NCBI GenBank assembly: GCA_029856105.1 | Contig: JAHQWH010000015.1 | Coordinates: forward strand, 1-64,000 | Length of the DNA stretch: 64,000 nt | Direction of reading: 5' to 3' | DNA from: Promethearchaeia archaeon | GTDB taxonomy: Archaea > Asgardarchaeota > Lokiarchaeia > Sigyniarchaeales > SOKP01 | Shown here: positions 1 through 64,000 of the stretch, in pieces | Layout of the letters: each line of letters begins with the position of its first letter | How positions within the stretch are numbered: the stretch's first letter is position 1 | The notes under the pieces: model-generated | What the model was told of the DNA's origin: nothing | Database searches by the model: none | Seen by the model: only the letters and a program-made list of their open reading frames with translations | Program-made: the position numbers and the translations under genes

Positions 1-2
1 CT

Positions 3-272
3 CGAATTTTTATCATAGTTTTATTAGCACCAACAATGATAATTTTATGGATACTAACTGCATTTTTCTCAAAATCGAGAAAAAAGGGCTTTGAATTAGA
101 TAGAGAGATATTAAAACTGAAAAAAGAGTATCATGAATATTATCGTAAAGTACCATCTACTTCTACGATAAAAACTGTGGATACGATAAAGAAACCAAAT
201 TTTTGTCCTAATTGTGGTGGAAAATTTCCTCCTGAAGCGAAATTTTGCCCTAATTGTGGTTCAGAAATCTAG
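3..272 (+). CDS. Zinc-ribbon membrane protein, C-terminal part (5' end outside window)
   Basis: The reading frame is open from base 3, so this is the 3' end of a gene that begins before the window; the ATG at 36 is internal. It encodes one hydrophobic segment (about the first 25 codons), a basic SKSRKKG stretch, a charged helix and a C-terminal zinc ribbon with two CPNCG knuckles. It is a close paralogue of the complete gene at 556-1197, differing by a three-residue insertion (EYY) before RKVPSTST. Function is unknown. Such membrane-anchored zinc ribbons are common in Asgard genomes but I cannot name a role. Confidence 0.75.
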   Translation, partial: RIFIIVLLAPTMIILWILTAFFSKSRKKGFELDREILKLKKEYHEYYRKVPSTSTIKTVDTIKKPNFCPNCGGKFPPEAKFCPNCGSEI

Positions 273-345
273 ATTCTTTTTTTTAATATTCAGTAAACCT
301 CTATTTATTTATAAAATTAAAAATAATCTTCAAAATTTTAGTTTT
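3..345 (+). repeat. Tandem duplication, unit 1 (unit 2 about 937-1276)
   Basis: Bases 3-345 align with about 937-1276 in the same orientation. The match covers the C-terminal coding part of both zinc-ribbon genes and continues about 75 bases past their stop codons, including a shared TAGATTCTTT stretch and an ATTTTAG stretch. The duplication therefore carried downstream non-coding sequence, and unit 2 ends just inside the 5' flank of the GH32 gene. Confidence 0.8.
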
Positions 346-482
346 ATCAAGGATATATCAGATCACCTCATATCAAAAAAGAGTGTTTAAATTGCGAATA
401 TGAAGGTTGGGATAATTGTCCCGCGTGGAAACCAATTAGAGATAAATTATACGAACACGGATTCAGAAAAAGGAAAAAATAA
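342..482 (+). pseudogene. Remnant of a four-cysteine membrane protein gene
   Basis: After an in-frame TAG at 339-341 there are 46 codons with no start codon, ending at TAA 480-482. The translation holds KKECLNCEYEGWDNCPAW followed by a basic tail. This resembles the C-terminus of the gene at 3517-4128 (YKTCKKCEFQFKWGQCSGF and then IRNKL; here PIRDKL). I read it as the last exon-like scrap of a paralogue lost when the flanking duplication formed. The similarity rests on spaced Cys, Trp and the IR(N/D)KL motif, so it is suggestive rather than proven. Confidence 0.5.
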
Positions 483-555
483 AAGTTTTCAAATACTATT
501 AATTAAAAATATTTGATATTTAATTAAAAGATATTATTTTTGAGAAGAAATTATT

Positions 556-1197
556 ATGTCAGTTCGCACAGCAGTATTAGAAGGAAGAATAAAACAATTA
601 GTTAAATCCGAATCGGGTAATTTAGCCTTCATGCTTGAAGACAATCAGGGTAATGTTCATTATTGTTTTTCAGCAGGAAAAAAGCCAATACTTAATTCAT
701 CAGACCGTCTTGTCCTGATTGGCTCTTATCTTTCAGGTAGCAAATTTAGAATTAGTTTTATTCTAAATAAAACAAAAAATACAGAAGAAAACTTAATAGA
801 AACAAAAAGTGATTGGACATACAAAGCTTCTTTAGTTTTAGCTATATTGGTTACATGCGGATTGTTATTATATCTCATTTTCAGGCCAGTTATGTTTCCT
901 TATGGGACTTATAGTTATGTTTATTCGATTATAATTACAATCATGTCAATAATTTTCTTTATACCATTAATGATAATTTTATGGATACTAACTGTAGTTT
1001 TCTCGAAATCGAGAAAAAAGGGCTCGGAATTAGATCGAGAGATATTAAGACTAAAAGAAGAGTATCATAGAAAAGTACCATCCACTTCCACAATAAAAAC
1101 TGTGGATACGATAACGAAACAAAATTTTTGCCCTAATTGTGGTGGAAAATTACCTGCTGAAGCAAAATTTTGCCCTAGTTGTGGTTCAGAATTCTAG
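556..1197 (+). CDS. Membrane-anchored zinc-ribbon protein
   Basis: 213 residues. The N-terminal 75 residues form a beta-rich stretch (AVLEGRIKQL, GNLAFMLED, RLVLIGSYL) that could be an OB-like fold. Two hydrophobic segments follow (about 90-109 and 122-149), then a basic SKSRKKG, a short charged helix and a C-terminal zinc ribbon with C192, C195, C206 and C209. The likely topology is a hairpin anchor with both soluble parts in the cytosol. It is a tandem paralogue of the partial gene at the left edge. Function unknown. The ATG at 556 is the first start after an upstream AT-rich gap. Confidence 0.7.
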   Translation: MSVRTAVLEGRIKQLVKSESGNLAFMLEDNQGNVHYCFSAGKKPILNSSDRLVLIGSYLSGSKFRISFILNKTKNTEENLIETKSDWTYKASLVLAILVTCGLLLYLIFRPVMFPYGTYSYVYSIIITIMSIIFFIPLMIILWILTVVFSKSRKKGSELDREILRLKEEYHRKVPSTSTIKTVDTITKQNFCPNCGGKLPAEAKFCPSCGSEF

Positions 1198-1311
1198 ATT
1201 CTTTATTTCAATATTCATTGAACCTTCTATTTATTTAGAAAATTAAAAATGATTTTCCAAATTTTAGTCTTATTAATTAATAAAAATAATGAAAAGAAGT
1301 CTTATTTAGAG

Positions 1312-2682
1312 ATGGAAAAGAACGCTAGTTTAAAAGCAGATGATTGCCCTTTAAGGCCTAAATATCATTTTATCGGCCCAACCAATTGGATGAACGATCC
1401 TAACGGCCCCATTTACTATAAAGGAGAATATCATCTTTTTTATCAGCATAATCCTTATGGAGTGCAATGGGGAAATGTTCATTGGGGTCACGCGAAAAGT
1501 AAAGATCTAGTTCATTGGGAACATTTACCAATTGCATTAAGGCCTTCTGTAGATAAAGGTGAAACTCACTGTTTTTCCGGAAGTTGTATCGTTATTGACA
1601 ACACACCAACAATATTGTACACTAGTATAGGGCCTAGTAAACCACCAGCTACTGAAGCCGAACAATGGATTGCTACAAGCTCAGATGACATGGTGACTTG
1701 GCAAAAATACGATAATAATCCTGTTTTGACCCAAGAAATTCATAAGAAATTAGATGTAAGAGATTGGCGCGATCCTTTTGTATGGAAAGAAAGTAACGCA
1801 TGGTACGCTGTTTTAGGAGGGCACTTAATTAATCCAAGAAGACCTATAGTTTTACTTTATAAATCGTCGGACTTCTACACTTGGGAATTTATTGGTCCAT
1901 TGTGTATCGAAGATAGGAAGAAAGGTAAGAACTGGGAATGTCCAAATTTCTTTCCAATTAATGATAAATACATACTTATTGTATCCCCCCACAATAAAGT
2001 TATCTACGCTGTAGGAGATTATATTAATAATTACTTTACTCCAAATCATTGGTACACTTTAGATCAAGGTCGTTTGTTCTACGCAACCAACGTAATGAAG
2101 GACCCACATAATAGAATAATCTTATGGGCATGGATTCATGCTACGGGCGTTAAAGGCTGGAACGGTTGTTTGTCCTTACCACGAATACTGAGTTTAGGTC
2201 CAGATAACAAGTTAAGATACGCTCCATTACCTGAGCTCGAAAAATTGAGGAAAAAGCATTATAAATTTCGTAACATCGTGATTTCTCAAAACTCTAAGGC
2301 GATTTTAAAAAAAATTCGAAGTAAACATTTAGAAATCTCGATAAAGTTTGAATTACTTGATGCAAAGTCTTTTGGAATTCAATTATTTAATTCCAAATCT
2401 GTAATCCAAGCTGAATCAATCGGATTCGACCAATCAAATAATGTATTATGGTCTGGCAAAGATAAAGTTAATTTCATTCTTGAAAATATTAGTAGGAAAT
2501 TGAACTTGCATATATTTATTGACAATTCGATTATCGAAGTTTTTGCAAACCATCGTGAATGTATTACGGGTCAAATCATTTCCAAACGCAACTTACCGTT
2601 TGTTATTAACCTATTTGCAACAAGTGGAAAAGTGAAAGTGAATTCTCTCGATATTTGGGAATTAAATTCAATTTGGAAATAA
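1312..2682 (+). CDS. Glycoside hydrolase family 32 (beta-fructosidase/invertase type)
   Basis: Predicted to hydrolyse beta-fructosides such as sucrose or levan. The three acidic motifs of GH32 are visible: WMNDPNG with the nucleophile Asp codon at 1396, the WRDPF motif (transition-state Asp) and WECPNFF (acid/base Glu). A C-terminal beta-sandwich ends with the typical NSIIEVFANHRE strand. The frame opens at ATG 1249, but bases 1200-1276 are homologous to the 3' flank of the upstream duplicated gene, so I choose ATG 1312 (MEKNASLK). No signal peptide is evident from this start, suggesting a cytosolic enzyme. GH32 is scattered in archaea and often of bacterial origin, so transfer is plausible. 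No sugar transporter is adjacent. Confidence 0.9.
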   Translation: MEKNASLKADDCPLRPKYHFIGPTNWMNDPNGPIYYKGEYHLFYQHNPYGVQWGNVHWGHAKSKDLVHWEHLPIALRPSVDKGETHCFSGSCIVIDNTPTILYTSIGPSKPPATEAEQWIATSSDDMVTWQKYDNNPVLTQEIHKKLDVRDWRDPFVWKESNAWYAVLGGHLINPRRPIVLLYKSSDFYTWEFIGPLCIEDRKKGKNWECPNFFPINDKYILIVSPHNKVIYAVGDYINNYFTPNHWYTLDQGRLFYATNVMKDPHNRIILWAWIHATGVKGWNGCLSLPRILSLGPDNKLRYAPLPELEKLRKKHYKFRNIVISQNSKAILKKIRSKHLEISIKFELLDAKSFGIQLFNSKSVIQAESIGFDQSNNVLWSGKDKVNFILENISRKLNLHIFIDNSIIEVFANHRECITGQIISKRNLPFVINLFATSGKVKVNSLDIWELNSIWK

Positions 2683-2789
2683 TGTAATACCAACTTATTT
2701 TCTTAATATAAAAATTTAGTAATAATAAGTAACAGTTTTGACGAAAAGCACACAAATATTTTTAATAAACGATTAAAAAAGGAATATTG

Positions 2790-3059
2790 TTAGATGTAGC
2801 TTTCTTGGGCTTCAAGTTCGTCATATTCAATCTCTCGCAACCTCATTCTCACATCTCGAGGTGAGTACATATGTTTTAACAGACTAATTATAGTTTCATG
2901 TATGGATTCAAGATTATCGGTAGCGCATTGATAATATATATTATTCTCTAAAAGATTAATTTTAAAAATCTCTTCTAAGCCTGATAAAGATTCTCTTATT
3001 TTTTTATATTCTTCATCAAATACATCGTCAATATTTCTTTCATTTACTTTTACAGCCAT
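2790..3059 (-). CDS. Small acidic hypothetical protein
   Basis: 89 residues, mostly helical and acidic, with no membrane segment. Recognisable stretches are IDDVFDEEYKKIRESL near the N-terminus and RDVRMRLREIEYDELEAQE at the C-terminus. I do not recognise a family. It stands alone between the convergent GH32 gene and a long non-coding gap. The start is the first ATG in the frame. Codon use is like its neighbours, so it is likely real, but confidence is moderate because of its size. Confidence 0.5.
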   Translation of the reverse strand: MAVKVNERNIDDVFDEEYKKIRESLSGLEEIFKINLLENNIYYQCATDNLESIHETIISLLKHMYSPRDVRMRLREIEYDELEAQESYI

Positions 3060-3516
3060 TTTTCATCAAATCTATTTTTTTTTATGTTTCTATGATAGAA
3101 ATATGATTTTTAATATTTAAATCATGACTTTTTTCGCATGTTTTCGATCGTTATGGGAATTATTTCGGAAAATCAAAGTAACGAAAACGGAAATTGCATT
3201 ATCAATATCGTTAATCCTTTTTGATAAATAATGTTGATATGCAATAAAAGCACAAATCATCTATAAGTAAAAAAGTCATTTATATAACTTTATTGTAATT
3301 TTTAAGTATTCTTTTGACTAAAATCCAACAATTTTATTAAGTAATGATTGTTTTTAGTAATTTTTCCATCGATTTAGATTAGCGCTCTAATCTTGCTTCT
3401 TCAAGCAAATTTTGATGATAACAATTTTTTTATTTGAACTAAGACATGGTCTTTATAGGATGGTTCACATATCTTTTGTAACTAATTTCTAACGATTAAA
3501 TCTATTTATCGATATT
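3060..3516. other. Intergenic gap, 457 bp
   Basis: AT-rich spacer between two outward-facing genes (minus-strand gene ending its 5' side at 3059, plus-strand gene at 3517). It presumably holds both promoters. I see no open reading frame of note, no tRNA and no strong inverted repeat. Confidence 0.5.
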
Positions 3517-4128
3517 ATGAAAGGTAAAGAGAAAAAAAGGAGTAAGTTATCAGAAACTTTCTTAGTTATTAAGAGCTTTGGTTCGTTTTTTCTTAGGCAC
3601 CACCCAGAATGCGAGAATTTCAAGGGACACGCAATTAAACTTGGCAAATACGAATTTTGCATTGGGTGTTTTATAGGATATCCTACTTCGTTCATATCGA
3701 TAATAATTCTTGGAGTTTTTAAACTAACTGAATCAATTCCTTCAAATTATCTAATAATTTTTGGTATTTTGTTTATGTTAACCTTTTTTCTGAGCTTAAC
3801 AGGAGCAACGAAAATTAAAATTATAAAAATTATTCAAAAAATATTTATAGGATTTGGTTCAGCTTTGATATATTGGGGGATTTTTTCTCTTGATTTTTCT
3901 GATTCTACAAATTTTATAATCTTTATTTTAGTTTTTAGTTCTATCATTACTTTTTTAAACATTTATCACGCATATGGGTTATACAAAACGTGTAAAAAAT
4001 GTGAGTTTCAATTTAAATGGGGTCAGTGTTCCGGTTTTGAAGCTATTAGAAATAAATTGAAAAAATATGACCTTCCAGATCTTATAGTGGATATTGAATT
4101 TCGTTCAAAAAGCAGAAAGGAAAAATAA
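3517..4128 (+). CDS. Four-helix membrane protein with paired Cys clusters (DUF2085-like)
   Basis: 203 residues. The N-terminal cytosolic part has RHHPEC (C32) and FCIGCFIGYP (C48, C51), followed by about four hydrophobic helices between residues 52 and 150, then a second cluster TCKKCEF with C159, C162 and C171. The H-P...C..C-G pattern before the first helix recalls DUF2085 membrane proteins, but the match is by eye. The two Cys clusters could together bind a metal at the membrane surface. Function unknown. A remnant of a paralogue appears at 342-482. Confidence 0.65.
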   Translation: MKGKEKKRSKLSETFLVIKSFGSFFLRHHPECENFKGHAIKLGKYEFCIGCFIGYPTSFISIIILGVFKLTESIPSNYLIIFGILFMLTFFLSLTGATKIKIIKIIQKIFIGFGSALIYWGIFSLDFSDSTNFIIFILVFSSIITFLNIYHAYGLYKTCKKCEFQFKWGQCSGFEAIRNKLKKYDLPDLIVDIEFRSKSRKEK

Positions 4129-4167
4129 GATTAATTTATAATTTCGTTTTTGTTAATGTGGGATTCC

Positions 4168-5355
4168 TTACTCTTTGTTTATTGCATTTATAGATTTATA
4201 TCTTGAAGGTAAATTCAGAACCCAATCTGCAGCCTTTTGAATTAAGAATGAAAATAGAAAGATAAAAGGAACAAGTAATAAAACTAAATAGAGGTTATCA
4301 CGCTCACGTATATCTATCTGTAAAACATTTGTTAAGGTAAATGTATATATAATAAGAAAAACTCTGTGGAAGAGATATACACTGTAAGTCGAATAAGCTA
4401 TTATCGAAAATATCGAGCTTACTTTCTTTTTAGGGAATAGCACTCTAAGAGTTCCTATAAAAAAATAAAATAAAGGAATTGTAAAAACAATATAGAAAAT
4501 AATTATTAGATCCACTAATAGTATCGCAGAGGCAGAATCAATAAAGCCAGGTTGTTGATCTAAAATTAAGCGCAGATGATTTGTTCCATATTTTAAATTG
4601 AATGTGGTATAACATAATTGTGCTAATAACAGATATATTACAAAACTTAAAACTGCAAAACATAATGCAAGGATTAACGGGATAGCCTTTTGCCTATCTT
4701 TTAGCTTTTCTTTAATTCGATTAAACAGTGGTGAAGTGTAAATATTAGCTGCAATAATCCCTAAAATGAAAATAAGATAATAATAGAAAAAACGATATTC
4801 AATAAGACCAAAAAATACGTTAAGAAATGCAAACAAAAACAGAATAACTATAGAAGCGGGTATAATTCTTTTAATCGAACCCATAAAACTTAATATTATA
4901 AAAATTAAATAATAAATTACGATAATGCCTATAAACCAAAGAGTTAATATGGGAGAACCAAATAACGGAGCAACAATCATTTGCATTCCGAAAACATGGG
5001 CCAGTATATATAAAAAGTCGATGTCTAAATACTCAAGAAAAATAAGAAATAAGAATAACGCAATCCAGTAGAGTGGGAAAATTCTTAAAAATCTTTTTTT
5101 TAGAAACGTAAATAGTTTTTCAAATGTATTAATCTTCCTATTATTTTTATTTAAATAAAGTCCGAATCCTGAAAGGAAAACAAAGGATCCCATGGCAACC
5201 TTAATTCCTAGGGTATGAAATAAAAAAATAGTATATGGTTCTGATTCAATATAGTAACTATAGGCATAATCATTTGGAATATGAATTAATATCATTACGA
5301 TTAGAATAGAAATTATTCGAAGAATATCTAGTTCAGGCAACCGTTCATCTTTCAT
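4168..5355 (-). CDS. Acyltransferase family 3 membrane protein
   Basis: About 395 residues, almost entirely transmembrane (about ten helices). The N-terminus RLPELDILRIISILIVMILI followed by HIP is the family hallmark, where the conserved helix-1 region carries the catalytic His. GSFVFLSGFGLYL and the later FLFHR-type YSVYLFHRVF segment also match. Members transfer acyl groups to sugars or lipids on the outer face of the membrane; the substrate here is unknown. A TTG two codons upstream (5361) is possible, but ATG 5355 is the simpler choice. No glycan genes are adjacent. Confidence 0.85.
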   Translation of the reverse strand: MKDERLPELDILRIISILIVMILIHIPNDYAYSYYIESEPYTIFLFHTLGIKVAMGSFVFLSGFGLYLNKNNRKINTFEKLFTFLKKRFLRIFPLYWIALFLFLIFLEYLDIDFLYILAHVFGMQMIVAPLFGSPILTLWFIGIIVIYYLIFIILSFMGSIKRIIPASIVILFLFAFLNVFFGLIEYRFFYYYLIFILGIIAANIYTSPLFNRIKEKLKDRQKAIPLILALCFAVLSFVIYLLLAQLCYTTFNLKYGTNHLRLILDQQPGFIDSASAILLVDLIIIFYIVFTIPLFYFFIGTLRVLFPKKKVSSIFSIIAYSTYSVYLFHRVFLIIYTFTLTNVLQIDIRERDNLYLVLLLVPFIFLFSFLIQKAADWVLNLPSRYKSINAINKE

Positions 5356-5501
5356 AATCAACTAACCGAACATTTGAAAAGTAAATTATATTTTTTTTAT
5401 GGATGTCATCTAATAAATTTAATTGAAAAAAATCTATTTATATACGCTTGAAAAGGTATTTGGGTTATAGAAGATTAGAAAATATTTTATATGTAATATT
5501 T

Positions 5502-6566
5502 TTATTTTAATAAAATATCCCAATCAAGATGTTCTTTTACGAGTTTCAAAACAAGTTTGATTTCTTCCTCTTGAATTCCGGGTCTTACGCGTTCCATGTT
5601 CCTTATTGTTGTGTAGGTGTCAGATGGACTTAAGATTATGGGTATCTTTTTCTCGTTTGCCGCGTATATTACTTTAGCATCGGGTTGTATAAAACCTGTC
5701 AAGATCAACGCCAAAACATTTTCTTCGATGGCTGCTAAAGCAATATCTGGACGATCTCCTCCTGTGATTACTACTACTTTTTTTACTGAATGTAAGTATT
5801 TTAAGGCAGATTGGACGTTCATTGCAACTATAAGATATGTCTCCACGATAGAATTTAACCCTTCAATTGCCGAATGATTTATAAGTTCGCCACCGATGGC
5901 TTCCATTAACTCTGATACCCTTGGGGACAACAACTCTAAACTCTTTTGGATGAGACCAATTATTGGAATCTTATAGCGTTTAATATGATTTTCCTCTAGT
6001 TCTTCAATCCGCGCTTTATAATCGTAGTCAATCTTGTTAAATATAACTCCTTTTATCTTTATATTCCTAAATTCAAAATACTTCTTCGCGAAAAACAAAT
6101 TATCAATGCATTTATCGGACGATTCTGTTTGAATAAAAACTAATTCGTTGATTCCTAGAGCTTGGGCAACTGTAATATCGTCCAACCCAACTCGGATGTA
6201 TTTCTTGATACTTGGCGCCCCTTCGATAATTATGTAATCGTATGATTTACTCAACTCGACATGCGCGTTTTTAATTATTTGGAGATTGTCTTCTTTTTTA
6301 GTTGCATCGATTAAATCGACGTAGTAACAATCTGGAATTGATACAGGACTAATGATATCGTACGGTAAGGTAGTTTTAAAAATTGTATTTTGAATAAACC
6401 CAACGTCTCTATCAGCTTTATCCGAAAAAGCTCCTTTTGGAATGCCAATTGGTTTAAAATAAGCAACTTTTTTACCTTCTTCTTGTAACTTTGACATGAT
6501 TCCAATCGCTAAAAGGCTTTTTCCAACATGTTCTCGCAATGAACATAAATATATTGATTTTACCAT
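5502..6566 (-). CDS. P-loop (BioD/CobQ-like) plus DRTGG-domain protein
   Basis: 354 residues. The N-terminal domain is a dethiobiotin-synthetase-like P-loop ATPase (SLREHVGKSLLAIG, then YIIIEGAPS as the Walker B region). The C-terminal third is a DRTGG domain (VVVITGGDRPDIALAA). The same two domains form the N-terminal regulatory part of large phosphotransacetylases. Here they stand alone, next to and co-directional with the ADP-forming acyl-CoA synthetase (64 bp apart), which suggests a regulatory or sensory partner of acetate/acyl-CoA metabolism; this is inference. The frame opens with TTG at 6590, but ATG 6566 has an AAGGA ribosome site seven bases upstream and is preferred. Confidence 0.8.
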   Translation of the reverse strand: MVKSIYLCSLREHVGKSLLAIGIMSKLQEEGKKVAYFKPIGIPKGAFSDKADRDVGFIQNTIFKTTLPYDIISPVSIPDCYYVDLIDATKKEDNLQIIKNAHVELSKSYDYIIIEGAPSIKKYIRVGLDDITVAQALGINELVFIQTESSDKCIDNLFFAKKYFEFRNIKIKGVIFNKIDYDYKARIEELEENHIKRYKIPIIGLIQKSLELLSPRVSELMEAIGGELINHSAIEGLNSIVETYLIVAMNVQSALKYLHSVKKVVVITGGDRPDIALAAIEENVLALILTGFIQPDAKVIYAANEKKIPIILSPSDTYTTIRNMERVRPGIQEEEIKLVLKLVKEHLDWDILLK

Positions 6567-6629
6567 TTTTGATTCCTTTTTTCTTTTCAAATTTTATTAT
6601 ATTATTAATTTTTTATATTTTCTGATATT

Positions 6630-8801
6630 TCATTCTCGTGATATTGTTATTTTAATGTCTACCGCGGAATAACCTTCAATAAAACTTAAAAGGGGGTTGA
6701 TGTCTAATTCCATTATATCCGGGAAGTCATTAACTAATTGTGAAAGGCGTAATAGAACTTCAATAATTGATTCGATGTCTGACGAGCTTTCGCCGCGTAC
6801 TCCTTGTAAAAGACTAAAGATCTTTGTTTTTTGAAGCATTTCTGCTGCGTTGTCTCTAGTAAACTTGTAAGATAAAGCAAAGGAAACATCTTTAAGAAAA
6901 TTAGCATAAATTCCACCAGATCCAATCATAATTAACGGTCCAAATTGGGCATCTCGCGACATACCAATAATTAACTCGTTAACTTTCTTTTCTTGTTCAA
7001 AACTTACCATTTCTTGTATTTCTACGCCGTAAATTTTGACATTTTGTGGACCAAACTTTTTTGCATTATCAACTATTTGAATGAACGCTTCAAAAGCTTT
7101 CTCTGGACTATCGATGTTTAAAATTATCCCCCCAACATCCGTTTTATGTACTATTTGGGGGCTTGCGATTTTCATTACTGAATTTCCAATTTCTTTTTGG
7201 TATACCATTGCTTCTCGGGGTGTTTTTCCTAACCTTGACTTTGGAGAATGTATACCGTAACATTCAAAAACTTCGCTTGTCTCGTAGCTTAAAAGAACCG
7301 TTCTCTCATCATTTCTTACGCTATTAAATATCTCTTTAACTCTTTCTTTTTGAACATCATATTTTGGAATTTCTATAGCATCAAGAGCAGTTTTATTTAA
7401 AAATTGGTTGTATTTGACTAATGCTTTAAGAGATTGAGCAGCTCTCTCTGGGAAAGGATAGCAAGGAATATGATGTTGCTTTAAATATTTTGTTGCCTCA
7501 ACCATGGAAACTCCCCCTATAAGGGAACAAACAAGTGGTTTATTTTGTAAGTGTTTTGACGATATTTCATACACTAATTTGGCCACATCGTATGGCTGCG
7601 TTTGTGCTTGTGGGCTCATTATGATAAGAGCCCCATAAGTAGTAACGTCTTCTTCTTTTACTGTTTCATGGCTGGCATCATTATTTAAACCAAAAACAGT
7701 TTTTATAGTAAATTCATACCTATCTGGAGTAGCGTCTCCAATTATATCTACAGGATTAAATATTGCTGCCTCTGCTGGTAAATTCTCTCGCAACATGTGC
7801 AATATTGGTTCGGTAAATTGGGCAAATTTAAGCTCTTCGCGCTCAAATGCGTCAGTAGCTATTATTCCCGGACCACCTGCGTTAGTTATGATTGCAAAGG
7901 AGTTTTTATTAGGGATTGGTTGAAATAAAAAGATTTCTCCGTAATCAAAAAGGTCAGCTATTGTTTTTGCTCTTAAAACTCCACATTTGTGAAAAGCTAA
8001 TTCGTATGCGATATCAGACCCGGCTAACGCTCCAGTGTGACTTGAAGCTGCCCTAGCGCCAGCATCGCTAACTCCAGCTTTCAATATAATAATTGGTTTT
8101 TTCCTTGCTGCTTTAGATACAACTCTTAGGAACTTTTCTCCTTCTTCTATGCTTTCTAAATAGCATAAAATTACAGAAGTATTATCATCGTTCGCTAAAT
8201 ATTCAATAAAATCAACTTCGTCCATATCTGCTTTATTTCCTAAACTTATATTGCAAGAAAAACCAAAAGCTTGATCCATTGAGAAATCCATAAACGACGT
8301 GAGAAAGGCACCAGATTGAGAAATCATAGCGATGCGTCCCTTTTTGGGAGTGTTAGCTGCAAACGAACCATTGTAAGACATCCCGATAAATCCTAAACAA
8401 TTTGGACCTATAATTCTCATACCATACTTATTTGCAACTTTAATTAGCTCTTGTTCACGAGTTATTCCTTCGCCCCCGATCTCTTTAAAACCGGCGGTGA
8501 TAACAACTAAGCCCTTTATTCCTTTCTTTCCACATTCTTCTGAGATGGAATTAACAAACTTACTAGGAATAACTAATAATGCTATGTCAATATCTTCTGG
8601 TACGTTTAAAACGCTCTTATAAGCCTTATATCCCAATATTTCTTTAGTTTTTGGATTAATAGGAAAAATTTTTCCAGAATACTTTGATTCAATGATATTT
8701 TTCAAAACATTATAACCTACTTTACCAGGCGTAGCACTGGCGCCTATAACTGCAATGCTTTTAGGGTTGAAGAAATAAGAAATATCGGAAGTATCATTCA
8801 T
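6630..8801 (-). CDS. acdA/B-like: Acyl-CoA synthetase (ADP-forming), fused alpha-beta
   Basis: 723 residues. Converts acetyl-CoA or another acyl-CoA plus ADP and phosphate to the acid, CoA and ATP, the usual archaeal route to acetate with substrate-level phosphorylation. The CoA-binding Rossmann domain starts with FNPKSIAVIGASATPGKVG. The ligase domain carries ISQSGAFLTS and the phosphohistidine motif SSHTGALAGSD. The ATP-grasp beta domain fills the last 230 residues (MKIASPQIVHKTDVGGI). The full domain order means a single-chain enzyme. It is the upstream gene of a probable two-gene unit with the DRTGG protein. The family includes broad acyl specificities, so acetate is the default inference. 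Confidence 0.92.
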   Translation of the reverse strand: MNDTSDISYFFNPKSIAVIGASATPGKVGYNVLKNIIESKYSGKIFPINPKTKEILGYKAYKSVLNVPEDIDIALLVIPSKFVNSISEECGKKGIKGLVVITAGFKEIGGEGITREQELIKVANKYGMRIIGPNCLGFIGMSYNGSFAANTPKKGRIAMISQSGAFLTSFMDFSMDQAFGFSCNISLGNKADMDEVDFIEYLANDDNTSVILCYLESIEEGEKFLRVVSKAARKKPIIILKAGVSDAGARAASSHTGALAGSDIAYELAFHKCGVLRAKTIADLFDYGEIFLFQPIPNKNSFAIITNAGGPGIIATDAFEREELKFAQFTEPILHMLRENLPAEAAIFNPVDIIGDATPDRYEFTIKTVFGLNNDASHETVKEEDVTTYGALIIMSPQAQTQPYDVAKLVYEISSKHLQNKPLVCSLIGGVSMVEATKYLKQHHIPCYPFPERAAQSLKALVKYNQFLNKTALDAIEIPKYDVQKERVKEIFNSVRNDERTVLLSYETSEVFECYGIHSPKSRLGKTPREAMVYQKEIGNSVMKIASPQIVHKTDVGGIILNIDSPEKAFEAFIQIVDNAKKFGPQNVKIYGVEIQEMVSFEQEKKVNELIIGMSRDAQFGPLIMIGSGGIYANFLKDVSFALSYKFTRDNAAEMLQKTKIFSLLQGVRGESSSDIESIIEVLLRLSQLVNDFPDIMELDINPLLSFIEGYSAVDIKITISRE

Positions 8802-8920
8802 TTTTGCATTGACGCTAAATGATTTTAAGTTTAATTACATAAGTATTTTATAACTTTTATAAGGTTTCTAAAGTATTTTTTAATAAATATTTTTAGCAAT
8901 AACTCACTAAAACATATATT

Positions 8921-9400
8921 ATGACTGAAATAAAAATAATTACTACTAAAGGAACTATAAATCTTTCGATGTTTGACGACGACGCTCCCCTCACTGTTGC
9001 GAGCTTTTTATACTTAGCTAAGCGAGGTTATTACGATGGATTGACATTTCACCGCGTTATTCAAGACTTTATGATACAAGGGGGTTGTCCCACTGGTACA
9101 GGAATGCACGGACCAAAACAAAAGGGAATAAATTCCTTTCCATTTCAAGGAAAAGACGTATCTTACCCTTTTTCGGACGAGTTTCAATCGAGGAGAACTT
9201 TTGATAAACCTGGTATCTTAGCAATGGCAAATGCAGGACCAGGCACAAACGGGTCTCAATTTTTCATAACTCACGTTCCTACAACACATTTGAATAATAA
9301 GCATACCATATTTGGAGCAATAATAGGTTCCGAAGATCAGAAAATTGTTGATTCTATTCAGAAGGGAGATAAAATTCAAAAAATTGAAATTTTAGTTTAG
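8921..9400 (+). CDS. Cyclophilin-type peptidyl-prolyl isomerase
   Basis: 159 residues, the usual length of a single-domain cyclophilin. It catalyses cis-trans isomerisation of prolyl bonds during folding. Visible family motifs are FHRVIQDFMIQGGCPTGTG (with the catalytic Arg), GILAMANAGPGTNGSQFFIT and the substrate-pocket HLNNKHTIFG. No signal peptide, so it is cytosolic. Monocistronic, diverging from the acyl-CoA synthetase. The C-terminal I-X-X-I-E-I-L-V strand is intact, so the gene is complete. Confidence 0.95.
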   Translation: MTEIKIITTKGTINLSMFDDDAPLTVASFLYLAKRGYYDGLTFHRVIQDFMIQGGCPTGTGMHGPKQKGINSFPFQGKDVSYPFSDEFQSRRTFDKPGILAMANAGPGTNGSQFFITHVPTTHLNNKHTIFGAIIGSEDQKIVDSIQKGDKIQKIEILV

Positions 9401-9646
9401 TTTTTTTTTTTTATTTTACTTTGTACCTGATATTTAATTACTAATCGTAGGATTAATCACTATATTATTTGTTCTCACATTTAAAGATTATATGAAATCC
9501 ATCTAAAAGGGTCTTTATTATTTAAAACACATGTATAATATCTTTTTTAAATATTACGATCAAAAACCTTAAACCAAATTAAGGAAAGATTTATTAGCCA
9601 AAACCTTTATTAATAATTCAAATTAGAACATTAATACGCTATTAAA

Positions 9647-11056
9647 ATGAGTAAAGAATTAAAAGATTTAATAGATTCAGTTGATTACACAAATAAAGCT
9701 CAATCCGACATGGAAACCATTATAAATCGATTAACAGAAGAAGTTCAGCGATTGAACTTTACTATTGATGAGCAAAAAATAATTATACAAAACCAAAAAA
9801 CTAAACTTTCTGAATTCAAAGAAAACAATACACCAGAAGATATTATCTTGTTAAAAGATTTAGTTACAAACCAAAGACAAGATATTATCAAAAAGGACAA
9901 AGATATTGAAATCCTACAACAAACTATCGCGGAAATATCAAATGAATTTGAAAATGTTCAAAATTACCAAGAAGAAAATGAAGAATTAATTTACACAAAC
10001 AAAGTAATTGTGCAATTAACTGAAGAAAACGAGACTAATCGCCTTGAAATCGAGAATTTGAACAACGAAATAAAAGAATTGCAAGAAAAACTCGTATTTA
10101 AAGAAGAAGATATTGGAGAAGAAAATCAAGATTTAATAAATGCCAAAAAACTGATTTTTCAATTAACCGAAGAAAATGGGATTAGCCGCGTTCAAATTGA
10201 ATCGTTAAAGCAAGTAGTAGAAGGGCTTAAAACAAATCTACAAGAGAATGATGCAGCTAAAAGTCAATATATCCACGAATTAGACGAATCAAATAAAATT
10301 ATTGACCAGTTGACGTTTGACAATGACCAATATCACGAAAAGGTTAATTATTTACAACAGAAAATAGAAGAAACAGTAAAATTTCATGAACAATCGTCTC
10401 CAGAAGGCGTTGAAATCGGCGATGATTTAGAAAATTTAAAGGGCAATTTATTACGTTTAGAAGTAGAAAATACCGAGTTAAAAGACATTATAAATACAAA
10501 CATATCCATTATAGAAAGCTTAAAGCAGAAAATTGAAGAGTTTCTTAAAAAAATTTCAGAAAGAGACGACGAATTAGAAAATTTAAACGGTAAATTCCAA
10601 AAGATCGAAAACGCTAACAAACAGTTAAGCGATTTGATAGTAGAATTAAAAGTTCGTGAAGCTCAGGTATTTGATAATATAGAACCCTTTATAACTAACG
10701 ACCAAATTGTTTTTGATAACTTTCCACCTACTTTTTTCTTTAAAATGTATAAACAACTGACAGATAATTCTAAGGACGTGATTGTAGCCCAGCTTGTAGA
10801 AGATTTAAGCAACGACAATAGAGATTTAAGAACATACGCTATAAAAATATTAAGCTTCATAAAAGGACCTAAAGTTTTTGACGCTTTTAAAGGACTAGTT
10901 TATGACAACGATTGGATCGTAAAGTTATACCTAATAAAAGCTTTACAGAATTTTGAGAATATTGAAAAGATAGATCTGTTGAAAGAACTTCAAAGAGATA
11001 AGGACATTGACGTTCGGGAAGCGGCAATAGAAATGCTCTCGAAATCTAGTTATTAA
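9647..11056 (+). CDS. Long coiled-coil protein with C-terminal HEAT-like repeats
   Basis: 469 residues. Residues about 10-350 are almost continuous coiled coil, with repeated units such as KVIVQLTEENETNRLEIENL and KKLIFQLTEENGISRVQIESL that suggest internal duplication of a roughly 55-residue segment. Residues about 370-469 form two or three HEAT/ARM-like helix pairs (LVEDLSNDNRDLRTYAIKIL; LKELQRDKDIDVREAAIEML). No membrane segment. The architecture points to a scaffold or cytoskeletal adaptor; the function is not known. Base composition and codon use match its neighbours. Confidence 0.75.
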   Translation: MSKELKDLIDSVDYTNKAQSDMETIINRLTEEVQRLNFTIDEQKIIIQNQKTKLSEFKENNTPEDIILLKDLVTNQRQDIIKKDKDIEILQQTIAEISNEFENVQNYQEENEELIYTNKVIVQLTEENETNRLEIENLNNEIKELQEKLVFKEEDIGEENQDLINAKKLIFQLTEENGISRVQIESLKQVVEGLKTNLQENDAAKSQYIHELDESNKIIDQLTFDNDQYHEKVNYLQQKIEETVKFHEQSSPEGVEIGDDLENLKGNLLRLEVENTELKDIINTNISIIESLKQKIEEFLKKISERDDELENLNGKFQKIENANKQLSDLIVELKVREAQVFDNIEPFITNDQIVFDNFPPTFFFKMYKQLTDNSKDVIVAQLVEDLSNDNRDLRTYAIKILSFIKGPKVFDAFKGLVYDNDWIVKLYLIKALQNFENIEKIDLLKELQRDKDIDVREAAIEMLSKSSY

Positions 11057-11234
11057 AAATAGAAATTTTAAAACATTTCAATTTTAATTTTTTCTTAATA
11101 ATAACGCGTTAATATTTATTTTGAAAAATAATAAATATATCTTCGCATAAATTAATAATCAATAACAAGGTTTAAGCTCATACATATTTGATTATTATCT
11201 GCTAATTTATTTTGGGAAAATTGTGAAAAATTAA

Positions 11235-11495
11235 ATGGCAAGAGAATTAACGCATAATAGGTGGAATTGGTCCCAAAAAGATAACAGATGGGTCTACATC
11301 GAAGTTAAAGATAATGGCGAAATAGTTCATCATTACCAACTAAAACCGCCTAAGGAATTTACAGATTTAACAATAAAAATAAAGGATTTAAACGAAAAAC
11401 TAATCGTTTGTAAAAATCCGAAAGATAACGAGAAGATCTTTAAAGAAATGATGAAAATATCAAAAAGAATGCAAAGCATGGGTAAGAATTGTTAA
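11235..11495 (+). CDS. Small hypothetical protein
   Basis: 86 residues. The N-terminal half is aromatic and beta-rich (NRWNWSQKDNRWVYIEV, then GEIVHHYQL), the C-terminal half a charged helix ending in a lone Cys. No family recognised. It precedes the CooC-like gene on the same strand with a 156-base gap, so co-transcription is possible but not shown. Confidence 0.5.
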   Translation: MARELTHNRWNWSQKDNRWVYIEVKDNGEIVHHYQLKPPKEFTDLTIKIKDLNEKLIVCKNPKDNEKIFKEMMKISKRMQSMGKNC

Positions 11496-11651
11496 CTCCT
11501 CCTAAACTAATATACCATAAATTATTTGTCAAATCTTTTATTTTAGATAATCAATCCTCTACAGATTATTACTAAACTTAACCTAAAAATTTAATTTCAT
11601 TTAAAAAATAATTAAAACAAACCAAATATTTAATAAAAAGGTAGATTTAAA

Positions 11652-12455
11652 ATTAAAATTGCTGTAGCCGGTAAAGGCGGTGTAGGTAAGACTTTAATCG
11701 CTGGGACTTTAGCCCGACTTTTTGCTATAGATGGGTTTAAAGTTTTGGCCATTGACAACGATTCAGCGATGAATTTAAGCTATACTTTAGGAATAAGCGA
11801 TGCGGTCAAATCAAAGATTGTTCCGATTTCAGAAATGAGAAAAATGATTGAGGAACGCACGGTTGTTAAGGGTGCTGGTCCAGGCGTTTATAACATAACT
11901 CCAAATGTCTCCGATATTCCAGATAAATTTAAAGCCTCTGGTCCAGATAATTTGCATCTGCTAGTATTAGGGGGAATTGTAGAACCCGCTTCAGGTTGTT
12001 TATGCCCCGAAAACGCTTTGATTAGGACTTTACTATATAACTTGCTTGTAAAAAGAGACGAAGTAGTAATCGTTGATTTCGAAGCGGGTTTAGAACATTT
12101 AGGCCGTGGTACTGCTAAAGGAATCGATGTTATGTTAGTAATAGCTGAACCTTCTCAGAAATCTTTAGACCTTTGCTCTAAAATAATAGACTTATCTAAA
12201 AAATTAGGCGTAATTAACATCTATCTTATTGTAAACAAGGTAATTGATGAATCTCAATTAGGTATTATCAACAATCGTATTAGAGATTGGAAAGTTCCAT
12301 TATATCACTCAATTCCTTTCGACTCAGAGATTGGAAAAGCTGATTTGAATGGAACCTCTCCTTTAGATTTTAATCCAAACTCAAAGGCTATTGGCGCTAT
12401 TAAAAAACTATTTAGCAAATTGAAGCAGCTCAAAATCGAGTTATTTGATCTATAA
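11652..12455 (+). CDS. cooC: CooC-like CO dehydrogenase maturation ATPase, apparent ATT start
   Basis: 267 residues. MinD/NifH-type P-loop ATPase that inserts nickel into CO dehydrogenase. The deviant Walker A motif AVAGKGGVGKT lies at 11661-11693, followed by VLAIDNDSAMNLSYTLGI, the CooC-specific CLCPENALIRTLL (CxC) and the Walker B-like VVIVDFEAGLEHLGRGT. The first ATG/GTG/TTG in the frame (TTG 11745) lies after the P-loop and cannot be the true start. Between the in-frame TAA at 11634-11636 and the P-loop the only plausible initiators are ATT 11652 or ATT 11658; ATT 11652 (IKIAVAGKGG) has AAAGGTAG about nine bases upstream. A sequencing error is the alternative. CODH/ACS genes are not in the window. 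Confidence 0.8.
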   Translation: MKIAVAGKGGVGKTLIAGTLARLFAIDGFKVLAIDNDSAMNLSYTLGISDAVKSKIVPISEMRKMIEERTVVKGAGPGVYNITPNVSDIPDKFKASGPDNLHLLVLGGIVEPASGCLCPENALIRTLLYNLLVKRDEVVIVDFEAGLEHLGRGTAKGIDVMLVIAEPSQKSLDLCSKIIDLSKKLGVINIYLIVNKVIDESQLGIINNRIRDWKVPLYHSIPFDSEIGKADLNGTSPLDFNPNSKAIGAIKKLFSKLKQLKIELFDL

Positions 12456-12606
12456 AACAGAATTTAGACCACTTTCTATTCCTTACCCTTTTTTATAAAT
12501 CTATATATACTATATAGAAAACCAATTTAATACTTAATTTTTCTCATGGATTGGAGAAATCCAAAAAAAATTAAAATTAATTAAAGAAAGGAGGGATGAA
12601 ATCAAG

Positions 12607-12792
12607 ATGGTTAAGAAAAGTGAAAATCTATTGGCCTTAGGAATGGTTTGCTTGATAATTGCGCTTCTTTTTAATATGTTCGGAAATTCCAGTATAATTC
12701 TTGATATGGTAATTTTATTGTTTATTGGTATAGCTTTATTCTCAAACGCGGGATACTTAGTAATGGCAACTTCAGAGAAAAAGAAGAAATAG
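12607..12792 (+). CDS. Small two-helix membrane protein
   Basis: 61 residues with two hydrophobic helices (about 8-24 and 30-50) and a lysine tail (SEKKKK). A strong AAAGGAGGG ribosome site precedes it at 12585-12593, about 13 bases before the ATG; an ATG at 12596 is out of frame. Family not recognised. It lies between cooC and the convergent hypC. Confidence 0.6.
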   Translation: MVKKSENLLALGMVCLIIALLFNMFGNSSIILDMVILLFIGIALFSNAGYLVMATSEKKKK

Positions 12793-12825
12793 TTTTGATT
12801 AAATTTTTTCCAAATAAAACTTTAA

Positions 12826-13074
12826 TCACAAAACATCGGATAAGTTAAGGCTTTGATCGTCAGCAATCGCTTTCCACTGCTCAATAGCTTCAAGAGCGTC
12901 TTTCTCGTTTATTTGTTCGATAGCGTACCCTGCGTGTACGATTACATACTTTCCAACTTCCGGATTTAAAATTAAAGCAGTTATTACATTCTGCTGGATT
13001 CCATCAAAGTCGACCAAAGCGGAATGCTTAGCTTCGTTGTAATCTATAATTTTTCCAGGGATAGCAAGGCACAT
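12826..13074 (-). CDS. hypC: Hydrogenase maturation protein HypC
   Basis: 82 residues. HypC/HupF family chaperone that works with HypD to carry the Fe(CN)2CO unit to the NiFe hydrogenase large subunit. The invariant N-terminus MCLAIPGKI with Cys2 and the conserved GKYVIVHAGYAIEQI with its His are present, followed by the usual acidic helix. The other assembly genes hypE, hypD and hypF are 17-22 kb away on the other strand; the hydrogenase it would serve is at 18.3-21.1 kb. hypA and hypB are not in the window. Confidence 0.93.
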   Translation of the reverse strand: MCLAIPGKIIDYNEAKHSALVDFDGIQQNVITALILNPEVGKYVIVHAGYAIEQINEKDALEAIEQWKAIADDQSLNLSDVL

Positions 13075-13252
13075 AATTTTACGATTTTAAAATGAATATA
13101 TTTAATTTTTTTAATATTAGAACCTAAAAATAATTAATGATTAAATTTGCTTATTTTTAAAAGAAGGTTAGAATTTATTATTTATTAAACTTAAATTTAA
13201 TTTATTATCATAACTTTTGTTAGTTAAATTAGGTTTTAAAACGTGAAATAGT

Positions 13253-13798
13253 ATGTTTTTAGAAAAATTAAAAAAATATCCTAGCGATTTAATTCTATTA
13301 ATAGTAGCGGCTTTAGCAATTGTCATTCTTCTTGCAATTAACATACTGATTTTTGGACCGTTGTTATATTTAGGATATGGATATGGTATCTTAGACTTTG
13401 AATTTGCTTGGACTAAAGAGCAAATATTAATAATATTCGGCGTATGGGGAGATGAAGTAATGACATTGCAAGCAGCGGGAGTGTATTGGGACTTTCTTTA
13501 TATCATTGGTTATACAGTACCTCTTTTCGCATTGATTTTACTCGTTTCGAGAAAATTGGACGAAAGAATCCTAAATATTGGCCTTTACATGAGCTTAACG
13601 CCAATTATCGCCGGAATTTTTGACATTATAGAAAACGTAAATTTACTCGTCATGCTTAACGAAGCCCCCGCGTTTGCCTCGTTCGTACCTTTAATTGCAT
13701 CGCTATCTGCAACGATTAAATTTGGTTTTTTGATAGTTGGAGCAATCTTCTTCTTAGTAGCGTTGGTTCTTCTCGTTATAAAAAAATTTAAAAAATAA
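13253..13798 (+). CDS. Four-helix membrane protein, unknown
   Basis: 181 residues with hydrophobic helices at about 13-40, 75-101, 108-132 and 146-176. The loop between helices 1 and 2 is aromatic and acidic (YGILDFEFAWTKEQIL). The C-terminus is basic (KKFKK). I do not recognise the family. Start at ATG 13253; the upstream gap to hypC holds the divergent promoters. Confidence 0.6.
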   Translation: MFLEKLKKYPSDLILLIVAALAIVILLAINILIFGPLLYLGYGYGILDFEFAWTKEQILIIFGVWGDEVMTLQAAGVYWDFLYIIGYTVPLFALILLVSRKLDERILNIGLYMSLTPIIAGIFDIIENVNLLVMLNEAPAFASFVPLIASLSATIKFGFLIVGAIFFLVALVLLVIKKFKK

Positions 13799-13879
13799 GA
13801 TAAGAAAATTCTTCTTTTTTTTTATTAAATCTTAGCAGGGTTTTAACATAGTATATATCCAAAAAAATAATGGAGTCGT

Positions 13880-14662
13880 TTAAACCTTATCCGAATAAAC
13901 ATTTAACAGGTCGTCGAGCCAATTAAAGATTTCTTCTTTAGATAAATTGTCAACGTTGAATTTCAACCGCTCTAATTCTTTAAGGAGGTTGATCATTTCT
14001 AAGGGAATTGATCTTTGGCACAATTCAAATAAAAGCTCGTTAGTTTTTGTGATTAACTCTTTTATCTTAGAAACTAAAGGTTCAATATCGGGCATATTCT
14101 CAAGACTAACGAGGATATTAATAAGACTGAAAAGAAATTCCGTTTTATTTCCTTTAAACGAGCTATCGAATTGATAATAGTACCGATCTAAATACGCTAG
14201 CGGCACTAGTTCGTCGTAAGTATTTGCAATCTTAATTATCGATTTAATATTTTTAAAAAGTAGCGAAGGAGACCAAGTAAAGATCTGATAATTAGATTCT
14301 ACATTTCCGCTTTTTATTACCGGAATAAACTTATGGTCTTCTTTGAAGAGACCAAAAGGGATAAGGATAAAATCTAGCGAATCTGAAGAGGTATAATCTT
14401 TTAGATCAATATGCAAATTCTTTATTGTGCTAATGAACACCGTCCTGTGGTCGAGAATGTCGAACTCGATTTTAATTAAGCTTGGTTTGTAAATGTAAAA
14501 AATTAAACCCTCAAATCCCTGAAATTCTAGGTCGAGAGAAAAGTTTAATGTATCTAACGTTACGCTATCCGTATTGAATCGTAAATCAACATTTATATGC
14601 GAATAATTTTCGATGTATTGAAAAAACCAGGGTGGGGACCTCTCTTTATCGAACGATATCAT
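13880..14662 (-). CDS. Hypothetical cytosolic protein
   Basis: 260 residues. The first 140 residues look beta-rich (HINVDLRFNTDSVTLDTLNF; ILDHRTVFISTI), the rest helical (IEPLVSKIKELITKTNELLF). No signal peptide, no membrane segment and no motif I can assign. A single-gene unit convergent with the 13253 gene. Codon use and length support a real gene. Confidence 0.55.
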   Translation of the reverse strand: MISFDKERSPPWFFQYIENYSHINVDLRFNTDSVTLDTLNFSLDLEFQGFEGLIFYIYKPSLIKIEFDILDHRTVFISTIKNLHIDLKDYTSSDSLDFILIPFGLFKEDHKFIPVIKSGNVESNYQIFTWSPSLLFKNIKSIIKIANTYDELVPLAYLDRYYYQFDSSFKGNKTEFLFSLINILVSLENMPDIEPLVSKIKELITKTNELLFELCQRSIPLEMINLLKELERLKFNVDNLSKEEIFNWLDDLLNVYSDKV

Positions 14663-14918
14663 TTAATTTCTTCTCCTTTTCTATACTTTTAGCTCCTTTA
14701 AGTAGTATACACATTTCTTATACCTAATAAGAATTTCTTCACTTGAAGAAATAAGTTCCAATAAATTAATTAAATTCAATATTTTTATTCTTTACTATTC
14801 AAAACTAAGACTATTTGTATAAAAATTTAATGCTCGAAAAATAAATAAATAAATACCAAAGAGACATAAATGTTAAATAACATTTAGTAATCTTTTAATT
14901 TAATTTAAAATTAATATT

Positions 14919-16646
14919 TTGGCGAGTTTTCCAGTGAAAAATATCAAAAAATTAACTATCGGTTTTATATTCATAGGAGTTTTAGTTCATTTACCTTTTT
15001 TTCAAACCTTAATAAGTGAACCTTTAGGTTCCCACAATATTGTCCAAGTTAAAGCTTCAGGTTTCTGGGATCTTACAGGTACACCAATATTTATTAATGG
15101 ATCTGCAACTGGAGTCGGAGCTTATAATTGGAGTTGGTTTGAGAACCAACCTTGGTATGGTGGTGGAGATGGGAATCTAAATACACCCTATATCATTGAA
15201 AATATAACTATTGATGGATTAGGAACAGGGAATTGTATTGAGATAGTTGATTCAGAAGAGCACTTTATAATACGGAATTGTACGGTTTATAGTGCCGGAT
15301 CGGAAGCATCTAATGCGGGAATTAACTTTTACAATGTAACTAACGGTAAAGTAATTGATAATCAGTGTTCCAATAATTTAAGACAAGGAATTATTTTGAT
15401 GTTAAGTGATAATAATACAATTTTTGATAACATAGCTAATTTCAACGATTATTATGGAATTGGAGTATATTCAAGCCATTTAAACAATATTTCTGATAAT
15501 ACAATTAGGAATAATGAAGGAAGAGGGATTGATGCAATTAGAAGCCATTATAATAAGCTTCTAAATAATATTATTTCCTCAAATTGGGGAAGCGGAATAT
15601 ATCTTTCTCAATGTAATCATTCTACATTTTCAGATAACATCATCAATGAAAATGGATGGATAAACGGTATGAATGGAATAACTGCATGGGGGAGCTCACA
15701 CAATATCTATGCAAGCAATATCATCAATTACAATTTAGGTAGTGGAATAGAATTTGATACGGATATGAATAATACCTTCGTAGATAATGAAATTGTTGGT
15801 AATCACATTGTTGGGTTATATTTAAGAAATACAAAGGATAATTTCATTGCAAACAACAGTGTAGAGTATAATGACTGGGGAGTCTTTTTTTCTCAAGGAG
15901 ATAATAATGAAATAATTGAAAATAGTGCCAGCTATAATACTTATGAGGGAATAAAATTACTAAATGGCTGTGAAAATAACACAATTCTCTCTAATGATGT
16001 AAATTATAACTATGAAAATGGAATCGACTTAGATAACAATTGTGATATGAATAATCTAACCAGCAATTCCATAAATTATAACCATCTCAATGGTATTTAC
16101 CTAAGAACAAGTGATAACAACAATATTATTGAAAATAAATTGTTCGGGAATAATGACTCCATATATGAAGTAAACTGTGCTGGTAATATCTTCATCGATA
16201 ATACTTTTACCATAATTCTCAAGTTATTCATAGATGTACGCACCCAAATTTTCACATCTGACGCATTTAATATTACCTTCTTCTTCCATAATGAAAATGA
16301 TTACGGAGTAAGTGTTGATACGCTTCAGATGTGGTGGAATGGAACAGATGTATCCTCTAGTGTTCAAAATTTAGGAGGAGGGGAATATTTTGTATCTCTA
16401 ACTCCAATAACTGTGTTGCCAGGAGATCCTCCCATAGTACTTAACATGACGATTAAAGTCAGTGGATTTGAAGACAAATATTTTGAAATCGATATTGCTG
16501 TAGATCCTGAATCGATCGATAAAGAAGGTAATGGTGAACCTGAACCAGAAATCCCCATAATCTCAGGTTATTATTCATATCTGATATTATTTAGCATATT
16601 CATAACAGCATTGTTTTTAATCAAAAAACGTAAGAAACAATTATAG
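14919..16646 (+). CDS. Surface-anchored right-handed beta-helix protein (NosD/CASH-like)
   Basis: 575 residues. An N-terminal signal/anchor helix (IKKLTIGFIFIGVLVHLPFF) is followed by a long series of about 23-residue rungs of the pattern N-x-I-x-x-N...GI-x-L-x-x-S, typical of parallel beta-helix carbohydrate-binding or hydrolase domains (residues about 90-430). A beta-sandwich-like segment follows (about 430-530). The C-terminus has a Pro/Glu linker (GEPEPEIPI), one membrane helix and a KKRKKQL tail, consistent with cell-surface anchoring or sorting. Start codon is TTG 14919; GTG 14934 is an alternative. The actual ligand or substrate is unknown. Confidence 0.8.
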   Translation: MASFPVKNIKKLTIGFIFIGVLVHLPFFQTLISEPLGSHNIVQVKASGFWDLTGTPIFINGSATGVGAYNWSWFENQPWYGGGDGNLNTPYIIENITIDGLGTGNCIEIVDSEEHFIIRNCTVYSAGSEASNAGINFYNVTNGKVIDNQCSNNLRQGIILMLSDNNTIFDNIANFNDYYGIGVYSSHLNNISDNTIRNNEGRGIDAIRSHYNKLLNNIISSNWGSGIYLSQCNHSTFSDNIINENGWINGMNGITAWGSSHNIYASNIINYNLGSGIEFDTDMNNTFVDNEIVGNHIVGLYLRNTKDNFIANNSVEYNDWGVFFSQGDNNEIIENSASYNTYEGIKLLNGCENNTILSNDVNYNYENGIDLDNNCDMNNLTSNSINYNHLNGIYLRTSDNNNIIENKLFGNNDSIYEVNCAGNIFIDNTFTIILKLFIDVRTQIFTSDAFNITFFFHNENDYGVSVDTLQMWWNGTDVSSSVQNLGGGEYFVSLTPITVLPGDPPIVLNMTIKVSGFEDKYFEIDIAVDPESIDKEGNGEPEPEIPIISGYYSYLILFSIFITALFLIKKRKKQL

Positions 16647-16790
16647 CTCTCTAATTTTTACTTTTTTTTTTAATAAGCCTAATCTTTCATTAATTAATAA
16701 TGGAGATGGAAGGATATAAAATACAAAATTAAGAGAAAAAATTTTTAAAAAAATAAATAAATAAAAAAATTAAGTTATAAATTTGATTAA

Positions 16791-17663
16791 TTATAAACCA
16801 AGTTTTTCTAACGTGGATTTCATGCGAGTTCTGTGAAATTTCAAACCGATCTCGTCTGGATTGAAGCCCATCGCTAAAGCGTAAAGCTCTGTGATATACA
16901 TCACGGGAATATCGTATTCCGTCTCGTATTTCTTACCTAAATCTCGCTGTCTCGTGTCGAATTGTTGATAACACGCGGGACAATTTACAGCAATCACATC
17001 TGCGCCAGATTTTTTGATGGCGTCCATCTTAATCTTTAAGTTAGCAAAACCGTGTTCCTCGTAGGCGTTAGTTACAGCACTTCCGCAACATAAGATTTCC
17101 TCTCCGTAATCGACAACCGTTGCTCCACTTGCTTCTACGAGCTTCTTTAGCGTTGTTGGTCTCATGGGATCATCTGACTCCATCCATTCGGCAGGTCGCA
17201 TATAATGGCATCCTGGGTGGACAGCAACTTTTAGACCGTAAAGTGGCTTAGTTATTGCTCCTTTGACTTTGTCTAAATTATCACTTAGCACATCAACAAA
17301 ATGCTTAATGTCTATTGTCCCTTGATAATTTTTCCCGATCTTAGCGAGTTCTTTATTGACCTTATCCATTTTCCATGAATCGTGTTTTAATTGATGCTGA
17401 ACTCCTCTAAGCGTGTTGGTACAACCATTGCATAGAGAGATAATGTCTTTTCCTTCAGCTTCCGCTAAACATAAATTTCTTGCACCGATTGCTAACCAAG
17501 CGTCGTTATCAAACGATTTCATGCCCGTAGGGTCGGGGCAACACGAGAAAGGTGCTTGCGACGTTTCAATTCCAACTCTATCAAAAACTTTTCTGGATGC
17601 CGCTTCAAGGAAAGGAATACGTTTTCCGATGTAACAACCCTCAAACATTTTATATTCTGTCAT
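16791..17663 (-). CDS. hdrB: Heterodisulfide reductase subunit B homologue (set 1)
   Basis: 290 residues, two CCG domains that carry non-cubane iron-sulfur clusters in HdrB. Motifs: FSCCPDP with LCNGCTNTL in the first half, and HPGCHYMRP, CCGSAVTN and NCPACYQQF in the second. It is the last gene of vhuG-vhuA-vhuU-hdrC-hdrB and should receive electrons through HdrC and pass them to a disulfide or similar acceptor. An ATG at 17675 sits only one base after AGGAGG; ATG 17663 (MTEYKMFEG) is more plausible by spacing. HdrA is not in this operon. Confidence 0.92.
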   Translation of the reverse strand: MTEYKMFEGCYIGKRIPFLEAASRKVFDRVGIETSQAPFSCCPDPTGMKSFDNDAWLAIGARNLCLAEAEGKDIISLCNGCTNTLRGVQHQLKHDSWKMDKVNKELAKIGKNYQGTIDIKHFVDVLSDNLDKVKGAITKPLYGLKVAVHPGCHYMRPAEWMESDDPMRPTTLKKLVEASGATVVDYGEEILCCGSAVTNAYEEHGFANLKIKMDAIKKSGADVIAVNCPACYQQFDTRQRDLGKKYETEYDIPVMYITELYALAMGFNPDEIGLKFHRTRMKSTLEKLGL

Positions 17664-17680
17664 TTTTTTTATCATTCCTC

Positions 17681-18199
17681 CTATTTTAGCCTTTTATCTA
17701 CTCCAAGATTTTTTAATAAAGTTTGGAATTCATAAACATCTGGCTCCACAACAGGGGGTAAACCCAATTGCACTCTTCTACGCCCTATAGGATCTTTTCC
17801 CGTATGGGAGATAGGGATCGCTTTTCCACCCTCAAAAATTGCTCTCGCTTGTGAATAAATAAATTCAGGCGCATTTCCATCCGCTACGCTCTGGTTCTTT
17901 AATAAAGTAAAGATCTCAGTTAGTTCGATGTTCTGTGGGCAGACTTCATCACATGTATCACACACTGTGCAGCCCCAAATTGCTAAAGGATCATCGGTAA
18001 AAATCGCATCCTTATATCCTAACAATGCATTAAGAATATTACTTCTTGGATTGTATCCCGTAGTCGTATAGAAGTCTGTCGTTACGTTAGTAATTGGACA
18101 GTTGTCTGAACAGCGACTACATTGGTAGCAATATTTAATTAAATCAGACCCAATATGATAATCCATAACCTGTTTTCTAAATTCAAAATCTATTGTCAT
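17681..18199 (-). CDS. hdrC: Heterodisulfide reductase subunit C homologue (set 1)
   Basis: 172 residues. Two [4Fe-4S] binding motifs, CYQCSRCSDNCP and CTVCDTCDEVCP, in the standard HdrC layout, which shuttle electrons between HdrA and HdrB. Seventeen bases separate it from hdrB. GTG 18208 is in frame, but GTGA there reads better as the ribosome site for ATG 18199 (GTGA is used the same way before vhuU). The gene lies immediately downstream of the candidate SECIS, so its translation shares a messenger with the selenoprotein vhuU. Confidence 0.92.
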   Translation of the reverse strand: MTIDFEFRKQVMDYHIGSDLIKYCYQCSRCSDNCPITNVTTDFYTTTGYNPRSNILNALLGYKDAIFTDDPLAIWGCTVCDTCDEVCPQNIELTEIFTLLKNQSVADGNAPEFIYSQARAIFEGGKAIPISHTGKDPIGRRRVQLGLPPVVEPDVYEFQTLLKNLGVDKRLK

Positions 18200-18247
18200 T
18201 TTTTTCACTTTTTTCCATTTTTTCGTTCGTTTTTATTTAAAACATTT

Positions 18248-18285
18248 ATTGGCTTTAACCCCGGGCAGGGGTAGTTATATCCAAT
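18248..18285 (-). promoter_or_regulatory. Candidate SECIS element of vhuU
   Basis: In the RNA (minus strand) a hairpin follows the vhuU stop by 20 bases. The lower stem ATTGG/CCAAT is 281-285 with 248-252; a GC-only upper stem CCCC/GGGG is 268-271 with 259-262, around a TGCCC loop. Between the stems is an A-rich internal loop. A GC-rich hairpin in the 3' untranslated region is where archaeal SECIS elements lie. I cannot match it base by base to the methanogen GAA/A consensus; published Lokiarchaeota SECIS elements are described as intermediate between archaeal and eukaryotic forms. Confidence 0.7.
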
Positions 18286-18305
18286 CTATTATTTTTATTG
18301 GATAT
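18277..18305 (-). promoter_or_regulatory. Alternative hairpin overlapping the SECIS stem
   Basis: A perfect 9-bp inverted repeat, ATATCCAAT and ATTGGATAT (277-285 and 297-305), begins directly after the vhuU stop codon. It uses the same ATTGG strand as the lower SECIS stem, so the two helices exclude each other. Confidence 0.5.
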
Positions 18306-18458
18306 TCATCCTAAGCCAACGTTCAACTTGCGAGAGTAGATCTCTTCGCCGTCCTCTTTTACTACAGTAATGTGGGCGGCACACGATAGTCAACAGTCAT
18401 AACAACGGACTATCATTTCTAAGAGATTTACTACTCCTTCCGGAATTTCTTCGCTCAT
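18306..18458 (-). CDS. vhuU: VhuU: selenocysteine-containing C-terminal fragment of hydrogenase large subunit
   Basis: A 50-residue protein read through an in-frame TGA at 18390-18392 (residue 23). The core is RCYDCULSCAAH (U = selenocysteine), which aligns with the C-terminal DPCxxCxxH nickel-binding motif of NiFe hydrogenases: U23 and C26 replace the two nickel-ligand cysteines, and H29 is the maturation-site His. The neighbouring large subunit vhuA lacks exactly this motif. In Methanococcus the same split, selenium-containing subunit is VhuU. A 21-residue tail after H29 would be the part normally removed on maturation. ATG 18458 has a GTGA ribosome site. vhuU lies 27 bases after vhuA in the same operon, and a candidate SECIS follows the stop. 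Confidence 0.93.
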
Positions 18459-18485
18459 TTTTTTTCACAGTTTCCTTTTTTTATT

Positions 18486-19790
18486 TTATTTAATCCAAGG
18501 GTCTGGTAATTTTAATCCTTCCAAGGCCTTATCTTCGAAGACTTGTTTAGCAACGTGCATTAATGACTTCTCGATTCCAGCGATATTGTGGTTTGTAGCA
18601 ACTAGAAGGTTTAACTTATTACAAATACCTTGATCGTTAGACCAGATATTATACAACAATATACCTCTAGGGGCTTCTACAACGCCTACACCGTTACCTT
18701 CTCGTGGTTCCACATCTAACGTCTTGCAATCGGGATTTACTATGTCAGGATCTTCAAGATATTGTGCTATTAATTCAATTGATTCTACTGCTTCAATAAT
18801 TCGAGCCCAATGATAGGCAAACGTGTGATGCGAAACATCGCCGATTTTGGCTTTCATTTCTTTTAAAGCCCCGTCAGCTAATGGTGTTGCCATTCGATCT
18901 GCACAATTAGTCATTGCTAGCGTATTTGCTCGATAAATGCCATCGGGATAACCTGCTGGTTTGTAATACATGTGGGTAGCATAAGAATGATCAGGAACAT
19001 GTTCTCCTAAAACATTTAGATAATCATGAACGTCGTAATCAATCTTTTTACCATCGGGAGTGACTATTCTAAGATCGCCATCGTAAATATCGTGTACTCC
19101 GTTTTTCGTCATACCAAGATAATAAGTTGGCACAACGCCTACATTAGCAACGACATCCCAATAATCAGTTACAACTTTTAGAGCGATATCAACTGTCTTC
19201 AACATGAAATCAACTTGCTCAGGAACCATTTTTAAAAACTTATCCCTTGCGGCTTCGTCCATCGGTTTTTTCATCCCACCGACTATAGCGGACACAGGAT
19301 GGACCGATTTTCCACCGATTTCAGCGCAGAGTTTTTGGCCGAAATCCATCATCTTCAATGCCATTGCTCCAACATCGGGCATCTTGTTTATCACGTGAAC
19401 GACATTCCTCAACGCTGGGTCTGCAAAAGGCCCTAAGAGGAAATCAGGTGCCGCTAACGCGTAAAAGTGCAACATATGCGATGAATACTGCTTCGCATTC
19501 ATTAACAATTGTCTAAGTTTATATGCAGCAGGAGGTATTTCAACGCCCCAAGCGTCTTCTACCGCTTTTGTTGGAGCTAAATGATGGGGAATAGGGCATA
19601 TTCCACAAATTCTTGGCGTAATCCTTGGTACATGCTCGCAATATCTGCCCTCGCAGAATTTCTCAAAAAATCTCGTTGAAGTGATATTAAATTGGGCGTC
19701 CTTTACCTTACCATCGTCTCCAATAACAATTCTTAATCCACCGTGTCCTTCTAATCGAGTGACTGGTTCAACTACTATTTCTTTTACCAT
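18486..19790 (-). CDS. vhuA: F420-nonreducing hydrogenase large subunit, truncated (VhuA/MvhA)
   Basis: 434 residues. Catalytic NiFe subunit that splits H2 in the cytosol. The N-terminal nickel motif RICGIC (C62, C65) and the family start VEPVTRLEGHGG are present. The protein ends at LKLPDPWIK without the C-terminal DPCxxC motif; that half of the nickel site is supplied by vhuU just downstream. The active site is thus built from two polypeptides. Adjacent vhuG supplies the electron-transfer subunit. vhuD/mvhD, the usual link to HdrA, is not in the operon. Confidence 0.95.
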   Translation of the reverse strand: MVKEIVVEPVTRLEGHGGLRIVIGDDGKVKDAQFNITSTRFFEKFCEGRYCEHVPRITPRICGICPIPHHLAPTKAVEDAWGVEIPPAAYKLRQLLMNAKQYSSHMLHFYALAAPDFLLGPFADPALRNVVHVINKMPDVGAMALKMMDFGQKLCAEIGGKSVHPVSAIVGGMKKPMDEAARDKFLKMVPEQVDFMLKTVDIALKVVTDYWDVVANVGVVPTYYLGMTKNGVHDIYDGDLRIVTPDGKKIDYDVHDYLNVLGEHVPDHSYATHMYYKPAGYPDGIYRANTLAMTNCADRMATPLADGALKEMKAKIGDVSHHTFAYHWARIIEAVESIELIAQYLEDPDIVNPDCKTLDVEPREGNGVGVVEAPRGILLYNIWSNDQGICNKLNLLVATNHNIAGIEKSLMHVAKQVFEDKALEGLKLPDPWIK

Positions 19791-19821
19791 TTTTTTTCCA
19801 CCTATTATTTATAATAAAATT

Positions 19822-21138
19822 TTATCTATAATTTTTGTTAGTCGCCAACGTAAACTTCTCAGCGAAGCCAAGCTTATCTTTTATCTGGACAAGCATTTCT
19901 TCTTTTGATAGAGCTACGTTATAACCTTTCTTTACTACATCGACATATCGTTCAATTTGGTCAACATTCCAACTCGTTTGTCCATAGCAACCAGAACAAG
20001 GCGTATTGACTTTTAAACACAATCCGCCACATCCCGCTCTTGTTATAGGTCCTGCGCAGAGATATCCTTGCTCGATTAAGCAATCCTCCATGTTAGGAAG
20101 CCCTTCGTAATCACGCTTAACTTTTGTCATTTGAGACTTACTCCCAATTTTTCGTGGACAAGTATCACATACAGTAGAAATCTCTGTAAAATCTCTACGA
20201 TTTTTCAAAAATGCCATAATCTTTGTTGCGATATTTCCAGTTTCATATGGGAGATTAGCTAATGGAGTTTGAGTTTCTCCTGTTTTTTTAACTTGCTGTA
20301 ATATATCTCCAGCAAGGTCAAAACCCGCCATTAGTGGTACGTTAAGGAAAAGCGTTAAGAACTCGTATAAATTCCTTTTATCGCCTGAACTGATTTGTTC
20401 GAGGTTCTCTGTCATTTGTGCTAATTTACCTACTCTCGAGGATACTGATTTTGCGGGTCCTAAGCATCCAACGCATGGATTTCCGTCGTCAGTACATTTT
20501 AAAGTACACCCTGTACTCGTAATGGGGCCAAAACATAATGTACCCTTCTCTAAAAAACAATTCTCGTTGTTTAGAGAGCAATCGTTGCAGAATGCAGTTT
20601 CACTCATAGGCTGTGGTTTTTGTCCAAGTAAAAATTCAACTGCCGAAAAAATTGCTTCAGGTTTAGGAGGACATCCACCCATGTAAACATCTACACTAAT
20701 AACTTCGTCAAGAGGAACTATTTTACTGGCAAAACCAGGCATATGTTCTTTTGGTTCCTTAGGATTCTCGTTAGTAATGGATTCTGCTTCGGTAAACTTC
20801 CTAGTGATTGCTTCTTGAATGTCCCATTGATTGGCTAATCCATGAACGCTTCCATAACACGCACACGAGCCGAAGGCAATAATGAGTTGACATTTTGCTC
20901 TCATTAACTTAGCGTTTTCTATGTCTGCATTGGTTCTCATACTGCCTTCAATAAAACCTACTAGAATATCTCCGTCTGGTCGTGCTTTTAACGAATCGTG
21001 CTTGAAATCAACGACAGCTGGCCAATAAACGATATCGAGTGCTGGAAGTATTTTTAACAATCCCAAATGTGCATTTAATAAGGATTGATGGCACCCCCAA
21101 CAATCTGAACTTTGCATAAAAGCTACTTTAACTGCCAT
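19822..21138 (-). CDS. vhuG: F420-nonreducing hydrogenase small subunit with duplicated Cys module (VhuG/MvhG)
   Basis: 438 residues against roughly 280-300 for typical MvhG. The N-terminal half carries the proximal cluster (DCWGC at 12-16, AFGSCACYG about 88-95, GGCPPKP about 154-160). After it come two copies of a Cys-rich module: residues about 184-226 (CNDCSL, CFGPITSTGC, PCVGCLGP) and about 324-386 (CDTCPR, CAGPITRAGC, PCSGCYGQ), separated by a 95-residue helical spacer. Each resembles the C-terminal two-cluster region of MvhG, so this subunit may hold extra iron-sulfur clusters. First gene of the operon; 31 bases precede vhuA. Confidence 0.93.
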   Translation of the reverse strand: MAVKVAFMQSSDCWGCHQSLLNAHLGLLKILPALDIVYWPAVVDFKHDSLKARPDGDILVGFIEGSMRTNADIENAKLMRAKCQLIIAFGSCACYGSVHGLANQWDIQEAITRKFTEAESITNENPKEPKEHMPGFASKIVPLDEVISVDVYMGGCPPKPEAIFSAVEFLLGQKPQPMSETAFCNDCSLNNENCFLEKGTLCFGPITSTGCTLKCTDDGNPCVGCLGPAKSVSSRVGKLAQMTENLEQISSGDKRNLYEFLTLFLNVPLMAGFDLAGDILQQVKKTGETQTPLANLPYETGNIATKIMAFLKNRRDFTEISTVCDTCPRKIGSKSQMTKVKRDYEGLPNMEDCLIEQGYLCAGPITRAGCGGLCLKVNTPCSGCYGQTSWNVDQIERYVDVVKKGYNVALSKEEMLVQIKDKLGFAEKFTLATNKNYR

Positions 21139-21281
21139 TTTTTATCATTTAATTAATTTTAATTTATGATTTTTGATTAATAAAATCTTAGTTGTGTTTA
21201 TTTAATCATAATTTTATAAAAAAAGTTATGTTTTTCTTCGATTTAAAATAAAAATTTTGCTAGAGTTCTACGATAGATTTA

Positions 21282-21583
21282 GAATGATCATTCAATTTCG
21301 AACATTCTTTTAGTTTGGGTTAATTAACACAAAGATTTATTTTGAATATTCATTCTTTTCGAATATTATTTGATCTTTTTTTTTCAAAATTTTCTAATAT
21401 TATTAAGGATTTTGATTAATTTGTAAAAAAAAATTGACTTTTCCTCTGAGAAAAGCTTAAAGTTATAAAAAAATTTCTGCTTTTCTTCATTCTGAATAAT
21501 TATATATTTTATTCAATATTATCCTTAGTGTTATTTATTGGATTGCATTGATTACTATAAAGATTTTTTTCGAATACTCATTC
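21282..21583. promoter_or_regulatory. Three GAATnnTCATTC operator-like motifs
   Basis: The sites are 21282-21293 (GAATGATCATTC, a perfect 12-bp palindrome), 21344-21355 (GAATATTCATTC) and 21572-21583 (GAATACTCATTC). The second and third are each followed by a TCGAATA stretch four to six bases later. Related but weaker sequences occur upstream of the TusA operon (27315-27326, and GAATGATTC at 27547-27555). Repeated palindromes in a promoter gap suggest a dimeric regulator; which one is unknown. Confidence 0.4.
21330..21520 (+). repeat. Diverged intergenic block A (partner 27305-27515)
   Basis: Shares in the same order and orientation a TTTTGAATAT stretch, ATTTGATCTTT, AAATTGACTTTTCC, GAGAAAAGCT and TTCTGAATAAT with block B. 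The best-kept part is a hairpin: CTTTTC (21438-21443), a six-base loop, GAAAAG (21450-21455). In block B the same stem is at 27442-27447 and 27454-27459, and only the loop differs. Confidence 0.6.
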
Positions 21584-21879
21584 TTATCGAATAAAATACG
21601 ATATAAATATTTAATCCTTTATGTACACTTTATAATCGTAAAATGTATTATAAACTTTTATAGATATCATAATTTTTTATCAAATTAATCTTCAGAAAGA
21701 TCGATGTCTCTTCTTATAATTAGAGCTTTGAAATTTTTGGAAATTATAATTTATTATAGGAAAAATTGGGAGTGAAATCCCGCCCACAATTAAAGTCTTG
21801 ATAATAATATCTTTGGACCTCCAAAAATAAAAAAATAAAAAAAATTTTAATATCAAATTCTACTTAGGATATTGAATTT

Positions 21880-22341
21880 TCATAATTTGGGTTTAATCTC
21901 ATAAATTATCGTAAAGATTCCAATTATTGATGTTATGCAAAAGATTATGAAGCATATTAACCCTAAAGTAAAGCTACCCCATGTAAGATTAGTTAATTGC
22001 CCTCCAACTAAATACAATTGTGTGAAAAAGACTCCTGATCCCACGATCATCATAATAAATAGAATTGTCATAAGTAGCTTATAATTGATATTTCTAACAA
22101 AATTTATTTTTATAATATTATACATAAAAAGACCGTTAATAATATATCCGCCAACAAAAACTCCAATTAATATCGTAGATGCTAAGAACATTATAAACAA
22201 CTTAACCATCGAAAAGTTTCCAATATTAGTATCTCTGAGAATATATAAAATAACTGAAAGAGCTATCAAAATGCATTGAATTATAAAAAATACAGTAAAT
22301 TTTTTTTTGTATTCTTGTTTTTTATCTCTTATTTCTTCCAT
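21880..22341 (-). CDS. Four-helix membrane protein, unknown
   Basis: 153 residues. A charged N-terminus (EEIRDKKQEYKKK) is followed by four hydrophobic helices at about 14-33, 43-73, 85-108 and 118-146. No family recognised. It follows the formate transporter on the same strand with a 39-base gap, so it may be the second gene of that unit; a small accessory membrane protein is one possibility. Confidence 0.6.
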   Translation of the reverse strand: MEEIRDKKQEYKKKFTVFFIIQCILIALSVILYILRDTNIGNFSMVKLFIMFLASTILIGVFVGGYIINGLFMYNIIKINFVRNINYKLLMTILFIMMIVGSGVFFTQLYLVGGQLTNLTWGSFTLGLICFIIFCITSIIGIFTIIYEIKPKL

Positions 22342-22380
22342 TACTCCTCACTAATTTATTTATAATAATAAAAAAAAAAA

Positions 22381-23493
22381 TTAAATTCTTATTGATATTT
22401 TCTTAAAAACAATTCTCAAGATTATGCTGATGCCAATTACATAAACGATTATTACAATTGGAATGATAATAGTGACCATCAGATTACCTAACATCGGAAT
22501 TTCTAAGAAAGATATTCGTGCATAGCCAGAAGCAGGGGTAATACCAGTTTCAAGTATCATCGCAATTCCTCCAGGAGCAATAATATAGGCTAAAACTAAA
22601 ATTACTCCTCCTATTATCAATGGAATAAGTTGTTTAAGTACTAATCCAATACGCTTTGCATCTGAATGATTAATCTTCTCAGTTTCTTCAATATTATTGC
22701 ATCCCGTAGTGAACCAATAATTTAGACCCATAAAAACATATCCTCCAATCATATTACCAATTAATACGGGTAAAAAGTTGCAAATAAAAGCTTGCGACCA
22801 AGTCACATTAGCTCCACTGAAGATTCCAATGGGAAGAAAGAACATATTCGCGACAACGTGCTCAGATCCTACAGCAACAAATGCCATTATGGGAAACCAT
22901 ATGTTAACTACTTTCGCCATTAAATTATTGTTAGATTTTATGGCTTGGTATATAGCAAAATTTACCAAAAAGTTACAAATTATTCCTTTAAACAGCATTG
23001 TCATGAACCCACCAACGAAATCTGCGTTAACAAGAGCTATTTTTGCTTCAGCTATAGCAATTGCTTTTACACAAGCCGCTGCTCCGATGGTTGTTCCAAA
23101 GAGAAGTGCAAATCCTACAATCCACGCCCAAGTAATGGAACCAATTAAATTTCCACCGAGAGCTAAAAACCAGTTACGATAAGTTTCATTAGTTTTCACT
23201 TTCTTTGTATATTGTGCCATTGGAGTGATCATGCAATCTCCCGTAAAAAGATCAGCACCACCCATAAAGAGGATACCAATTAATCCGACTGGAAATACAG
23301 CAGCAAACATAAAGCCACTCCACTCAGAAGGCACCTTTTGGGATACTATTATTGCCAACATCCCTCCCAAGGCTATAAAGACTCCCGCATTCCAGCCTGT
23401 GAGTAAATTTACTACAAAAGATTGCTTCGTTTTTCTTTCTCCCGCAGAAGAAATAGCATCAATTGTTGGATCAAGACTAACATTTTTAGACAT
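22381..23493 (-). CDS. fdhC-like: Formate/nitrite transporter family channel (FocA/FdhC-like)
   Basis: 370 residues. FNT-family pentameric channel for formate or a related small anion. Visible motifs are GGMLAIIVSQ in the first helix, MGGADLFTGDCM in the re-entrant region and GNMIGGYVFMGLNYWF near the sixth helix. The protein is about 90 residues longer than usual because of an extra C-terminal pair of hydrophobic helices (about 295-365). It is divergent from the hdrC-hdrB-fdhA operon across a 296-base promoter gap, so formate is the most likely substrate. Confidence 0.9.
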   Translation of the reverse strand: MSKNVSLDPTIDAISSAGERKTKQSFVVNLLTGWNAGVFIALGGMLAIIVSQKVPSEWSGFMFAAVFPVGLIGILFMGGADLFTGDCMITPMAQYTKKVKTNETYRNWFLALGGNLIGSITWAWIVGFALLFGTTIGAAACVKAIAIAEAKIALVNADFVGGFMTMLFKGIICNFLVNFAIYQAIKSNNNLMAKVVNIWFPIMAFVAVGSEHVVANMFFLPIGIFSGANVTWSQAFICNFLPVLIGNMIGGYVFMGLNYWFTTGCNNIEETEKINHSDAKRIGLVLKQLIPLIIGGVILVLAYIIAPGGIAMILETGITPASGYARISFLEIPMLGNLMVTIIIPIVIIVYVIGISIILRIVFKKISIRI

Positions 23494-23617
23494 AATTTTT
23501 CATCAAGTTTTATCTTGTTTTATTTTATTTTATTTATTTTTTATTGATAGAATCAATTAAAAATTACTATTTAGAAAATTTTATAGTTTTTAAAACTTTT
23601 GGTGATCGGTTTTTTAA

Positions 23618-23633
23618 ATTAGGCATGCCTAAT
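23618..23633. promoter_or_regulatory. 16-bp palindrome between transporter and fdhA operon
   Basis: ATTAGGCATGCCTAAT is a perfect palindrome between the divergent promoters of the formate transporter and hdrC-hdrB-fdhA. The TTAGGC/GCCTAA half sites resemble DtxR/IdeR-type metalloregulator boxes. It may control both units. Confidence 0.55.
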
Positions 23634-23789
23634 AACTCGATCATATTATTGATTATCGTCTTCATTGATCCTTTTCGTAAACGGAATGTCGGATTTCGTA
23701 AAAAAGCTTATATAATATTTTAAATATTTTAAAATATCTAATAAAAAACAAAATTTAAAATTAAGGAGATAAAAAGGAGAAAAATTATA

Positions 23790-24272
23790 ATGGAAGTTAT
23801 TCGAATAAAATATGATAAAGACGATATAATTCAAAAAAGCGAAGAAGTTGAAGTTTGTTTTAAATGCTCTGCTTGTTCTTTATTTTGCCCAGTAACTCTA
23901 AATGTATCCAAATACGATATTGAAAACGCTTTCATTGCTCAATTATTTAACGCAGAAGAATCCGTAGCCTTAAAGGATGTATGGATGTGCTGTGTTTGTG
24001 AGAAGTGTTTAATGATATGTCCTCAAAATGCTGACCCTTCAGAAGTATTTAATAATCTTAAGCAATTATCTTATTTAAAAGGCTTAGCACCTGCTTCTGT
24101 ATATGGATTAGCAAAACAAATATTAAAGACGGGTATTGCGTTTGAAATTGGGGCAAAGTTAAACGCTAATAGGAAAAAACAAAATCTTAGAGAATTAACA
24201 CCAAATGATAACGTTATAAAAGATTTAAAAATCCTAGCAGAAAAAACTGCTTTAAAAACGGAGGCTGATTAA
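23790..24272 (+). CDS. hdrC: Heterodisulfide reductase subunit C homologue (set 2, formate-linked)
   Basis: 160 residues with two [4Fe-4S] motifs, CFKCSACSLFCP and CCVCEKCLMICP. Same fold as the other two HdrC proteins in the window but clearly diverged (shorter, and a different C-terminus). AGGAGATAAAAAGGAG lies just upstream of the ATG. The stop is three bases before the hdrB start, so translation is coupled. It is expected to carry electrons between a flavin/HdrA unit encoded elsewhere and the HdrB below. Confidence 0.9.
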   Translation: MEVIRIKYDKDDIIQKSEEVEVCFKCSACSLFCPVTLNVSKYDIENAFIAQLFNAEESVALKDVWMCCVCEKCLMICPQNADPSEVFNNLKQLSYLKGLAPASVYGLAKQILKTGIAFEIGAKLNANRKKQNLRELTPNDNVIKDLKILAEKTALKTEAD

Positions 24273-24274
24273 AA

Positions 24275-25150
24275 ATGGGTAAATATTTATTTTTTAAAGG
24301 TTGTACAATTCCTGCAAAATTACCCAATGTGGAAAGACTTGCATTAGATGTTCTACCAGAGATAGGAATTGAGCTAGTAGAAGAAGAAGGTTTCTCTTGT
24401 TGTCCTGATCCTATTCAGTTACAAGGAGCAAATCATAGTTTTTGGTTAGCTACTGCTGCGAGAAATTTAGCTATTGCTGAAGAAAAAGGATTAAATATTA
24501 TGACGCTGTGTAATGGTTGTTTAAATACACTAGCTATTGCTAATCACAAGTTAAAAGAAAATGCAGAATTAAGAGATGCTATTAATAAAATTTTAAGCGG
24601 AATTGGAAAAGAATTTAAAGGTACAATTGAAGTAAAGCACCTTTTACAAGTTTTAAAAGAGGACGTTAAATTAGATGCCTTGAAAAATAAGATTAAAAAA
24701 CCTTTAACTGGCTTAAAGATTGCAGGACATCCAGGATGTCATTTATTGATGCCAGACGAAATTCTAAAATTTGATGATCCTACCGATCCTATCATATACG
24801 ATAAATTCATTGAGGCTTTAGGTGCTACAGCAGTTGATTATTTATCAAAGATCGATTGTTGCGGAGTTTCATTAGCATTAGTCGGTAATAAAGAAGGAAA
24901 TAATAAAGCCATTCACACAAAAATAGCTGATGTTAAAAGTGCAGGTGCTCAAATACTTAGTACAGGCTGTCCATTTTGCTTTACTCAATTTGATATGGGT
25001 CAAATTACAGCTAGTAGAGAATATGCAGATCTTAAGGAAAATAGGATTCCTATTTTATATTCTGTTGAGTTAATCGCATTAGCAATGGGAAGAAGTCTCG
25101 ATGATATTGGATATAAAACACATAAAATAAAACCAGCTTTATCAATTTAG
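24275..25150 (+). CDS. hdrB: Heterodisulfide reductase subunit B homologue (set 2, formate-linked)
   Basis: 291 residues, two CCG domains: FSCCPDP and LCNGCLNTL in the first half; HPGCHLLMP, DCCGVSLALVG and GCPFCFTQFD in the second. All predicted cluster cysteines are present. Fifteen bases separate it from fdhA, with AGGAGG as ribosome site for that gene. The grouping Hdr-BC plus FdhA recalls formate-dependent Hdr complexes of methanogens, in which formate replaces H2 as electron donor. Confidence 0.92.
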   Translation: MGKYLFFKGCTIPAKLPNVERLALDVLPEIGIELVEEEGFSCCPDPIQLQGANHSFWLATAARNLAIAEEKGLNIMTLCNGCLNTLAIANHKLKENAELRDAINKILSGIGKEFKGTIEVKHLLQVLKEDVKLDALKNKIKKPLTGLKIAGHPGCHLLMPDEILKFDDPTDPIIYDKFIEALGATAVDYLSKIDCCGVSLALVGNKEGNNKAIHTKIADVKSAGAQILSTGCPFCFTQFDMGQITASREYADLKENRIPILYSVELIALAMGRSLDDIGYKTHKIKPALSI

Positions 25151-25164
25151 GAGGTAAAAAAAAA

Positions 25165-27234
25165 ATGATGAAAAAAATAAAAACTACATGTGTTTATTGC
25201 GGAACTGGTTGTCAAGTTTATCTTAAAGTACAAGACGGGAAAGTTGTTGCTACAAAGCCTGTAAGGGATGGTTTCAATCCAGGACACGGAAAACTATGTA
25301 TTAAAGGATGGAATATGCATGAATTTATAAACTCTCCCGAAAGATTAACAGATCCAATGATCAGGAAGAATGGATCTTTAAAAAAAGTAAGTTGGGATGA
25401 GGCAATACAGTATGTTGTTGATAATTTCAAAAAGATTATGGCAGAAGATCCAGGTAATAATCGCATACTTGCATGCCTGAGTTCAGCAAAGTGTACAAAT
25501 GAGGAGAATTATGTAATGCAAAAATTCGCTCGAGCTGTTTTGTACACTAATAATGTAGATCATTGTGCAAGATTATGTCATGCTTCCACTGTTGCAGGAT
25601 TAGGATCAGCATTCGGTTCAGGTGCGATGACTAACTCGATAGATGAAATTGCTGATGCAGATGTGATTTATATAACTGGGTCGAATACTAACGAACAACA
25701 TCCATTGATAGGTACTCAGATTTTAGAAGCTCTCGATAAAGGTGCGAAATTGGTAGTGGCAGATCCTAGAACGATCCCATTATCAGAGTTAGCTGTTGAA
25801 CATGGAGGAATTGCAATGACACATAGACCTGGAACAGATGTAGCTCTATTGAATGCAATAATGAATTATATAATAAGTAATGATCTTTATGACAAAAATT
25901 TTGTTGAAAACTACTGTGAAAATTTCGAAGGGCTTAAAAAAGTCGTTTCAGAGATGACTCCAGCTAAAGCAGCTAAAATTTGTGGTGTTAACGAAAAAGA
26001 TATAATTGAAGCAGCTAAAATTATTGCAGATGCTAAAGCTTGTTCTTTAATATACTCAATGGGAATAACGCAACATTCAACTGGTACGGATAACGTTAAA
26101 TCATGTGCTAATCTTCAAATGCTCTGTGGTAATGTGGGTAAATGGGCAACTGGTGTAAATCCACTACGAGGACAGCAGAATGTACAAGGAGCATGCGATT
26201 TAGGTGCTCTTGCTAATGTCTTTTCAAGTTATCAAAAAGTTGTTGAAGCCGACAAGCGAGAAAAAATGGCTAAAATCTGGGGAATTGATGCATCTAAAAT
26301 GGATGATAAAGTTGGTCTTACTGTTGTAGAAATGATGAATGCTGCTGTAGATGGAACTCTAAAATGTTTATGGGTTATGGGTGAAAATCCCATGGTAAGC
26401 GATCCAGATATTAATCATGTAAGAAAAGGGCTTAAAAAAGTATTTCTCGTTGTCCAAGATATATTTATGACACCAACTGCAGAATTAGCTGACGTTATTC
26501 TGCCAGCGGCTTCATTTGCTGAGACAGAAGGAACATTTACTAATACAGAAAGAAGAGTCCAGATGGTAAGGAAAGCTATAGAACCAATTGGAAATACAAA
26601 ACCTGATTGGGAAATTGTTGGACTTATTGCTAAAGCAATGGGATATAATGGGTTAATTTATTCACATCCTAAAGAAATCATGGATGAAATTAATAAAACG
26701 ACACCAATTTACGGCGGAATAACATGGGATCGATTAGAGAAAAATGAAAATGGGTTTCAATGGCCTTGTCCAAATCCATCTCATCCAGGGACTATATATC
26801 TACATAAAGGTGGTGCTTTTAGTCGGGGAAAAGGTTTTTTTAACGAATGTCCATTTATAGAACCAGCTGAGCTCCCTGATGATGAATATCCATTAATACT
26901 TTCAACAGGAAGAATATTGTGGCATTTCCATACAGGAACAATGAGCAGAAGATCTCCTACACTTAATGCACGAGTTCGTGAAGGTTATGTAGAAATAAGC
27001 AAAGAAGATGCGAATGATTTAGGAATCCTTGATGGAGAAAAAGTTAAAGTTAAATCTAGACGTGGCGAGATTGCAACTAAAGCAAAAATTACACATCGCG
27101 TTAAAAAGGGCTTAATATTTATTCCTTTTCACTTTAAAGAAGCAGCAGCTAATGTTCTGACAAATCCTGCATTAGATCCTATCGCAAAAATACCAGAATA
27201 TAAGGTTTGTGCTGCTAGAATAGAAAAATTATAA
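25165..27234 (+). CDS. fdhA: Formate dehydrogenase catalytic subunit (cysteine form)
   Basis: 689 residues, the normal length of archaeal FdhA. Molybdopterin enzyme that oxidises formate to CO2 or works in reverse. The N-terminal [4Fe-4S] cysteines are C9, C12, C16 and C45. The active-site motif CARLCHASTVAGLG has Cys138 followed by His139, where many homologues have selenocysteine, so this is the Cys form even though the genome uses selenocysteine in vhuU. Molybdopterin-binding segments and the C-terminal MoCo-binding domain are complete. No FdhB/beta subunit follows; electrons may go directly to Hdr. MobA is encoded at 39.9 kb. Confidence 0.93.
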   Translation: MMKKIKTTCVYCGTGCQVYLKVQDGKVVATKPVRDGFNPGHGKLCIKGWNMHEFINSPERLTDPMIRKNGSLKKVSWDEAIQYVVDNFKKIMAEDPGNNRILACLSSAKCTNEENYVMQKFARAVLYTNNVDHCARLCHASTVAGLGSAFGSGAMTNSIDEIADADVIYITGSNTNEQHPLIGTQILEALDKGAKLVVADPRTIPLSELAVEHGGIAMTHRPGTDVALLNAIMNYIISNDLYDKNFVENYCENFEGLKKVVSEMTPAKAAKICGVNEKDIIEAAKIIADAKACSLIYSMGITQHSTGTDNVKSCANLQMLCGNVGKWATGVNPLRGQQNVQGACDLGALANVFSSYQKVVEADKREKMAKIWGIDASKMDDKVGLTVVEMMNAAVDGTLKCLWVMGENPMVSDPDINHVRKGLKKVFLVVQDIFMTPTAELADVILPAASFAETEGTFTNTERRVQMVRKAIEPIGNTKPDWEIVGLIAKAMGYNGLIYSHPKEIMDEINKTTPIYGGITWDRLEKNENGFQWPCPNPSHPGTIYLHKGGAFSRGKGFFNECPFIEPAELPDDEYPLILSTGRILWHFHTGTMSRRSPTLNARVREGYVEISKEDANDLGILDGEKVKVKSRRGEIATKAKITHRVKKGLIFIPFHFKEAAANVLTNPALDPIAKIPEYKVCAARIEKL

Positions 27235-27304
27235 CCTTTTTTTTACTTTTTTTTTTACTTTTTTAATAACTACGCACTTTAAGCAACGGATATTTTTATT
27301 AAAA

Positions 27305-27515
27305 GATATTTTTTGAATATACATTTTTGTAGAATAATAATTTCTAGCAATATTTGATCTTTCTTTTTCACAATTTGATAATATCACATAGTAATTTGAT
27401 CATGTCCTTTAAAAAAGGAGAATAAGTTAAAATAAAATTGACTTTTCCTTTGAGAAAAGCTCAAATATAAACCTTTTCTTTTTCTGAATAATGATTAATT
27501 AAATTTAAATTGAGT
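27305..27515 (+). repeat. Diverged intergenic block B in the 371-bp gap before the TusA operon
   Basis: Partner of block A at 21330-21520 (shared words TTTTGAATAT, ATTTGATCTTT, AAATTGACTTTTCC, GAGAAAAGCT, TTCTGAATAA). Its hairpin CTTTTC/GAAAAG is at 27442-27459. The gap 27235-27605 otherwise shows only T-rich sequence after fdhA (a possible terminator) and GAATGATTC at 27547; no coding frame. Confidence 0.6.
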
Positions 27516-27605
27516 ATAATATAAATAGAATTATCGATTTTTAATCGAATGATTCTTTAATGAATCTTTATTCACATAAAAAAAAAAACAACTAGGTAAA
27601 AAAAA

Positions 27606-27839
27606 ATGGTTGACATTACAGAAACTTTGGATGTTTCGGGCGAGGTTTGCCCTTATCCAGACGTAAAAAGTAAAAGAAAAGTTAAGAAAATGAATTCAGG
27701 AGAAGTTCTCGAGATTCTTGTCGATTATCCTCTCTCAGCTGAGAGGATTCCTGAGACAATGGAATCTTTAGGCCACAAAGTACTTTCTAACGAAAAAACA
27801 GGTACTTCGGCGTGGAGAATCCTGATTCAAATAAAATAA
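27606..27839 (+). CDS. tusA-like: TusA/SirA-like sulfur (or selenium) carrier protein
   Basis: 77 residues. TusA family: small protein that carries a persulfide (or selenide) on one Cys. The family signature is seen in DVSGEVCPYPDVKSKRKVKK, with Cys in CPYP. The C-terminal beta-strand and helix layout is complete. It is the first gene of a five-gene unit with a YedE-type permease and three DsrE-fold proteins (13 bases to the next gene). In bacteria TusA/YedF-like proteins paired with YedE have been tied to selenium as well as sulfur handling. Confidence 0.9.
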   Translation: MVDITETLDVSGEVCPYPDVKSKRKVKKMNSGEVLEILVDYPLSAERIPETMESLGHKVLSNEKTGTSAWRILIQIK

Positions 27840-27852
27840 GGTGAAAAAATAA

Positions 27853-28893
27853 ATGGAATTTATGTATGCTTTAATAGGTGGACTTATAGTTGGAGTCCTA
27901 TTTGGTTTCGTGTTGCAACGTGGAAGATTCTGTATGAATTCTGCCTTCAGAGACATAATCCTATTGAAAGAATTTAAATTAGCAAAAGCAGTAGTTATCG
28001 CGTTGATAACTCTAATGATCGGTTTCGCTATATTTGCTTTCGCTGGAGTAATTCAGTTAGCTCCAAAACCTTTAAAAATATGGGGTGCGGTTGTCGGAGG
28101 TCTAGTATTTGGTATTGGAATGGTTCTTGCAGCGGGATGTGCTAGCGGAACTACATATCGAGTAGGAGAAGGTATGGTGGGATCTCTCGTAGCTGGTTTT
28201 GGATTAACACTCGGAGCTTTAATGACTGGATTTGGCGTTTTATCTGATGCAAAAGTATTTTTGCAAAAGACAGTCATTGGAGAAGGTCCAGCACTTACGC
28301 TTTTTGGAGAATTTGGAGCATTAACCCCGATTTTTATGCTTATCTTAGGAATTGTTGGTGCTGTATTAACATTTTATTTCTGGGGATTACCTGTGCTTAA
28401 AAAGAAAATGGAAGCAAAAGAACCCTTAGTGAAATTTGACAACGCAGTTGAATCTATCTTTAAAAAAGCTTATCCTTGGTGGGTAACTGGAATCGTTATT
28501 GGAATAATCGGAACTGTTGCGTATATCGTTAGTAACGGAGTACTAGGTATTACTGGAGGATGGATGGATTTAAGTTTGTGGCTTACTACAGGAGATGTTG
28601 TTGCGTGGGCTGGTTTTATAATTCTTGGTGCTATCATTGGATCTTTCATTAGTGCTTATATCGGTGGCGAATTTAAAATTAGAGTTCCAAAAGATGGATT
28701 AACATTATTAAAACAATTGATTGGCGGAATTTTAATGGGTTTTGGCGCTGTAACAGCGATGGGATGTAACATTACTAACATTTTAGGTGGTGTTCCACAG
28801 CTTTCATTACATAGTATTATTACAGGAGCTTGTATAATGTTTGGCTCTTGGATAATGGCTTATCTTCTCTTCATGAGAGGAGACAAAGAATAA
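27853..28893 (+). CDS. yedE-like: YeeE/YedE-family permease (thiosulfate or selenium type)
   Basis: 346 residues, about ten membrane helices in two homologous halves. The conserved cysteines expected for TsuA/YeeE sulfur transporters are present: RGRFCMNSAF, LAAGCASGTTYRVGEG and TAMGCNITNILGG. TsuA imports thiosulfate by hydrogen bonding through these cysteines, and YedE relatives are proposed in selenium metabolism. The order TusA-YedE-DsrE supports import followed by hand-over of a reduced sulfur or selenium atom. Substrate cannot be decided from sequence. Confidence 0.9.
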   Translation: MEFMYALIGGLIVGVLFGFVLQRGRFCMNSAFRDIILLKEFKLAKAVVIALITLMIGFAIFAFAGVIQLAPKPLKIWGAVVGGLVFGIGMVLAAGCASGTTYRVGEGMVGSLVAGFGLTLGALMTGFGVLSDAKVFLQKTVIGEGPALTLFGEFGALTPIFMLILGIVGAVLTFYFWGLPVLKKKMEAKEPLVKFDNAVESIFKKAYPWWVTGIVIGIIGTVAYIVSNGVLGITGGWMDLSLWLTTGDVVAWAGFIILGAIIGSFISAYIGGEFKIRVPKDGLTLLKQLIGGILMGFGAVTAMGCNITNILGGVPQLSLHSIITGACIMFGSWIMAYLLFMRGDKE

Positions 28894-28915
28894 GATTTGG
28901 AGTTGACGAAAAAAA

Positions 28916-29278
28916 ATGGCTCGATTAGGAATTCTTTTCTTTGATGGACCGTACCAAGCGCAAGCTGCTGAAACGGTTGTTAAGATATCCAACGCGGCAT
29001 TAGATAAAGGAACTGATGTACGCATCTTTTGCTATATGGATGCCGTTAACGCTGTCTTAGGAAACCAGAAGAAAATTGAAGGTATCTTTAACATCGAAGA
29101 AGGATTTAGAGAGATTTTAAATAAAGGAGCCACCGTTAGATTATGTAATCTATGTCTTTTAGTCAGAGGCACTATGAAAAACTGTTTGACAAAGGAATGC
29201 GGCGACGTAAAGCGAGCAGGAACGCCTGATCTCGCGAAGATTATAGAAGAAACAGATAAACTTATAGTAATTTGTTAA
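28916..29278 (+). CDS. dsrE-like: DsrE-family protein with three to four cysteines
   Basis: 120 residues. DsrE fold, with the characteristic LGILFFDGPYQAQAAETVVKI start and a Cys-rich loop (RLCNLCLLVRGTMKNC, then KECGDV). DsrE/TusD proteins accept sulfur from TusA on a conserved Cys. It lies 22 bases after the permease and 11 before the next DsrE-fold gene. The extra cysteines could permit metal or multi-sulfur binding. Cytosolic. Confidence 0.8.
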   Translation: MARLGILFFDGPYQAQAAETVVKISNAALDKGTDVRIFCYMDAVNAVLGNQKKIEGIFNIEEGFREILNKGATVRLCNLCLLVRGTMKNCLTKECGDVKRAGTPDLAKIIEETDKLIVIC

Positions 29279-29289
29279 GGTGATAAAAA

Positions 29290-29634
29290 ATGGCAGAAGA
29301 GAAAAATGTAGTTATCCTTTTACGGCAACCACCTCATGGAACGCTTTATCCTGTCGAAGGATTGAGAATGACGGTTGCTGTTAGTGCTGACTTTGACCCA
29401 ATTACTATTGCAATCAACGAAGCTGTATATACCTTTACTAAGGACGTCGATAAGACGATGTATGCCTCGCACATCGAGTTCATAAAAAATATCGATTTAG
29501 ATATTTTTGTTGACAAAAAATCGCTTGATGAGCTTGGTCTTACAAAGGACGACCTTATAGACGATGTTGAAATCAAAGAACATGGAGAAATATTAAAAAT
29601 GATTGCGGATTCAACCGTAACCATACCATTTTAG
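29290..29634 (+). CDS. DsrF-like protein lacking cysteine
   Basis: 114 residues. The fold looks DsrE/DsrF-like (VVILLRQPPHGTLYPVEGLR, a Val-rich strand, then AINEAVYTFT). There is no cysteine at all, so it cannot itself carry a persulfide; a structural role in a heteromeric DsrEFH-type ring is likely by analogy. AGGTGATAAAAAATG start context. Adjacent spacing (11 and 15 bases) puts it firmly in the operon. Confidence 0.65.
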   Translation: MAEEKNVVILLRQPPHGTLYPVEGLRMTVAVSADFDPITIAINEAVYTFTKDVDKTMYASHIEFIKNIDLDIFVDKKSLDELGLTKDDLIDDVEIKEHGEILKMIADSTVTIPF

Positions 29635-29649
29635 GAGGATTGAAAAAAG

Positions 29650-29949
29650 ATGGGTAAAAAAGTGTTGTATTTTATTACAAGTGAAGATATTGCTGGTGTA
29701 GAGCTTGCTTCAGAACATACTGGAGAGGACGCAGTAACAATTCTTTTGCTTCAAAACGCTGTCTATTTTGCAAACAAAACTAATAAAATGGTTTCAAATG
29801 CTCTTGATAAAAACGTTACTATTGTTGCAAATAAAGAAGACGTAGAAGTACGTGGAATTAATAACTTCATATCTGATAAAATTAAATTAATTGCTTACGA
29901 TGAAGTAGTCGATTTAATTTTTGCGAACGATACCATTATCAATATGTAA
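29650..29949 (+). CDS. DsrH/TusB-like protein lacking cysteine
   Basis: 99 residues, the usual length for DsrH/TusB. VTILLLQNAVYFANKTNKMV is the family helix region, and the ending IKLIAYDEVVDLIFANDTIINM matches the TusB C-terminus. No cysteine, whereas many DsrH proteins have one. AGGAGG precedes the ATG. Last gene of the TusA-YedE-DsrEFH-like unit. Confidence 0.65.
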   Translation: MGKKVLYFITSEDIAGVELASEHTGEDAVTILLLQNAVYFANKTNKMVSNALDKNVTIVANKEDVEVRGINNFISDKIKLIAYDEVVDLIFANDTIINM

Positions 29950-30155
29950 TATGTAGTAGAGGAAATTTAGGAGATTTAATTAATATTATTTTTTTTTTTC
30001 TATTTTTAATAAAATAAATTGATTCCCAAGGCTGTTTATATAATGAACTTATCAATATTCAAAATTCAATCTATTATATAATTATCTAAGTGAAATTTTT
30101 CAGAATTATTACTTAAAACCTAAATTCTTATAATTTTTACTTCGTATTTTCAATT

Positions 30156-31208
30156 ATGAGTATGAAAAAAGTGAGCTCAGATCTTATTAGGTTAGCCCAT
30201 GGAGCTGGTGGAGTGTTACAAGAAGAACTTATCAATTTTATTACGAAAAATATTACTTATAAAAACGTTAATAAAGGAATAGGGGTTGCGGAGTTGGACG
30301 ATGGGGCCACGATCCCTTTAGAGGAATACGAGCGCGAAATTGTGATTACTGCCGATGGGCATACTGTTTATCCGTTATTTTTTCCAGGGGGTAATTTGGG
30401 TAAATTGAGCGTTTGCGGTACCGTGAACGATTTGATAATGATGGGCGCTCAACCAATAGCGTTAACTTCAATTTTAATCATTGAAGAAGGTTTTAAATTT
30501 GAAAAGTTGGAAAAAATAGTAAATTCGTTTAATTTTACTTCAAAAGAAGCAAACATTGCGATTATAGCTGGAGATACTAAAATAATGCCTAAGGGAACTC
30601 TGAACGAGATGATAATGGCAACTACCGGGATTGGAATCAAAGATAAAAATATAAAAGTTTTAGATAGTAACTTAAAACCCGGCGATAAAATTATCGTAAC
30701 TGGGAGTATAGGAGACCACGGTACGGCGTTAATCGGCAGTCGAGAAGGATTAAATATATCAAGCGATTTGGAATCAGATGTTGGGTTTTTACTCGAAATT
30801 TATAACGTTCTTAAACAAGATATTAGTAATAATTATATTCACGCCATGAAGGACCCAACGAGAGGAGGGATAGCAGGAGCACTGAACGATTGGGCAAATA
30901 AATCAGATATAAGTGTTGTTTTAGAAGAAGAAAAGATTCCAATTAAAAAGCAAGTTAACGCAATCTGTGAAATGTTAGGGTTAGACCCTTTTACTATTGC
31001 TTGCGAAGGAAGAGCTCTCATGTCAGTAGACCCTATTAGAGCTGAAGAAATTTTATATAAAATAAAATCAACTTCAATGGGAAAAGACGCCGAGATAATA
31101 GGTATAGTTAAGGCAGACAATCCTAAAAGAGTACTTCTGAACACGATAGTAGGGGGGACCCGGTTCGTTGATATGCCTTTAGGGGAGCCAATACCGAGAA
31201 TTTGTTAA
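30156..31208 (+). CDS. hypE: Hydrogenase maturation protein HypE
   Basis: 350 residues. Converts the carbamoyl group on its C-terminal Cys to a thiocyanate, the source of the cyanide ligands of the NiFe site. N-terminal LAHGAGGVLQEELI, the metal/ATP-binding ELDDGATIPL and TRGGIAGALND, and the diagnostic C-terminus PRIC are all present, which separates it from the related SelD. It heads a five-gene unit with an unexpected protein (31272), hypD, hypF and an iron-sulfur protein. Confidence 0.95.
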   Translation: MSMKKVSSDLIRLAHGAGGVLQEELINFITKNITYKNVNKGIGVAELDDGATIPLEEYEREIVITADGHTVYPLFFPGGNLGKLSVCGTVNDLIMMGAQPIALTSILIIEEGFKFEKLEKIVNSFNFTSKEANIAIIAGDTKIMPKGTLNEMIMATTGIGIKDKNIKVLDSNLKPGDKIIVTGSIGDHGTALIGSREGLNISSDLESDVGFLLEIYNVLKQDISNNYIHAMKDPTRGGIAGALNDWANKSDISVVLEEEKIPIKKQVNAICEMLGLDPFTIACEGRALMSVDPIRAEEILYKIKSTSMGKDAEIIGIVKADNPKRVLLNTIVGGTRFVDMPLGEPIPRIC

Positions 31209-31271
31209 GATATTTATAGAAATTGAAATTTAAATCGTAAATAAAATAAACCATAACAATTTGAGAAAAAT

Positions 31272-31940
31272 ATGGATATAAGAAAGGAAGAATATCAAAA
31301 AGTTCTTGATAAATTTCCAGATGTTATTTCTGTTTGCGGAGATAATTTTCTTTTGCATTTTGAAATCAATACTGAAATTTTGCTAGAAGTTGATTTTAGA
31401 AAATATCCAAAAAAAATGAAAGCTTATTTAATTAATAATAAAAGAGATAAATTCAAACTCAGTAGGATCGTCTCCTCATTACGGTATTGGAAAGGACATT
31501 CAGCAGTCTCAGTTTTAGAAATAATAGATGAAATTCTTTTATTAATTGATAATATACAATTGAATCAAATTATGATTAAAAAAGATTTTCTTGAGGGATT
31601 AGTTGATATGTGTCAAAAGGGTCATCCCAAAAAAATGAAAGGGGTATTGGGAGTCCATAAAGGAGTTGTATCTGAATATATTATATCATCAAGAGCTTGT
31701 AATGATAGTATAAAAGATTTTAAGTTAATCAGGGCAACATGTAGTATTCCATTAGACTTCTCATATGAGGGAACTTTCATATCACGCCCATCAGGCAGTC
31801 TCTCAACTAATGAGAAATTAAACCAGATTTTTAAAAAACGGAGATTTACTATGCTTTTGGCACATCCTTATAATATTTCTGATAACATAAAGTGTTTTGA
31901 TACTTCTGGTCAAATTTTAGACCATATTATTATTGATTAA
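31272..31940 (+). CDS. Fusion of an RWD/E2-like domain and a JAMM-like pseudoenzyme
   Basis: 222 residues. Residues about 20-95 read like an RWD/UBC fold: three strands (NFLLHFEI, EILLEVDF, KKMKAYLIN), a YP motif (Y45-P46), W73 and a following helix (VSVLEIIDEILLLID); no Cys lies where an E2 has its catalytic one. Residues about 100-222 align with archaeal JAMM domains: DMCQKGHPKK where HPxE is expected, GTFISRPSGSLSTNEKL in place of the HxHPxxxxxPSxxD motif, and a closing FTMLLAHPYN...KCF. Glu, both His and Asp of the zinc site are replaced, so it is predicted inactive. It is inside the hyp operon (64 and 86 base gaps). Function unknown; a ubiquitin-like binding scaffold is inference. Confidence 0.6.
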   Translation: MDIRKEEYQKVLDKFPDVISVCGDNFLLHFEINTEILLEVDFRKYPKKMKAYLINNKRDKFKLSRIVSSLRYWKGHSAVSVLEIIDEILLLIDNIQLNQIMIKKDFLEGLVDMCQKGHPKKMKGVLGVHKGVVSEYIISSRACNDSIKDFKLIRATCSIPLDFSYEGTFISRPSGSLSTNEKLNQIFKKRRFTMLLAHPYNISDNIKCFDTSGQILDHIIID

Positions 31941-32026
31941 AATAGAGTGAAAATTATGGAAATTTTTGATAACCAAGATTTTCAAAGAAGATTAAACTGA
32001 ATTTAAAAAAAAATGAGTAAACCAAA

Positions 32027-33118
32027 ATGGATATACCAGGAATTAAAATTTTAAGAAGTAAAGAATTCACAGATAAAATAATTAAATCAATAAATAGAAC
32101 TGTAAAGGAAATAAAAAAACCAGTTAAGTTTATGCACGTGTGTGGCACTCACGAACACACTCTTTCGAAATATGGGCTAAGACCGTTGTTACCTAAAGAG
32201 ATTGAGATCCTTTCCGGCCCGGGGTGCCCTGTCTGCGTATGCCCCGCTGCAGATATCGACAAGGCAATTGAGCTTGGGAAACGAGACGACACTATAATAA
32301 CTACTTTTGGGGACATGATACGCGTCCCAGCTTCCAACCTTTCCTTAGCAGAATTAAAAGCAATGGGAGCGGATGTAAGAATCGTATATGGCCCTCACGA
32401 TGCGGTCGAAATTGCGAGAGAGAATCCCGATAAAGAAGTAATTTTTTTTGCCATTGGTTTTGAAACTACAGCCCCCCTAGTCGGTTACGAAATAAAAAGC
32501 GAACCCCCCTCTAATTTTTCGGTGATTTGCGCTCATAAGCTCATTCCCGCAGCGTTGGAACTATTAATAAGTCAATCACAACTAAGAATTGATGGTTTTA
32601 TTTCGCCAGGGCATGTATCTACTATAATTGGTTTAAAACCATTTAAAATATTTTCAGACGCTTATAAAGTACCAAATGTAATCGCCGGATTTGAGCCTAA
32701 CGATGTTTTGTTAGGTATTTTAATGCTACTCCAACAAATTAAGAACAAAAAGTTCGAAACTTTGAACGAATATTCGAGAGTAGTAAAACCAGAAGGAAAT
32801 AAAATCGCTCAAAATGTTATCTCAGAGGTTTTTGAATCCGTTTCCTCCCCTTGGAGAGGGATTGGGAGAATTCTTGATGGGGGTTTAGCAATACGAGATA
32901 AGTACGAAAAATTTGATGCTGATAAAAAATTCGATATTAAAATTGAAAAGTCGCAAGATATCCCACCGGGATGTTCGTGCCATTTAATAATGGTAGGTAA
33001 ACTATATCCAAACGAGTGCGAGCTCTTTGGCGAAGTGTGTACTCCACTCAATCCTATTGGCCCATGTATGGTTTCTCAAGAGGGTACATGTGCAATATTT
33101 TATAATTATCATAGATAG
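32027..33118 (+). CDS. hypD: Hydrogenase maturation protein HypD
   Basis: 363 residues. Iron-sulfur scaffold on which the Fe(CN)2CO unit is assembled with HypC. Motifs: FMHVCGTHEHT, SGPGCPVCVCP, FFAIGFETTAP, and a C-terminal Cys-rich [4Fe-4S] region (PPGCSCHLI, then four further Cys up to EGTCAIFY). The length is normal. It is followed by hypF after 53 bases. Confidence 0.95.
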   Translation: MDIPGIKILRSKEFTDKIIKSINRTVKEIKKPVKFMHVCGTHEHTLSKYGLRPLLPKEIEILSGPGCPVCVCPAADIDKAIELGKRDDTIITTFGDMIRVPASNLSLAELKAMGADVRIVYGPHDAVEIARENPDKEVIFFAIGFETTAPLVGYEIKSEPPSNFSVICAHKLIPAALELLISQSQLRIDGFISPGHVSTIIGLKPFKIFSDAYKVPNVIAGFEPNDVLLGILMLLQQIKNKKFETLNEYSRVVKPEGNKIAQNVISEVFESVSSPWRGIGRILDGGLAIRDKYEKFDADKKFDIKIEKSQDIPPGCSCHLIMVGKLYPNECELFGEVCTPLNPIGPCMVSQEGTCAIFYNYHR

Positions 33119-33171
33119 CTTAGATTAAACCTAAAATTTAATGTAAAAGATAAAAACTACAAAATATTTCA

Positions 33172-35577
33172 TTGAACGATCAAAGAACTGTAGAAATTAA
33201 TATCACAGGTATAGTTCAAGGTGTAGGCTTCAGACCGTTTTTGTATAATCTAGCTCGATCCTTAAACCTAACTGGATTTATATTAAACCGAGGGAATGCG
33301 GGAGTTCGATTAGTTTTGCAAGGTTTATCTCAATTGATTGACCAATTTTTCGAAGAAGTTAATCTTAAAAAGCCAAAAATTTCATTTATTGAAAAAATTG
33401 AGTATAAGGATTTAGATCCCAAAATACACTATAATAACCTTGAAATAAGAAAGAGTGAGCAAGGACGAGGAATTAGTTTAACTCTTCCACCAGATATTGC
33501 AATTTGCGACGATTGTTTAATAGACATGAATAATCCCAAACTACCGAAGTATTACAACTATCCATTCATAGCGTGCGCCGTTTGCGGACCGAGATTTACA
33601 ACGGTTAAGGATTTACCATACGATAGAGAGCGAAGTACGATGGTAAATTTTCCTTTCTGTAATAAAGCAGAACCAGAATCTTGCATACAAGAATATTCGA
33701 ATTTTAATAATAAGAGATTTCACGCTCAAACATTTGCTTGTTCTGTTTGCGGTCCTAATTATCAGCTTTACGATAAAGGAAAAAACTCTATTAAAACAGA
33801 TTCGATTGACGAGATATTAAAGATAACTACAAAAAGGATAAAACAAGGAGAAGTTGCGGCAATCAAGGGAATAGGTGGAGTCCATTTAGTTTGCCTTGCT
33901 AACGACGATAAAATAATTCTAGAGCTACGCAGGAGGAAAGGGAAGAGAAAACATAAACCTTTTGCTTTAATGGTTCCAAATTTAGAAATTATTGAGGATT
34001 ACTTTAGCATTTCAGAAAGAGAAAGGGAACTTTTATCTTCTTTTCGCAGACCAATTGTGGTTTTAGAGAAAAATAAAAACTTTAATAAATCTGACATAAG
34101 CGAATTCGTGGCTCCCGGTTTAAACAACATCGGAATTATGCTTCCATATTCAGGTATTCATTATTTACTTTTTGACCATATTGGAAAACAGCCATTAATT
34201 TATACAAGTGGGAACAAATCGAATATTCCTATGGCACTTGAAAACGAAAAGATATTTGATCAACTCAACAATTTAGCCGATTTCTTTCTACTTCATAATA
34301 GACCCATATACCAACGAGCAGACGATAGTGTGCTAAGAGTTCATAACTACAAAGTGAAGCTGATTAGAAGGTCGCGAGGTTATGTACCAGAATATTTACC
34401 ATTACATTTTGAAGTTAAAATCCCAAGTGCTATAGCTACAGGTCCAGAATTAGCAGTGACAGGTGCTTTATTGCGAAGAAATCGAATTTTCCAGACTCAA
34501 CATATTGGAAATGTAACGCACCTTGAAACATACGATTTTTTAAAAAATGCGCTTTTTCATATGAAAAAATTGCTTCAGATAAAAGATTCTGAAATAAAAT
34601 TTATCGCTTGCGACGCTCATCCAGCTTTCGTTACGACTAAGCTAGCAAAGGAGCTATCTGAACTATTAAACGTCAATTTATACCGTATCCAACACCATTA
34701 CGCTCACGCTTTAAGTTTAATGGCGGAAAATAAAATTGCATTAGACGAAAAAATCGTTTGCATAAGCACAGATGGAGTTGGTTACGGCGAAGACGGGAAT
34801 GTTTGGGGGGGTGAAATCTTATTAAGTTCTTATCACGGTTATACACGTCTCGGTCATTTAGAAAATCAGCCTATGATTGGAGGAGACCGATGTACTAAAT
34901 ATCCCGCTAGAATGACGTCTTCCATCGTCCTTAACGCTCTCGGTGTTGAAAAATCAGTAGAAGTATTCAAACAGATTGCCTTAGAAAACGATTTGGAGCA
35001 TAAAAGCACGGAATTGAAAACGATTATTTCTCAATTTGAGCGCGCCGATTATCAATTTCCTAACGAAAATATCCCATTAACAAGTTCCACCGGTAGAATC
35101 TTTGACGCTATTTCATATATTCTAGGAGCTTCGAAATTAAAAAGTTATAGAGGTGAACCTGCTATGAGGCTAGAGGGTTTGGCGTCGAAAGGAAATCCAG
35201 ATAAGATTAAATTAGACATTAAGTATTCGAAGAAAAATGGAATTTATCTTATCAATACTTCAGATTTAATTTTAGACGTAATAAATTTACTAGAAATTAA
35301 AGATTCCAAAAGACAAGATATTGCCGCAAAATTTCAAGTAGAAATTGGATTAGCATTTGCGAAAGTTGCGATTAAAATTGCCAAAGAAAACGATATAGAA
35401 ATGATAGGATTAACTGGTGGCGTTGCTTATAACGATGCTTTTTCAAAGGCGATAAAAGAACGAATCATTAAAGGAGGATTTAGTTTCATTGAACACAATA
35501 TAGTGCCACCTGGGGACGCGGGAATAAGCGTAGGTCAATTAATTGGGGGAACCTTCAAGTATAATAAAAATATTTAA
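33172..35577 (+). CDS. hypF: Carbamoyltransferase HypF
   Basis: 801 residues. Uses carbamoyl phosphate and ATP to carbamoylate HypE. Domains in order: acylphosphatase (GIVQGVGFRPF, about 1-90), two zinc fingers (CDDCLIDM, CAVCGPRFT, CSVCGPNY, about 110-195), YrdC-like (about 200-390) and Kae1-like carbamoyltransferase (IQHHYAHALSLMAEN, about 410-800). All are complete. Start codon is TTG 33172, giving MNDQRTVEINITGIVQG; this fits the domain boundary well. Confidence 0.95.
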   Translation: MNDQRTVEINITGIVQGVGFRPFLYNLARSLNLTGFILNRGNAGVRLVLQGLSQLIDQFFEEVNLKKPKISFIEKIEYKDLDPKIHYNNLEIRKSEQGRGISLTLPPDIAICDDCLIDMNNPKLPKYYNYPFIACAVCGPRFTTVKDLPYDRERSTMVNFPFCNKAEPESCIQEYSNFNNKRFHAQTFACSVCGPNYQLYDKGKNSIKTDSIDEILKITTKRIKQGEVAAIKGIGGVHLVCLANDDKIILELRRRKGKRKHKPFALMVPNLEIIEDYFSISERERELLSSFRRPIVVLEKNKNFNKSDISEFVAPGLNNIGIMLPYSGIHYLLFDHIGKQPLIYTSGNKSNIPMALENEKIFDQLNNLADFFLLHNRPIYQRADDSVLRVHNYKVKLIRRSRGYVPEYLPLHFEVKIPSAIATGPELAVTGALLRRNRIFQTQHIGNVTHLETYDFLKNALFHMKKLLQIKDSEIKFIACDAHPAFVTTKLAKELSELLNVNLYRIQHHYAHALSLMAENKIALDEKIVCISTDGVGYGEDGNVWGGEILLSSYHGYTRLGHLENQPMIGGDRCTKYPARMTSSIVLNALGVEKSVEVFKQIALENDLEHKSTELKTIISQFERADYQFPNENIPLTSSTGRIFDAISYILGASKLKSYRGEPAMRLEGLASKGNPDKIKLDIKYSKKNGIYLINTSDLILDVINLLEIKDSKRQDIAAKFQVEIGLAFAKVAIKIAKENDIEMIGLTGGVAYNDAFSKAIKERIIKGGFSFIEHNIVPPGDAGISVGQLIGGTFKYNKNI

Positions 35578-35611
35578 TAATTATTAATAAATAAAAAAAA
35601 ATAAATTTAAA

Positions 35612-36691
35612 ATGATTGCCTCAAAAGAACATAAGGAAAATTTAATTGAGTTTGCTAAAAAATTAAAATATAAAGCTCAATCATTTCCTAAGGACGAGAA
35701 TGGAGAGCCTACCGAAAAGTATCTTGAATATTTAAGTTTAATGTATGATCCAGAAATAATTAAGATTATTCTCCATTTAGATGTTTTCCCAAAATCTATG
35801 TCATTATCAAAGCTTTCGAAAAAGATTGGTATGGAAAAAGCTGATATATCAGCCAAACTTGCAGAAATCTGTAAGAGAGGATTTCTAATAAAAATAGGTA
35901 ATTATTACTCTTTACCAACGCCATTGTTTATTTACGACATGCCTTTTATTATAAAAGAAAATTATTCCAGAGACGAGATTGTTAAGTTTGCTCAATTAAG
36001 TAGAGAGTTTTACACTAACGATAAGTATTATAAGACATGGGAAAATAAAAGGGATGGTACGCCTCGCATGCGAGTCTTAACTGTTAGCGAGCAAGTTGAA
36101 CCTGGGCACCAAATAATTCCTATTGAAGAGGTTTATAATATAATTGAAACCAATACGGATTTTGCTGTAATTCCGTGTCCTTGCCGAAAAAGAGCGGAAG
36201 TTGAAGGGATTAGAGAATGTAAGGATAAATATCCCATTCACAATTGTATTCTGCTAGGACCAAACGCTAAAGCAGTATTAGAAATGGGAGATCCAGACAT
36301 AAAAGCAGCTAATAAAGAGGAGATAATAACACTTACTGAAGAGGCTGCTCAAATTGGATTAGTTCACGCTACAGATAACGATGCAACTAATTGCAATATA
36401 CTCTGTGCGTGCTGCGAATGTTGTTGTGGAATGTTAAAAGGAATCACTCGATTTGACAACCCTAGGGCTATCGCCAAAGCAAATTATATCTCACTTATAG
36501 ACGAAGAAAAATGTACGGGTTGCGAGACATGTTTAGAACGATGCAAATTTAACGCGATTACTATAGATGGCGTTGCTCACATAGACAGGAACAAGTGTTT
36601 AGGCTGTGGACTATGTGCTGTTACTTGTCCCAGTAATGCAATAACTATGGTAAGATTTGAAAGAGAGAACATTCCTGGAACGATTTCTTAA
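35612..36691 (+). CDS. Winged-helix plus ferredoxin-type iron-sulfur protein
   Basis: 359 residues. The N-terminal 115 residues contain a winged-helix-like segment (SLSKLSKKIGMEKADISAKL), the middle has a Cys cluster (VIPCPCRKRAEVEG, then NILCACCECCCGML), and the C-terminus carries a two-[4Fe-4S] ferredoxin (CTGCETCLERCKF and CLGCGLCAVTCPS). Similar architectures are widespread in anaerobic archaea and bacteria without a firm role; redox sensing or electron transfer are both possible. It closes the hyp unit 35 bases after hypF. Confidence 0.75.
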   Translation: MIASKEHKENLIEFAKKLKYKAQSFPKDENGEPTEKYLEYLSLMYDPEIIKIILHLDVFPKSMSLSKLSKKIGMEKADISAKLAEICKRGFLIKIGNYYSLPTPLFIYDMPFIIKENYSRDEIVKFAQLSREFYTNDKYYKTWENKRDGTPRMRVLTVSEQVEPGHQIIPIEEVYNIIETNTDFAVIPCPCRKRAEVEGIRECKDKYPIHNCILLGPNAKAVLEMGDPDIKAANKEEIITLTEEAAQIGLVHATDNDATNCNILCACCECCCGMLKGITRFDNPRAIAKANYISLIDEEKCTGCETCLERCKFNAITIDGVAHIDRNKCLGCGLCAVTCPSNAITMVRFERENIPGTIS

Positions 36692-36813
36692 AAATGATTC
36701 TTAACTTCTTATCATCTTTTTAGGAAATAATACTTCAATATCAAATTATCGGATTAATAATTTTATTTAAAAATTTTAATCAGATTAAATATATTGTGGA
36801 TGTGATTTAAAAA

Positions 36814-38211
36814 ATGGGAGGATTATTCGGAGTTTTTTCAAATAAAGATTGTATTAATGATTTATTTTACGGAACAGATTATCATTCACATCTGGGAACT
36901 AAAAGAGGGGGTTTGGCTGTAAAAAACTCTGGTGGTTTTCAAAGGTTCATCAAGGATATCACGACGAGCCAATTTAGATCTAAGTTTGATAAGGATATCA
37001 AGAAAATGCATGGAAATAAAGGTATCGGAGTCATTAGTGACTACGAAGATCAACCTTTAATTATCAGTTCGCGCTTAGGTGTTTTTGCCATTTCAACAGT
37101 AGGTAAAATTAATAACATAGAAGAACTCGCAAGCGAAGCCTTACAAAATGGAACTCATTTCTCAGAAATGCATGGAGGAGAAATTAACCCTACAGAAATG
37201 GTAGCAACAATAATTAGCCAAGCTGCTACATTTGAAGAAGGTATTCAAAAGGTTCAAGCTATGATCTATGGTTCTTGTACCATTCTTATCTTAACTGATG
37301 AAGGTATATTCGCTGCGCGCGATTCGCTAGGTAGAACGCCTCTCGTTATAGGTGAAAAGCCCGGTTCTTATGCTGTTGCAATGGAAACTTGTGCGTTCCC
37401 AAACCTTGGTTATAAAATCACAAAATATCTAGGACCTGGAGAAATCGTTTTTCTAAGTGAAAAGGGTTTCGAACAAAAGGTTGCACCAGGTAATAGATTG
37501 CAGATTTGTGCTTTCTTATGGGTCTACTATGGATATCCTGCTTCCAATTATGAAGGGATAAATGTTGAATCTGTACGGTATAAATGTGGTGCTTATCTAC
37601 GGAGAGAGGATGAACTGGAGATTGATCTCATAGCAGGGATCCCAGATTCTGGTACAGCTCATGGATTAGGTTATGCTAACGAAGCACATCTTCCTTATGT
37701 ACGACCCTTTGTAAAGTATACGCCAACATGGCCTCGAAGTTTCATGCCTCAGGAACAATCCATTAGAGATACCGTCGCAAAGATGAAACTTATACCGATT
37801 GAAGAACTTATCACGGACAAGCGTCTTCTTTTTTGCGAGGACTCAATCGTGAGAGGCACGCAATTGAGAAGGCAAGTTGAGAGGTTGTTTGAATCGGGGG
37901 CAAAAGAAGTACACATGAGACCTGCTTGTCCTCCACTTGTTTACGGGTGTAAATTTTTAAACTTCTCTCGATCTAGTTCTGAATTAGATTTAGCAGGAAG
38001 ATGGGCCATTAAAGAATTAATTGGAAAGGATCTCGAAAATCCCGTAGAGTATACCAATCCTGAGTCTGATAATTATAAAGCAATGGTTAATGTTATACGC
38101 GAAAAGTTGCATTTAACGACATTAAAATATCAGAAGCTAGAAAACCTAGTTAAAGCTATTGGATTACCTAAAGAAAAACTGTGTACCTATTGTTGGGATG
38201 GCGTAGAATAG
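36814..38211 (+). CDS. PurF-like protein without the glutaminase nucleophile
   Basis: 465 residues. Class II glutamine amidotransferase domain followed by a phosphoribosyltransferase domain, as in amidophosphoribosyltransferase. The N-terminus is MGGLFGVF where active enzymes expose a Cys after Met removal, so glutamine hydrolysis should be lost. The PRPP loop is kept in altered form (FCEDSIVRGTQ, Glu for the first Asp). The C-terminal LCTYCWDG resembles the PurF iron-sulfur cysteines. It may use ammonia or have another role. It faces the true purF (38229-39755) with only 17 bases between stops. Confidence 0.8.
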   Translation: MGGLFGVFSNKDCINDLFYGTDYHSHLGTKRGGLAVKNSGGFQRFIKDITTSQFRSKFDKDIKKMHGNKGIGVISDYEDQPLIISSRLGVFAISTVGKINNIEELASEALQNGTHFSEMHGGEINPTEMVATIISQAATFEEGIQKVQAMIYGSCTILILTDEGIFAARDSLGRTPLVIGEKPGSYAVAMETCAFPNLGYKITKYLGPGEIVFLSEKGFEQKVAPGNRLQICAFLWVYYGYPASNYEGINVESVRYKCGAYLRREDELEIDLIAGIPDSGTAHGLGYANEAHLPYVRPFVKYTPTWPRSFMPQEQSIRDTVAKMKLIPIEELITDKRLLFCEDSIVRGTQLRRQVERLFESGAKEVHMRPACPPLVYGCKFLNFSRSSSELDLAGRWAIKELIGKDLENPVEYTNPESDNYKAMVNVIREKLHLTTLKYQKLENLVKAIGLPKEKLCTYCWDGVE

Positions 38212-38228
38212 TTATTTTTAAAAAAATA

Positions 38229-39755
38229 CTAACTTCTATCTGATGATATAGCTCTTTCCATTTCTATTATTTTATTTACAGATTTTAGTGGATATTCCCC
38301 CGTTAGACATGCCATACACAACTGGTTTTTACTTTTTCCGATCGCACTAACAAGATCATCAATAGTTTGATATCGTAGAGAATCAGCACCAATTTTCTTT
38401 CTAATCTCTTCGACATAGTTTTCCACTCCATAAAGATTTTTGAAGCGTCCTGCGATTAATTCTGAGGTTGTAGGAAAGTCAATACCCATGTAACATGGTC
38501 TTATTACAGGAGGACAACTAATTCTTACGTTAACAGAAATCGCACCAGCTTCTCTAATCAAGTTAATAATCTTTTTTGTAGTTGTTCCTCTTACGATCGA
38601 ATCATCTAGTATGATTACATTCTTACCATTGATAAAAGCTTTAATTGGGTTTAATTTTTCTTTTACAGCCGCTTCCCTATTTTTTTGTCCAGGCATTATG
38701 AAAGTGCGCCATCCCACATATCGATTCTTCATTAAGCCCTCTACATAAGGTAATTGCGCTTCTTGTGCGTAACCTACAGCAACACTTCTCCCCGAATCAG
38801 GTACTGGAACCACGATTGTGTTTTTTTTTAATTGAAGGTCATCCAATAAGGGATCATTTTTAGCCAAATTTATCCCTAATTGCAACCTTGTCTGAGCAAC
38901 GGAAACTCCATCAATAATTGAATCAGGGCGAGCAAAATATACGAATTCAAACTGACATAGAGCTGTTCTTTCACTTTTCAACACCATTTCTGAATGTATG
39001 CCTTTTTGATGGCTTAAATGAACGATCTCTCCGGGTTCTACATCTCTAATAAGTTTTCCACCTAAAACATCAATACCGCAAGATTCAGAGGAAACAATGT
39101 AATGGTGTCTTTCTTCAGTTTTTAATTCGCCTATACACAAGGGTTTAAATCCCAAAGGATCTCTAATAGCGTAAATATCTCCTTCAGTTGTTAATATTAA
39201 AAGCGAATAAGATCCGTCTAAAGAACTACTTGCAGTCTTCAGAATGTTGGGCCAACCTTCATTTCTTAAAGCAATAGATGCTATCAATTGAGCTATTACT
39301 TCAGTATCTGTATTTGTGATAAAAATTCTTCCTTTATCTTCTAAGCTTTGTTTTATTTCTGCATAATTAGGTATAGTTCCATTAAAGGCTAAGGAAAATT
39401 CGATTTCATTGCTTTTGAAGTGAAATGGTTGCATGTAATCAGGAGATTCAAAGTCTTGAGCTCCAGTTGTAGCGTACCTATTATGGCCAATTCCAACATT
39501 GCCCCAGAACTTGGACAAAACTTTATCGTTTAACACATTGGAAACTAATCCTTTTTTCTTATAAGTAAAAATTCCTCTACCCGTTTTAAGAATAGAAATC
39601 CCCGTGGATTCTTGACCGCGATGTTGCTGAGAAATTAAACCGCTATATAACAATTTAGAAACAGAGTAGGCAGTATCTTTGCAAGCTATACCAAAAACCG
39701 CACATTGTTCTAAAGGTTTATCTCTCTTAAGACTGGTTTTATGCTTTAGAGCCAT
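38229..39755 (-). CDS. purF: Amidophosphoribosyltransferase PurF
   Basis: 508 residues. First step of purine synthesis: PRPP and glutamine to phosphoribosylamine. A 17-residue propeptide (ending PLEQ) precedes the catalytic Cys18 (CAVFGIA), as in the iron-sulfur type of PurF, which is processed on maturation. SGLISQQHRGQESTGI and the PRPP loop IILDDSIVRGTT are intact, and LCMACLTGEYP supplies C-terminal cluster cysteines. Convergent with its degenerate paralogue. No other pur gene is nearby. Confidence 0.95.
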   Translation of the reverse strand: MALKHKTSLKRDKPLEQCAVFGIACKDTAYSVSKLLYSGLISQQHRGQESTGISILKTGRGIFTYKKKGLVSNVLNDKVLSKFWGNVGIGHNRYATTGAQDFESPDYMQPFHFKSNEIEFSLAFNGTIPNYAEIKQSLEDKGRIFITNTDTEVIAQLIASIALRNEGWPNILKTASSSLDGSYSLLILTTEGDIYAIRDPLGFKPLCIGELKTEERHHYIVSSESCGIDVLGGKLIRDVEPGEIVHLSHQKGIHSEMVLKSERTALCQFEFVYFARPDSIIDGVSVAQTRLQLGINLAKNDPLLDDLQLKKNTIVVPVPDSGRSVAVGYAQEAQLPYVEGLMKNRYVGWRTFIMPGQKNREAAVKEKLNPIKAFINGKNVIILDDSIVRGTTTKKIINLIREAGAISVNVRISCPPVIRPCYMGIDFPTTSELIAGRFKNLYGVENYVEEIRKKIGADSLRYQTIDDLVSAIGKSKNQLCMACLTGEYPLKSVNKIIEMERAISSDRS

Positions 39756-39881
39756 ATTATTACTTTAATGAAGAATAAGGTTTTTAAAATCTACAATAAC
39801 TACAACTAATTTAAATGATTTATAATTTTTAATAATTGGTTTAATACAATATAAACAAAGTTTAAAGAAAGTTGGTAAAAA

Positions 39882-40553
39882 ATTAACGATAAAGATAAAT
39901 ACCTTGCTTTTGTTATCTTAATTGGCGGAAAAAGCTCTCGGTTCGGTTCAGATAAAGGACTCTTTAAATTTCGAGGAAAGGCTTTAATTGATTACCAACT
40001 AGAAACCCTCTCTCGCTTTAAATACGATATTTTTCTCGTTGCTAATTCAAAGCAACAAGTCCAAAATTACATCACTAATATTGATTTTAAAAAGGTAACG
40101 GGTTTTATTATTGACGATTATGACTTTATTCAAGATCAAGAATCGCGATTACCTCTGATTGGATTATATTCTGCCTTTAAAGAATTAAAAAACTTAGAAT
40201 ATGAAAAGATGTTCGTTCTTCCATGTGACACCCCTCTAATTAAACATGAACTAATAGATTTATTAATAACACAATGTAAAAAATTTGATTGTTGTATTCC
40301 AAAATGGAAAGAGAGTTATTTAGAACCATTATTTGCTATTTATCACGTTAATAAAGCCTACGAAACCTCGTTAAGAAATTTGCGACAAAAAGATTATAAA
40401 TTGACGAATATTATCGACCAAGATTGGAAAACAAACTACATCTCAATTGAACAAGACGTTAAAAAATTAGATCCTAACCTTTTGTCCTTTAAAAATATTA
40501 ACAAACTTGAAGATATTAAAATATTAGAGTCTATCTTAAACAAAACTCAATAA
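39882..40553 (+). CDS. mobA: Molybdenum cofactor guanylyltransferase MobA, apparent ATT start
   Basis: 223 residues. Transfers GMP to molybdopterin, needed for FdhA and formylmethanofuran dehydrogenase. The nucleotidyltransferase signature ILIGGKSSRFGSDKGLFKFRG lies in frame near the N-terminus, and FVLPCDTPLIK is the metal-binding motif. The first ATG (40209) would cut off the active site. Upstream, the frame is TAA (39876-39878), AAA, then ATT 39882 (INDKDKYLAFVIL), with no ATG, GTG or TTG; ATT is the only plausible start unless there is a sequencing error. A second such case is cooC. Confidence 0.85.
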   Translation: MNDKDKYLAFVILIGGKSSRFGSDKGLFKFRGKALIDYQLETLSRFKYDIFLVANSKQQVQNYITNIDFKKVTGFIIDDYDFIQDQESRLPLIGLYSAFKELKNLEYEKMFVLPCDTPLIKHELIDLLITQCKKFDCCIPKWKESYLEPLFAIYHVNKAYETSLRNLRQKDYKLTNIIDQDWKTNYISIEQDVKKLDPNLLSFKNINKLEDIKILESILNKTQ

Positions 40554-40580
40554 AAAAAAAAGAGTAGATTTTATTATTTC

Positions 40581-41060
40581 TTAATCTCGTGGCATAATTG
40601 AACCGATTAGTCCTAAAACGCCTCCACCAACTAGGAAATAAGTTCCTAAACCTAAAGTGCCAATATCTACAAGAATTGGATAAAAACCTCCGAAATGCTC
40701 ACCTGTGGTGAGAAGCATAAAAACGAAGGTCATCATACCTAAGATCTCTGTGTAAACGAATAACAAGAACATTACTCCAATAGCCAGTGGAACAAGCGAA
40801 AAGATAAGGCCAACAATTTTAACTTTTAAACCAACCAATTGTAGTACTCCGGAAACAAGCCAAACTATAAAAAGAACCAACATAAAGTAGAAAGCTAATG
40901 CATCAGCGCCAGGATCCACTCCAATTATATCAGGAAGATTCATAGCGAATCCTATACCAGAGCCTACATAACCAGGGGCAACTAAGAAAACAGCAAATAC
41001 ATAAGTTCCCAAGATAGTTAGGAGCGCTCCTAATATTAGTAAAATTTTACCTACTGCCAA
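40581..41060 (-). CDS. Four-helix membrane protein, unknown
   Basis: 159 residues, four hydrophobic helices (about 4-30, 55-78, 82-112 and 130-155) rich in Gly. No charged active-site motif. Unknown family. Convergent with mobA (27 bases between stops), so probably single. Confidence 0.6.
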   Translation of the reverse strand: MAVGKILLILGALLTILGTYVFAVFLVAPGYVGSGIGFAMNLPDIIGVDPGADALAFYFMLVLFIVWLVSGVLQLVGLKVKIVGLIFSLVPLAIGVMFLLFVYTEILGMMTFVFMLLTTGEHFGGFYPILVDIGTLGLGTYFLVGGGVLGLIGSIMPRD

Positions 41061-41433
41061 ATTTTATCACTAAAAGTTATTTTTTATTTTTTGTAAAAGA
41101 AGTTCGTTAATTTATATTTATATCTTTTCACTCTTAAAAAAATTTAGTATGTGAATGACTTTTTAGTCCAGTTTTTAAGTTTTTTATTAAATTCTATTTC
41201 CATTTATTTAAAATCATAGATGCATCCTAATTTTTGGCTTATGAATTCAAAATTCACATCTTATTTTTAATTAAAACGATCTTTTAATACCGATAATCCA
41301 ATTCTCATATTAACTTAAATTAAATAATAAATCTTTATAAAAATCATAGATTTTTAATACTAATATTACAATTTCAATTTATTTATCAATTTAAGATTAA
41401 TCAAAACTTAACTTATAACTTAGGAAATTTACG
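41061..41433. other. Intergenic gap before fwdA, 373 bp
   Basis: Divergent promoter region between the 40581 membrane gene and fwdA. AT-rich. A sequence AAAATCATAGAT occurs twice (about 41211 and 41340). No coding frame or RNA gene recognised. Confidence 0.4.
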
Positions 41434-43155
41434 ATGAGCGATTTAATAATAAAAAATGGCTTAGTTTACGACCCTTTGAACGATATCGACGGCGAGAAGA
41501 AGGATATCTACGTCAAAGATGGCGTGGTTGTTAATAAAGTTAATGGAGACGCCAAAGTTATCGATGCCACGGGCATGATAATTATGCCGGGAGGAGTTGA
41601 TATTCATTCACACATCGCCGGGGCAAAAGTTAATGCTGGACGAACATTACGACCGGAAGATAAAGTGCCAGAAAGTAACGAGAAAAAAACTAAAATAAGG
41701 CGATCTGGCACAGGATTTAGCGTACCAAGTACATGGGCTACGGGTTATAGATACGCCACGTTAGGATATACGACCGTATGTGAACCTGCTATGCCTTTAT
41801 TGGAAGCTCGACATACTCACGAAGAGTTTTTAGAAACTCCTATTATCGATAAACTCGCAATGCCAATCCTTGGAAATAACTGGTATGTCCTCAAATTTGT
41901 AAGGGAGAAAGATATCGAAAAGTTAGCAGCGTACGTAAACTGGATTATGAAAGTTACGAAAGGTTATGCGATTAAAATAGTCAATCCAGGAGGTGTAGAA
42001 AATTGGGCTTGGGGTAAGAATTGCGATAGCGTAGACTCTCCAGTTTTGCATTGGGATGTTACACCAAGGCATATTGTCGAAAGTTTAGCAAAAGCAAACG
42101 AATTATTAGGATTACCACATTCAATTCATGTCCATTGTAATAATTTAGGTCACCCTGGAAATTACGAGCATTCAATAGAAACCTTTAAAATTTGCGAAGG
42201 AATCGAACCCTATGGTGAAAGAGAAAGATCACTTCATGTTACCCACTGCCAATTCAATGCGTATGCCGGCACAAATTGGGGTGATTTTGAATCAGGAGCA
42301 TCCCAAATAGCAGAGTATGTCAATTCGCACAAACACATGTCTTTGGATGCCGGCCAAGTTGTTTTTACAAAATACGCTACGACAACGATGACGGGCGACG
42401 GTCCTTGGGAACACGCTCTCCACCATCTCGGAGGGATGAGTCCTTGGGGCGCAAAACCAGGTATGAAATGGATAAACGGTCAAGTCGAAGGGGAGTCAGG
42501 ATCGGGAGTAGTACCCTATTTCTTCTCTCCGAAAACGGGAGTAAACGCCGTCCAATGGGCAATTGCCCTCGAGTTAATGCTCTTAATCAAAGATCCTTGG
42601 CAGATTAGCCACACGACAGACCATCCCAACGGAGCGCCATTTACGACTTATCCTATTGTATTCAAATGGTTAATGGATCGCAAATCCCGAAAAGATATGC
42701 TAGAGAATGTTGTCTCAAAGAAAGCAAGTACAGCGTCAACGCTTCCAGATTTAGACCGAGAATACACTCTAAATGAGTTGTGCATCGTCACGAGAGCAGG
42801 AAACGCAAAAACCTTAGGGTTAAAAGATCGAGGTCATCTTGGCGTTGGTGCAATCGGTGATGTGGCGATTTATAAATTAGATCCTGAAAAGATGGATGGA
42901 CATTCAATTGAGAAAGCGTTTTCGAGAGCAGCGTATACGATAAAAGAAGGTCAAATAGTGGTAAAAAACGGAGAAATCATGGCAACACCTATGGGAACAT
43001 TAATTCGCGCTGAAGGGAAAATTAAGGAAAGCGTTCACGAAGATATGATGGAAGACGTGAAAGCTTCTTGGCGGGACCACTACAGCATTAATTTTAACAA
43101 TTACGCGGTACAAGACGCGTACGCTCCTAAAGAAAAGATTATTAATGGAGCTTAA
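41434..43155 (+). CDS. fwdA: Formylmethanofuran dehydrogenase subunit A (FwdA/FmdA)
   Basis: 573 residues. Amidohydrolase-type subunit with a binuclear metal site that condenses formate with methanofuran (or releases it) at the entry of the archaeal Wood-Ljungdahl pathway. Motifs: GVDIHSHIAGAKVNAGR (metal-binding HxH), the carbamylated Lys region GYAIKIVNPGG, SIHVHCNNLGHPGN and the HTTDHPNGAPF metal Asp segment. Full length. It stands alone; the molybdopterin subunits FwdB/D and the other subunits are not in the window. The upstream gap is AT-rich with a probable TATA region. Confidence 0.95.
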   Translation: MSDLIIKNGLVYDPLNDIDGEKKDIYVKDGVVVNKVNGDAKVIDATGMIIMPGGVDIHSHIAGAKVNAGRTLRPEDKVPESNEKKTKIRRSGTGFSVPSTWATGYRYATLGYTTVCEPAMPLLEARHTHEEFLETPIIDKLAMPILGNNWYVLKFVREKDIEKLAAYVNWIMKVTKGYAIKIVNPGGVENWAWGKNCDSVDSPVLHWDVTPRHIVESLAKANELLGLPHSIHVHCNNLGHPGNYEHSIETFKICEGIEPYGERERSLHVTHCQFNAYAGTNWGDFESGASQIAEYVNSHKHMSLDAGQVVFTKYATTTMTGDGPWEHALHHLGGMSPWGAKPGMKWINGQVEGESGSGVVPYFFSPKTGVNAVQWAIALELMLLIKDPWQISHTTDHPNGAPFTTYPIVFKWLMDRKSRKDMLENVVSKKASTASTLPDLDREYTLNELCIVTRAGNAKTLGLKDRGHLGVGAIGDVAIYKLDPEKMDGHSIEKAFSRAAYTIKEGQIVVKNGEIMATPMGTLIRAEGKIKESVHEDMMEDVKASWRDHYSINFNNYAVQDAYAPKEKIINGA

Positions 43156-43278
43156 ACTAACTTCTTTTTTATCTTTTAATATTCAAGATAAGTCATAAAT
43201 AGATTTATATTTCATAATAAACAAAGAATCTTACTTCATGTTATTATTTTTTCTTTAAAGGGGGTAACTCAAGTAAGT

Positions 43279-43932
43279 ATGGATAATTTAGACGATTATG
43301 TCTTAAGTGTTCAGAATTATAAAGAAGGGAATTATGAATACGAGACTATAACTTCAATATTGGATGTTATAAAAGCTATAGAAAGCGGAAAGAAATTCGT
43401 TTTCCTTGAGGTTGGTGCTATATCATTAATTATAGTTGGATTCGTCTTTTTTATTTTAGTATTGATACTAACAACAATTTTTTATTATTTTATGTATATA
43501 TCTCTGGGTTTTATTCTATTTACTTTCTTTTTTTTTCTTCTACTTTTCGGAATTTTTGCTATTCCAATTCTTAAAATATTTATAATTCCAGGGTTTCTGA
43601 TGTTACGCACCCCCTTTATAGTTTTAGGCGCAGAAGGAATTGTATATAAATTGAAGACTGGTGGTATTAAAGGATTTAATTGGGAAGAGATTAGTATGGA
43701 TGTTGTTGAGGAAACATCGGACCTGAAGTTAAATTCTATGAGTTCATTTCAAATTTACTTCTCAATGCCAAATAGTGATTTTTTCAATTTTGGTGCAGGG
43801 GACTATTCATTGAAAGAATTTCCAGATATAAAGCAAATTGGATGCGGTAAAGCTAAAGCTCTATTTTTATTTACATTTGTGAATTATTATAATTATGGAA
43901 AAAAGGGATCGTTTGAAGCACAAAATTTTTAA
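43279..43932 (+). CDS. Membrane protein with PH-like soluble part, paralogue 1
   Basis: 217 residues. N-terminal soluble segment with an NYKEGNYEYE motif, two or three hydrophobic helices (about 48-75, 78-98 and 100-117), then a beta-rich C-terminal domain (PFIVLGAEGIVYKLKTGGIKG, FNWEEI) reminiscent of bacterial PH domains. The next gene has the same layout, so they are tandem paralogues with 21 bases between them. Function unknown. Confidence 0.6.
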   Translation: MDNLDDYVLSVQNYKEGNYEYETITSILDVIKAIESGKKFVFLEVGAISLIIVGFVFFILVLILTTIFYYFMYISLGFILFTFFFFLLLFGIFAIPILKIFIIPGFLMLRTPFIVLGAEGIVYKLKTGGIKGFNWEEISMDVVEETSDLKLNSMSSFQIYFSMPNSDFFNFGAGDYSLKEFPDIKQIGCGKAKALFLFTFVNYYNYGKKGSFEAQNF

Positions 43933-43953
43933 ATTAATAGAGTTGTAAAAAAT

Positions 43954-44580
43954 ATGGTAAATAGTAATTCTTTAGATGAATTTAAAGAGGTATATTACAA
44001 ATATAAAAAAGGAAAATATACTTTTGGTAAATATGGGACAGGAGACCAAATTCAAAAGGCGTTCTTGGATGGAAAAATCTTTGTGTTAAGGGGAAGTGAT
44101 AAGATTTCTATCATTTGTATACTTATTATGTTAATTCTAGTTGTATCTTCGACTTTATACGTCGGTTTAGATGATGAATATATTATAATCGTTTTAACAT
44201 CACACGTAATCTCATCTTCTATTGTTGGTATTAGTGTAATTTTTATTCATATTATTTTAAAAAGGAGATTTATCGTTATAGGTCCTTCAGGAGTCTATTA
44301 TCGGAAAATCATTAAAACAGGCTACTTTCAATGGAGAGATGTGACCATTGCTGAAGGAACTATCCATACTACAAGAGGAGGAGGATATATGAGACCACCA
44401 ATGACAACCACCCAAATAACAATCATCTTGCCTAATGAAGAAAAAATTCGTTTCGAGTCAGGACCTTACGGAAACAAAGAATTTGTGAGAAAAGTCAAAC
44501 GAGTAATGTTTTTACGCCTTTTTCAAATTTATTCTAAGCTTGCAAAGGATACTATTGAAGCAAGGAGGACACAATATTAG
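43954..44580 (+). CDS. Membrane protein with PH-like soluble part, paralogue 2
   Basis: 208 residues. Similar order to the previous gene: YYKYKKGKYTFGKYGTGDQ at the N-terminus, two membrane helices (about 52-70 and 78-108), then RRFIVIGPSGVYYRKIIKTG and FQWRDVTIAEG, matching PFIVLGAEGIVYK and FNWEEISMD of its neighbour. Pairs of W-containing strands recall bPH domains. It is probably cotranscribed with paralogue 1, and the products may form a heteromer; inference. Confidence 0.6.
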   Translation: MVNSNSLDEFKEVYYKYKKGKYTFGKYGTGDQIQKAFLDGKIFVLRGSDKISIICILIMLILVVSSTLYVGLDDEYIIIVLTSHVISSSIVGISVIFIHIILKRRFIVIGPSGVYYRKIIKTGYFQWRDVTIAEGTIHTTRGGGYMRPPMTTTQITIILPNEEKIRFESGPYGNKEFVRKVKRVMFLRLFQIYSKLAKDTIEARRTQY

Positions 44581-44675
44581 ATTTCAAAACAAGCAACTGA
44601 TATTTTTGAACTATTTTTTTCCATACATTTTTATGAAGTGTTTATATATAACTAAAGCAATACTATATAATAGAA

Positions 44676-45365
44676 ATGTATAAAAAGACAGAACCAAGAG
44701 ATTATATCTGGGTAATTCCGTTAGTGGCGGGGGTTTTTGCAATAATTGCAATTTTATCCCCAACAGCTAATTTTAGTTATGAGGGTGTAACTTGGGCTTG
44801 GTGGATGTGGGACTTTACGACGATGGGTGTAGTGGGTTATGAGTCCATTAATTTATTCATTTCTGAGGTGGATTTTATTATACCTTCGATAATTGCTACT
44901 AGCGTTGTATTGCTTAGTGCGGTTAATTTATTGATACTTTCTATTAAAACAAGAAGGAGAAACTTAAGTATCAAGGGTTTTGAAGTAATGTCAATTATCA
45001 GCGCTGTTTTATCGATTGGTATAATGATCTATTACATTATTGCTATGGATATCGCATTTTACGATGGATTAACAATAGAAGGTACCATATTTCCAACAGG
45101 GTATCATTTTTGGGAAGTATTTAACCCAGGTTTTGGTATTATTTTGCCTTTTTTGAGTGCAATTTTATCTTTTGTAGGAGTTGGGGTATTTCGATATTAT
45201 TTAAAACGAAAAGAGGATATTATTCCACTTAAAACTGATACTATTAAAGAATATTTTCCAGTATCAAAAACAATAGGAAGTCTAAACTATTGTCCTGAAT
45301 GTGGATTTAAAATTCTACAGAATTTTGACGCGAAATTTTGCACTAATTGTGGCTTTAAATTTTGA
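44676..45365 (+). CDS. Four-helix membrane protein with C-terminal zinc ribbon
   Basis: 229 residues. Four hydrophobic helices at about 10-28, 62-90, 102-127 and 151-175, then a linker and a zinc ribbon (YCPECGFKI and FCTNCGFKF). The zinc ribbon is like that of the proteins at the left edge of the window, but the membrane part differs. Unknown function. Confidence 0.65.
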   Translation: MYKKTEPRDYIWVIPLVAGVFAIIAILSPTANFSYEGVTWAWWMWDFTTMGVVGYESINLFISEVDFIIPSIIATSVVLLSAVNLLILSIKTRRRNLSIKGFEVMSIISAVLSIGIMIYYIIAMDIAFYDGLTIEGTIFPTGYHFWEVFNPGFGIILPFLSAILSFVGVGVFRYYLKRKEDIIPLKTDTIKEYFPVSKTIGSLNYCPECGFKILQNFDAKFCTNCGFKF

Positions 45366-45510
45366 AATTCTATATCCAAAAATATTATCTTACACTATAA
45401 TCTTTACATCTAATAACTTAAAAAACTAAATAAGAGAAAAGATTTAAATAACAAAAAATTAATAGTTATGGTAAAGTAAGACAAAAGTAGGACACAACTT
45501 TTGAATCAAA

Positions 45511-45519
45511 ATTTAAATA
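45511..45519 (+). promoter_or_regulatory. TATA-like box of the candidate RNA gene
   Basis: ATTTAAATA is centred about 25 bases before 45540, the expected distance for an archaeal TATA box driving plus-strand transcription of the structured element at 45538-45680. Confidence 0.4.
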
Positions 45520-45537
45520 GTACGAATTAAATAAAAA

Positions 45538-45680
45538 AAATAAAATAGGGAAATAAAACCATGACTCCTGCACCGCCCTGGATTTTTGTCTTTTGGTAGT
45601 GCGTAAAGCACTCATCTAATACTCCCCCTATTTTATTTCTGACCTTCTTATTAGGTCTTGGTCGCAGGAGTCTCCCTTTT
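45538..45680 (+). ncRNA. Candidate structured non-coding RNA with interleaved helices
   Basis: A GC-richer island in a 554-base gap. Four helices are exact: P1 45538-45550 with 45626-45638 (13 bp, core ATAAAATAGGG/CCCTATTTTAT); P2 45563-45571 with 45664-45672 (GACTCCTGC/GCAGGAGTC, 9 bp); P3 hairpin 45598-45612 (AGTGC, GTAAA loop, GCACT); P4 hairpin 45641-45657 (GACCT, seven-base loop, AGGTC). P1 and P2 interleave, so they form a pseudoknot or are alternatives. No ORF covers it. The strand is uncertain; the TATA position favours plus, although the minus strand ends in a T run. It is not a tRNA, and I could not fit it to 5S, SRP or RNase P RNA. Confidence 0.55.
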
Positions 45681-45919
45681 CACATTGAAACTTCTTAAAG
45701 TCATTCTTTTTTAGATTTTAATTCAGAACTTTTTGATCTCGATCAATTATCAGAAAACACTTTTTAACTATTTTAACGCTTAATCTTAAAGAGATATAAA
45801 GATTTATTAGACAAATATTAAGAATTTGTGCTAAAATTTATATTATAAAGGCTCTTTTTTAAGCAATAAAGCTATTTCGAAAATATAATTTCATAATTAT
45901 TGAATAAACGTCAAGTTCA

Positions 45920-46324
45920 ATGAAAGGGTTAAAGAAAAGGCGGGAGTTTAAAACTTCGCTTGAAGACTTGTTAAAAGATATTATGGATAATATTGAAGGT
46001 GTGAAAGCAGCGCAACTAACTGCAGATACTGGTCAACCACTCGCCTCTATACTACCAACAAGTGCAGATGACATGCGATTAGCAGCCATGACTGCGGCAC
46101 ATTGTTCATTGAGTGAACGTGCTATTGGAGAAATGGGTCTTGGCGAATTTGAACAATCGTACATAAAAGGAAGTAAGGGATACATATTGATTTTACATGC
46201 CGGGGAAGATAAAGTTTTAAGTGTATCTACTACAAAAGACGTTAAACTCGCGCCAATCCTATACAAGCATTACAAACAACTAGAAGATGGCGACGAAATA
46301 GTAAGTAGTACGCCCCCTGTTTAA
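45920..46324 (+). CDS. Roadblock/LC7-domain protein
   Basis: 134 residues, a single roadblock domain: DIMDNIEGVKAAQLTADTG, then the helix with MTAAHCSLSERAIGEMGLG and the strand YIKGSKGYILILHAGED. Roadblock proteins dimerise and act as platforms for small GTPases (MglB/MglA in bacteria; Ragulator with Rag GTPases in eukaryotes). Asgard archaea encode many. A Rag/Gtr-like GTPase is about 4 kb away but no direct link is shown. Confidence 0.9.
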   Translation: MKGLKKRREFKTSLEDLLKDIMDNIEGVKAAQLTADTGQPLASILPTSADDMRLAAMTAAHCSLSERAIGEMGLGEFEQSYIKGSKGYILILHAGEDKVLSVSTTKDVKLAPILYKHYKQLEDGDEIVSSTPPV

Positions 46325-46342
46325 CGCCAATATTTCGTATAG

Positions 46343-47137
46343 TTAGGTCCTTAACCCTAATTCTTCTGGTGTTAAGTTATGAAATTTTTCATATCCAGGT
46401 AGAGTCATTCTTGTAAAAAATAGATATTTTAAATTATCCAAAAAATTATGCTTCTTTGGAAATTCGGAGTATCCCTCGTTAAATATTTGCTCCCGAAAAT
46501 TTTCTGTGAAGTGGCCTGTACTAAAAAATCTCCTTAAGAAAAGGAGTTTTCGAAAGATTCCTATTAATTTAGCACTGAATGGAGTTACTTGGCTTCTATG
46601 TTGAGACAATGCTTCAACGACGATTTGGATATCTTTCCATCTGCATTTTAATTTGAAATTGGGTTTGAAAGAGTAGTAATAAAAAACGCGTGTAGGTAAC
46701 TCGTTTTTGTTTAGTTTCTTAAGAGCAAAGAAAGGCAATCTACCAGCGTTTATGTGATCTGGATGATAATCAAGAGCATACCAAGGGTCTGGTGCAAATA
46801 AAATATCAGGTTTTTCAGTACGAATTATGTCAACAACTTTATTCAATGCCGATTTATTTATTGGAAGGTAACCATCGATATATCCTACTTTTAAAACTCG
46901 AACATGGTTTTTAGTGTATTTAGCGTACACATTATTTGCGTTTTCTAATTCTCTAGTTCGAATTCTTTTTAATCGAGCCCCCTTGAATTCTATGCGATGC
47001 GTTCCAAATTCACAATTAGTCATCAACACTTCTACAACTTCATTTCCTAACCTTAACGATTCTAGAAATGTAAACGGCACGCCAAATTCGATGTCGTCGA
47101 TATGTGGAGTAAAAAATAGAATTTTAAATCGCTTCAT
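46343..47137 (-). CDS. PIG-L family deacetylase
   Basis: 264 residues. LmbE/PIG-L fold zinc-dependent N-deacetylase of GlcNAc-type substrates. The metal motif appears as FTPHIDDIEFG (PHxDD form), and YALDYHPDHINAG supplies the third ligand HPDH. Substrates in the family include GlcNAc-inositol lipids, mycothiol-type precursors and antibiotic sugars; none can be chosen here. It follows cysS on the same strand (24 bases), which would fit a thiol cofactor role, but that is speculation. Confidence 0.85.
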   Translation of the reverse strand: MKRFKILFFTPHIDDIEFGVPFTFLESLRLGNEVVEVLMTNCEFGTHRIEFKGARLKRIRTRELENANNVYAKYTKNHVRVLKVGYIDGYLPINKSALNKVVDIIRTEKPDILFAPDPWYALDYHPDHINAGRLPFFALKKLNKNELPTRVFYYYSFKPNFKLKCRWKDIQIVVEALSQHRSQVTPFSAKLIGIFRKLLFLRRFFSTGHFTENFREQIFNEGYSEFPKKHNFLDNLKYLFFTRMTLPGYEKFHNLTPEELGLRT

Positions 47138-47161
47138 ATTCTTAAAAAAAATAAATTATAA

Positions 47162-48604
47162 TTATAACTTTTTATCTTCGATATCGATACCTAGTTCTCT
47201 TAACCGTTCGCGTATTACATCGCTTAGGTCGTAGAGTTTTTTATCTCTTAACTTAGCGCGTATTTCGATTATTAAATTAACGAGACTTTTGATGAGTTTA
47301 TCTTTCTCATCCATGCTTTTAAACGAGAAAGGTGTCATTTTAGCGTTTAAAGATGGAAAAATTCCGAAAATCTTTTCATTAAATTCTATAAATTTGAAAA
47401 ATCGATCCTTAAATTCTTGGTTTATTTTCAAGCCATCTTGTAGTATAGCTTTGTTAATTTCTCTAAATAACGTCAATAACTCTGCCAAGGCTACAGGAGT
47501 GTCAAAATCGTCTTCCATAGCGTCAATAATTTTGTTTTCTGCATTTTCGATTTTTGCAATTAACTCGTTAAGTTGCTTTGATTTCGATTCAGCAAATTCA
47601 GCATCGTTCACTTTTTTAATCGTGTTTATTAATCGGTTATAAGTATTTTTAGCTTGCTCCATGCTTTCAATAGTATAATTATTTGAACTTCGATAATGAC
47701 TCGATATCAAATACCAACGAATAACCATTGGGTCATATTGCTTGGCAATATCTGCTACTGTGAAAATGTTTCCGAGACTTTTAGACATTTTTTCATCTTT
47801 TACATTAACATAACCGTTATGAAGGAAATAATTCGCAATTTTTTTACCAGTGTAAGACTCAGACTGCGCGATTTCGTTCCTGTGGTGTGGAAATTTCAAG
47901 TCTTGACCGCCCCCGTGTATGTCAATTGTTTCTCCTAAAAAGTTCAAGATCATAGCAGAACATTCAATGTGCCATCCAGGACGCCCCTCACCCCAGGGGC
48001 TTTCCCAAAAAGGCTCTCCTTCTTTCATCTTTTTCCACAACGCAAAATCTCGACTATCTAACTTATCTTCTCCAAATGCAGTATCTTGATCCACTACATA
48101 ATCTTCTTCTTCGCTTTCCTTTCCTTCATCTTTACTCTTTTGAAGAATAGAACTATATCCAGGAAACGATTTAACTGAGAAGTATACGGACCCATTTTTC
48201 TCGTAAGCGTGTCCCTTAGAAATTAATTCTTTAATAAAATTAATTATAAAATCTATTACTTCGGTTGCGCGTGGATTTCGCGTATCATGCTCGACATTGA
48301 GCATTTCCATGATTTCCTCATATTCAGCGATATAATGATCGCTTAAAGTCCTGAAATCGATGTTTCTCTCTTTAGAACTCTTAATTATTTTATCGTCAAT
48401 ATCAGTATAATTTTTTACTATATTAACTTTATAGCCCTTAAACTTTAAATACCTGTGAATTAAATCAAAAGCGACTGCGGACTTTGCGTGACCAAGGTGA
48501 GGCGAACCATATACTGTAACGCCACAAACATACATCTTGACTTTTCCGGGTTCGATTGGCTTAAATTCTTCCTTTTTAAACGTTAAGCTATTATAAACTT
48601 TCAT
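47162..48604 (-). CDS. cysS: Cysteinyl-tRNA synthetase
   Basis: 480 residues. Charges tRNA-Cys. Zinc/substrate Cys in KMYVCGVTVYGSPHLGHA (HIGH-like motif HLGH), WHIECSAM with its zinc Cys, HGGGQDLKFPHHRNE and the KMSKS loop are all intact, followed by the anticodon-binding helical domain. The ATG at 48604 fits the usual start. A tRNA-like gene with a GCA (Cys) anticodon lies 53 bases upstream on the same strand, so the two may be on one transcript. Confidence 0.95.
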   Translation of the reverse strand: MKVYNSLTFKKEEFKPIEPGKVKMYVCGVTVYGSPHLGHAKSAVAFDLIHRYLKFKGYKVNIVKNYTDIDDKIIKSSKERNIDFRTLSDHYIAEYEEIMEMLNVEHDTRNPRATEVIDFIINFIKELISKGHAYEKNGSVYFSVKSFPGYSSILQKSKDEGKESEEEDYVVDQDTAFGEDKLDSRDFALWKKMKEGEPFWESPWGEGRPGWHIECSAMILNFLGETIDIHGGGQDLKFPHHRNEIAQSESYTGKKIANYFLHNGYVNVKDEKMSKSLGNIFTVADIAKQYDPMVIRWYLISSHYRSSNNYTIESMEQAKNTYNRLINTIKKVNDAEFAESKSKQLNELIAKIENAENKIIDAMEDDFDTPVALAELLTLFREINKAILQDGLKINQEFKDRFFKFIEFNEKIFGIFPSLNAKMTPFSFKSMDEKDKLIKSLVNLIIEIRAKLRDKKLYDLSDVIRERLRELGIDIEDKKL

Positions 48605-48657
48605 GATAATTTTTACACCTTAAAAGAGCGTACTATTAGCGATAAGATGGGTATAAG

Positions 48658-48766
48658 AGCCAGCGATGGGATTTGCACCCATGATGCTGAAAGCAACGGC
48701 TCTGCAGGCCGCCTCCTTACTACTCCCGCAACCAAGATAAATCTTGGTCATCTCGGATACGCTGGC
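48658..48766 (-). tRNA. tRNA-Cys(GCA)-like gene with D-arm insertion and long variable arm
   Basis: Minus strand. Acceptor stem GCCAGCG/CGCTGGC (7 bp, perfect), T8-A9, D stem TCC/GGA, anticodon stem GCGGC/GCCGT with loop CTGCAGA (anticodon GCA), T stem ATGGG/CCCAT and discriminator U (48658), the identity base of tRNA-Cys. Oddities: about 30 extra bases in the D loop including hairpin ACCAAGA/TCTTGGT; a 13-base variable arm (TGCT, TTC, AGCA, TC) as in class II tRNAs; and T-loop TGCAAAT with G at position 55. I find no clear bulge-helix-bulge, so an intron is unproven. No CCA is encoded. It could be a true tRNA-Cys, an atypical tRNA or a regulatory mimic before cysS. Confidence 0.7.
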
Positions 48767-48932
48767 AAATTTTTATTTTTTATTTATTTTTTTTAAAAAT
48801 CAATGTTTATTAATTTTAAAAAGTAAATTATGCTAAAAATTTTGTTGTTAATGTGATAAAAATGTTTGTTCTAACTCTTTAATTCTATTCATTAAAACTA
48901 GAAATAATATAAAAAAATTTAGATCAAATTGG

Positions 48933-49460
48933 CTATTTAAAACATTTTCCACAACATTGACCATTTAAATTTGAATTTAAACTACAACTATCGAAATTAA
49001 AATCAAATGGCAAAACAAAATCATTCGTAACATCGGTTATTATGTCCACATAAACCGAAGAGACGTTAGAATTCTTTCTAAAGTGATTATTAACCATCTC
49101 ATCAATATTAGCTAGTTTAGTACCTATTACAAGAACACTGAGATTATAAGTGCCACTTAATCGAAATGCGTTTAGCATGTAAGGACAGTGTTTAACTAAT
49201 TCTATGGTTTTGTTTGGTTCTAAAGATTGAATTTCAACTCGTGCAAGGATTAAATCCATGGTTTTAACATTTATACCCGCTTGAAATTTTAAGACTCCCG
49301 CTTTTTCAAGCTTCCGAATCCTCATTCCGATCGTTGGTTGGCTCCGATCAACTCTTTTTGCGATTTCTGTATGAGTAAGCGTAGGCTCCTTTTGAATTAT
49401 TTCAATTATATTCTTATCAATCTCGTCTATTTTAAAGACTTGACTTTCCATTATCTCCAT
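48933..49460 (-). CDS. Lrp/AsnC-type regulator with cysteine-rich tail
   Basis: 175 residues. N-terminal winged helix (IDEIDKNIIEIIQKEPTLTH, then RVDRSQPTIGMRIRKLEKAG), then a RAM/Lrp ligand-binding domain (ARVEIQSLEPNKTIELVKH). The last 20 residues carry five cysteines, ending in GQCCGKCFK, an addition unlike standard Lrp proteins, which could bind metal or sense thiol/redox state. Its place next to the tRNA-Cys-like gene and cysS invites a role in cysteine metabolism; inference. An internal ATG (MESQVFK) three codons in is an alternative start. Confidence 0.85.
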   Translation of the reverse strand: MEIMESQVFKIDEIDKNIIEIIQKEPTLTHTEIAKRVDRSQPTIGMRIRKLEKAGVLKFQAGINVKTMDLILARVEIQSLEPNKTIELVKHCPYMLNAFRLSGTYNLSVLVIGTKLANIDEMVNNHFRKNSNVSSVYVDIITDVTNDFVLPFDFNFDSCSLNSNLNGQCCGKCFK

Positions 49461-49625
49461 CTTAAATTTTTAATTTTTTACTTATATTCATTAATAACGA
49501 TATGCCGATATATAAATGTTACGATGGTTTATTAATAAAATATTAATTAATATTAATAAATCATTAAAAATATCTTTAAAAGCGATTAAAATCAATATAC
49601 CTAAAATACGATAGGATATTATTAA

Positions 49626-49961
49626 ATGAGTGAAAGTAAAATAGAGTTTATTGAGTTTTTAAGAGTTTTAGCAGATCAGACTCGATTAGATATACTAGAT
49701 TTATTGCGATATGAGAAAAAGACTTCTTCTGAAATTCAAACAGCCTTAGACAAGTCTCAATCTACAATTTCTCAACACTTAAAGGCTCTAAGTAACAAAA
49801 ATCTCATTATTTTTGATAAAAATAATAATGTTAAGTCCTATAAAATTAAGGATCCAAATATCTTTAAGCTCTTAGAAGAAATTAAATCTTTTGTTGTAAA
49901 AATTAATCAAGAAAAACTCAAAGACTTGAGAGATTTAGACGTAATAGATACGTTATCGTGA
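49626..49961 (+). CDS. ArsR-type winged-helix regulator
   Basis: 111 residues. LRVLADQTRLDILDLLRYEKK, then SEIQTALDKSQSTISQHLKA, is the ArsR helix-turn-helix. No metal-binding Cys motif is present, so it is not a classic metal sensor. Twenty-seven bases before the small GTPase gene on the same strand, so it likely heads and may regulate the GTPase-kinase-response regulator operon. Confidence 0.85.
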   Translation: MSESKIEFIEFLRVLADQTRLDILDLLRYEKKTSSEIQTALDKSQSTISQHLKALSNKNLIIFDKNNNVKSYKIKDPNIFKLLEEIKSFVVKINQEKLKDLRDLDVIDTLS

Positions 49962-49988
49962 TTAATCGATTTTTAATCCCTTATTTAA

Positions 49989-50540
49989 ATGAATACAGCG
50001 ATGAGAGAAAACACAACAATTAACGCAAAAAAAGTATTAATCATGGGGTTAGATAATTCCGGTAAAACATCTATCGTATTATGTTTGAGGGGTGTGAAGA
50101 ATCTTTCGTCGTTTTCCTCGCTAAATCCTACGAGAGGGTTTAAGATCAATAAATTCCAAGCATTAGGCTCAGAATATAGCATCTGGGATTTCGGTGGGCA
50201 AGAACAATTTCGAGAGGGTTATTTAAACGACTTTCAAAACCACATAAAAAAAACTAATAAGTTCATTTATGTTTTGGACATCCAAGATCAGGAGCGGTTT
50301 AATAAATCGTTAGACTACTTAGATAAAATCGTTATCCTATTAAGGAAACATAAAGTAAATATTGATTTCTCTATATTTTTACATAAATACGATCCAGATT
50401 TGGAATTCACAAATAAAGAATTTATTGATAAACTGGTTTCTGATTTAATCAGAAATATAAAAGAATTAATTCCAAACGATTTTACGTATCAAATTTACAA
50501 AACATCGATTTATACTGTTTTTCAAAAATTTGGAATATAA
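49989..50540 (+). CDS. Rag/Gtr- or Arf-like small GTPase
   Basis: 183 residues. G1 GLDNSGKTS, switch I Thr in LNPTRGF, G3 WDFGGQEQF, G4 HKYD (in place of NKxD) and G5-like KTSIYT. HKxD together with a TSI G5 motif is typical of Rag/Gtr GTPases; GLDNSGKT and WDFGGQ recall Arf. The catalytic Gln after DFGG is present. No CAAX box or N-terminal helix with a myristoylation Gly is seen. It shares an operon with ArsR, a membrane histidine kinase and a response regulator. The gene ends soon after G5, so the usual last helix is short. Confidence 0.88.
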   Translation: MNTAMRENTTINAKKVLIMGLDNSGKTSIVLCLRGVKNLSSFSSLNPTRGFKINKFQALGSEYSIWDFGGQEQFREGYLNDFQNHIKKTNKFIYVLDIQDQERFNKSLDYLDKIVILLRKHKVNIDFSIFLHKYDPDLEFTNKEFIDKLVSDLIRNIKELIPNDFTYQIYKTSIYTVFQKFGI

Positions 50541-50566
50541 AAAATAAGAAAAGGAATGGATATTTT

Positions 50567-52786
50567 TTGATTAGCAAAGTGAAAGATTCAGAAGCATCGA
50601 TAATTCGGGGTTTTTTAAACGATTATACAATATTAATAGTGATATTATTTCTTACCTATTTAACAAGTCTCTATAGTTACTTACTTTTTCATTCAATAAT
50701 TGAAATAATTAGTATTGTTATTTCAGGGGGGATTTTTATTGTTGGTTGGCACTCAAGAAAATACATGAATAGCTCCTTCTTTTTGGTAGTAGGTATTTCT
50801 TTTCTTTTCATAAGTATAATTGATTTACTTCACACCTTAGCCTACTCAGGAATGGGGATTTTTCTTGAATTCGACGCGAATCTTCCAACGCAATTGTGGA
50901 TTGTAGCCCGATATTGGCAAGCACTCTCCTATTTATTTGCTTCTATGGTCATAAAAAAAAAGATTAAAGCTAATTATTTATTCGTAAGCTATATCATTAT
51001 AATTCTTATTTTATTAACCACCATATTTCAAGGTTTCTTCCCTGTATGTTATATCAAAGGTTCGGGGCTCACTCCTTTTAAAATAATTAGTGAATACGCA
51101 ATTGATACAATTCTTTTTGTTACACTAATAGTATTATACAAGCATAAAGACGAGTTTGCTGAGAAAATATTTCTTTTAATTGTAATATCCATTATTGCCA
51201 CAATGATCTCAGAATTGGCGTTTACTTTCTATATTAGTGTATTTGGCTTCTCAAATTTTATTGGTCACATTTTTAAAATAATTGCCTTTTTCTTTGTCTA
51301 TAAGGCAATAATCGAATTGGGCATAGAAACTCCATTTGATTTATTATTTAGGAAGTTGAAGTTGAGCGAGGAATCTTCGATTGAAAAAGCGAACCAATTA
51401 GAACAAGCTTACTCTGAATTTAACCAAATGTTCAACGCATCTCTACCATTAAGGGTAATCAGTAATAACGGCGATATTTTGCGAGTTAATGAGACATACG
51501 CTTCTCTTTTCCACTTAACCAAAGAAGACCTTATAGGTAAAAAATGTTTTGACCTTCAATTAGGGTACGAACATCGATGTCATACAGAAATATGTTCAAG
51601 GAATCAAATTCTAGATGGAAAAGACTATTATGAATATGAATTAATCACAAAATTCGATGACGGTACTAAGATTGTTAGTCTTGTAAGATCAGTTCCTCAT
51701 AGAAGTGCAAATGGTGAAGTCATTGGACTGATACAAAATTTTACTAATATTACTGAGCGTAAATTTGCGCAAGAAAAAATTGAGGATATGGCAAGGTTTC
51801 CAATGGAAAATCCTAACCCCACATTAAGAGTAAGTAACAATTATATTCTTTTAGCAAATAAAGTGAGTCAATACTTATTCTTAGTCGGAGAAGGGAGTAA
51901 TATCCCTAAGTTTTTACAGGAACACATCCATAAAGCCTTTTCTGAGAACCTTAATTTAGAAATAGAGTTGAATATTAAAGATCAAATTTATTCTCTTTTC
52001 ATTGTACCAATGAAAGATAGAGGATATGCAAATATATACGGTATGAATATTACAGCTCGGAAAGAAGCTGAAAAAAGCTTGGAACGCTTTGTTTCAACGG
52101 TATCGCATGAATTAAGAACCCCAATTTCGGTTTTAATTATGTCGCTTGATTTTTTAGATAATCATTCTGAAAAAGTTACTCCAGGTATAGAAAAAAAATT
52201 GCAGGAAGGAATCAAAAGAAACATTTATCTTCTAAAAGAATTAGTTGACGATATTTTAACGTTATCAAGAATAGACGAGCGTAAATTAAAACTAAAGTGG
52301 GACGAGTATAATCCACTTAAGATTATGGGTGACATATTAACTTTAATGGAGCCTATTGGAAATGCGAAAAATATTACTTTTAGCGTAGATATAGATAAAA
52401 ACATTAAATTGTATGGGGATAAAACAAAAATTGACCAAATATTTCGTATTTTTATCGATAACTCCATAAAATATTCAAAGGAGAGTAACAAAATAGAGAT
52501 TAGAGCTATTAATCATTATAAAGGGAAATACAACATAGAGGAAAAAGATGGTGTTTTATTCCAGATTAAAGATTATGGAGTAGGAATTTTGGAAGAAGAT
52601 TTGCCATCTATTTTTCAAAGATTTTTTAGATCTGAACAAGTAAGCAATATTCCAGGTACGGGGTTAGGATTATCTATAGCAAAAGAACTATTAAAAATTC
52701 ATGGTGGCGAAGTATGGGTTCAAAGCGATTATGATAAAGGATCAACTTTTTCTATTTTTCTGCCGATAATTGAAAAAAGAATATAA
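50567..52786 (+). CDS. Membrane sensor histidine kinase (MASE3-like, PAS, HisKA, HATPase)
   Basis: 739 residues. About seven membrane helices in residues 20-245 with the aromatic pattern of the MASE3 sensor domain (LLHTLAYSGMGIF). A PAS domain follows (about 285-395), with a second PAS-like segment (about 400-495), the phosphoacceptor H514 in FVSTVSHELRTP, and a HATPase with N-box FIDNSIKYS and G-boxes KDYGVG and GTGLGLSIAKE. The TTG at 50567 is 26 bases after the GTPase gene. Ligand unknown. The response regulator follows after 64 bases. Confidence 0.9.
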   Translation: MISKVKDSEASIIRGFLNDYTILIVILFLTYLTSLYSYLLFHSIIEIISIVISGGIFIVGWHSRKYMNSSFFLVVGISFLFISIIDLLHTLAYSGMGIFLEFDANLPTQLWIVARYWQALSYLFASMVIKKKIKANYLFVSYIIIILILLTTIFQGFFPVCYIKGSGLTPFKIISEYAIDTILFVTLIVLYKHKDEFAEKIFLLIVISIIATMISELAFTFYISVFGFSNFIGHIFKIIAFFFVYKAIIELGIETPFDLLFRKLKLSEESSIEKANQLEQAYSEFNQMFNASLPLRVISNNGDILRVNETYASLFHLTKEDLIGKKCFDLQLGYEHRCHTEICSRNQILDGKDYYEYELITKFDDGTKIVSLVRSVPHRSANGEVIGLIQNFTNITERKFAQEKIEDMARFPMENPNPTLRVSNNYILLANKVSQYLFLVGEGSNIPKFLQEHIHKAFSENLNLEIELNIKDQIYSLFIVPMKDRGYANIYGMNITARKEAEKSLERFVSTVSHELRTPISVLIMSLDFLDNHSEKVTPGIEKKLQEGIKRNIYLLKELVDDILTLSRIDERKLKLKWDEYNPLKIMGDILTLMEPIGNAKNITFSVDIDKNIKLYGDKTKIDQIFRIFIDNSIKYSKESNKIEIRAINHYKGKYNIEEKDGVLFQIKDYGVGILEEDLPSIFQRFFRSEQVSNIPGTGLGLSIAKELLKIHGGEVWVQSDYDKGSTFSIFLPIIEKRI

Positions 52787-52850
52787 ACTAACTTCTCCTT
52801 ATTCTATCCTAATAGACATTTAAAACAATACAAATTCAGTCAGATTTGAT

Positions 52851-53747
52851 TTGAAACCTCTAATTCTTATTGTTGAAGATAATGTTGATTTGTTGTACAA
52901 TATAAATTTAGTGTTAGAATCGAATAATTATAAACCGATTACTGCTAAAAACGGAAAAGTAGCTCTAAAAATTCTTTCGGAACTTGAACAGATTCCTGAT
53001 ATTATCATTAGCGATATAATAATGCCTGAAATGAATGGTTATGAGTTTTTTAGAGTGATATCCAAAGAACCTCGATGGAATCGAATTCCTTTCGTTTTTC
53101 TTTCTGCTCGCACTACTCCTAAAGATATTAGACTTGGAAAGTTGCTAGGAGTAGACGATTATTTAACAAAGCCATTTGACGAAAAAGACTTGTTAGCTAT
53201 AATATCTGGTAAAATTGCCCGTATTAATAGAGTAAATGCTTTAAACAACAAAATCGATGAAGTCTTTTCAACCATGGATATCGAAATGAAGATGTCGGCT
53301 ACTAGTGACCATGGAGAATTTATATGCTTATTACTAACCTTTTGGGACGATAAGTTTGGTCCCAATTTAAATTGCTATTACCCTGAAGAAAAAGATTTTT
53401 CCATATCCTTAGACGATATTTCAAATCAATTGTTTACGGTAGCAAATTCCATTTATGGTCAAAACAAAATAACTAAGGCTGAAGGTGTTTTATTAAACAT
53501 TGAAAATTTAAATAGTCGTGGATACCTTTTTTTTGATTCGTATCCTGATAAAGAAGAGAGATTTGGAGAAAAACAATATATGATTGCAATTATCGCTCCA
53601 TTAATAAACTATTTTCATACTTTAAAGATTAAAGATGTATTTACTGATTTATCAGATAAGATTAAAAATAAATTGAATTGGAACATCAAAGAATATTGGA
53701 AAAGAGTTTACGATATTTTGTTGATTGAAACAATACAAATAGAATAG
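52851..53747 (+). CDS. Response regulator with C-terminal longin/roadblock-like domain
   Basis: 298 residues. Receiver domain 1-120 with the acidic pair ED (9-10), phosphoacceptor D55 (ISDIIMPEMNG) and the conserved Lys in LTKPFD. A linker helix joins it to residues about 155-298: FICLLLTFWDDKFGPNLNCY, then strands including RGYLFFDSYPDK and MIAIIAPLINYFHTL. The alternating strands and helices resemble longin or roadblock-type GTPase-regulating domains; the assignment is by eye. There is no DNA-binding domain, so the output probably acts on a protein, perhaps the GTPase two genes upstream. Start codon TTG. Confidence 0.75.
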   Translation: MKPLILIVEDNVDLLYNINLVLESNNYKPITAKNGKVALKILSELEQIPDIIISDIIMPEMNGYEFFRVISKEPRWNRIPFVFLSARTTPKDIRLGKLLGVDDYLTKPFDEKDLLAIISGKIARINRVNALNNKIDEVFSTMDIEMKMSATSDHGEFICLLLTFWDDKFGPNLNCYYPEEKDFSISLDDISNQLFTVANSIYGQNKITKAEGVLLNIENLNSRGYLFFDSYPDKEERFGEKQYMIAIIAPLINYFHTLKIKDVFTDLSDKIKNKLNWNIKEYWKRVYDILLIETIQIE

Positions 53748-53792
53748 TATAAAAAATCTTTAACTATTTTTAATTTTATTTAGTATTTTTAC

Positions 53793-54722
53793 CTAAAAGC
53801 GATACAATTCTGTTGAGAGATATTTTTCTCCTCCGTCAGGTAAGAGTGCAACGATATTTTCTCCTTCTACGAAATCTTTTGAAGCTTCGAAAATTGCTGC
53901 CCATGCACAGGCTCCTGCTGAAATTCCAATGAATATGCCTTCCATTCTAGCTAATTTTCTAGCCGTCTCGATGGCATCTTTGTAGTCAACCTTTATAATT
54001 TTGTCGTAAATTTTAATATTTAACACTTCGGGGATAAAACCAGCACCTATACCTTGGATTTTATGAGGACCTGGTCTCTCACCTGATAAGATCGCAGAAT
54101 CCTTAGGTTCTACTGCGTAAACCTTCATTCTCGCCCCAACCCTATCTTTTAATACCTCACCGACTCCTGTTATTGTTCCACCAGTCCCTATTCCAGCAAC
54201 AAACCCATCCACTTGACCGGCTAAATCGTTAAATATCTCTATAGCTGTAGTTTTTCGGTGTATATCTGGGTTAGCTAGGTTTTTAAATTGTTGAGGGATG
54301 AATACTTTTCCTTTTTCTTTAGCTATTTCTTCCGCTTTTGAAATCGATCTTTTCATACCACCTTCTTTTGGGGTTAAAACTACCTCAGCACCAAAGGCTT
54401 TTAGAATTTGGACTCTCTCGATAGTTACGCTTTCGGGCATTACTAAAGTTATTTTATATCCTTTTGACGCACACACAAGCGCTAGACCAATGCCCGTATT
54501 TCCAGAAGTAGGCTCTACTATGGTTGTATCTTTATCAATAAGACCTTCCTCTTCGGCTTTAAGTATCATGTTCATTCCAATTCTATCTTTAACGCTACCC
54601 CCAGGGTTAAAAGACTCCAATTTTACAAATACATTGGGCTTAACGCTTCCAACGATTCTGTTTAATTTCACTAAGGGCGTTTTCCCAATTGCTTCAACTA
54701 TATTTTTATAATAATTTGCCAT
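53793..54722 (-). CDS. cysK: Cysteine synthase
   Basis: 309 residues. PLP enzyme making cysteine from O-acetylserine and sulfide. ESFNPGGSVKDR contains the PLP Lys, PTSGNTGIGLA the substrate loop and GTGGTITGVGEV the phosphate loop. ISAGACAWAAIF matches the C-terminal PLP-ring Ser region. GTG 54731 is in frame, but ATG 54722 follows a TAGGTGG ribosome site by six bases. cysE lies 43 bases upstream on the same strand, forming a complete two-step pathway. Confidence 0.95.
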   Translation of the reverse strand: MANYYKNIVEAIGKTPLVKLNRIVGSVKPNVFVKLESFNPGGSVKDRIGMNMILKAEEEGLIDKDTTIVEPTSGNTGIGLALVCASKGYKITLVMPESVTIERVQILKAFGAEVVLTPKEGGMKRSISKAEEIAKEKGKVFIPQQFKNLANPDIHRKTTAIEIFNDLAGQVDGFVAGIGTGGTITGVGEVLKDRVGARMKVYAVEPKDSAILSGERPGPHKIQGIGAGFIPEVLNIKIYDKIIKVDYKDAIETARKLARMEGIFIGISAGACAWAAIFEASKDFVEGENIVALLPDGGEKYLSTELYRF

Positions 54723-54765
54723 TAAATCCACCTATTTATTTTACAATCATTAAAGATTTTCCACT

Positions 54766-55611
54766 TTATATTCCACTACCATTTTCTCCGTAAAATATTT
54801 CGATATCGTCTTCTGTTGGTTTCGAACTATGAGGAAAATGTTTCTCCAATTCTTTGATTCTTTTATTTAAACTCGAGAAAGCGATTGAAATTGGGTCGGG
54901 AAGTTCACCGTGGCGCAAATCAATTTTTTCGATTTTTTCTCCTTTTTTCGATACAATTTTCGCAGGAACCCCTACGACTACGCAATTTGAAGGCACATCG
55001 CTAACAACCACGGAATTTGCGCCAACTCTCACGTTTTCTCCAAGAGTAATAGGTCCTAAAATCTTTGCGCCAGTACCAACAACAACATTATCACCTAAAG
55101 TGGGGTGCCTTTTTTTTTGTTCCAAATTAGTACCCCCTAAAACTACGCCTGCGTAAATCGTTACATTGTTTCCAATCTCAGTTGTTTCCCCTATAACTAC
55201 TCCGGCTCCGTGGTCTATAAAGAATTCGCTACCAATCTCTGCTCCTGGATGAATTTCTACAGCAGTCAGATCTCGTGCGATACCAGAGATATATCTAGGT
55301 ATGTATGGTAATCCTAATTTCCAAAAGAAATGCGCAATGCGATATAGTAATACGGCTTTAATCCCAGGATAACTTGTTAAAACTTCAATTAAGGTGCGTG
55401 CAGCGGGATCTTTATTAAACGCAGCATTCACATCCGAAACAAAGAAATTTAAGATACCTTGAAGATACTTGTTAATTTCTCTGTAATCTAAATCCTCCGT
55501 TTTAAATTCTAATTTTAGCAAACAATCTGTGCATTGGTTCCTTCCACTTATTGGTTTAAAACCTAACTTTTTACCACAAGATAAACATCTAAGAAAATCA
55601 TCCGTTTCCAT
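54766..55611 (-). CDS. cysE: Serine O-acetyltransferase with N-terminal zinc ribbon
   Basis: 281 residues. Acetylates serine for CysK. The left-handed beta-helix is clear (GAEIGSEFFIDHGAGVVIGE, then GNNVTIYAGVVLGG and GDNVVVGTGAKILG), with the catalytic His in IDHGAG. The first 35 residues add a zinc ribbon (FLRCLSCGKKLG, then NQCTDCLLK), which standard CysE proteins lack. The C-terminal tail ends in NGSGI; CysE uses a C-terminal Ile to dock into CysK, so a CysE-CysK complex is expected. Confidence 0.92.
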   Translation of the reverse strand: METDDFLRCLSCGKKLGFKPISGRNQCTDCLLKLEFKTEDLDYREINKYLQGILNFFVSDVNAAFNKDPAARTLIEVLTSYPGIKAVLLYRIAHFFWKLGLPYIPRYISGIARDLTAVEIHPGAEIGSEFFIDHGAGVVIGETTEIGNNVTIYAGVVLGGTNLEQKKRHPTLGDNVVVGTGAKILGPITLGENVRVGANSVVVSDVPSNCVVVGVPAKIVSKKGEKIEKIDLRHGELPDPISIAFSSLNKRIKELEKHFPHSSKPTEDDIEIFYGENGSGI

Positions 55612-55745
55612 TAAATTATCCCTCTCATTTTTTTGGAAATTTATTTATTCTTACTTAACTAAAAAATCTGTTTTATCAAATAATTTATGTTTATGAATAA
55701 TAAATTTTTAGAATAATCAAAATTTTATTAAATAGAGGTTTAAAG

Positions 55746-57608
55746 ATGGAATTTGGATATAGTGACAAAATATTAAGAGTTAATTTATCAAATGATAAGA
55801 TTAGTGTAGAACATCCGGAAGAAAAATTCTATAGGAAATATATTGGTGGAGAGGGTTTTGTTGCGTATTATCTTTTAAAAGAATTAAAACCTAACATAGA
55901 TCCTCTTGGTCCCGAAAACAAGTTGGTTTTTGCTACGGGTCCTATAACGGGCGTATCTATCGCAGGAGCGGGAAGAAATAGCGTTGGTGCAAAATCGCCC
56001 TTAACAAACGGATTTGGTGAAGCTGAAGTGGGGGGATATTGGGGGCCAGAGTTGAAAAGAGCTGGTTTCGATGCAATAATTATTGAAGGAAAAGCAAAAA
56101 GTCCAATTTTTATATGGATAAAAAATGAAAACGTTGAAATAAGAGACGCTAGTCTTATCTGGGGAAAAACAACCGGCGAAGCTCAACAAATAATAAAAAA
56201 CGAATTAGACGATAAACTTGTGCATATAAGTCAGATTGGCCCAGGAGGCGAGCATTTAGTGCGGTATGCTTGTGTAATAAACGATCTTCGTAGCGCTGCA
56301 GGTCGAACAGGTATGGGAGCCGTCATGGGTTCTAAAAATCTTAAAGCCGTAGTTGTGAGGGGTAATAAGAGACCTAAAGTGGCTAACAAGGAAAAGTTAA
56401 GAGAATTAAGGGATTCTTTTAGTAATAACTACTTGAAAAATTATAAAGAATATTACTCGTATGGAACTGGTGGAGGTGTAATGGAAATGTTTGCCACTAT
56501 AGGGAACCTTCCAACTCGAAATTTTAAAGCAGGGGGGACTAATAGGGCAAAGACTCTAGACCCTAAAATTAACAAAGAAGAAATTAATCTAAAAATGGAA
56601 ACTTGTTTTGCGTGTCCAATTAAATGCAAAAAGGTGGTACAAATTAAAGAACCGTGGGTCGTAGATCCAATATATGGTGGCCCAGAATACGAGACTCTTG
56701 CTGCTTTCGGCTCTAATTGTGGAATTTATGACTTAAAAGCTGTGTGTAAGGCTAATGAACTTTGTAATAAGTACTCAATTGATACGATCTCTACTGGTAT
56801 GAACATTAGTTTTGCCATGGAGTGCTTTGAAAATAACATATTAAACGAATCCGATACAGGAGGGATAGTCTTAAAGTTCGGTAATTCCCAAGCCATGATT
56901 CAAATGATTGAAAAAATTGCTAAGCGAGAAGGTTTAGGAGATATCTTAGCTGAGGGCGTAAAAAGAGCCGCCGAAAAAATCCAAAACGGAGCGCAAGAAT
57001 TCGCTATCCATGTGAAGGGTCAAGAACTTCCGATGCACGAACCACGCTTTAAGCAAGGATTGGGGTTAGGATACACGATTTCACCAACAGGAGCAGAACA
57101 TATGCATAATCTCCACGATACAGCTATTGCAAGTGAAGGCTCGATTGCTAATTTTAAGACTCTTGGAATTTTAACACCACTCCAACTTGATGATTTGAGC
57201 GCAAAAAAGGTTCGAGCCTTAATATATCAGATGAATTGGTGTGCTTTAGTTAATGCTCTCGTAATGTGTTATTTTGTGCCGTGGAATCCATTTGAGCTAA
57301 CAGAAGTAGTTAGAGCTGTTACTGGTTGGAATACCTCAACTTTTGAATTGATGAAAGTAGGCGAGCGAATAATGAATATGACCCGAATATTTAACTTAAG
57401 AGAAGGATTTACGAGTGATGACGATCGTTTACCAGACAGATTCTTCCAACCTCACACTTCAGGAGCTCTAGCTGAAACATCTATCGATTTAGAAAAATTT
57501 AGTGAAGCTAAAAATATCTACTACGAAATGATGGGTTGGGACAAAAATGGTGTTCCGTCAAAAATAAAATTGGACGAACTCGATATTAGTTGGGCTAATA
57601 GTTTTTGA
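55746..57608 (+). CDS. aor-like: Tungsten aldehyde ferredoxin oxidoreductase family protein
   Basis: 620 residues. Oxidises aldehydes to acids (or the reverse) with ferredoxin, using a tungsten-bispterin. N-terminal domain YIGGEGFVAYYLLKEL, then GAGRNSVGAKSPLTNGFGEA; cluster motif CFACPIKCKK with a distant Cys near the C-terminus; pterin segments GPGGEHLVRYAC and AAGRTGMGAVMGSKNLKAVV. The length fits AOR proper rather than FOR or GAPOR, but substrate is open. No ferredoxin or cofactor genes adjoin; monocistronic. Confidence 0.93.
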   Translation: MEFGYSDKILRVNLSNDKISVEHPEEKFYRKYIGGEGFVAYYLLKELKPNIDPLGPENKLVFATGPITGVSIAGAGRNSVGAKSPLTNGFGEAEVGGYWGPELKRAGFDAIIIEGKAKSPIFIWIKNENVEIRDASLIWGKTTGEAQQIIKNELDDKLVHISQIGPGGEHLVRYACVINDLRSAAGRTGMGAVMGSKNLKAVVVRGNKRPKVANKEKLRELRDSFSNNYLKNYKEYYSYGTGGGVMEMFATIGNLPTRNFKAGGTNRAKTLDPKINKEEINLKMETCFACPIKCKKVVQIKEPWVVDPIYGGPEYETLAAFGSNCGIYDLKAVCKANELCNKYSIDTISTGMNISFAMECFENNILNESDTGGIVLKFGNSQAMIQMIEKIAKREGLGDILAEGVKRAAEKIQNGAQEFAIHVKGQELPMHEPRFKQGLGLGYTISPTGAEHMHNLHDTAIASEGSIANFKTLGILTPLQLDDLSAKKVRALIYQMNWCALVNALVMCYFVPWNPFELTEVVRAVTGWNTSTFELMKVGERIMNMTRIFNLREGFTSDDDRLPDRFFQPHTSGALAETSIDLEKFSEAKNIYYEMMGWDKNGVPSKIKLDELDISWANSF

Positions 57609-57804
57609 ATTATCAAATCTTATAATCTTTTCTACTCTCTAATTTTAAAAATAAAATTTATTTTAATTCCATATACAATCTTTACGAAAAAAACCTAAAA
57701 TTATACTAATATATAAATAAAAAAAATTTCACTTCAGTATTTGAAGAGTAATCACCAAATTTAGAGATCATAAAAAATTTGTTCTTATAGGTTGAGAAAT
57801 ACGA

Positions 57805-60669
57805 ATGATTTCCGACGATAACAAGCGCGAAAATGTTAAGACTCAATTTCAAATAATTATGGAAATTGTTAACGATTTGGTGATGATTATTGATCAAACG
57901 GAAGATTTCAAAATTGAGTTAATTAACGATTGCCCGTTATTGGAAAATTTAGGATACGCTGAAAGTGATTTGGTCGGGAATTCGTTTCTAAATATACTAT
58001 TTTCGGAAGATAAAAAAAAAGCAATAAGATTTTTAAAAAAGGGGATCGATACTTTTGATAATTTTCAAGAAGTAAAGTTATTTTCAGCGAAAGATGAAAT
58101 AATTTGGGTGGAAATAAAAGCAAGAAAATTTACGGACGAGGATAAAAACGAGAAAATATTAATTATTGTGAAAGATATCTCAAAACAAAAAAGAATCGAA
58201 GGAAATTTAAGAGAAACTGAAGATAGATTTAAAAAAATAACAGATACTATCCCAGAAATACGCTTTTGGAAATTATTTAATCCTAAAAAATATGAGGAGG
58301 CTTTGCAGAGCAGTTATGAAATGCTACAGATGGTAATAGAAAATATCCCACAATATATTATATGGAAGGATATTGATCAGAGTTATCTCGGATGTAACGA
58401 TAATTACGCAAAATTAATTGAGATTGAACACCCTGAAAATATTATAGGAAAAACTGACGAAGAATTGCTTTTAGATAAGAACCAAATACAATTTAACAAA
58501 GAACAAGAAAGGAAAGTTATCGAATCTAATAAAGTTGTTTTTCATACTAATGAATCATGGATCCTCAGAAACGGAGAAAAGATTTGGATTGATGTAAATA
58601 GAATTCCTTTGTTAAACTCTGATGGAAATGTTGCAGGACTTTTAATTACTTTTGAAGATATTACCGAACGGAAGAACGCTGAGGAGAATTTGCGTAAACA
58701 ACATGAGAGATTAGAACGAATTATGGAAACCAATCCCGCAGGAATCTTATCTGTTGATACTATCGGTCATATTATATATGTCAATTCTCAAGCTGAAAAA
58801 GTCTTACATTATCCTAAAGAAGAATTGTTAAAAAAAACATTTTTAACCACTAAATTTAAATTTTTAAACTCAGAAGGCAAACTTATTCCTAAGAATGAGC
58901 TACCTTTTCAGATTATTACGAAAACGAAAAAACCACTATTTGATTATCATGCGACTTTTAAGTCATTTACGAATGAAAATATTCTACTTTCTATCAATGG
59001 TACGCCTTTATTAAAGAATAACGGAGAAATCGAGAATATAATTTTTACAGTAGAGGATATTACTGAAAAAGAATTAGCTGAAAAAAAAATTAAAGATTCA
59101 GAAGAAAAATATAAGGACTTATTAGAGACATCAACAATTGGTATTTTAGAAATAGAGTTGGAAAATAATAGCGTTTCTTACATTAATCCAAAATTATTAG
59201 AATTTATTGGGTATCAAGATGTTGACTATGTCAACAAAAAATTGATGGATGAAATAATTCATCCAGACGATCTGCTAAAGTTGTTAAATTCAGAAGAAGG
59301 AAAGGATATCGAATTTAGAATTGTGACTAATAAAGGAAAAATAAAATGGTTACAAGGAAAAAGATTAAATCAATACGACGATAGAGATAATCTAATTAGT
59401 TTTAGATTATGGTTAGAAGACGTCACTGAAAAAAAAATGTACGAAGAATTGATTTATGAGTTAAATATTAATTTTTTAAACTACACAACGGACATTCAAC
59501 AAAATATCGAATTATTGTTAAAAACTTGCTTAAAATTACTTAATGGTGACATTGTACTATACATCACTAAAAGCGATCATGAAGAAGAAGAGCAATATCG
59601 GGTAATGAGTAGTAAAGGGGACATCACAATGTATCCTTCGGGAGCGTTTACGAAAGATTTGTTTGTAAGCGAATTATTTATAGAAAATCACGACTTTACT
59701 CAGGAATTCTTTGACATTCATAAAACGAAGTATGCCAAGTCTGATCGTTATATAATTGAAAACGGTATCGAAGCTTGTTATGGTAAATTAATCCTATCTG
59801 GAAACGACTTAAATAGTTTACTCTGCGTTTTGTTTAAACAAAATCCAACTATTACCAACCAAAATAAATTGGTGCTATTTTTAATATGCGATGCTCTCGA
59901 AATAGAGCAAAGAAGGTGGGAATCTCAACAACATTTGGAAGAACAAAACCGAATGTTAAGCGAAATAAATAAATTAAAAAGCGATTTGTTTTCAAGAACT
60001 TCGCACGAATTAAAAACGCCATTAATTTCTATTAAAGGATTCACCGAGTTATTGTTAAAACTACACTCAAATAAGTTGGACAGCGATGTTATTTCGATTT
60101 TAGAGGAGATTAAGAGCGGTAGTAAGCGCCTTGAAGATTACATTAACTCACTTGTCGAAAGCTCTCAATTAGATCAAGGGTTGTTGAAAATAAAAAAAAA
60201 GAGAGAGAATCTTACATTTTTAATTAAATATTGCATTAAGCAATTATCTGGTACGGCCAAATTAAGAGAACAGAAGGTTAAACTAAATATTAAGAATAAT
60301 ATATATGCAAATTTTGATAAAGAGAAAATTTACGAAGTTATCACCAATTTGTTGATTAATGCAATAAAGTATACTCCTATTGGGGGTACAATTACAATTG
60401 ATTCTCATCAAAAAAACCATTATTATATAATTTCGATAAATGACACCGGCATTGGACTAACTAAAAAAGAAATAGCGCAACTTTTTACGCAGTTTGGTAA
60501 AATTGAAAGATACGGCCAGGGATGGGACGTAGGCATCGAAGGGACAGGATTAGGATTGTACATTTCGAAAGAATTAATTGACCTTCACGACGGGAATATA
60601 TGGGTCGAATCAGAAGGCCGGAACAAAGGAAGTACTTTTTTCTTTTCTATACCAATAGAAAAAAAATAA
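57805..60669 (+). CDS. Soluble multi-PAS histidine kinase
   Basis: 954 residues, no membrane segment. Four PAS/PAC modules lie at about 20-135, 165-295, 300-425 and 430-550 (closing IIVKDISKQKRIE, LITFEDITERKNAE, IIFTVEDITEKELAE, WLEDVTEKK). A less clear GAF-like region spans about 560-710. HisKA has H734 in FSRTSHELKTP, and the HATPase has NLLINAIKYTP, NDTGIGL and GTGLGLYISKEL. It probably senses a cytosolic redox or small-molecule signal. No response regulator is adjacent. Confidence 0.92.
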   Translation: MISDDNKRENVKTQFQIIMEIVNDLVMIIDQTEDFKIELINDCPLLENLGYAESDLVGNSFLNILFSEDKKKAIRFLKKGIDTFDNFQEVKLFSAKDEIIWVEIKARKFTDEDKNEKILIIVKDISKQKRIEGNLRETEDRFKKITDTIPEIRFWKLFNPKKYEEALQSSYEMLQMVIENIPQYIIWKDIDQSYLGCNDNYAKLIEIEHPENIIGKTDEELLLDKNQIQFNKEQERKVIESNKVVFHTNESWILRNGEKIWIDVNRIPLLNSDGNVAGLLITFEDITERKNAEENLRKQHERLERIMETNPAGILSVDTIGHIIYVNSQAEKVLHYPKEELLKKTFLTTKFKFLNSEGKLIPKNELPFQIITKTKKPLFDYHATFKSFTNENILLSINGTPLLKNNGEIENIIFTVEDITEKELAEKKIKDSEEKYKDLLETSTIGILEIELENNSVSYINPKLLEFIGYQDVDYVNKKLMDEIIHPDDLLKLLNSEEGKDIEFRIVTNKGKIKWLQGKRLNQYDDRDNLISFRLWLEDVTEKKMYEELIYELNINFLNYTTDIQQNIELLLKTCLKLLNGDIVLYITKSDHEEEEQYRVMSSKGDITMYPSGAFTKDLFVSELFIENHDFTQEFFDIHKTKYAKSDRYIIENGIEACYGKLILSGNDLNSLLCVLFKQNPTITNQNKLVLFLICDALEIEQRRWESQQHLEEQNRMLSEINKLKSDLFSRTSHELKTPLISIKGFTELLLKLHSNKLDSDVISILEEIKSGSKRLEDYINSLVESSQLDQGLLKIKKKRENLTFLIKYCIKQLSGTAKLREQKVKLNIKNNIYANFDKEKIYEVITNLLINAIKYTPIGGTITIDSHQKNHYYIISINDTGIGLTKKEIAQLFTQFGKIERYGQGWDVGIEGTGLGLYISKELIDLHDGNIWVESEGRNKGSTFFFSIPIEKK

Positions 60670-60783
60670 TTTTTGAAAAATTTTGGACTCCATATTTTTT
60701 ATTAACAGCCCCTTTCATACTTTATTAAATATAGTTGAGAAAAACATAATATTGTTTTTATCAAAAAACTATAGGTGATACTC

Positions 60784-60999
60784 GTGAGTAACAATGGTGA
60801 AGAAAAGGGATATGAAAAATTAGATGTAGTAAAAAGATATTTCCAAAAGATATTCACTGTAATGTCTAAAGATGTTAGAGAACAACTGATGGATTTAAAC
60901 CTATCAAAAGACGAATTAAAAGAAGTAAAAAAAGAACTAGTTTTTTTACCTGATGAAAAACAAAAAGAATACTTGAACGAACTATCTAAGAAAAAATAA
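60784..60999 (+). CDS. Small charged helical protein
   Basis: 71 residues from GTG 60784, which follows AGGTGAT by four bases; GTG 60775 is an alternative. Helical and lysine/glutamate-rich (VVKRYFQKIFTVMSKDVREQ; LSKDELKEVKKELVFL). No family recognised. Twelve bases separate it from the TPR gene, so they are probably cotranscribed. Confidence 0.55.
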   Translation: MSNNGEEKGYEKLDVVKRYFQKIFTVMSKDVREQLMDLNLSKDELKEVKKELVFLPDEKQKEYLNELSKKK

Positions 61000-61011
61000 A
61001 GCTGAGATAAA

Positions 61012-61491
61012 TTGATAAAAGACAAAAAAAATGCTTTGTATTGGTCCGAATTAGGAATGAAATATTTTAAAACAGGAGATTACCTAAAGGCAATAGAGTG
61101 CTTTGAAAGAGCAGTCAAAATTAACCCGTTAAGTAGCGTTTCCTGGAGTAACATGGGAGTTGCCTATGAAAAGTTAGAAAATTTCGACAAAGAACGAGAA
61201 TGCTGCAAAAAAGCAGTGAGTATCGATCCTTTGGATAATTGGGCGTGGTACAATTTAGGAGTAGCGTATGAAAAATTAGGTAAATCTCAAGATTCGATTT
61301 TGAGCTATAAAAAAGCCATTAAAATAGACCCGCAGGATAGTGCGACTTGGTTTAATTTAGGGCGATTATTCAAGTCGTTAGGTACTTTCAAGAAAGCAAT
61401 GCAATGTTTTGCTGAAGTCCTTAAAATTGACCCAGTAAATATTGAAGCTGAAAAACTATTAGGTGGTTTAAAAGAAAATAAAATTCAGTAA
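61012..61491 (+). CDS. TPR-repeat protein
   Basis: 159 residues with three to four consecutive TPR units (LGMKYFKTGDYLKAIECFER; NMGVAYEKLENFDKERECCK; NLGVAYEKLGKSQDSILSYK; NLGRLFKSLGTFKKAMQCFA), each followed by A-(V/I)-x-I-(N/D)-P. Protein-protein interaction module with no enzymatic part. TTG start at 61012. Convergent with the small coiled-coil gene at 61495. Confidence 0.88.
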   Translation: MIKDKKNALYWSELGMKYFKTGDYLKAIECFERAVKINPLSSVSWSNMGVAYEKLENFDKERECCKKAVSIDPLDNWAWYNLGVAYEKLGKSQDSILSYKKAIKIDPQDSATWFNLGRLFKSLGTFKKAMQCFAEVLKIDPVNIEAEKLLGGLKENKIQ

Positions 61492-61494
61492 AAA

Positions 61495-61773
61495 TCATAA
61501 GAACGCGAAGTTCGTTTCCTTTTTTAGCCTTCTTTTAAGTTGTTTTATAGTTTTATCTTTTTCTTCGATAATTTTTTGATTTATTTGTTTTATTAAATTT
61601 ATCTCTTCTCTAAGAATTTTAATAATCTTTTCTTTTTCTTCTTCGGACTTATCCATATTATTTATGATCTTACTTACTTCAATAATTTTATTAATCTTTT
61701 TAGAACCATCACTTATTCCGTTCGCGTTTGGTTTCTTAAGATCGTTGTTACCTAAAATTGGTTCTTCTTTCAA
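61495..61773 (-). CDS. Small coiled-coil protein
   Basis: 92 residues, almost entirely a charged helix (INNMDKSEEEKEKIIKILRE; INQKIIEEKDKTIKQLKRRL). No Cys and no membrane segment. Family unknown. Its 3' end lies one codon from the end of the TPR gene on the other strand. Confidence 0.5.
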   Translation of the reverse strand: MKEEPILGNNDLKKPNANGISDGSKKINKIIEVSKIINNMDKSEEEKEKIIKILREEINLIKQINQKIIEEKDKTIKQLKRRLKKETNFAFL

Positions 61774-62173
61774 AATTTGATCTCTATCTAAAAAATAATT
61801 TATTCGCTCTAAATTTTATATAACAAGTTTTATTTTTAAATGTTTTTACGATTATGTCGAAAGCATTTACTAGGTTTTCGCTGAAAAAATTCTATGTTTT
61901 TTTAAAAAGTTAAACAAAAAAAGGCAGATTTTATCGAAATAACATAATTTTCTTATGAATTATTCCACTTAAAAAACATTTAGATATTGCAATTAATTAA
62001 TACTCTTATTTTAATTACTAAATTCAATAACAAATTTTTTATTAAAAAGTTCTTTTCACTTCTTAATATTATAAATTAAAATTGTTTGATCAAACAATCA
62101 AAAAAGTAAAGTCTGTACTTTTTTACGCAATTATTTATCAATTTTAAAACTATAAAAGAGACTTGTATTTATT
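61774..62173. other. Intergenic gap upstream of hdr set 3, 400 bp
   Basis: Divergent promoter region. AT-rich, no coding frame. Its notable content is the pair of inverted repeats at 62081-62124 (see that entry). A TATA-like ACTATAAAAG lies at about 62147-62156, close to the hdrC start. Confidence 0.5.
62081..62124. promoter_or_regulatory. 18-bp palindrome plus adjacent inverted repeat
   Basis: ATTGTTTGATCAAACAAT (62081-62098) is a perfect 18-bp palindrome. It is followed at once by AAAAAAGTA (62100-62108), a seven-base spacer and TACTTTTTT (62116-62124). Both lie about 50-90 bases before the hdrC start, where an operator would be expected; the second could also fold in RNA. Confidence 0.55.
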
Positions 62174-62788
62174 ATGAGCGAAAATATAGAAAAATATATC
62201 AAGCGCAAGGTATATAACGGCACGAGCTCTAAAATTGCTCAAAAATTCGTTGACGCTGGTTTAGAAAAGTTAAGATCTTGTATTAACTGTGGAACTTGCA
62301 CAGCCTCATGCCCGTCTGGAAGACGAACAGCGTTCCGAACACGTTCTGCTCTCAGACGTGCGTTAGCAGGGGATGAATCGGTTTTGAGTGATATTGACAT
62401 CTGGCTTTGCAGTACTTGTTATTACTGCTATGAGCGATGCCCACGAGACATACCTGTAACTGATATGATTATAAAACTTAGAAACATAGCTGTTGAAGAA
62501 GGCTATATCTTAGATAATCACTTTACTTTAGCCAAAGATATTTTTTATAAAACAGGTCATGGGGTACCAGCCAATGGTGAAAACAACAAAAAATGGAGAG
62601 ATTTACGAGAATCATATGGTTTACCAGCACTACCTCCAACGGTTCATTCCTATCCGGAAGCCGTGAAAGAATGCCAATTTTTAATGGACGAAGTTGGTTT
62701 CAAAGCTTTACTGGATAATGCGAAAAAATTAAAGGATGAAAGAATGTTAGCAGAAGAAAAAAAAGAAAACGAAAAGGATGGTAAATAA
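62174..62788 (+). CDS. hdrC: Heterodisulfide reductase subunit C homologue (set 3)
   Basis: 204 residues, longer than the other two sets. Two [4Fe-4S] motifs, CINCGTCTASCPSGRRTAFR and CSTCYYCYERCPRD. C-terminal extension (about 170-204) is charged and helical. It is followed by hdrB and hdrA with a one-base and 12-base gap, so this is the only set here with all three Hdr genes together. In other archaea such HdrABC is the flavin-bifurcating core. Confidence 0.93.
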   Translation: MSENIEKYIKRKVYNGTSSKIAQKFVDAGLEKLRSCINCGTCTASCPSGRRTAFRTRSALRRALAGDESVLSDIDIWLCSTCYYCYERCPRDIPVTDMIIKLRNIAVEEGYILDNHFTLAKDIFYKTGHGVPANGENNKKWRDLRESYGLPALPPTVHSYPEAVKECQFLMDEVGFKALLDNAKKLKDERMLAEEKKENEKDGK

Positions 62789-62789
62789 A

Positions 62790-63740
62790 GTGAGCGAACA
62801 AAAAGATTGGAGATACGCTTTTTTTTTAGGGTGCGTTATTCCAAATAGGTATCCAATGATAGAACGTAGCATACGCGATGTTTTCGAAGAGCTAGGAGCA
62901 GAACTATTGGACATGCCTGGCGCGTCGTGTTGTCCCGCCCCGGGAGTATTTAGGGGGTTTCATATTCCTACTTGGTTCGTTATTGCTGCTCGTAATATAG
63001 CAATAGCAGAAGATTTGGGCGTAAGTCTAATAACAGGGTGTAATGGGTGTTACGGTACGCTACGCGACGCTTGGTGGGACTTAGAACATAACAGTGAAGA
63101 AAAAAAACATGTAAACAAACTCCTTGCTAAAGTAGGTAAAAAGTATACTGGTAATTTTGAGCCAAAACACGTCATGCAAGCCTTATACTTAGATATGGGG
63201 AAAGAATACGTTAGAGGTTTTATTAAGCACAAATTTAAGGATTTAAAGGTTGCAGTGCATTACGGATGTCACATCGTTAAACCTAGCGATAAACGTCCTT
63301 GGGATGGAGAATACGAGAATCCAACTTTCCTTGACGAGATAGTTGAACTTACTGGGGCAACAAGTATCGATTATAAGGAAAAGTTTATGTGTTGTGGTGC
63401 TGGTGGAGCCGTCAGAACAGCCGTGAAAGAAGTCGCGGCCGATTTTACGCGTGAAAAATTAGTTAATATGCGAGAAGCTGGCGCAGATATCATAATAAAC
63501 TGCTGTCCCTTCTGTCACCTTCAATTAGACCTCGGACAGGTCGAAGTAAATAACTTTTATAAAGATATAATTGGAGAACCGTTCCATATTCCTGTAATTT
63601 ATATTACGCAGTTGTTAGGTGTCGCCATGGGAATGGATCCTAGCAGACTTGGACTCGTAAAGAACCACAATTTAAAAGGCGTGAGCCCATTTATTCCCAT
63701 ACAACCCTTTTTAGATATTGTAAAGGAGCAATTAATTTAG
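62790..63740 (+). CDS. hdrB: Heterodisulfide reductase subunit B homologue (set 3)
   Basis: 316 residues from GTG 62790 (MSEQKDWRYAFFLG); ATG 62778 would overlap hdrC and its ribosome site is too close. Two CCG domains: ASCCPAPG and GCNGCYGTLRD in the first half; HYGCHIVKPSD, MCCGAGGAVRT and CCPFCHLQLD in the second. All cluster cysteines are conserved. It differs from sets 1 and 2 in several motif residues, so the three HdrB proteins are not recent duplicates. AGGAGG follows for hdrA. Confidence 0.93.
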   Translation: MSEQKDWRYAFFLGCVIPNRYPMIERSIRDVFEELGAELLDMPGASCCPAPGVFRGFHIPTWFVIAARNIAIAEDLGVSLITGCNGCYGTLRDAWWDLEHNSEEKKHVNKLLAKVGKKYTGNFEPKHVMQALYLDMGKEYVRGFIKHKFKDLKVAVHYGCHIVKPSDKRPWDGEYENPTFLDEIVELTGATSIDYKEKFMCCGAGGAVRTAVKEVAADFTREKLVNMREAGADIIINCCPFCHLQLDLGQVEVNNFYKDIIGEPFHIPVIYITQLLGVAMGMDPSRLGLVKNHNLKGVSPFIPIQPFLDIVKEQLI

Positions 63741-63752
63741 GAGGAATGAAAA

Positions 63753-64000
63753 ATGACGGAAAGTGAAAAGAAAATAAAAGTTACAAGAAAAACGAGACCT
63801 AAAATTGGAGTTTATGTGTGCCATTGCGGTATTAATATTGCTGGCGTGGTTGACGTATACGCACTTAAGGACTACGCATTAACCCTTCCCGATGTGGTGT
63901 TAGCGCGCGAATATAAATTTATGTGTTCAGATAACGGTCAAAATCTTATTAAAGAGGATATTGAAGCGGGTTTAATCAATCGCGTAGTTGTTGCGGCATG
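63753..64000 (+). CDS. hdrA: Heterodisulfide reductase subunit A, N-terminal part (runs off window)
   Basis: 82 codons are visible. After a basic leader, [20 protein letters not shown] matches the HdrA N-terminus with its first Cys pair, and [18 protein letters not shown] and NRVVVAA continue the alignment. HdrA is the flavin- and iron-sulfur-containing bifurcating subunit. GGAGG lies eight bases before ATG 63753. Whether it contains a selenocysteine or an MvhD fusion cannot be seen here. Confidence 0.93.

Follow-up and report, generated by a model that had tools for sequence, protein, structure and literature searches.

VhuU, a predicted selenocysteine-bearing C-terminal fragment of a split [NiFeSe] hydrogenase from an Asgard archaeon, and the cysteine beside its selenocysteine

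The short gene at 18306-18458 of the window (the whole 64,000-nt stretch of Promethearchaeia DNA that was analysed) is vhuU, which encodes the selenocysteine (Sec)-bearing C-terminal part of a [NiFeSe] hydrogenase whose large subunit is split. We hold with high confidence the explanation as a whole, in which VhuU would be the Sec-containing piece that completes VhuA, the large subunit of an Mvh/Vhu-type enzyme encoded next to it, and the case is built from the ORF, its conservation and the selection acting on it, covariation in a SECIS element, the Sec machinery and the truncation of VhuA. The preliminary description of this locus was right in its inference, for a kind of gene that is already known: FrhA, MvhA and VhuU are among the widespread Asgard selenoproteins (Huang 2024, PMC11227280, where Mariotti 2016 is also cited for them), and a VhuU of ~50 aa has been named in Asgard archaea (PMC11291895), so that a VhuU of this type is no novelty. 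The one part that merits follow-up is a single residue, the Cys that adjoins the Sec.

The gene, its relatives and its SECIS element

The preliminary description left the strand unstated; the gene lies on the minus strand, running from 18458 to 18306, and the plus-strand reading of the same interval contains no ORF, its frame being meaningless. Translation confirms what had been observed, namely 50 codons with an in-frame TGA at 18390-18392 giving RCYDCULSCAAH, within the peptide MSEEIPEGVVNLLEMIVRCYDCULSCAAHITVVKEDGEEIYSRKLNVGLG that is followed by a UGA stop. As had also been anticipated, the ORF ends at the internal UGA under standard gene callers. The features of the gene are as follows.

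18306..18458, minus strand: vhuU, 50-aa selenoprotein (translation; NCBIfam VhuU, E=2e-14; TGA conserved in 127 Asgard homologues; pN/pS 0.16 after the TGA)
18393..18395, minus strand: Cys codon immediately preceding that of Sec; Pro (DPC/DPU) occupies this place in other hydrogenases
18390..18392, minus strand: in-frame UGA, read as Sec, predicted terminal Ni ligand of DCUxxC
18381..18383, minus strand: Cys that closes UxxC, predicted to bridge Ni and Fe, invariant in 127/127 loci
18309..18371, minus strand: C-terminal tail of 21 residues following the conserved His (21 aa in 120/127 loci)
18248..18320, minus strand: SECIS element, with an AUGA quartet overlapping the UGA stop, a 9-bp upper stem, an AAAAA apical loop and an AA 3' quartet

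The peptide is homologous to the C-terminus of hydrogenase large subunits, with UxxC and the His that follows it, and matches the VhuU profile (NF041786) over 41/45 positions at 53 bits, which is below the curated cut-off of 70; it also matches the C-termini of FrhA and of sulfhydrogenases. A homologue search across 228 genomes from this phylum returned matches in 171, the stronger ones with one TGA at the same place and the weakest being fused Cys forms. When 130 loci were retrieved and re-read, 127 proved to have TGA at that codon (111 distinct peptides) and three to have Cys, counts that are not of independent events, the Asgard loci being related to one another. The frame is open across the TGA in 127/127 of the Sec-type loci, and comparison with the VhuU of relatives, which the preliminary description had proposed as a check, found no further disruption of the region around the TGA. 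Because these loci keep frame, TGA and motif alike, the vhuU ORF is far beyond chance. In 59 Loki loci, pN/pS is 0.16 after the TGA vs 0.09 before it; the region past the UGA is therefore translated as protein, under purifying selection. A TAA is present inside the VhuU tail of one relative (L066, G113), six residues past the conserved His, and may be a sequencing error or a sign that the tail is dispensable.

Downstream lies a SECIS element that fits the published Asgard model of a type I eSECIS-like structure with an AUGA_[G/A]A core, an upper stem of 7-15 bp and an A-rich loop, and more narrowly that of Lokiarchaeia, with an AUGA_AA core, an AAAAA loop and a stop UGA overlapping the AUGA (PMC11227280). 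It reads in order AUGA, AUAUCCAAU / AAAAAUAAUAG / AUUGGAUAU, AA (also ATGA / 9 bp / AAAAATAATAG / AA, 18320-18248), and a lower stem, UUGGCUU/AAAGCCAA, starts within the coding sequence and encloses the hairpin; the fold has a z of -2.5. UGA is thus used in two senses within one gene, 27 codons apart, once for Sec and once for termination, the second UGA also belonging to the SECIS core. A hairpin fitting a loose pattern is found in 119/127 loci, exactly at the stop in 110 of these. Across 46 Loki sequences, 94.8% of cells pair and double changes occur in 12/21 pairs, and the 57 compensatory cells observed compare with 14.9 +/- 6.0 in shuffled data, where 0/500 shuffles reached as high a value; the covariation is also above that of all slid controls. 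The AUGA_AA type is the Asgard/eukaryotic one, in contrast to the GAA_A type of euryarchaea, and archaea are not known to have an SBP2-like protein that binds SECIS elements (PMC11227280). A GC-rich CCCC/GGGG side hairpin (18268-18271 with 18259-18262, minus strand) lies in addition on the 3' side, between quartet and lower stem, and is kept in Loki and Thor sequences, so that the element resembles a three-way junction; this side hairpin shows little variation and is less strongly supported as real.

The Sec machinery and the meaning of the UGA

The preliminary description had named a lack of Sec machinery as evidence that would tell against it and proposed a search of the genome for selD, pstK, sepSecS, tRNA-Sec and SelB-like genes; all were found, and the pathway is complete. 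SepSecS (478.6 bits) and PSTK (139.5 bits, below the curated cut-off) are encoded, as is an aSelB/EFSec that has a Pfam aSelB_III domain and an archaeal SelB as its best PDB match, with a SelB score below the curated cut-off. Bacterial SelA is absent from the genome, as expected for the archaeal pathway. Two Sec-type selD genes lie in tandem (L321, G000:C222) with one TGA each, and both are apparently selenoproteins themselves.

The tRNA-Sec gene, with a UCA anticodon, lies directly upstream of SepSecS on the minus strand (G000:C16, about 26715-26870), where it was located by BLAST with a congener's tRNA-Sec (59 bases, 100% identity); the sequence flanking this match contains the 5' and 3' halves of the acceptor. 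Standard tools miss it because two introns break the gene, one of ~33 nt within the D-stem and the other of ~30 nt within the T-loop: on this genome, ARAGORN and the Rfam gathering threshold gave no tRNA-Sec, and tRNA-Gly and tRNA-Leu look-alikes only. The intron-split gene rules out that tRNA-Sec is missing, and once spliced it adopts the full 9/4 fold with a 7-bp D-stem (-52.1 kcal/mol). Similar insertions are found in many relatives, several congeners sharing both and other family members having none; an intron in the T-arm of Lokiarchaeal tRNA-Sec had been described before (PMC5330540). Since the assembly is that of a MAG in fragments (238 contigs, with completeness of 92% and contamination of 6%), single contigs with Sec machinery could be foreign, though relatives also carry both vhuU and tRNA-Sec.

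These findings bear on two other ways of reading the UGA. It might be an ordinary stop, with the similarity beyond it a decayed leftover from a large subunit that was formerly fused; this is where standard callers terminate the ORF, the C-terminal motif is detached from VhuA, and MAG assembly errors can create stops. A pseudogene is, however, at odds with the recurrence of this TGA across many Asgard genera (127 loci), with a SECIS that covaries and with a complete Sec pathway, and we count it as already refuted by the purifying selection past the TGA across relatives, so that it retains almost no credence. It is just as hard to believe that the UGA is read through as Trp or Cys. UGA is reassigned in some lineages, and Cys stands at this place in the split paralogues of three other Asgard genomes, but UGA is also the terminal stop in 116/127 vhuU genes, so there is no global reassignment; moreover, the SECIS is specific, and tRNA-Sec with its UCA anticodon, SepSecS and aSelB are all present. 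Reading as Sec, as the preliminary description had it, is supported by the Sec pathway, by the TGA kept in relatives and by the SECIS, and on these grounds the UGA at 18392-18390 is almost certainly decoded in this way.

Two chains and one nickel site

Immediately upstream of vhuU, which starts 27 bp after its end, is the gene for the large subunit, and the surrounding window encodes further candidate partners and maturation factors.

18486..19790, minus strand: vhuA, large subunit, 434 aa (NCBIfam VhuA, E=1e-137 over residues 4-418)
19822..21138, minus strand: vhuG-type small subunit, 438 aa (NCBIfam VhuG, E=1.1e-66; PDB 5ODC MvhG and the 9SFI small subunit)
17681..18208, minus strand: hdrC-like 4Fe-4S protein, downstream of vhuU (NCBIfam HdrC-like TIGR03290, E=8.4e-21)
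16791..17675, minus strand: hdrB-like CCG protein (NCBIfam HdrB TIGR03288, E=2e-80)
12826..13074, minus strand: hypC, maturation chaperone (TIGR00074, 79 bits, exceeding the cut-off of 48)
30156..31208, plus strand: hypE (TIGR02124, E=4e-112)
32027..33118, plus strand: hypD (TIGR00075, E=7.9e-144)
33172..35577, plus strand: hypF (TIGR00143, E=1.3e-223)

VhuA has the N-terminal RICGIC, with two Ni ligands, and ends ...EGLKLPDPWIK without DxCxxC, in agreement with the earlier remark that the gene directly upstream lacks the C-terminal motif. The arrangement is general: of the 127 loci, 101 show a VhuA gene upstream in the same orientation, with a DxCxxC of its own in 0/101, and for the other 26 no VhuA was seen within the retrieved stretch. 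Precedent for such a division exists in a solved F420-non-reducing hydrogenase (PDB 9SFI/9T1S), which has a 418-residue large subunit, matched by VhuA at E=4.5e-123, a separate 27-residue VhuU chain and a matching small subunit. The 27-residue chain covers the same motif region as the VhuU peptide, with which it aligns, ends just after CAAH and has a non-standard X at the Sec position. In alignments with solved hydrogenases, the Sec falls on their Ni-ligand Cys. The solved enzyme differs from the one here in having DP(X) where DCU is found and a small subunit of 288 aa as against 438 aa for VhuG. Likewise, the VhuU/VhuA of Methanococcales (F420-non-reducing [NiFeSe]; NF041786/NF041785) have a split large subunit and a selenoprotein of ~45-50 aa with C-terminal UxxC, encoded beside vhuA, their motif being DPUxxC, as in the solved 27-residue chain, rather than DCUxxC. 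From the Asgard FrhA/MvhA/VhuU selenoproteins, with their Sec piece of ~50 aa and a type I eSECIS-like element that has the AUGA_AA core and, in Lokiarchaeia, the AAAAA loop, the gene here shows no essential difference. The VhuG-like protein is ~150 aa longer than solved small subunits and has its Cys-rich C-terminal segment (CxxC...CAGPITRAGCG...CSGCYG) in two copies.

In the scheme that we favor, Sec insertion, the sharing of the nickel, processing and coupling to Hdr are all argued from homology. The internal UGA would be decoded as Sec by tRNA-Sec carried on aSelB/EFSec, the signal being the eukaryote-like SECIS at the terminal UGA, and VhuU would then dock on VhuA, standing in for the missing C-terminus of an F420-non-reducing hydrogenase. 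The Ni-Fe centre, which the window-encoded HypC, HypD, HypE and HypF would build, would be bound by the two Cys of the VhuA RICGIC together with the Sec and Cys of the VhuU UxxC. VhuA and VhuU very probably share the nickel in this manner, and the same proposal in the preliminary description gains support from homology to the solved split enzyme. As the solved 9SFI chain has no tail and the genome encodes a protease of the HycI family, the 21 residues past the His of VhuU are probably removed by a HycI-type cut. Electrons would run via VhuG to HdrB/HdrC-like partners of the same cluster, a flow to an Hdr-like complex that is suggested by the HdrC- and HdrB-like genes after vhuU. An HdrA2-like gene is found at about C19:63750-65770, and no VhuD was found beside vhuG in 21138-21850. 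Elsewhere in the window, at 27606-28893, a TusA/YedF-like protein followed by a TsuA/YedE-family transporter adjoins a formate dehydrogenase alpha gene, and this pair possibly serves the uptake of thiosulfate or selenium.

The preliminary description had also considered that a complete large subunit with a Cys DPCxxC motif encoded elsewhere, together with a TGA further disrupted in relatives, would speak against it. Further disruption is not seen, and a complete large subunit is indeed there: it is encoded at C225 and ends in DPCISCASH. VhuU might on that account be a small carrier in its own right, for redox or for selenium, with the C225 protein as the working large subunit, an idea with which the departure of DCU from DPC is in keeping, as is the neighboring Cys-Sec pair, of a sort known elsewhere from thioredoxin reductase. 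Yet the alignment of VhuU with the Ni motif at the C-terminus of hydrogenases is exact, VhuA is without that motif in every case seen, the two genes adjoin in 101 loci, and 9SFI is a two-chain enzyme. The C225 protein itself is a divergent, ShyA-like enzyme, rejected as partner or replacement, and we regard a carrier role for VhuU as highly improbable.

The cysteine beside the selenocysteine

In VhuU, a Pro, itself no metal ligand, is usual before the Ni-binding residue (DPUxxC), and the preliminary description passed over the fact that DCUxxC departs from the canonical DPCxxC. Among the 111 distinct Asgard split peptides, the residue before Sec is Cys in 108, Pro in two and Asn in one. The fused Cys-type MvhA of other Asgard archaea has the same C-terminal motif region but is a single chain with DPCxxC, and DPC(xxC) is found in 16/16 of the fused Asgard homologues sampled. 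Because the fused homologues keep DPC, the Cys goes with the split architecture, and it is, as far as the compared sequences indicate, tied to the split Asgard lineage. Relatives labelled Methanopyri have DIU, and bacteria of the Desulfurobacteriaceae, like 9SFI, have DP; since Ile can occupy the position, a Pro before Sec is no defining feature of VhuU, and DCUxxC is kept here as a sequence variant.

Does the Cys do anything? A literature search that covered material other than figures and supplements found no mention of the DCU motif, of a Cys before Sec or of how this differs from the fused DPC forms, which is weak evidence. We advance as a tentative suggestion, and one about which we are more doubtful than hopeful, that DCUxxC is a distinct active-site motif of the split Asgard enzymes in which the Cys has a real job, either in a reversible, protective Se-S bond or as an extra ligand. 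It is speculative that the Sec is guarded by the adjoining Cys through a reversible Se-S bond or in some other way; if true, such a bond would guard it during metal insertion or oxidation. A role for the Cys would then represent a new variation on the [NiFeSe] active site and offer a testable route to how anaerobes protect that site.

The three split Cys paralogues (L124, L134, L142) have DCCLSCSAF, with Phe replacing His; they come from genomes of Thor-, Jord- and Sigynarchaeota type, in which the Sec form is encoded as well, and their Sec/Cys VhuU pairs resemble the Sec/Cys isoform pairs of Methanococcus. In Desulfurobacteriaceae (L169, L170, L184, L189, L224, L229, L249), the hydrogenase C-terminus has an in-frame TGA (RAYDPUIACAVH) and is apparently fused.

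Follow-up and report, generated by a model that had tools for sequence, protein, structure and literature searches.

An E2-variant–JAMM fusion protein lacking the JAMM metal-site motif is encoded between hypE and hypD in a Lokiarchaeial genome

Results

Gene content of the hyp locus

The window analyzed here, 64,000 nucleotides of a Lokiarchaeial contig (JAHQWH010000015.1), contains a hydrogenase maturation locus in which a gene of 222 codons, termed gene X, lies between hypE and hypD (Table 1). An open reading frame had been assigned to this position in the initial annotation and its boundaries proved exact, with the short strings HPKK, FISRP and TNEKL reported for it all present in the X protein. 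Scans of Pfam, NCBIfam and PADLOC with the single X protein gave nothing useful, two PADLOC matches (E 0.0015 and 0.018) being weak and taken as chance, and scans around X for sigma-70 (bacterial) promoters and for terminators were uninformative. Upstream of hypE lie genes for TusA, a sulphur transporter (Sulf_transp) and DsrE/DsrE/DsrH (27606–29949), a run also found upstream of hypE and hypD in several relatives, with X present or absent. Elsewhere in the window, a NiFe-hydrogenase large subunit gene (18486–19790, minus strand) is missing the C-terminal CxxC motif at its end, and just downstream a 50-residue frame in which TGA is read as Sec (18306–18458, minus strand) carries the motif RCYDCULSCAAH; this frame looks like a separate VhuU-type selenopeptide carrying the CxxC motif of the large subunit.

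Table 1. Features of the hyp locus and of gene X (window coordinates) and loci of intact relatives (coordinates of the locus named)
Feature	Position	Strand	Evidence
hypE, 5' neighbour of X	30156..31208	+	TIGR02124 E 4e-112
Imported segment: hypE 3' end, spacer and X	31039..31940	+	Diagnostic sites, fourfold-site identities, sliding identity
hypE–X spacer, 63 bp	31209..31271	+	Equal length in six carriers without HepT-MntA; near-alike across carriers
Gene X, UEV/RWD domain and metal-site-less JAMM domain, 222 aa	31272..31940	+	Structure matches, dN/dS
X residues 1–97, E2-variant (UEV/RWD) fold without catalytic Cys	31272..31562	+	AlphaFold pLDDT 86.8; VIA
X residues 99–222, JAMM/MPN fold; loop 140–161 poorly predicted	31566..31937	+	AfJAMM Z 16.4; Foldseek E 3e-7; family profile against AfJAMM E 5e-24
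K121, replacing catalytic Glu	31632..31634	+	K in 11/11 degenerate; E in 21/21 intact
C143	31698..31700	+	11/11 degenerate; 0/21 intact
C157, within a short insertion confined to the degenerate class	31740..31742	+	11/11 degenerate
I170-S171-R172, replacing zinc ligands H-S-H	31779..31787	+	I, R in 11/11 degenerate; H, H in 21/21 intact
N180-E181-K182, replacing S-x-D	31809..31817	+	N in 11/11, K in 8/11 degenerate; S, D in 21/21 intact
hypD, 3' neighbour of X	32027..33118	+	TIGR00075 E 8e-144
hypF, after hypD	33172..35577	+	TIGR00143 E 1e-223
Intact UEV-JAMM/TtuA-NcsA-like overlap	L044 3912-5608
Intact UEV-JAMM/TtuA-NcsA-like overlap	L048 7431-9229
Intact UEV-JAMM/TtuA-NcsA-like overlap	L049 7656-9352

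The X protein joins an E2-variant domain to a JAMM domain without its metal site

The full-length model of X had a mean pLDDT of 81. Residues 93–222 superimposed on AfJAMM (AF2198, PDB 1r5x/1oi0) with a Z score of 16.4 and 1.5 Å over 102 residues, further JAMM/MPN proteins ranked next, and several MPN-minus pseudo-DUB subunits were among the structural matches. A phmmer comparison of the single X sequence with AfJAMM gave E 0.005, and the family profile extended this likeness (Table 1). Fold and alignment are thus shared with AfJAMM across the whole C-terminal half, but AfJAMM keeps the Glu, both His, the Ser and the Asp of the motif E-x(n)-H-S/T-H-P-x(6)-S-x2-D and lacks an E2-like domain, whereas in X all five residues are replaced (E121K, H170I, H172R, S180N and D182K). 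The initial description of a degenerate JAMM domain running along the entire C-terminal half is therefore borne out. Loop 140–161, which holds C143 and C157, was predicted with a pLDDT of about 40 and may carry another chemistry.

Residues 1–97 were also modelled alone using AlphaFold (pLDDT 86.8), and the best 50 VIA matches of the N-terminal half were all E2/UEV structures (best Z 9.1, 86 residues aligned, 2.5 Å); matches to this domain included the Tsg101 UEV, Vps37A and BRE. Its only cysteine, C22, is unique to X among 32 aligned sequences. No significant match appeared in Foldseek's own ranking for this half, and no convincing match was obtained with an N-terminal domain profile against PDB sequences (HMMER) or in hhalign comparisons with the three E2 proteins of the same genome, so the E2-variant assignment is a structural one. 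A weak Pfam match to BRE (E 0.014) occurs in one member of the family. An RWD/UBC-like N-terminal half without catalytic Cys, as first proposed, agrees with the predicted structure; of the structural comparisons suggested at that stage, those of the JAMM half succeeded by Foldseek as well, while those of the N-terminal half succeeded by VIA but not in the Foldseek ranking. The domain resembles the UEV/RWD domains of Tsg101/Vps23, Vps37A and BRE in having an E2 fold without the catalytic Cys, and differs from them in being short (about 97 residues), fused to JAMM and without a sequence-level match.

Intact and degenerate members form two classes of one family

Homologues of X were found in 49 of 97 related genomes searched, these being Lokiarchaeial MAGs with a few outliers, and viral contigs yielded no relative. 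An alignment of 32 sequences comprised 21 intact members, all with a complete E-H-H-S-D set, and 11 degenerate members with K-I-R-N and mostly K at these positions, the first four residues being fixed. Many intact members score above the Pfam Prok-JAB cut-off. The degenerate class forms one clade (support 100/100). By sequence comparison, X appears to descend from a UEV-JAMM family of Lokiarchaeia in which the remaining members retain the zinc-site motif.

Values of dN/dS were 0.1–0.3 in the JAMM half, where dS reached 1 or above, and 0.2–0.7 in the E2-variant half; the reading frame was open in every full-length copy of X. X is therefore, by sequence, a maintained pseudoenzyme under purifying selection. 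The loss of every catalytic residue would be expected if X were the intact enzyme in decay, but the low dN/dS in the JAMM half indicates that X is not decaying; together with the open frames it refutes such a reading, the probability of which we regard as negligible, and the degenerate class has moreover acquired invariant residues of its own. These residues (K121, I170, R172, N180, C143 and C157, each fixed in 11/11 degenerate members and found in 0/21 intact ones) might instead mark a rebuilt pocket, with K121 and R172 forming an anion site and C143/C157 a metal, Fe-S or redox site. Both cysteines, however, fall in the loop of low pLDDT and fixation in 11 related sequences can stem from one old change, making a rebuilt pocket very unlikely.

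In archaeal tRNA thiolation the sulphur carrier is a ubiquitin-like protein, which a UbaA/MoeB-type E1 activates; carriers of this kind are acted on by JAMM proteins, PfJAMM1 among them. Three genomes belonging to another family (g15) have the intact UEV-JAMM gene starting inside the end of a TtuA/NcsA-type tRNA-thiolation gene, which it overlaps by 4 bp (Table 1); genes for a UbaA/MoeB-like E1 and for Pus10 lie nearby. Given the chemistry of archaeal thiolation, this proximity to TtuA/NcsA-like and E1-like genes suggests that the ancestral role of the UEV-JAMM family was likely that of a Ubl isopeptidase. Neighbourhoods of intact members within the family to which the window belongs had no common partner except an aconitase-type gene in one genus.

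The genome containing the window encodes three E2-type proteins, several E1-like proteins and seven recognized JAMM domains, so that a ubiquitin-type system on which X could act exists; one intact UEV-JAMM copy lies on the same contig, 118 kb from X. Loss of zinc ligands from a JAMM fold under purifying selection is the same type of change as is seen in MPN-minus proteins (Rpn8, CSN6, Abraxas/KIAA0157, eIF3f/h). X could then be an MPN-minus partner whose heterodimer activates or targets a catalytic JAMM protein, as Rpn8, CSN6 and Abraxas/KIAA0157 do for Rpn11, CSN5 and BRCC36; activation by a pseudo-DUB is established for BRCC36–KIAA0157 (PMC4579573), and the genome encodes further JAMM proteins. 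However, X has no linked JAMM gene, and the closest candidate partner, the intact UEV-JAMM paralogue, was not found in 8 of the 11 genomes bearing X and so is not an obligate partner. An obligate dimer with this paralogue was rejected on co-occurrence, and the broader proposal of an MPN-minus partner, although a serious alternative to the adaptor reading, is improbable. X further differs from MPN-minus subunits, which are obligate partners of MPN-plus proteins and carry other extensions, in its E2-variant domain and in having no obligate intact paralogue. Mutual exclusion of the intact and degenerate classes within the genus was non-significant and confounded by kinship (Fisher p 0.08).

The hypE–hypD junction is a variable slot

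The initial annotation had tied X to hydrogenase assembly or turnover and had proposed examining whether the order hypE-X-hypD is conserved. This order was present in only eight genomes, all of one genus, and most relatives with hypE and hypD are without X; HypD was found in 83 of 97 related genomes against 11 with the degenerate class. Three orthologues are located away from hyp: that of G001 is followed by unrelated genes, and those of G064 and G068 adjoin an actin-like gene.

Among 48 genomes with both genes on one contig, the hypE–hypD gap was 15–64 bp in about 20, in which the slot is empty, exactly 751 bp in five X carriers, 822 bp in the window and 780–797 bp in ten genomes, nine of nine inspected of these ten holding an antisense gene pair. 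In G013 this pair encodes a HepT-like protein (PF01934) and a nucleotidyltransferase (PF01909) of the HepT-MntA toxin-antitoxin type, and in both G013 and G003 it shares the slot with X. Since genomes differ in having the slot empty or occupied by X, by HepT-MntA or by both, the junction is a variable slot.

The antisense HepT-MntA pair ends within the hypE stop codon (L051 8123-8760) and occurs in several Lokiarchaeial genera, being found in the slot also at L150-L154, L156, L159, L161 and L165. Unrelated cargo is present in other hyp intergenic spaces (L162-L167 and L150-L158), for example a gene for a 290-residue protein that several genomes carry in antisense orientation between hypD and hypF. 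In another genus, genome G035 carries an intact UEV-JAMM gene two genes after hypD (L072 4338-7942), apparently a second, independent approach of the family to hyp.

A dedicated accessory role for X in NiFe-hydrogenase maturation, for example as a scaffold for the HypE–HypD–HypC handover, would account for its being kept in the hyp operon. X lies on the hyp strand immediately 5' of hypD in eight genomes, with gaps to hypD of 6–18 bp in seven, and the intact relative in G035 also lies close to hypD. Against this stand the rarity of the X class relative to HypD, the near adjacency of hypE and hypD in about 20 genomes, the three orthologues outside hyp, the acceptance of HepT-MntA by the same slot and the arrival of X in the window by recombination of flanking hypE (see below), and we consider a dedicated maturation role unlikely. 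The retained place of X before hypD in eight genomes is equally not required by a purely accidental location and counts against one.

X was imported into this locus by recombination

The hypE and hypD genes of the window are closest to those of G004, G010, G014, G022 and G012, the slots of which hold HepT-MntA without X. In comparisons of the window with G013, G002, G017 and G003, fourfold-site identity was 0.78–0.86 for X but only 0.41–0.50 for hypE and hypD. Values for X and hypE were similar among these four donors, indicating that slow change at synonymous sites does not by itself account for the high identity of X. Diagnostic sites in hypE are of the sister-group type up to about 31025 and of the donor type at 16 of 17 sites between 31039 and 31157; in hypD they are again of the sister-group type with six exceptions only. 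The breakpoints lie near 31011–31039 on the left and between 31940 and 32061 on the right, delimiting a segment of roughly 0.9–1.0 kb that includes the last ~170 bp of hypE. The right junction is marked by the X–hypD spacer, which measures 86 bp in the window and 15 bp in five other carriers.

These data show that X and the 3' end of hypE reached the window by recombination. Retention of an ancestral X in the window with loss in the sister group was rejected, because in the same genome pairs the fourfold sites of X agree far more closely than those of hypE and hypD. The enlarged spacer also contains a 14-codon frame, MEIFDNQDFQRRLN (31957–32001), with no counterpart in the relatives compared, which may be a recombination scar. 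Given that X sits between hyp genes in some relatives only and arrived by recombination, the link to hydrogenase assembly or turnover proposed at the outset is doubtful and, judged by the presence of the gene in hyp loci of related genomes, largely fails.

Discussion

On balance it is probable, if far from certain, that X is a non-catalytic, ubiquitin- or Ubl-binding pseudo-deubiquitinase composed of a UEV/RWD domain and a dead JAMM domain and carried as an accessory cassette in a variable slot. Such a cassette nature would explain why X lies between hypE and hypD. Its intact relatives probably remove a ubiquitin-like modifier of SAMP/TtuB type, and X would have arisen from their family and lost the zinc site. 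It would then serve, with no catalytic activity of its own, as an adaptor or competitor that binds ubiquitin or a Ubl by its UEV fold and by the JAMM face that once received substrate; it is probably co-transcribed with hypD and would form no general part of hydrogenase maturation. We infer ubiquitin or Ubl binding, an adaptor role and lack of catalysis as the most likely properties of X, and the non-catalytic ubiquitin-type role initially suggested stands as a natural reading of the two folds and the lost catalytic set. A more specific proposal, that X recognizes a ubiquitin-like tag on hydrogenase or Hyp proteins through the altered pocket (K121, R172, C143 and C157), we hold to be distinctly unlikely.

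Pseudo-DUBs are known mainly from eukaryotic complexes. Inactive E2-like and JAB domains do occur in one system in bacterial E1-E2-JAB operons of the polyUbl/inactive E2-RWD type 6e (PMC1779556), but in these the inactive E2-like domain is either separate or a fusion with polyUbl, and the JAB domain is attached to E1, in contrast to the E2-variant–JAMM fusion of X; the passages on those operons in that paper describe no direct E2-variant–JAB fusion. Asgard ubiquitin-ESCRT proteins, from the same archaeal group as X, have ubiquitin-binding UEV domains, and these sit in Vps23-like proteins (PMC9192718); JAB and Rpn11 are absent from the text of that paper. Among the papers searched there was no earlier report of an E2-variant/RWD domain joined to JAMM in archaea, no link between ubiquitin-like systems and hydrogenase maturation and no archaeal JAMM domain with the metal site lost yet selection kept. 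As far as we have found, the intact Lokiarchaeial UEV-JAMM family is undescribed and, as far as checked, the pseudo-DUB architecture of X is new to archaea.

Were X to read a mark on hydrogenase or Hyp proteins, it would be the first link of a ubiquitin-type system to NiFe-hydrogenase assembly or turnover. The hyp locus shows that membership of a conserved operon does not prevent a gene from being exchangeable cargo, and intact and dead UEV-JAMM proteins, as a natural pair in Asgards, would allow a test of whether the pseudo-DUB principle is older than eukaryotes.
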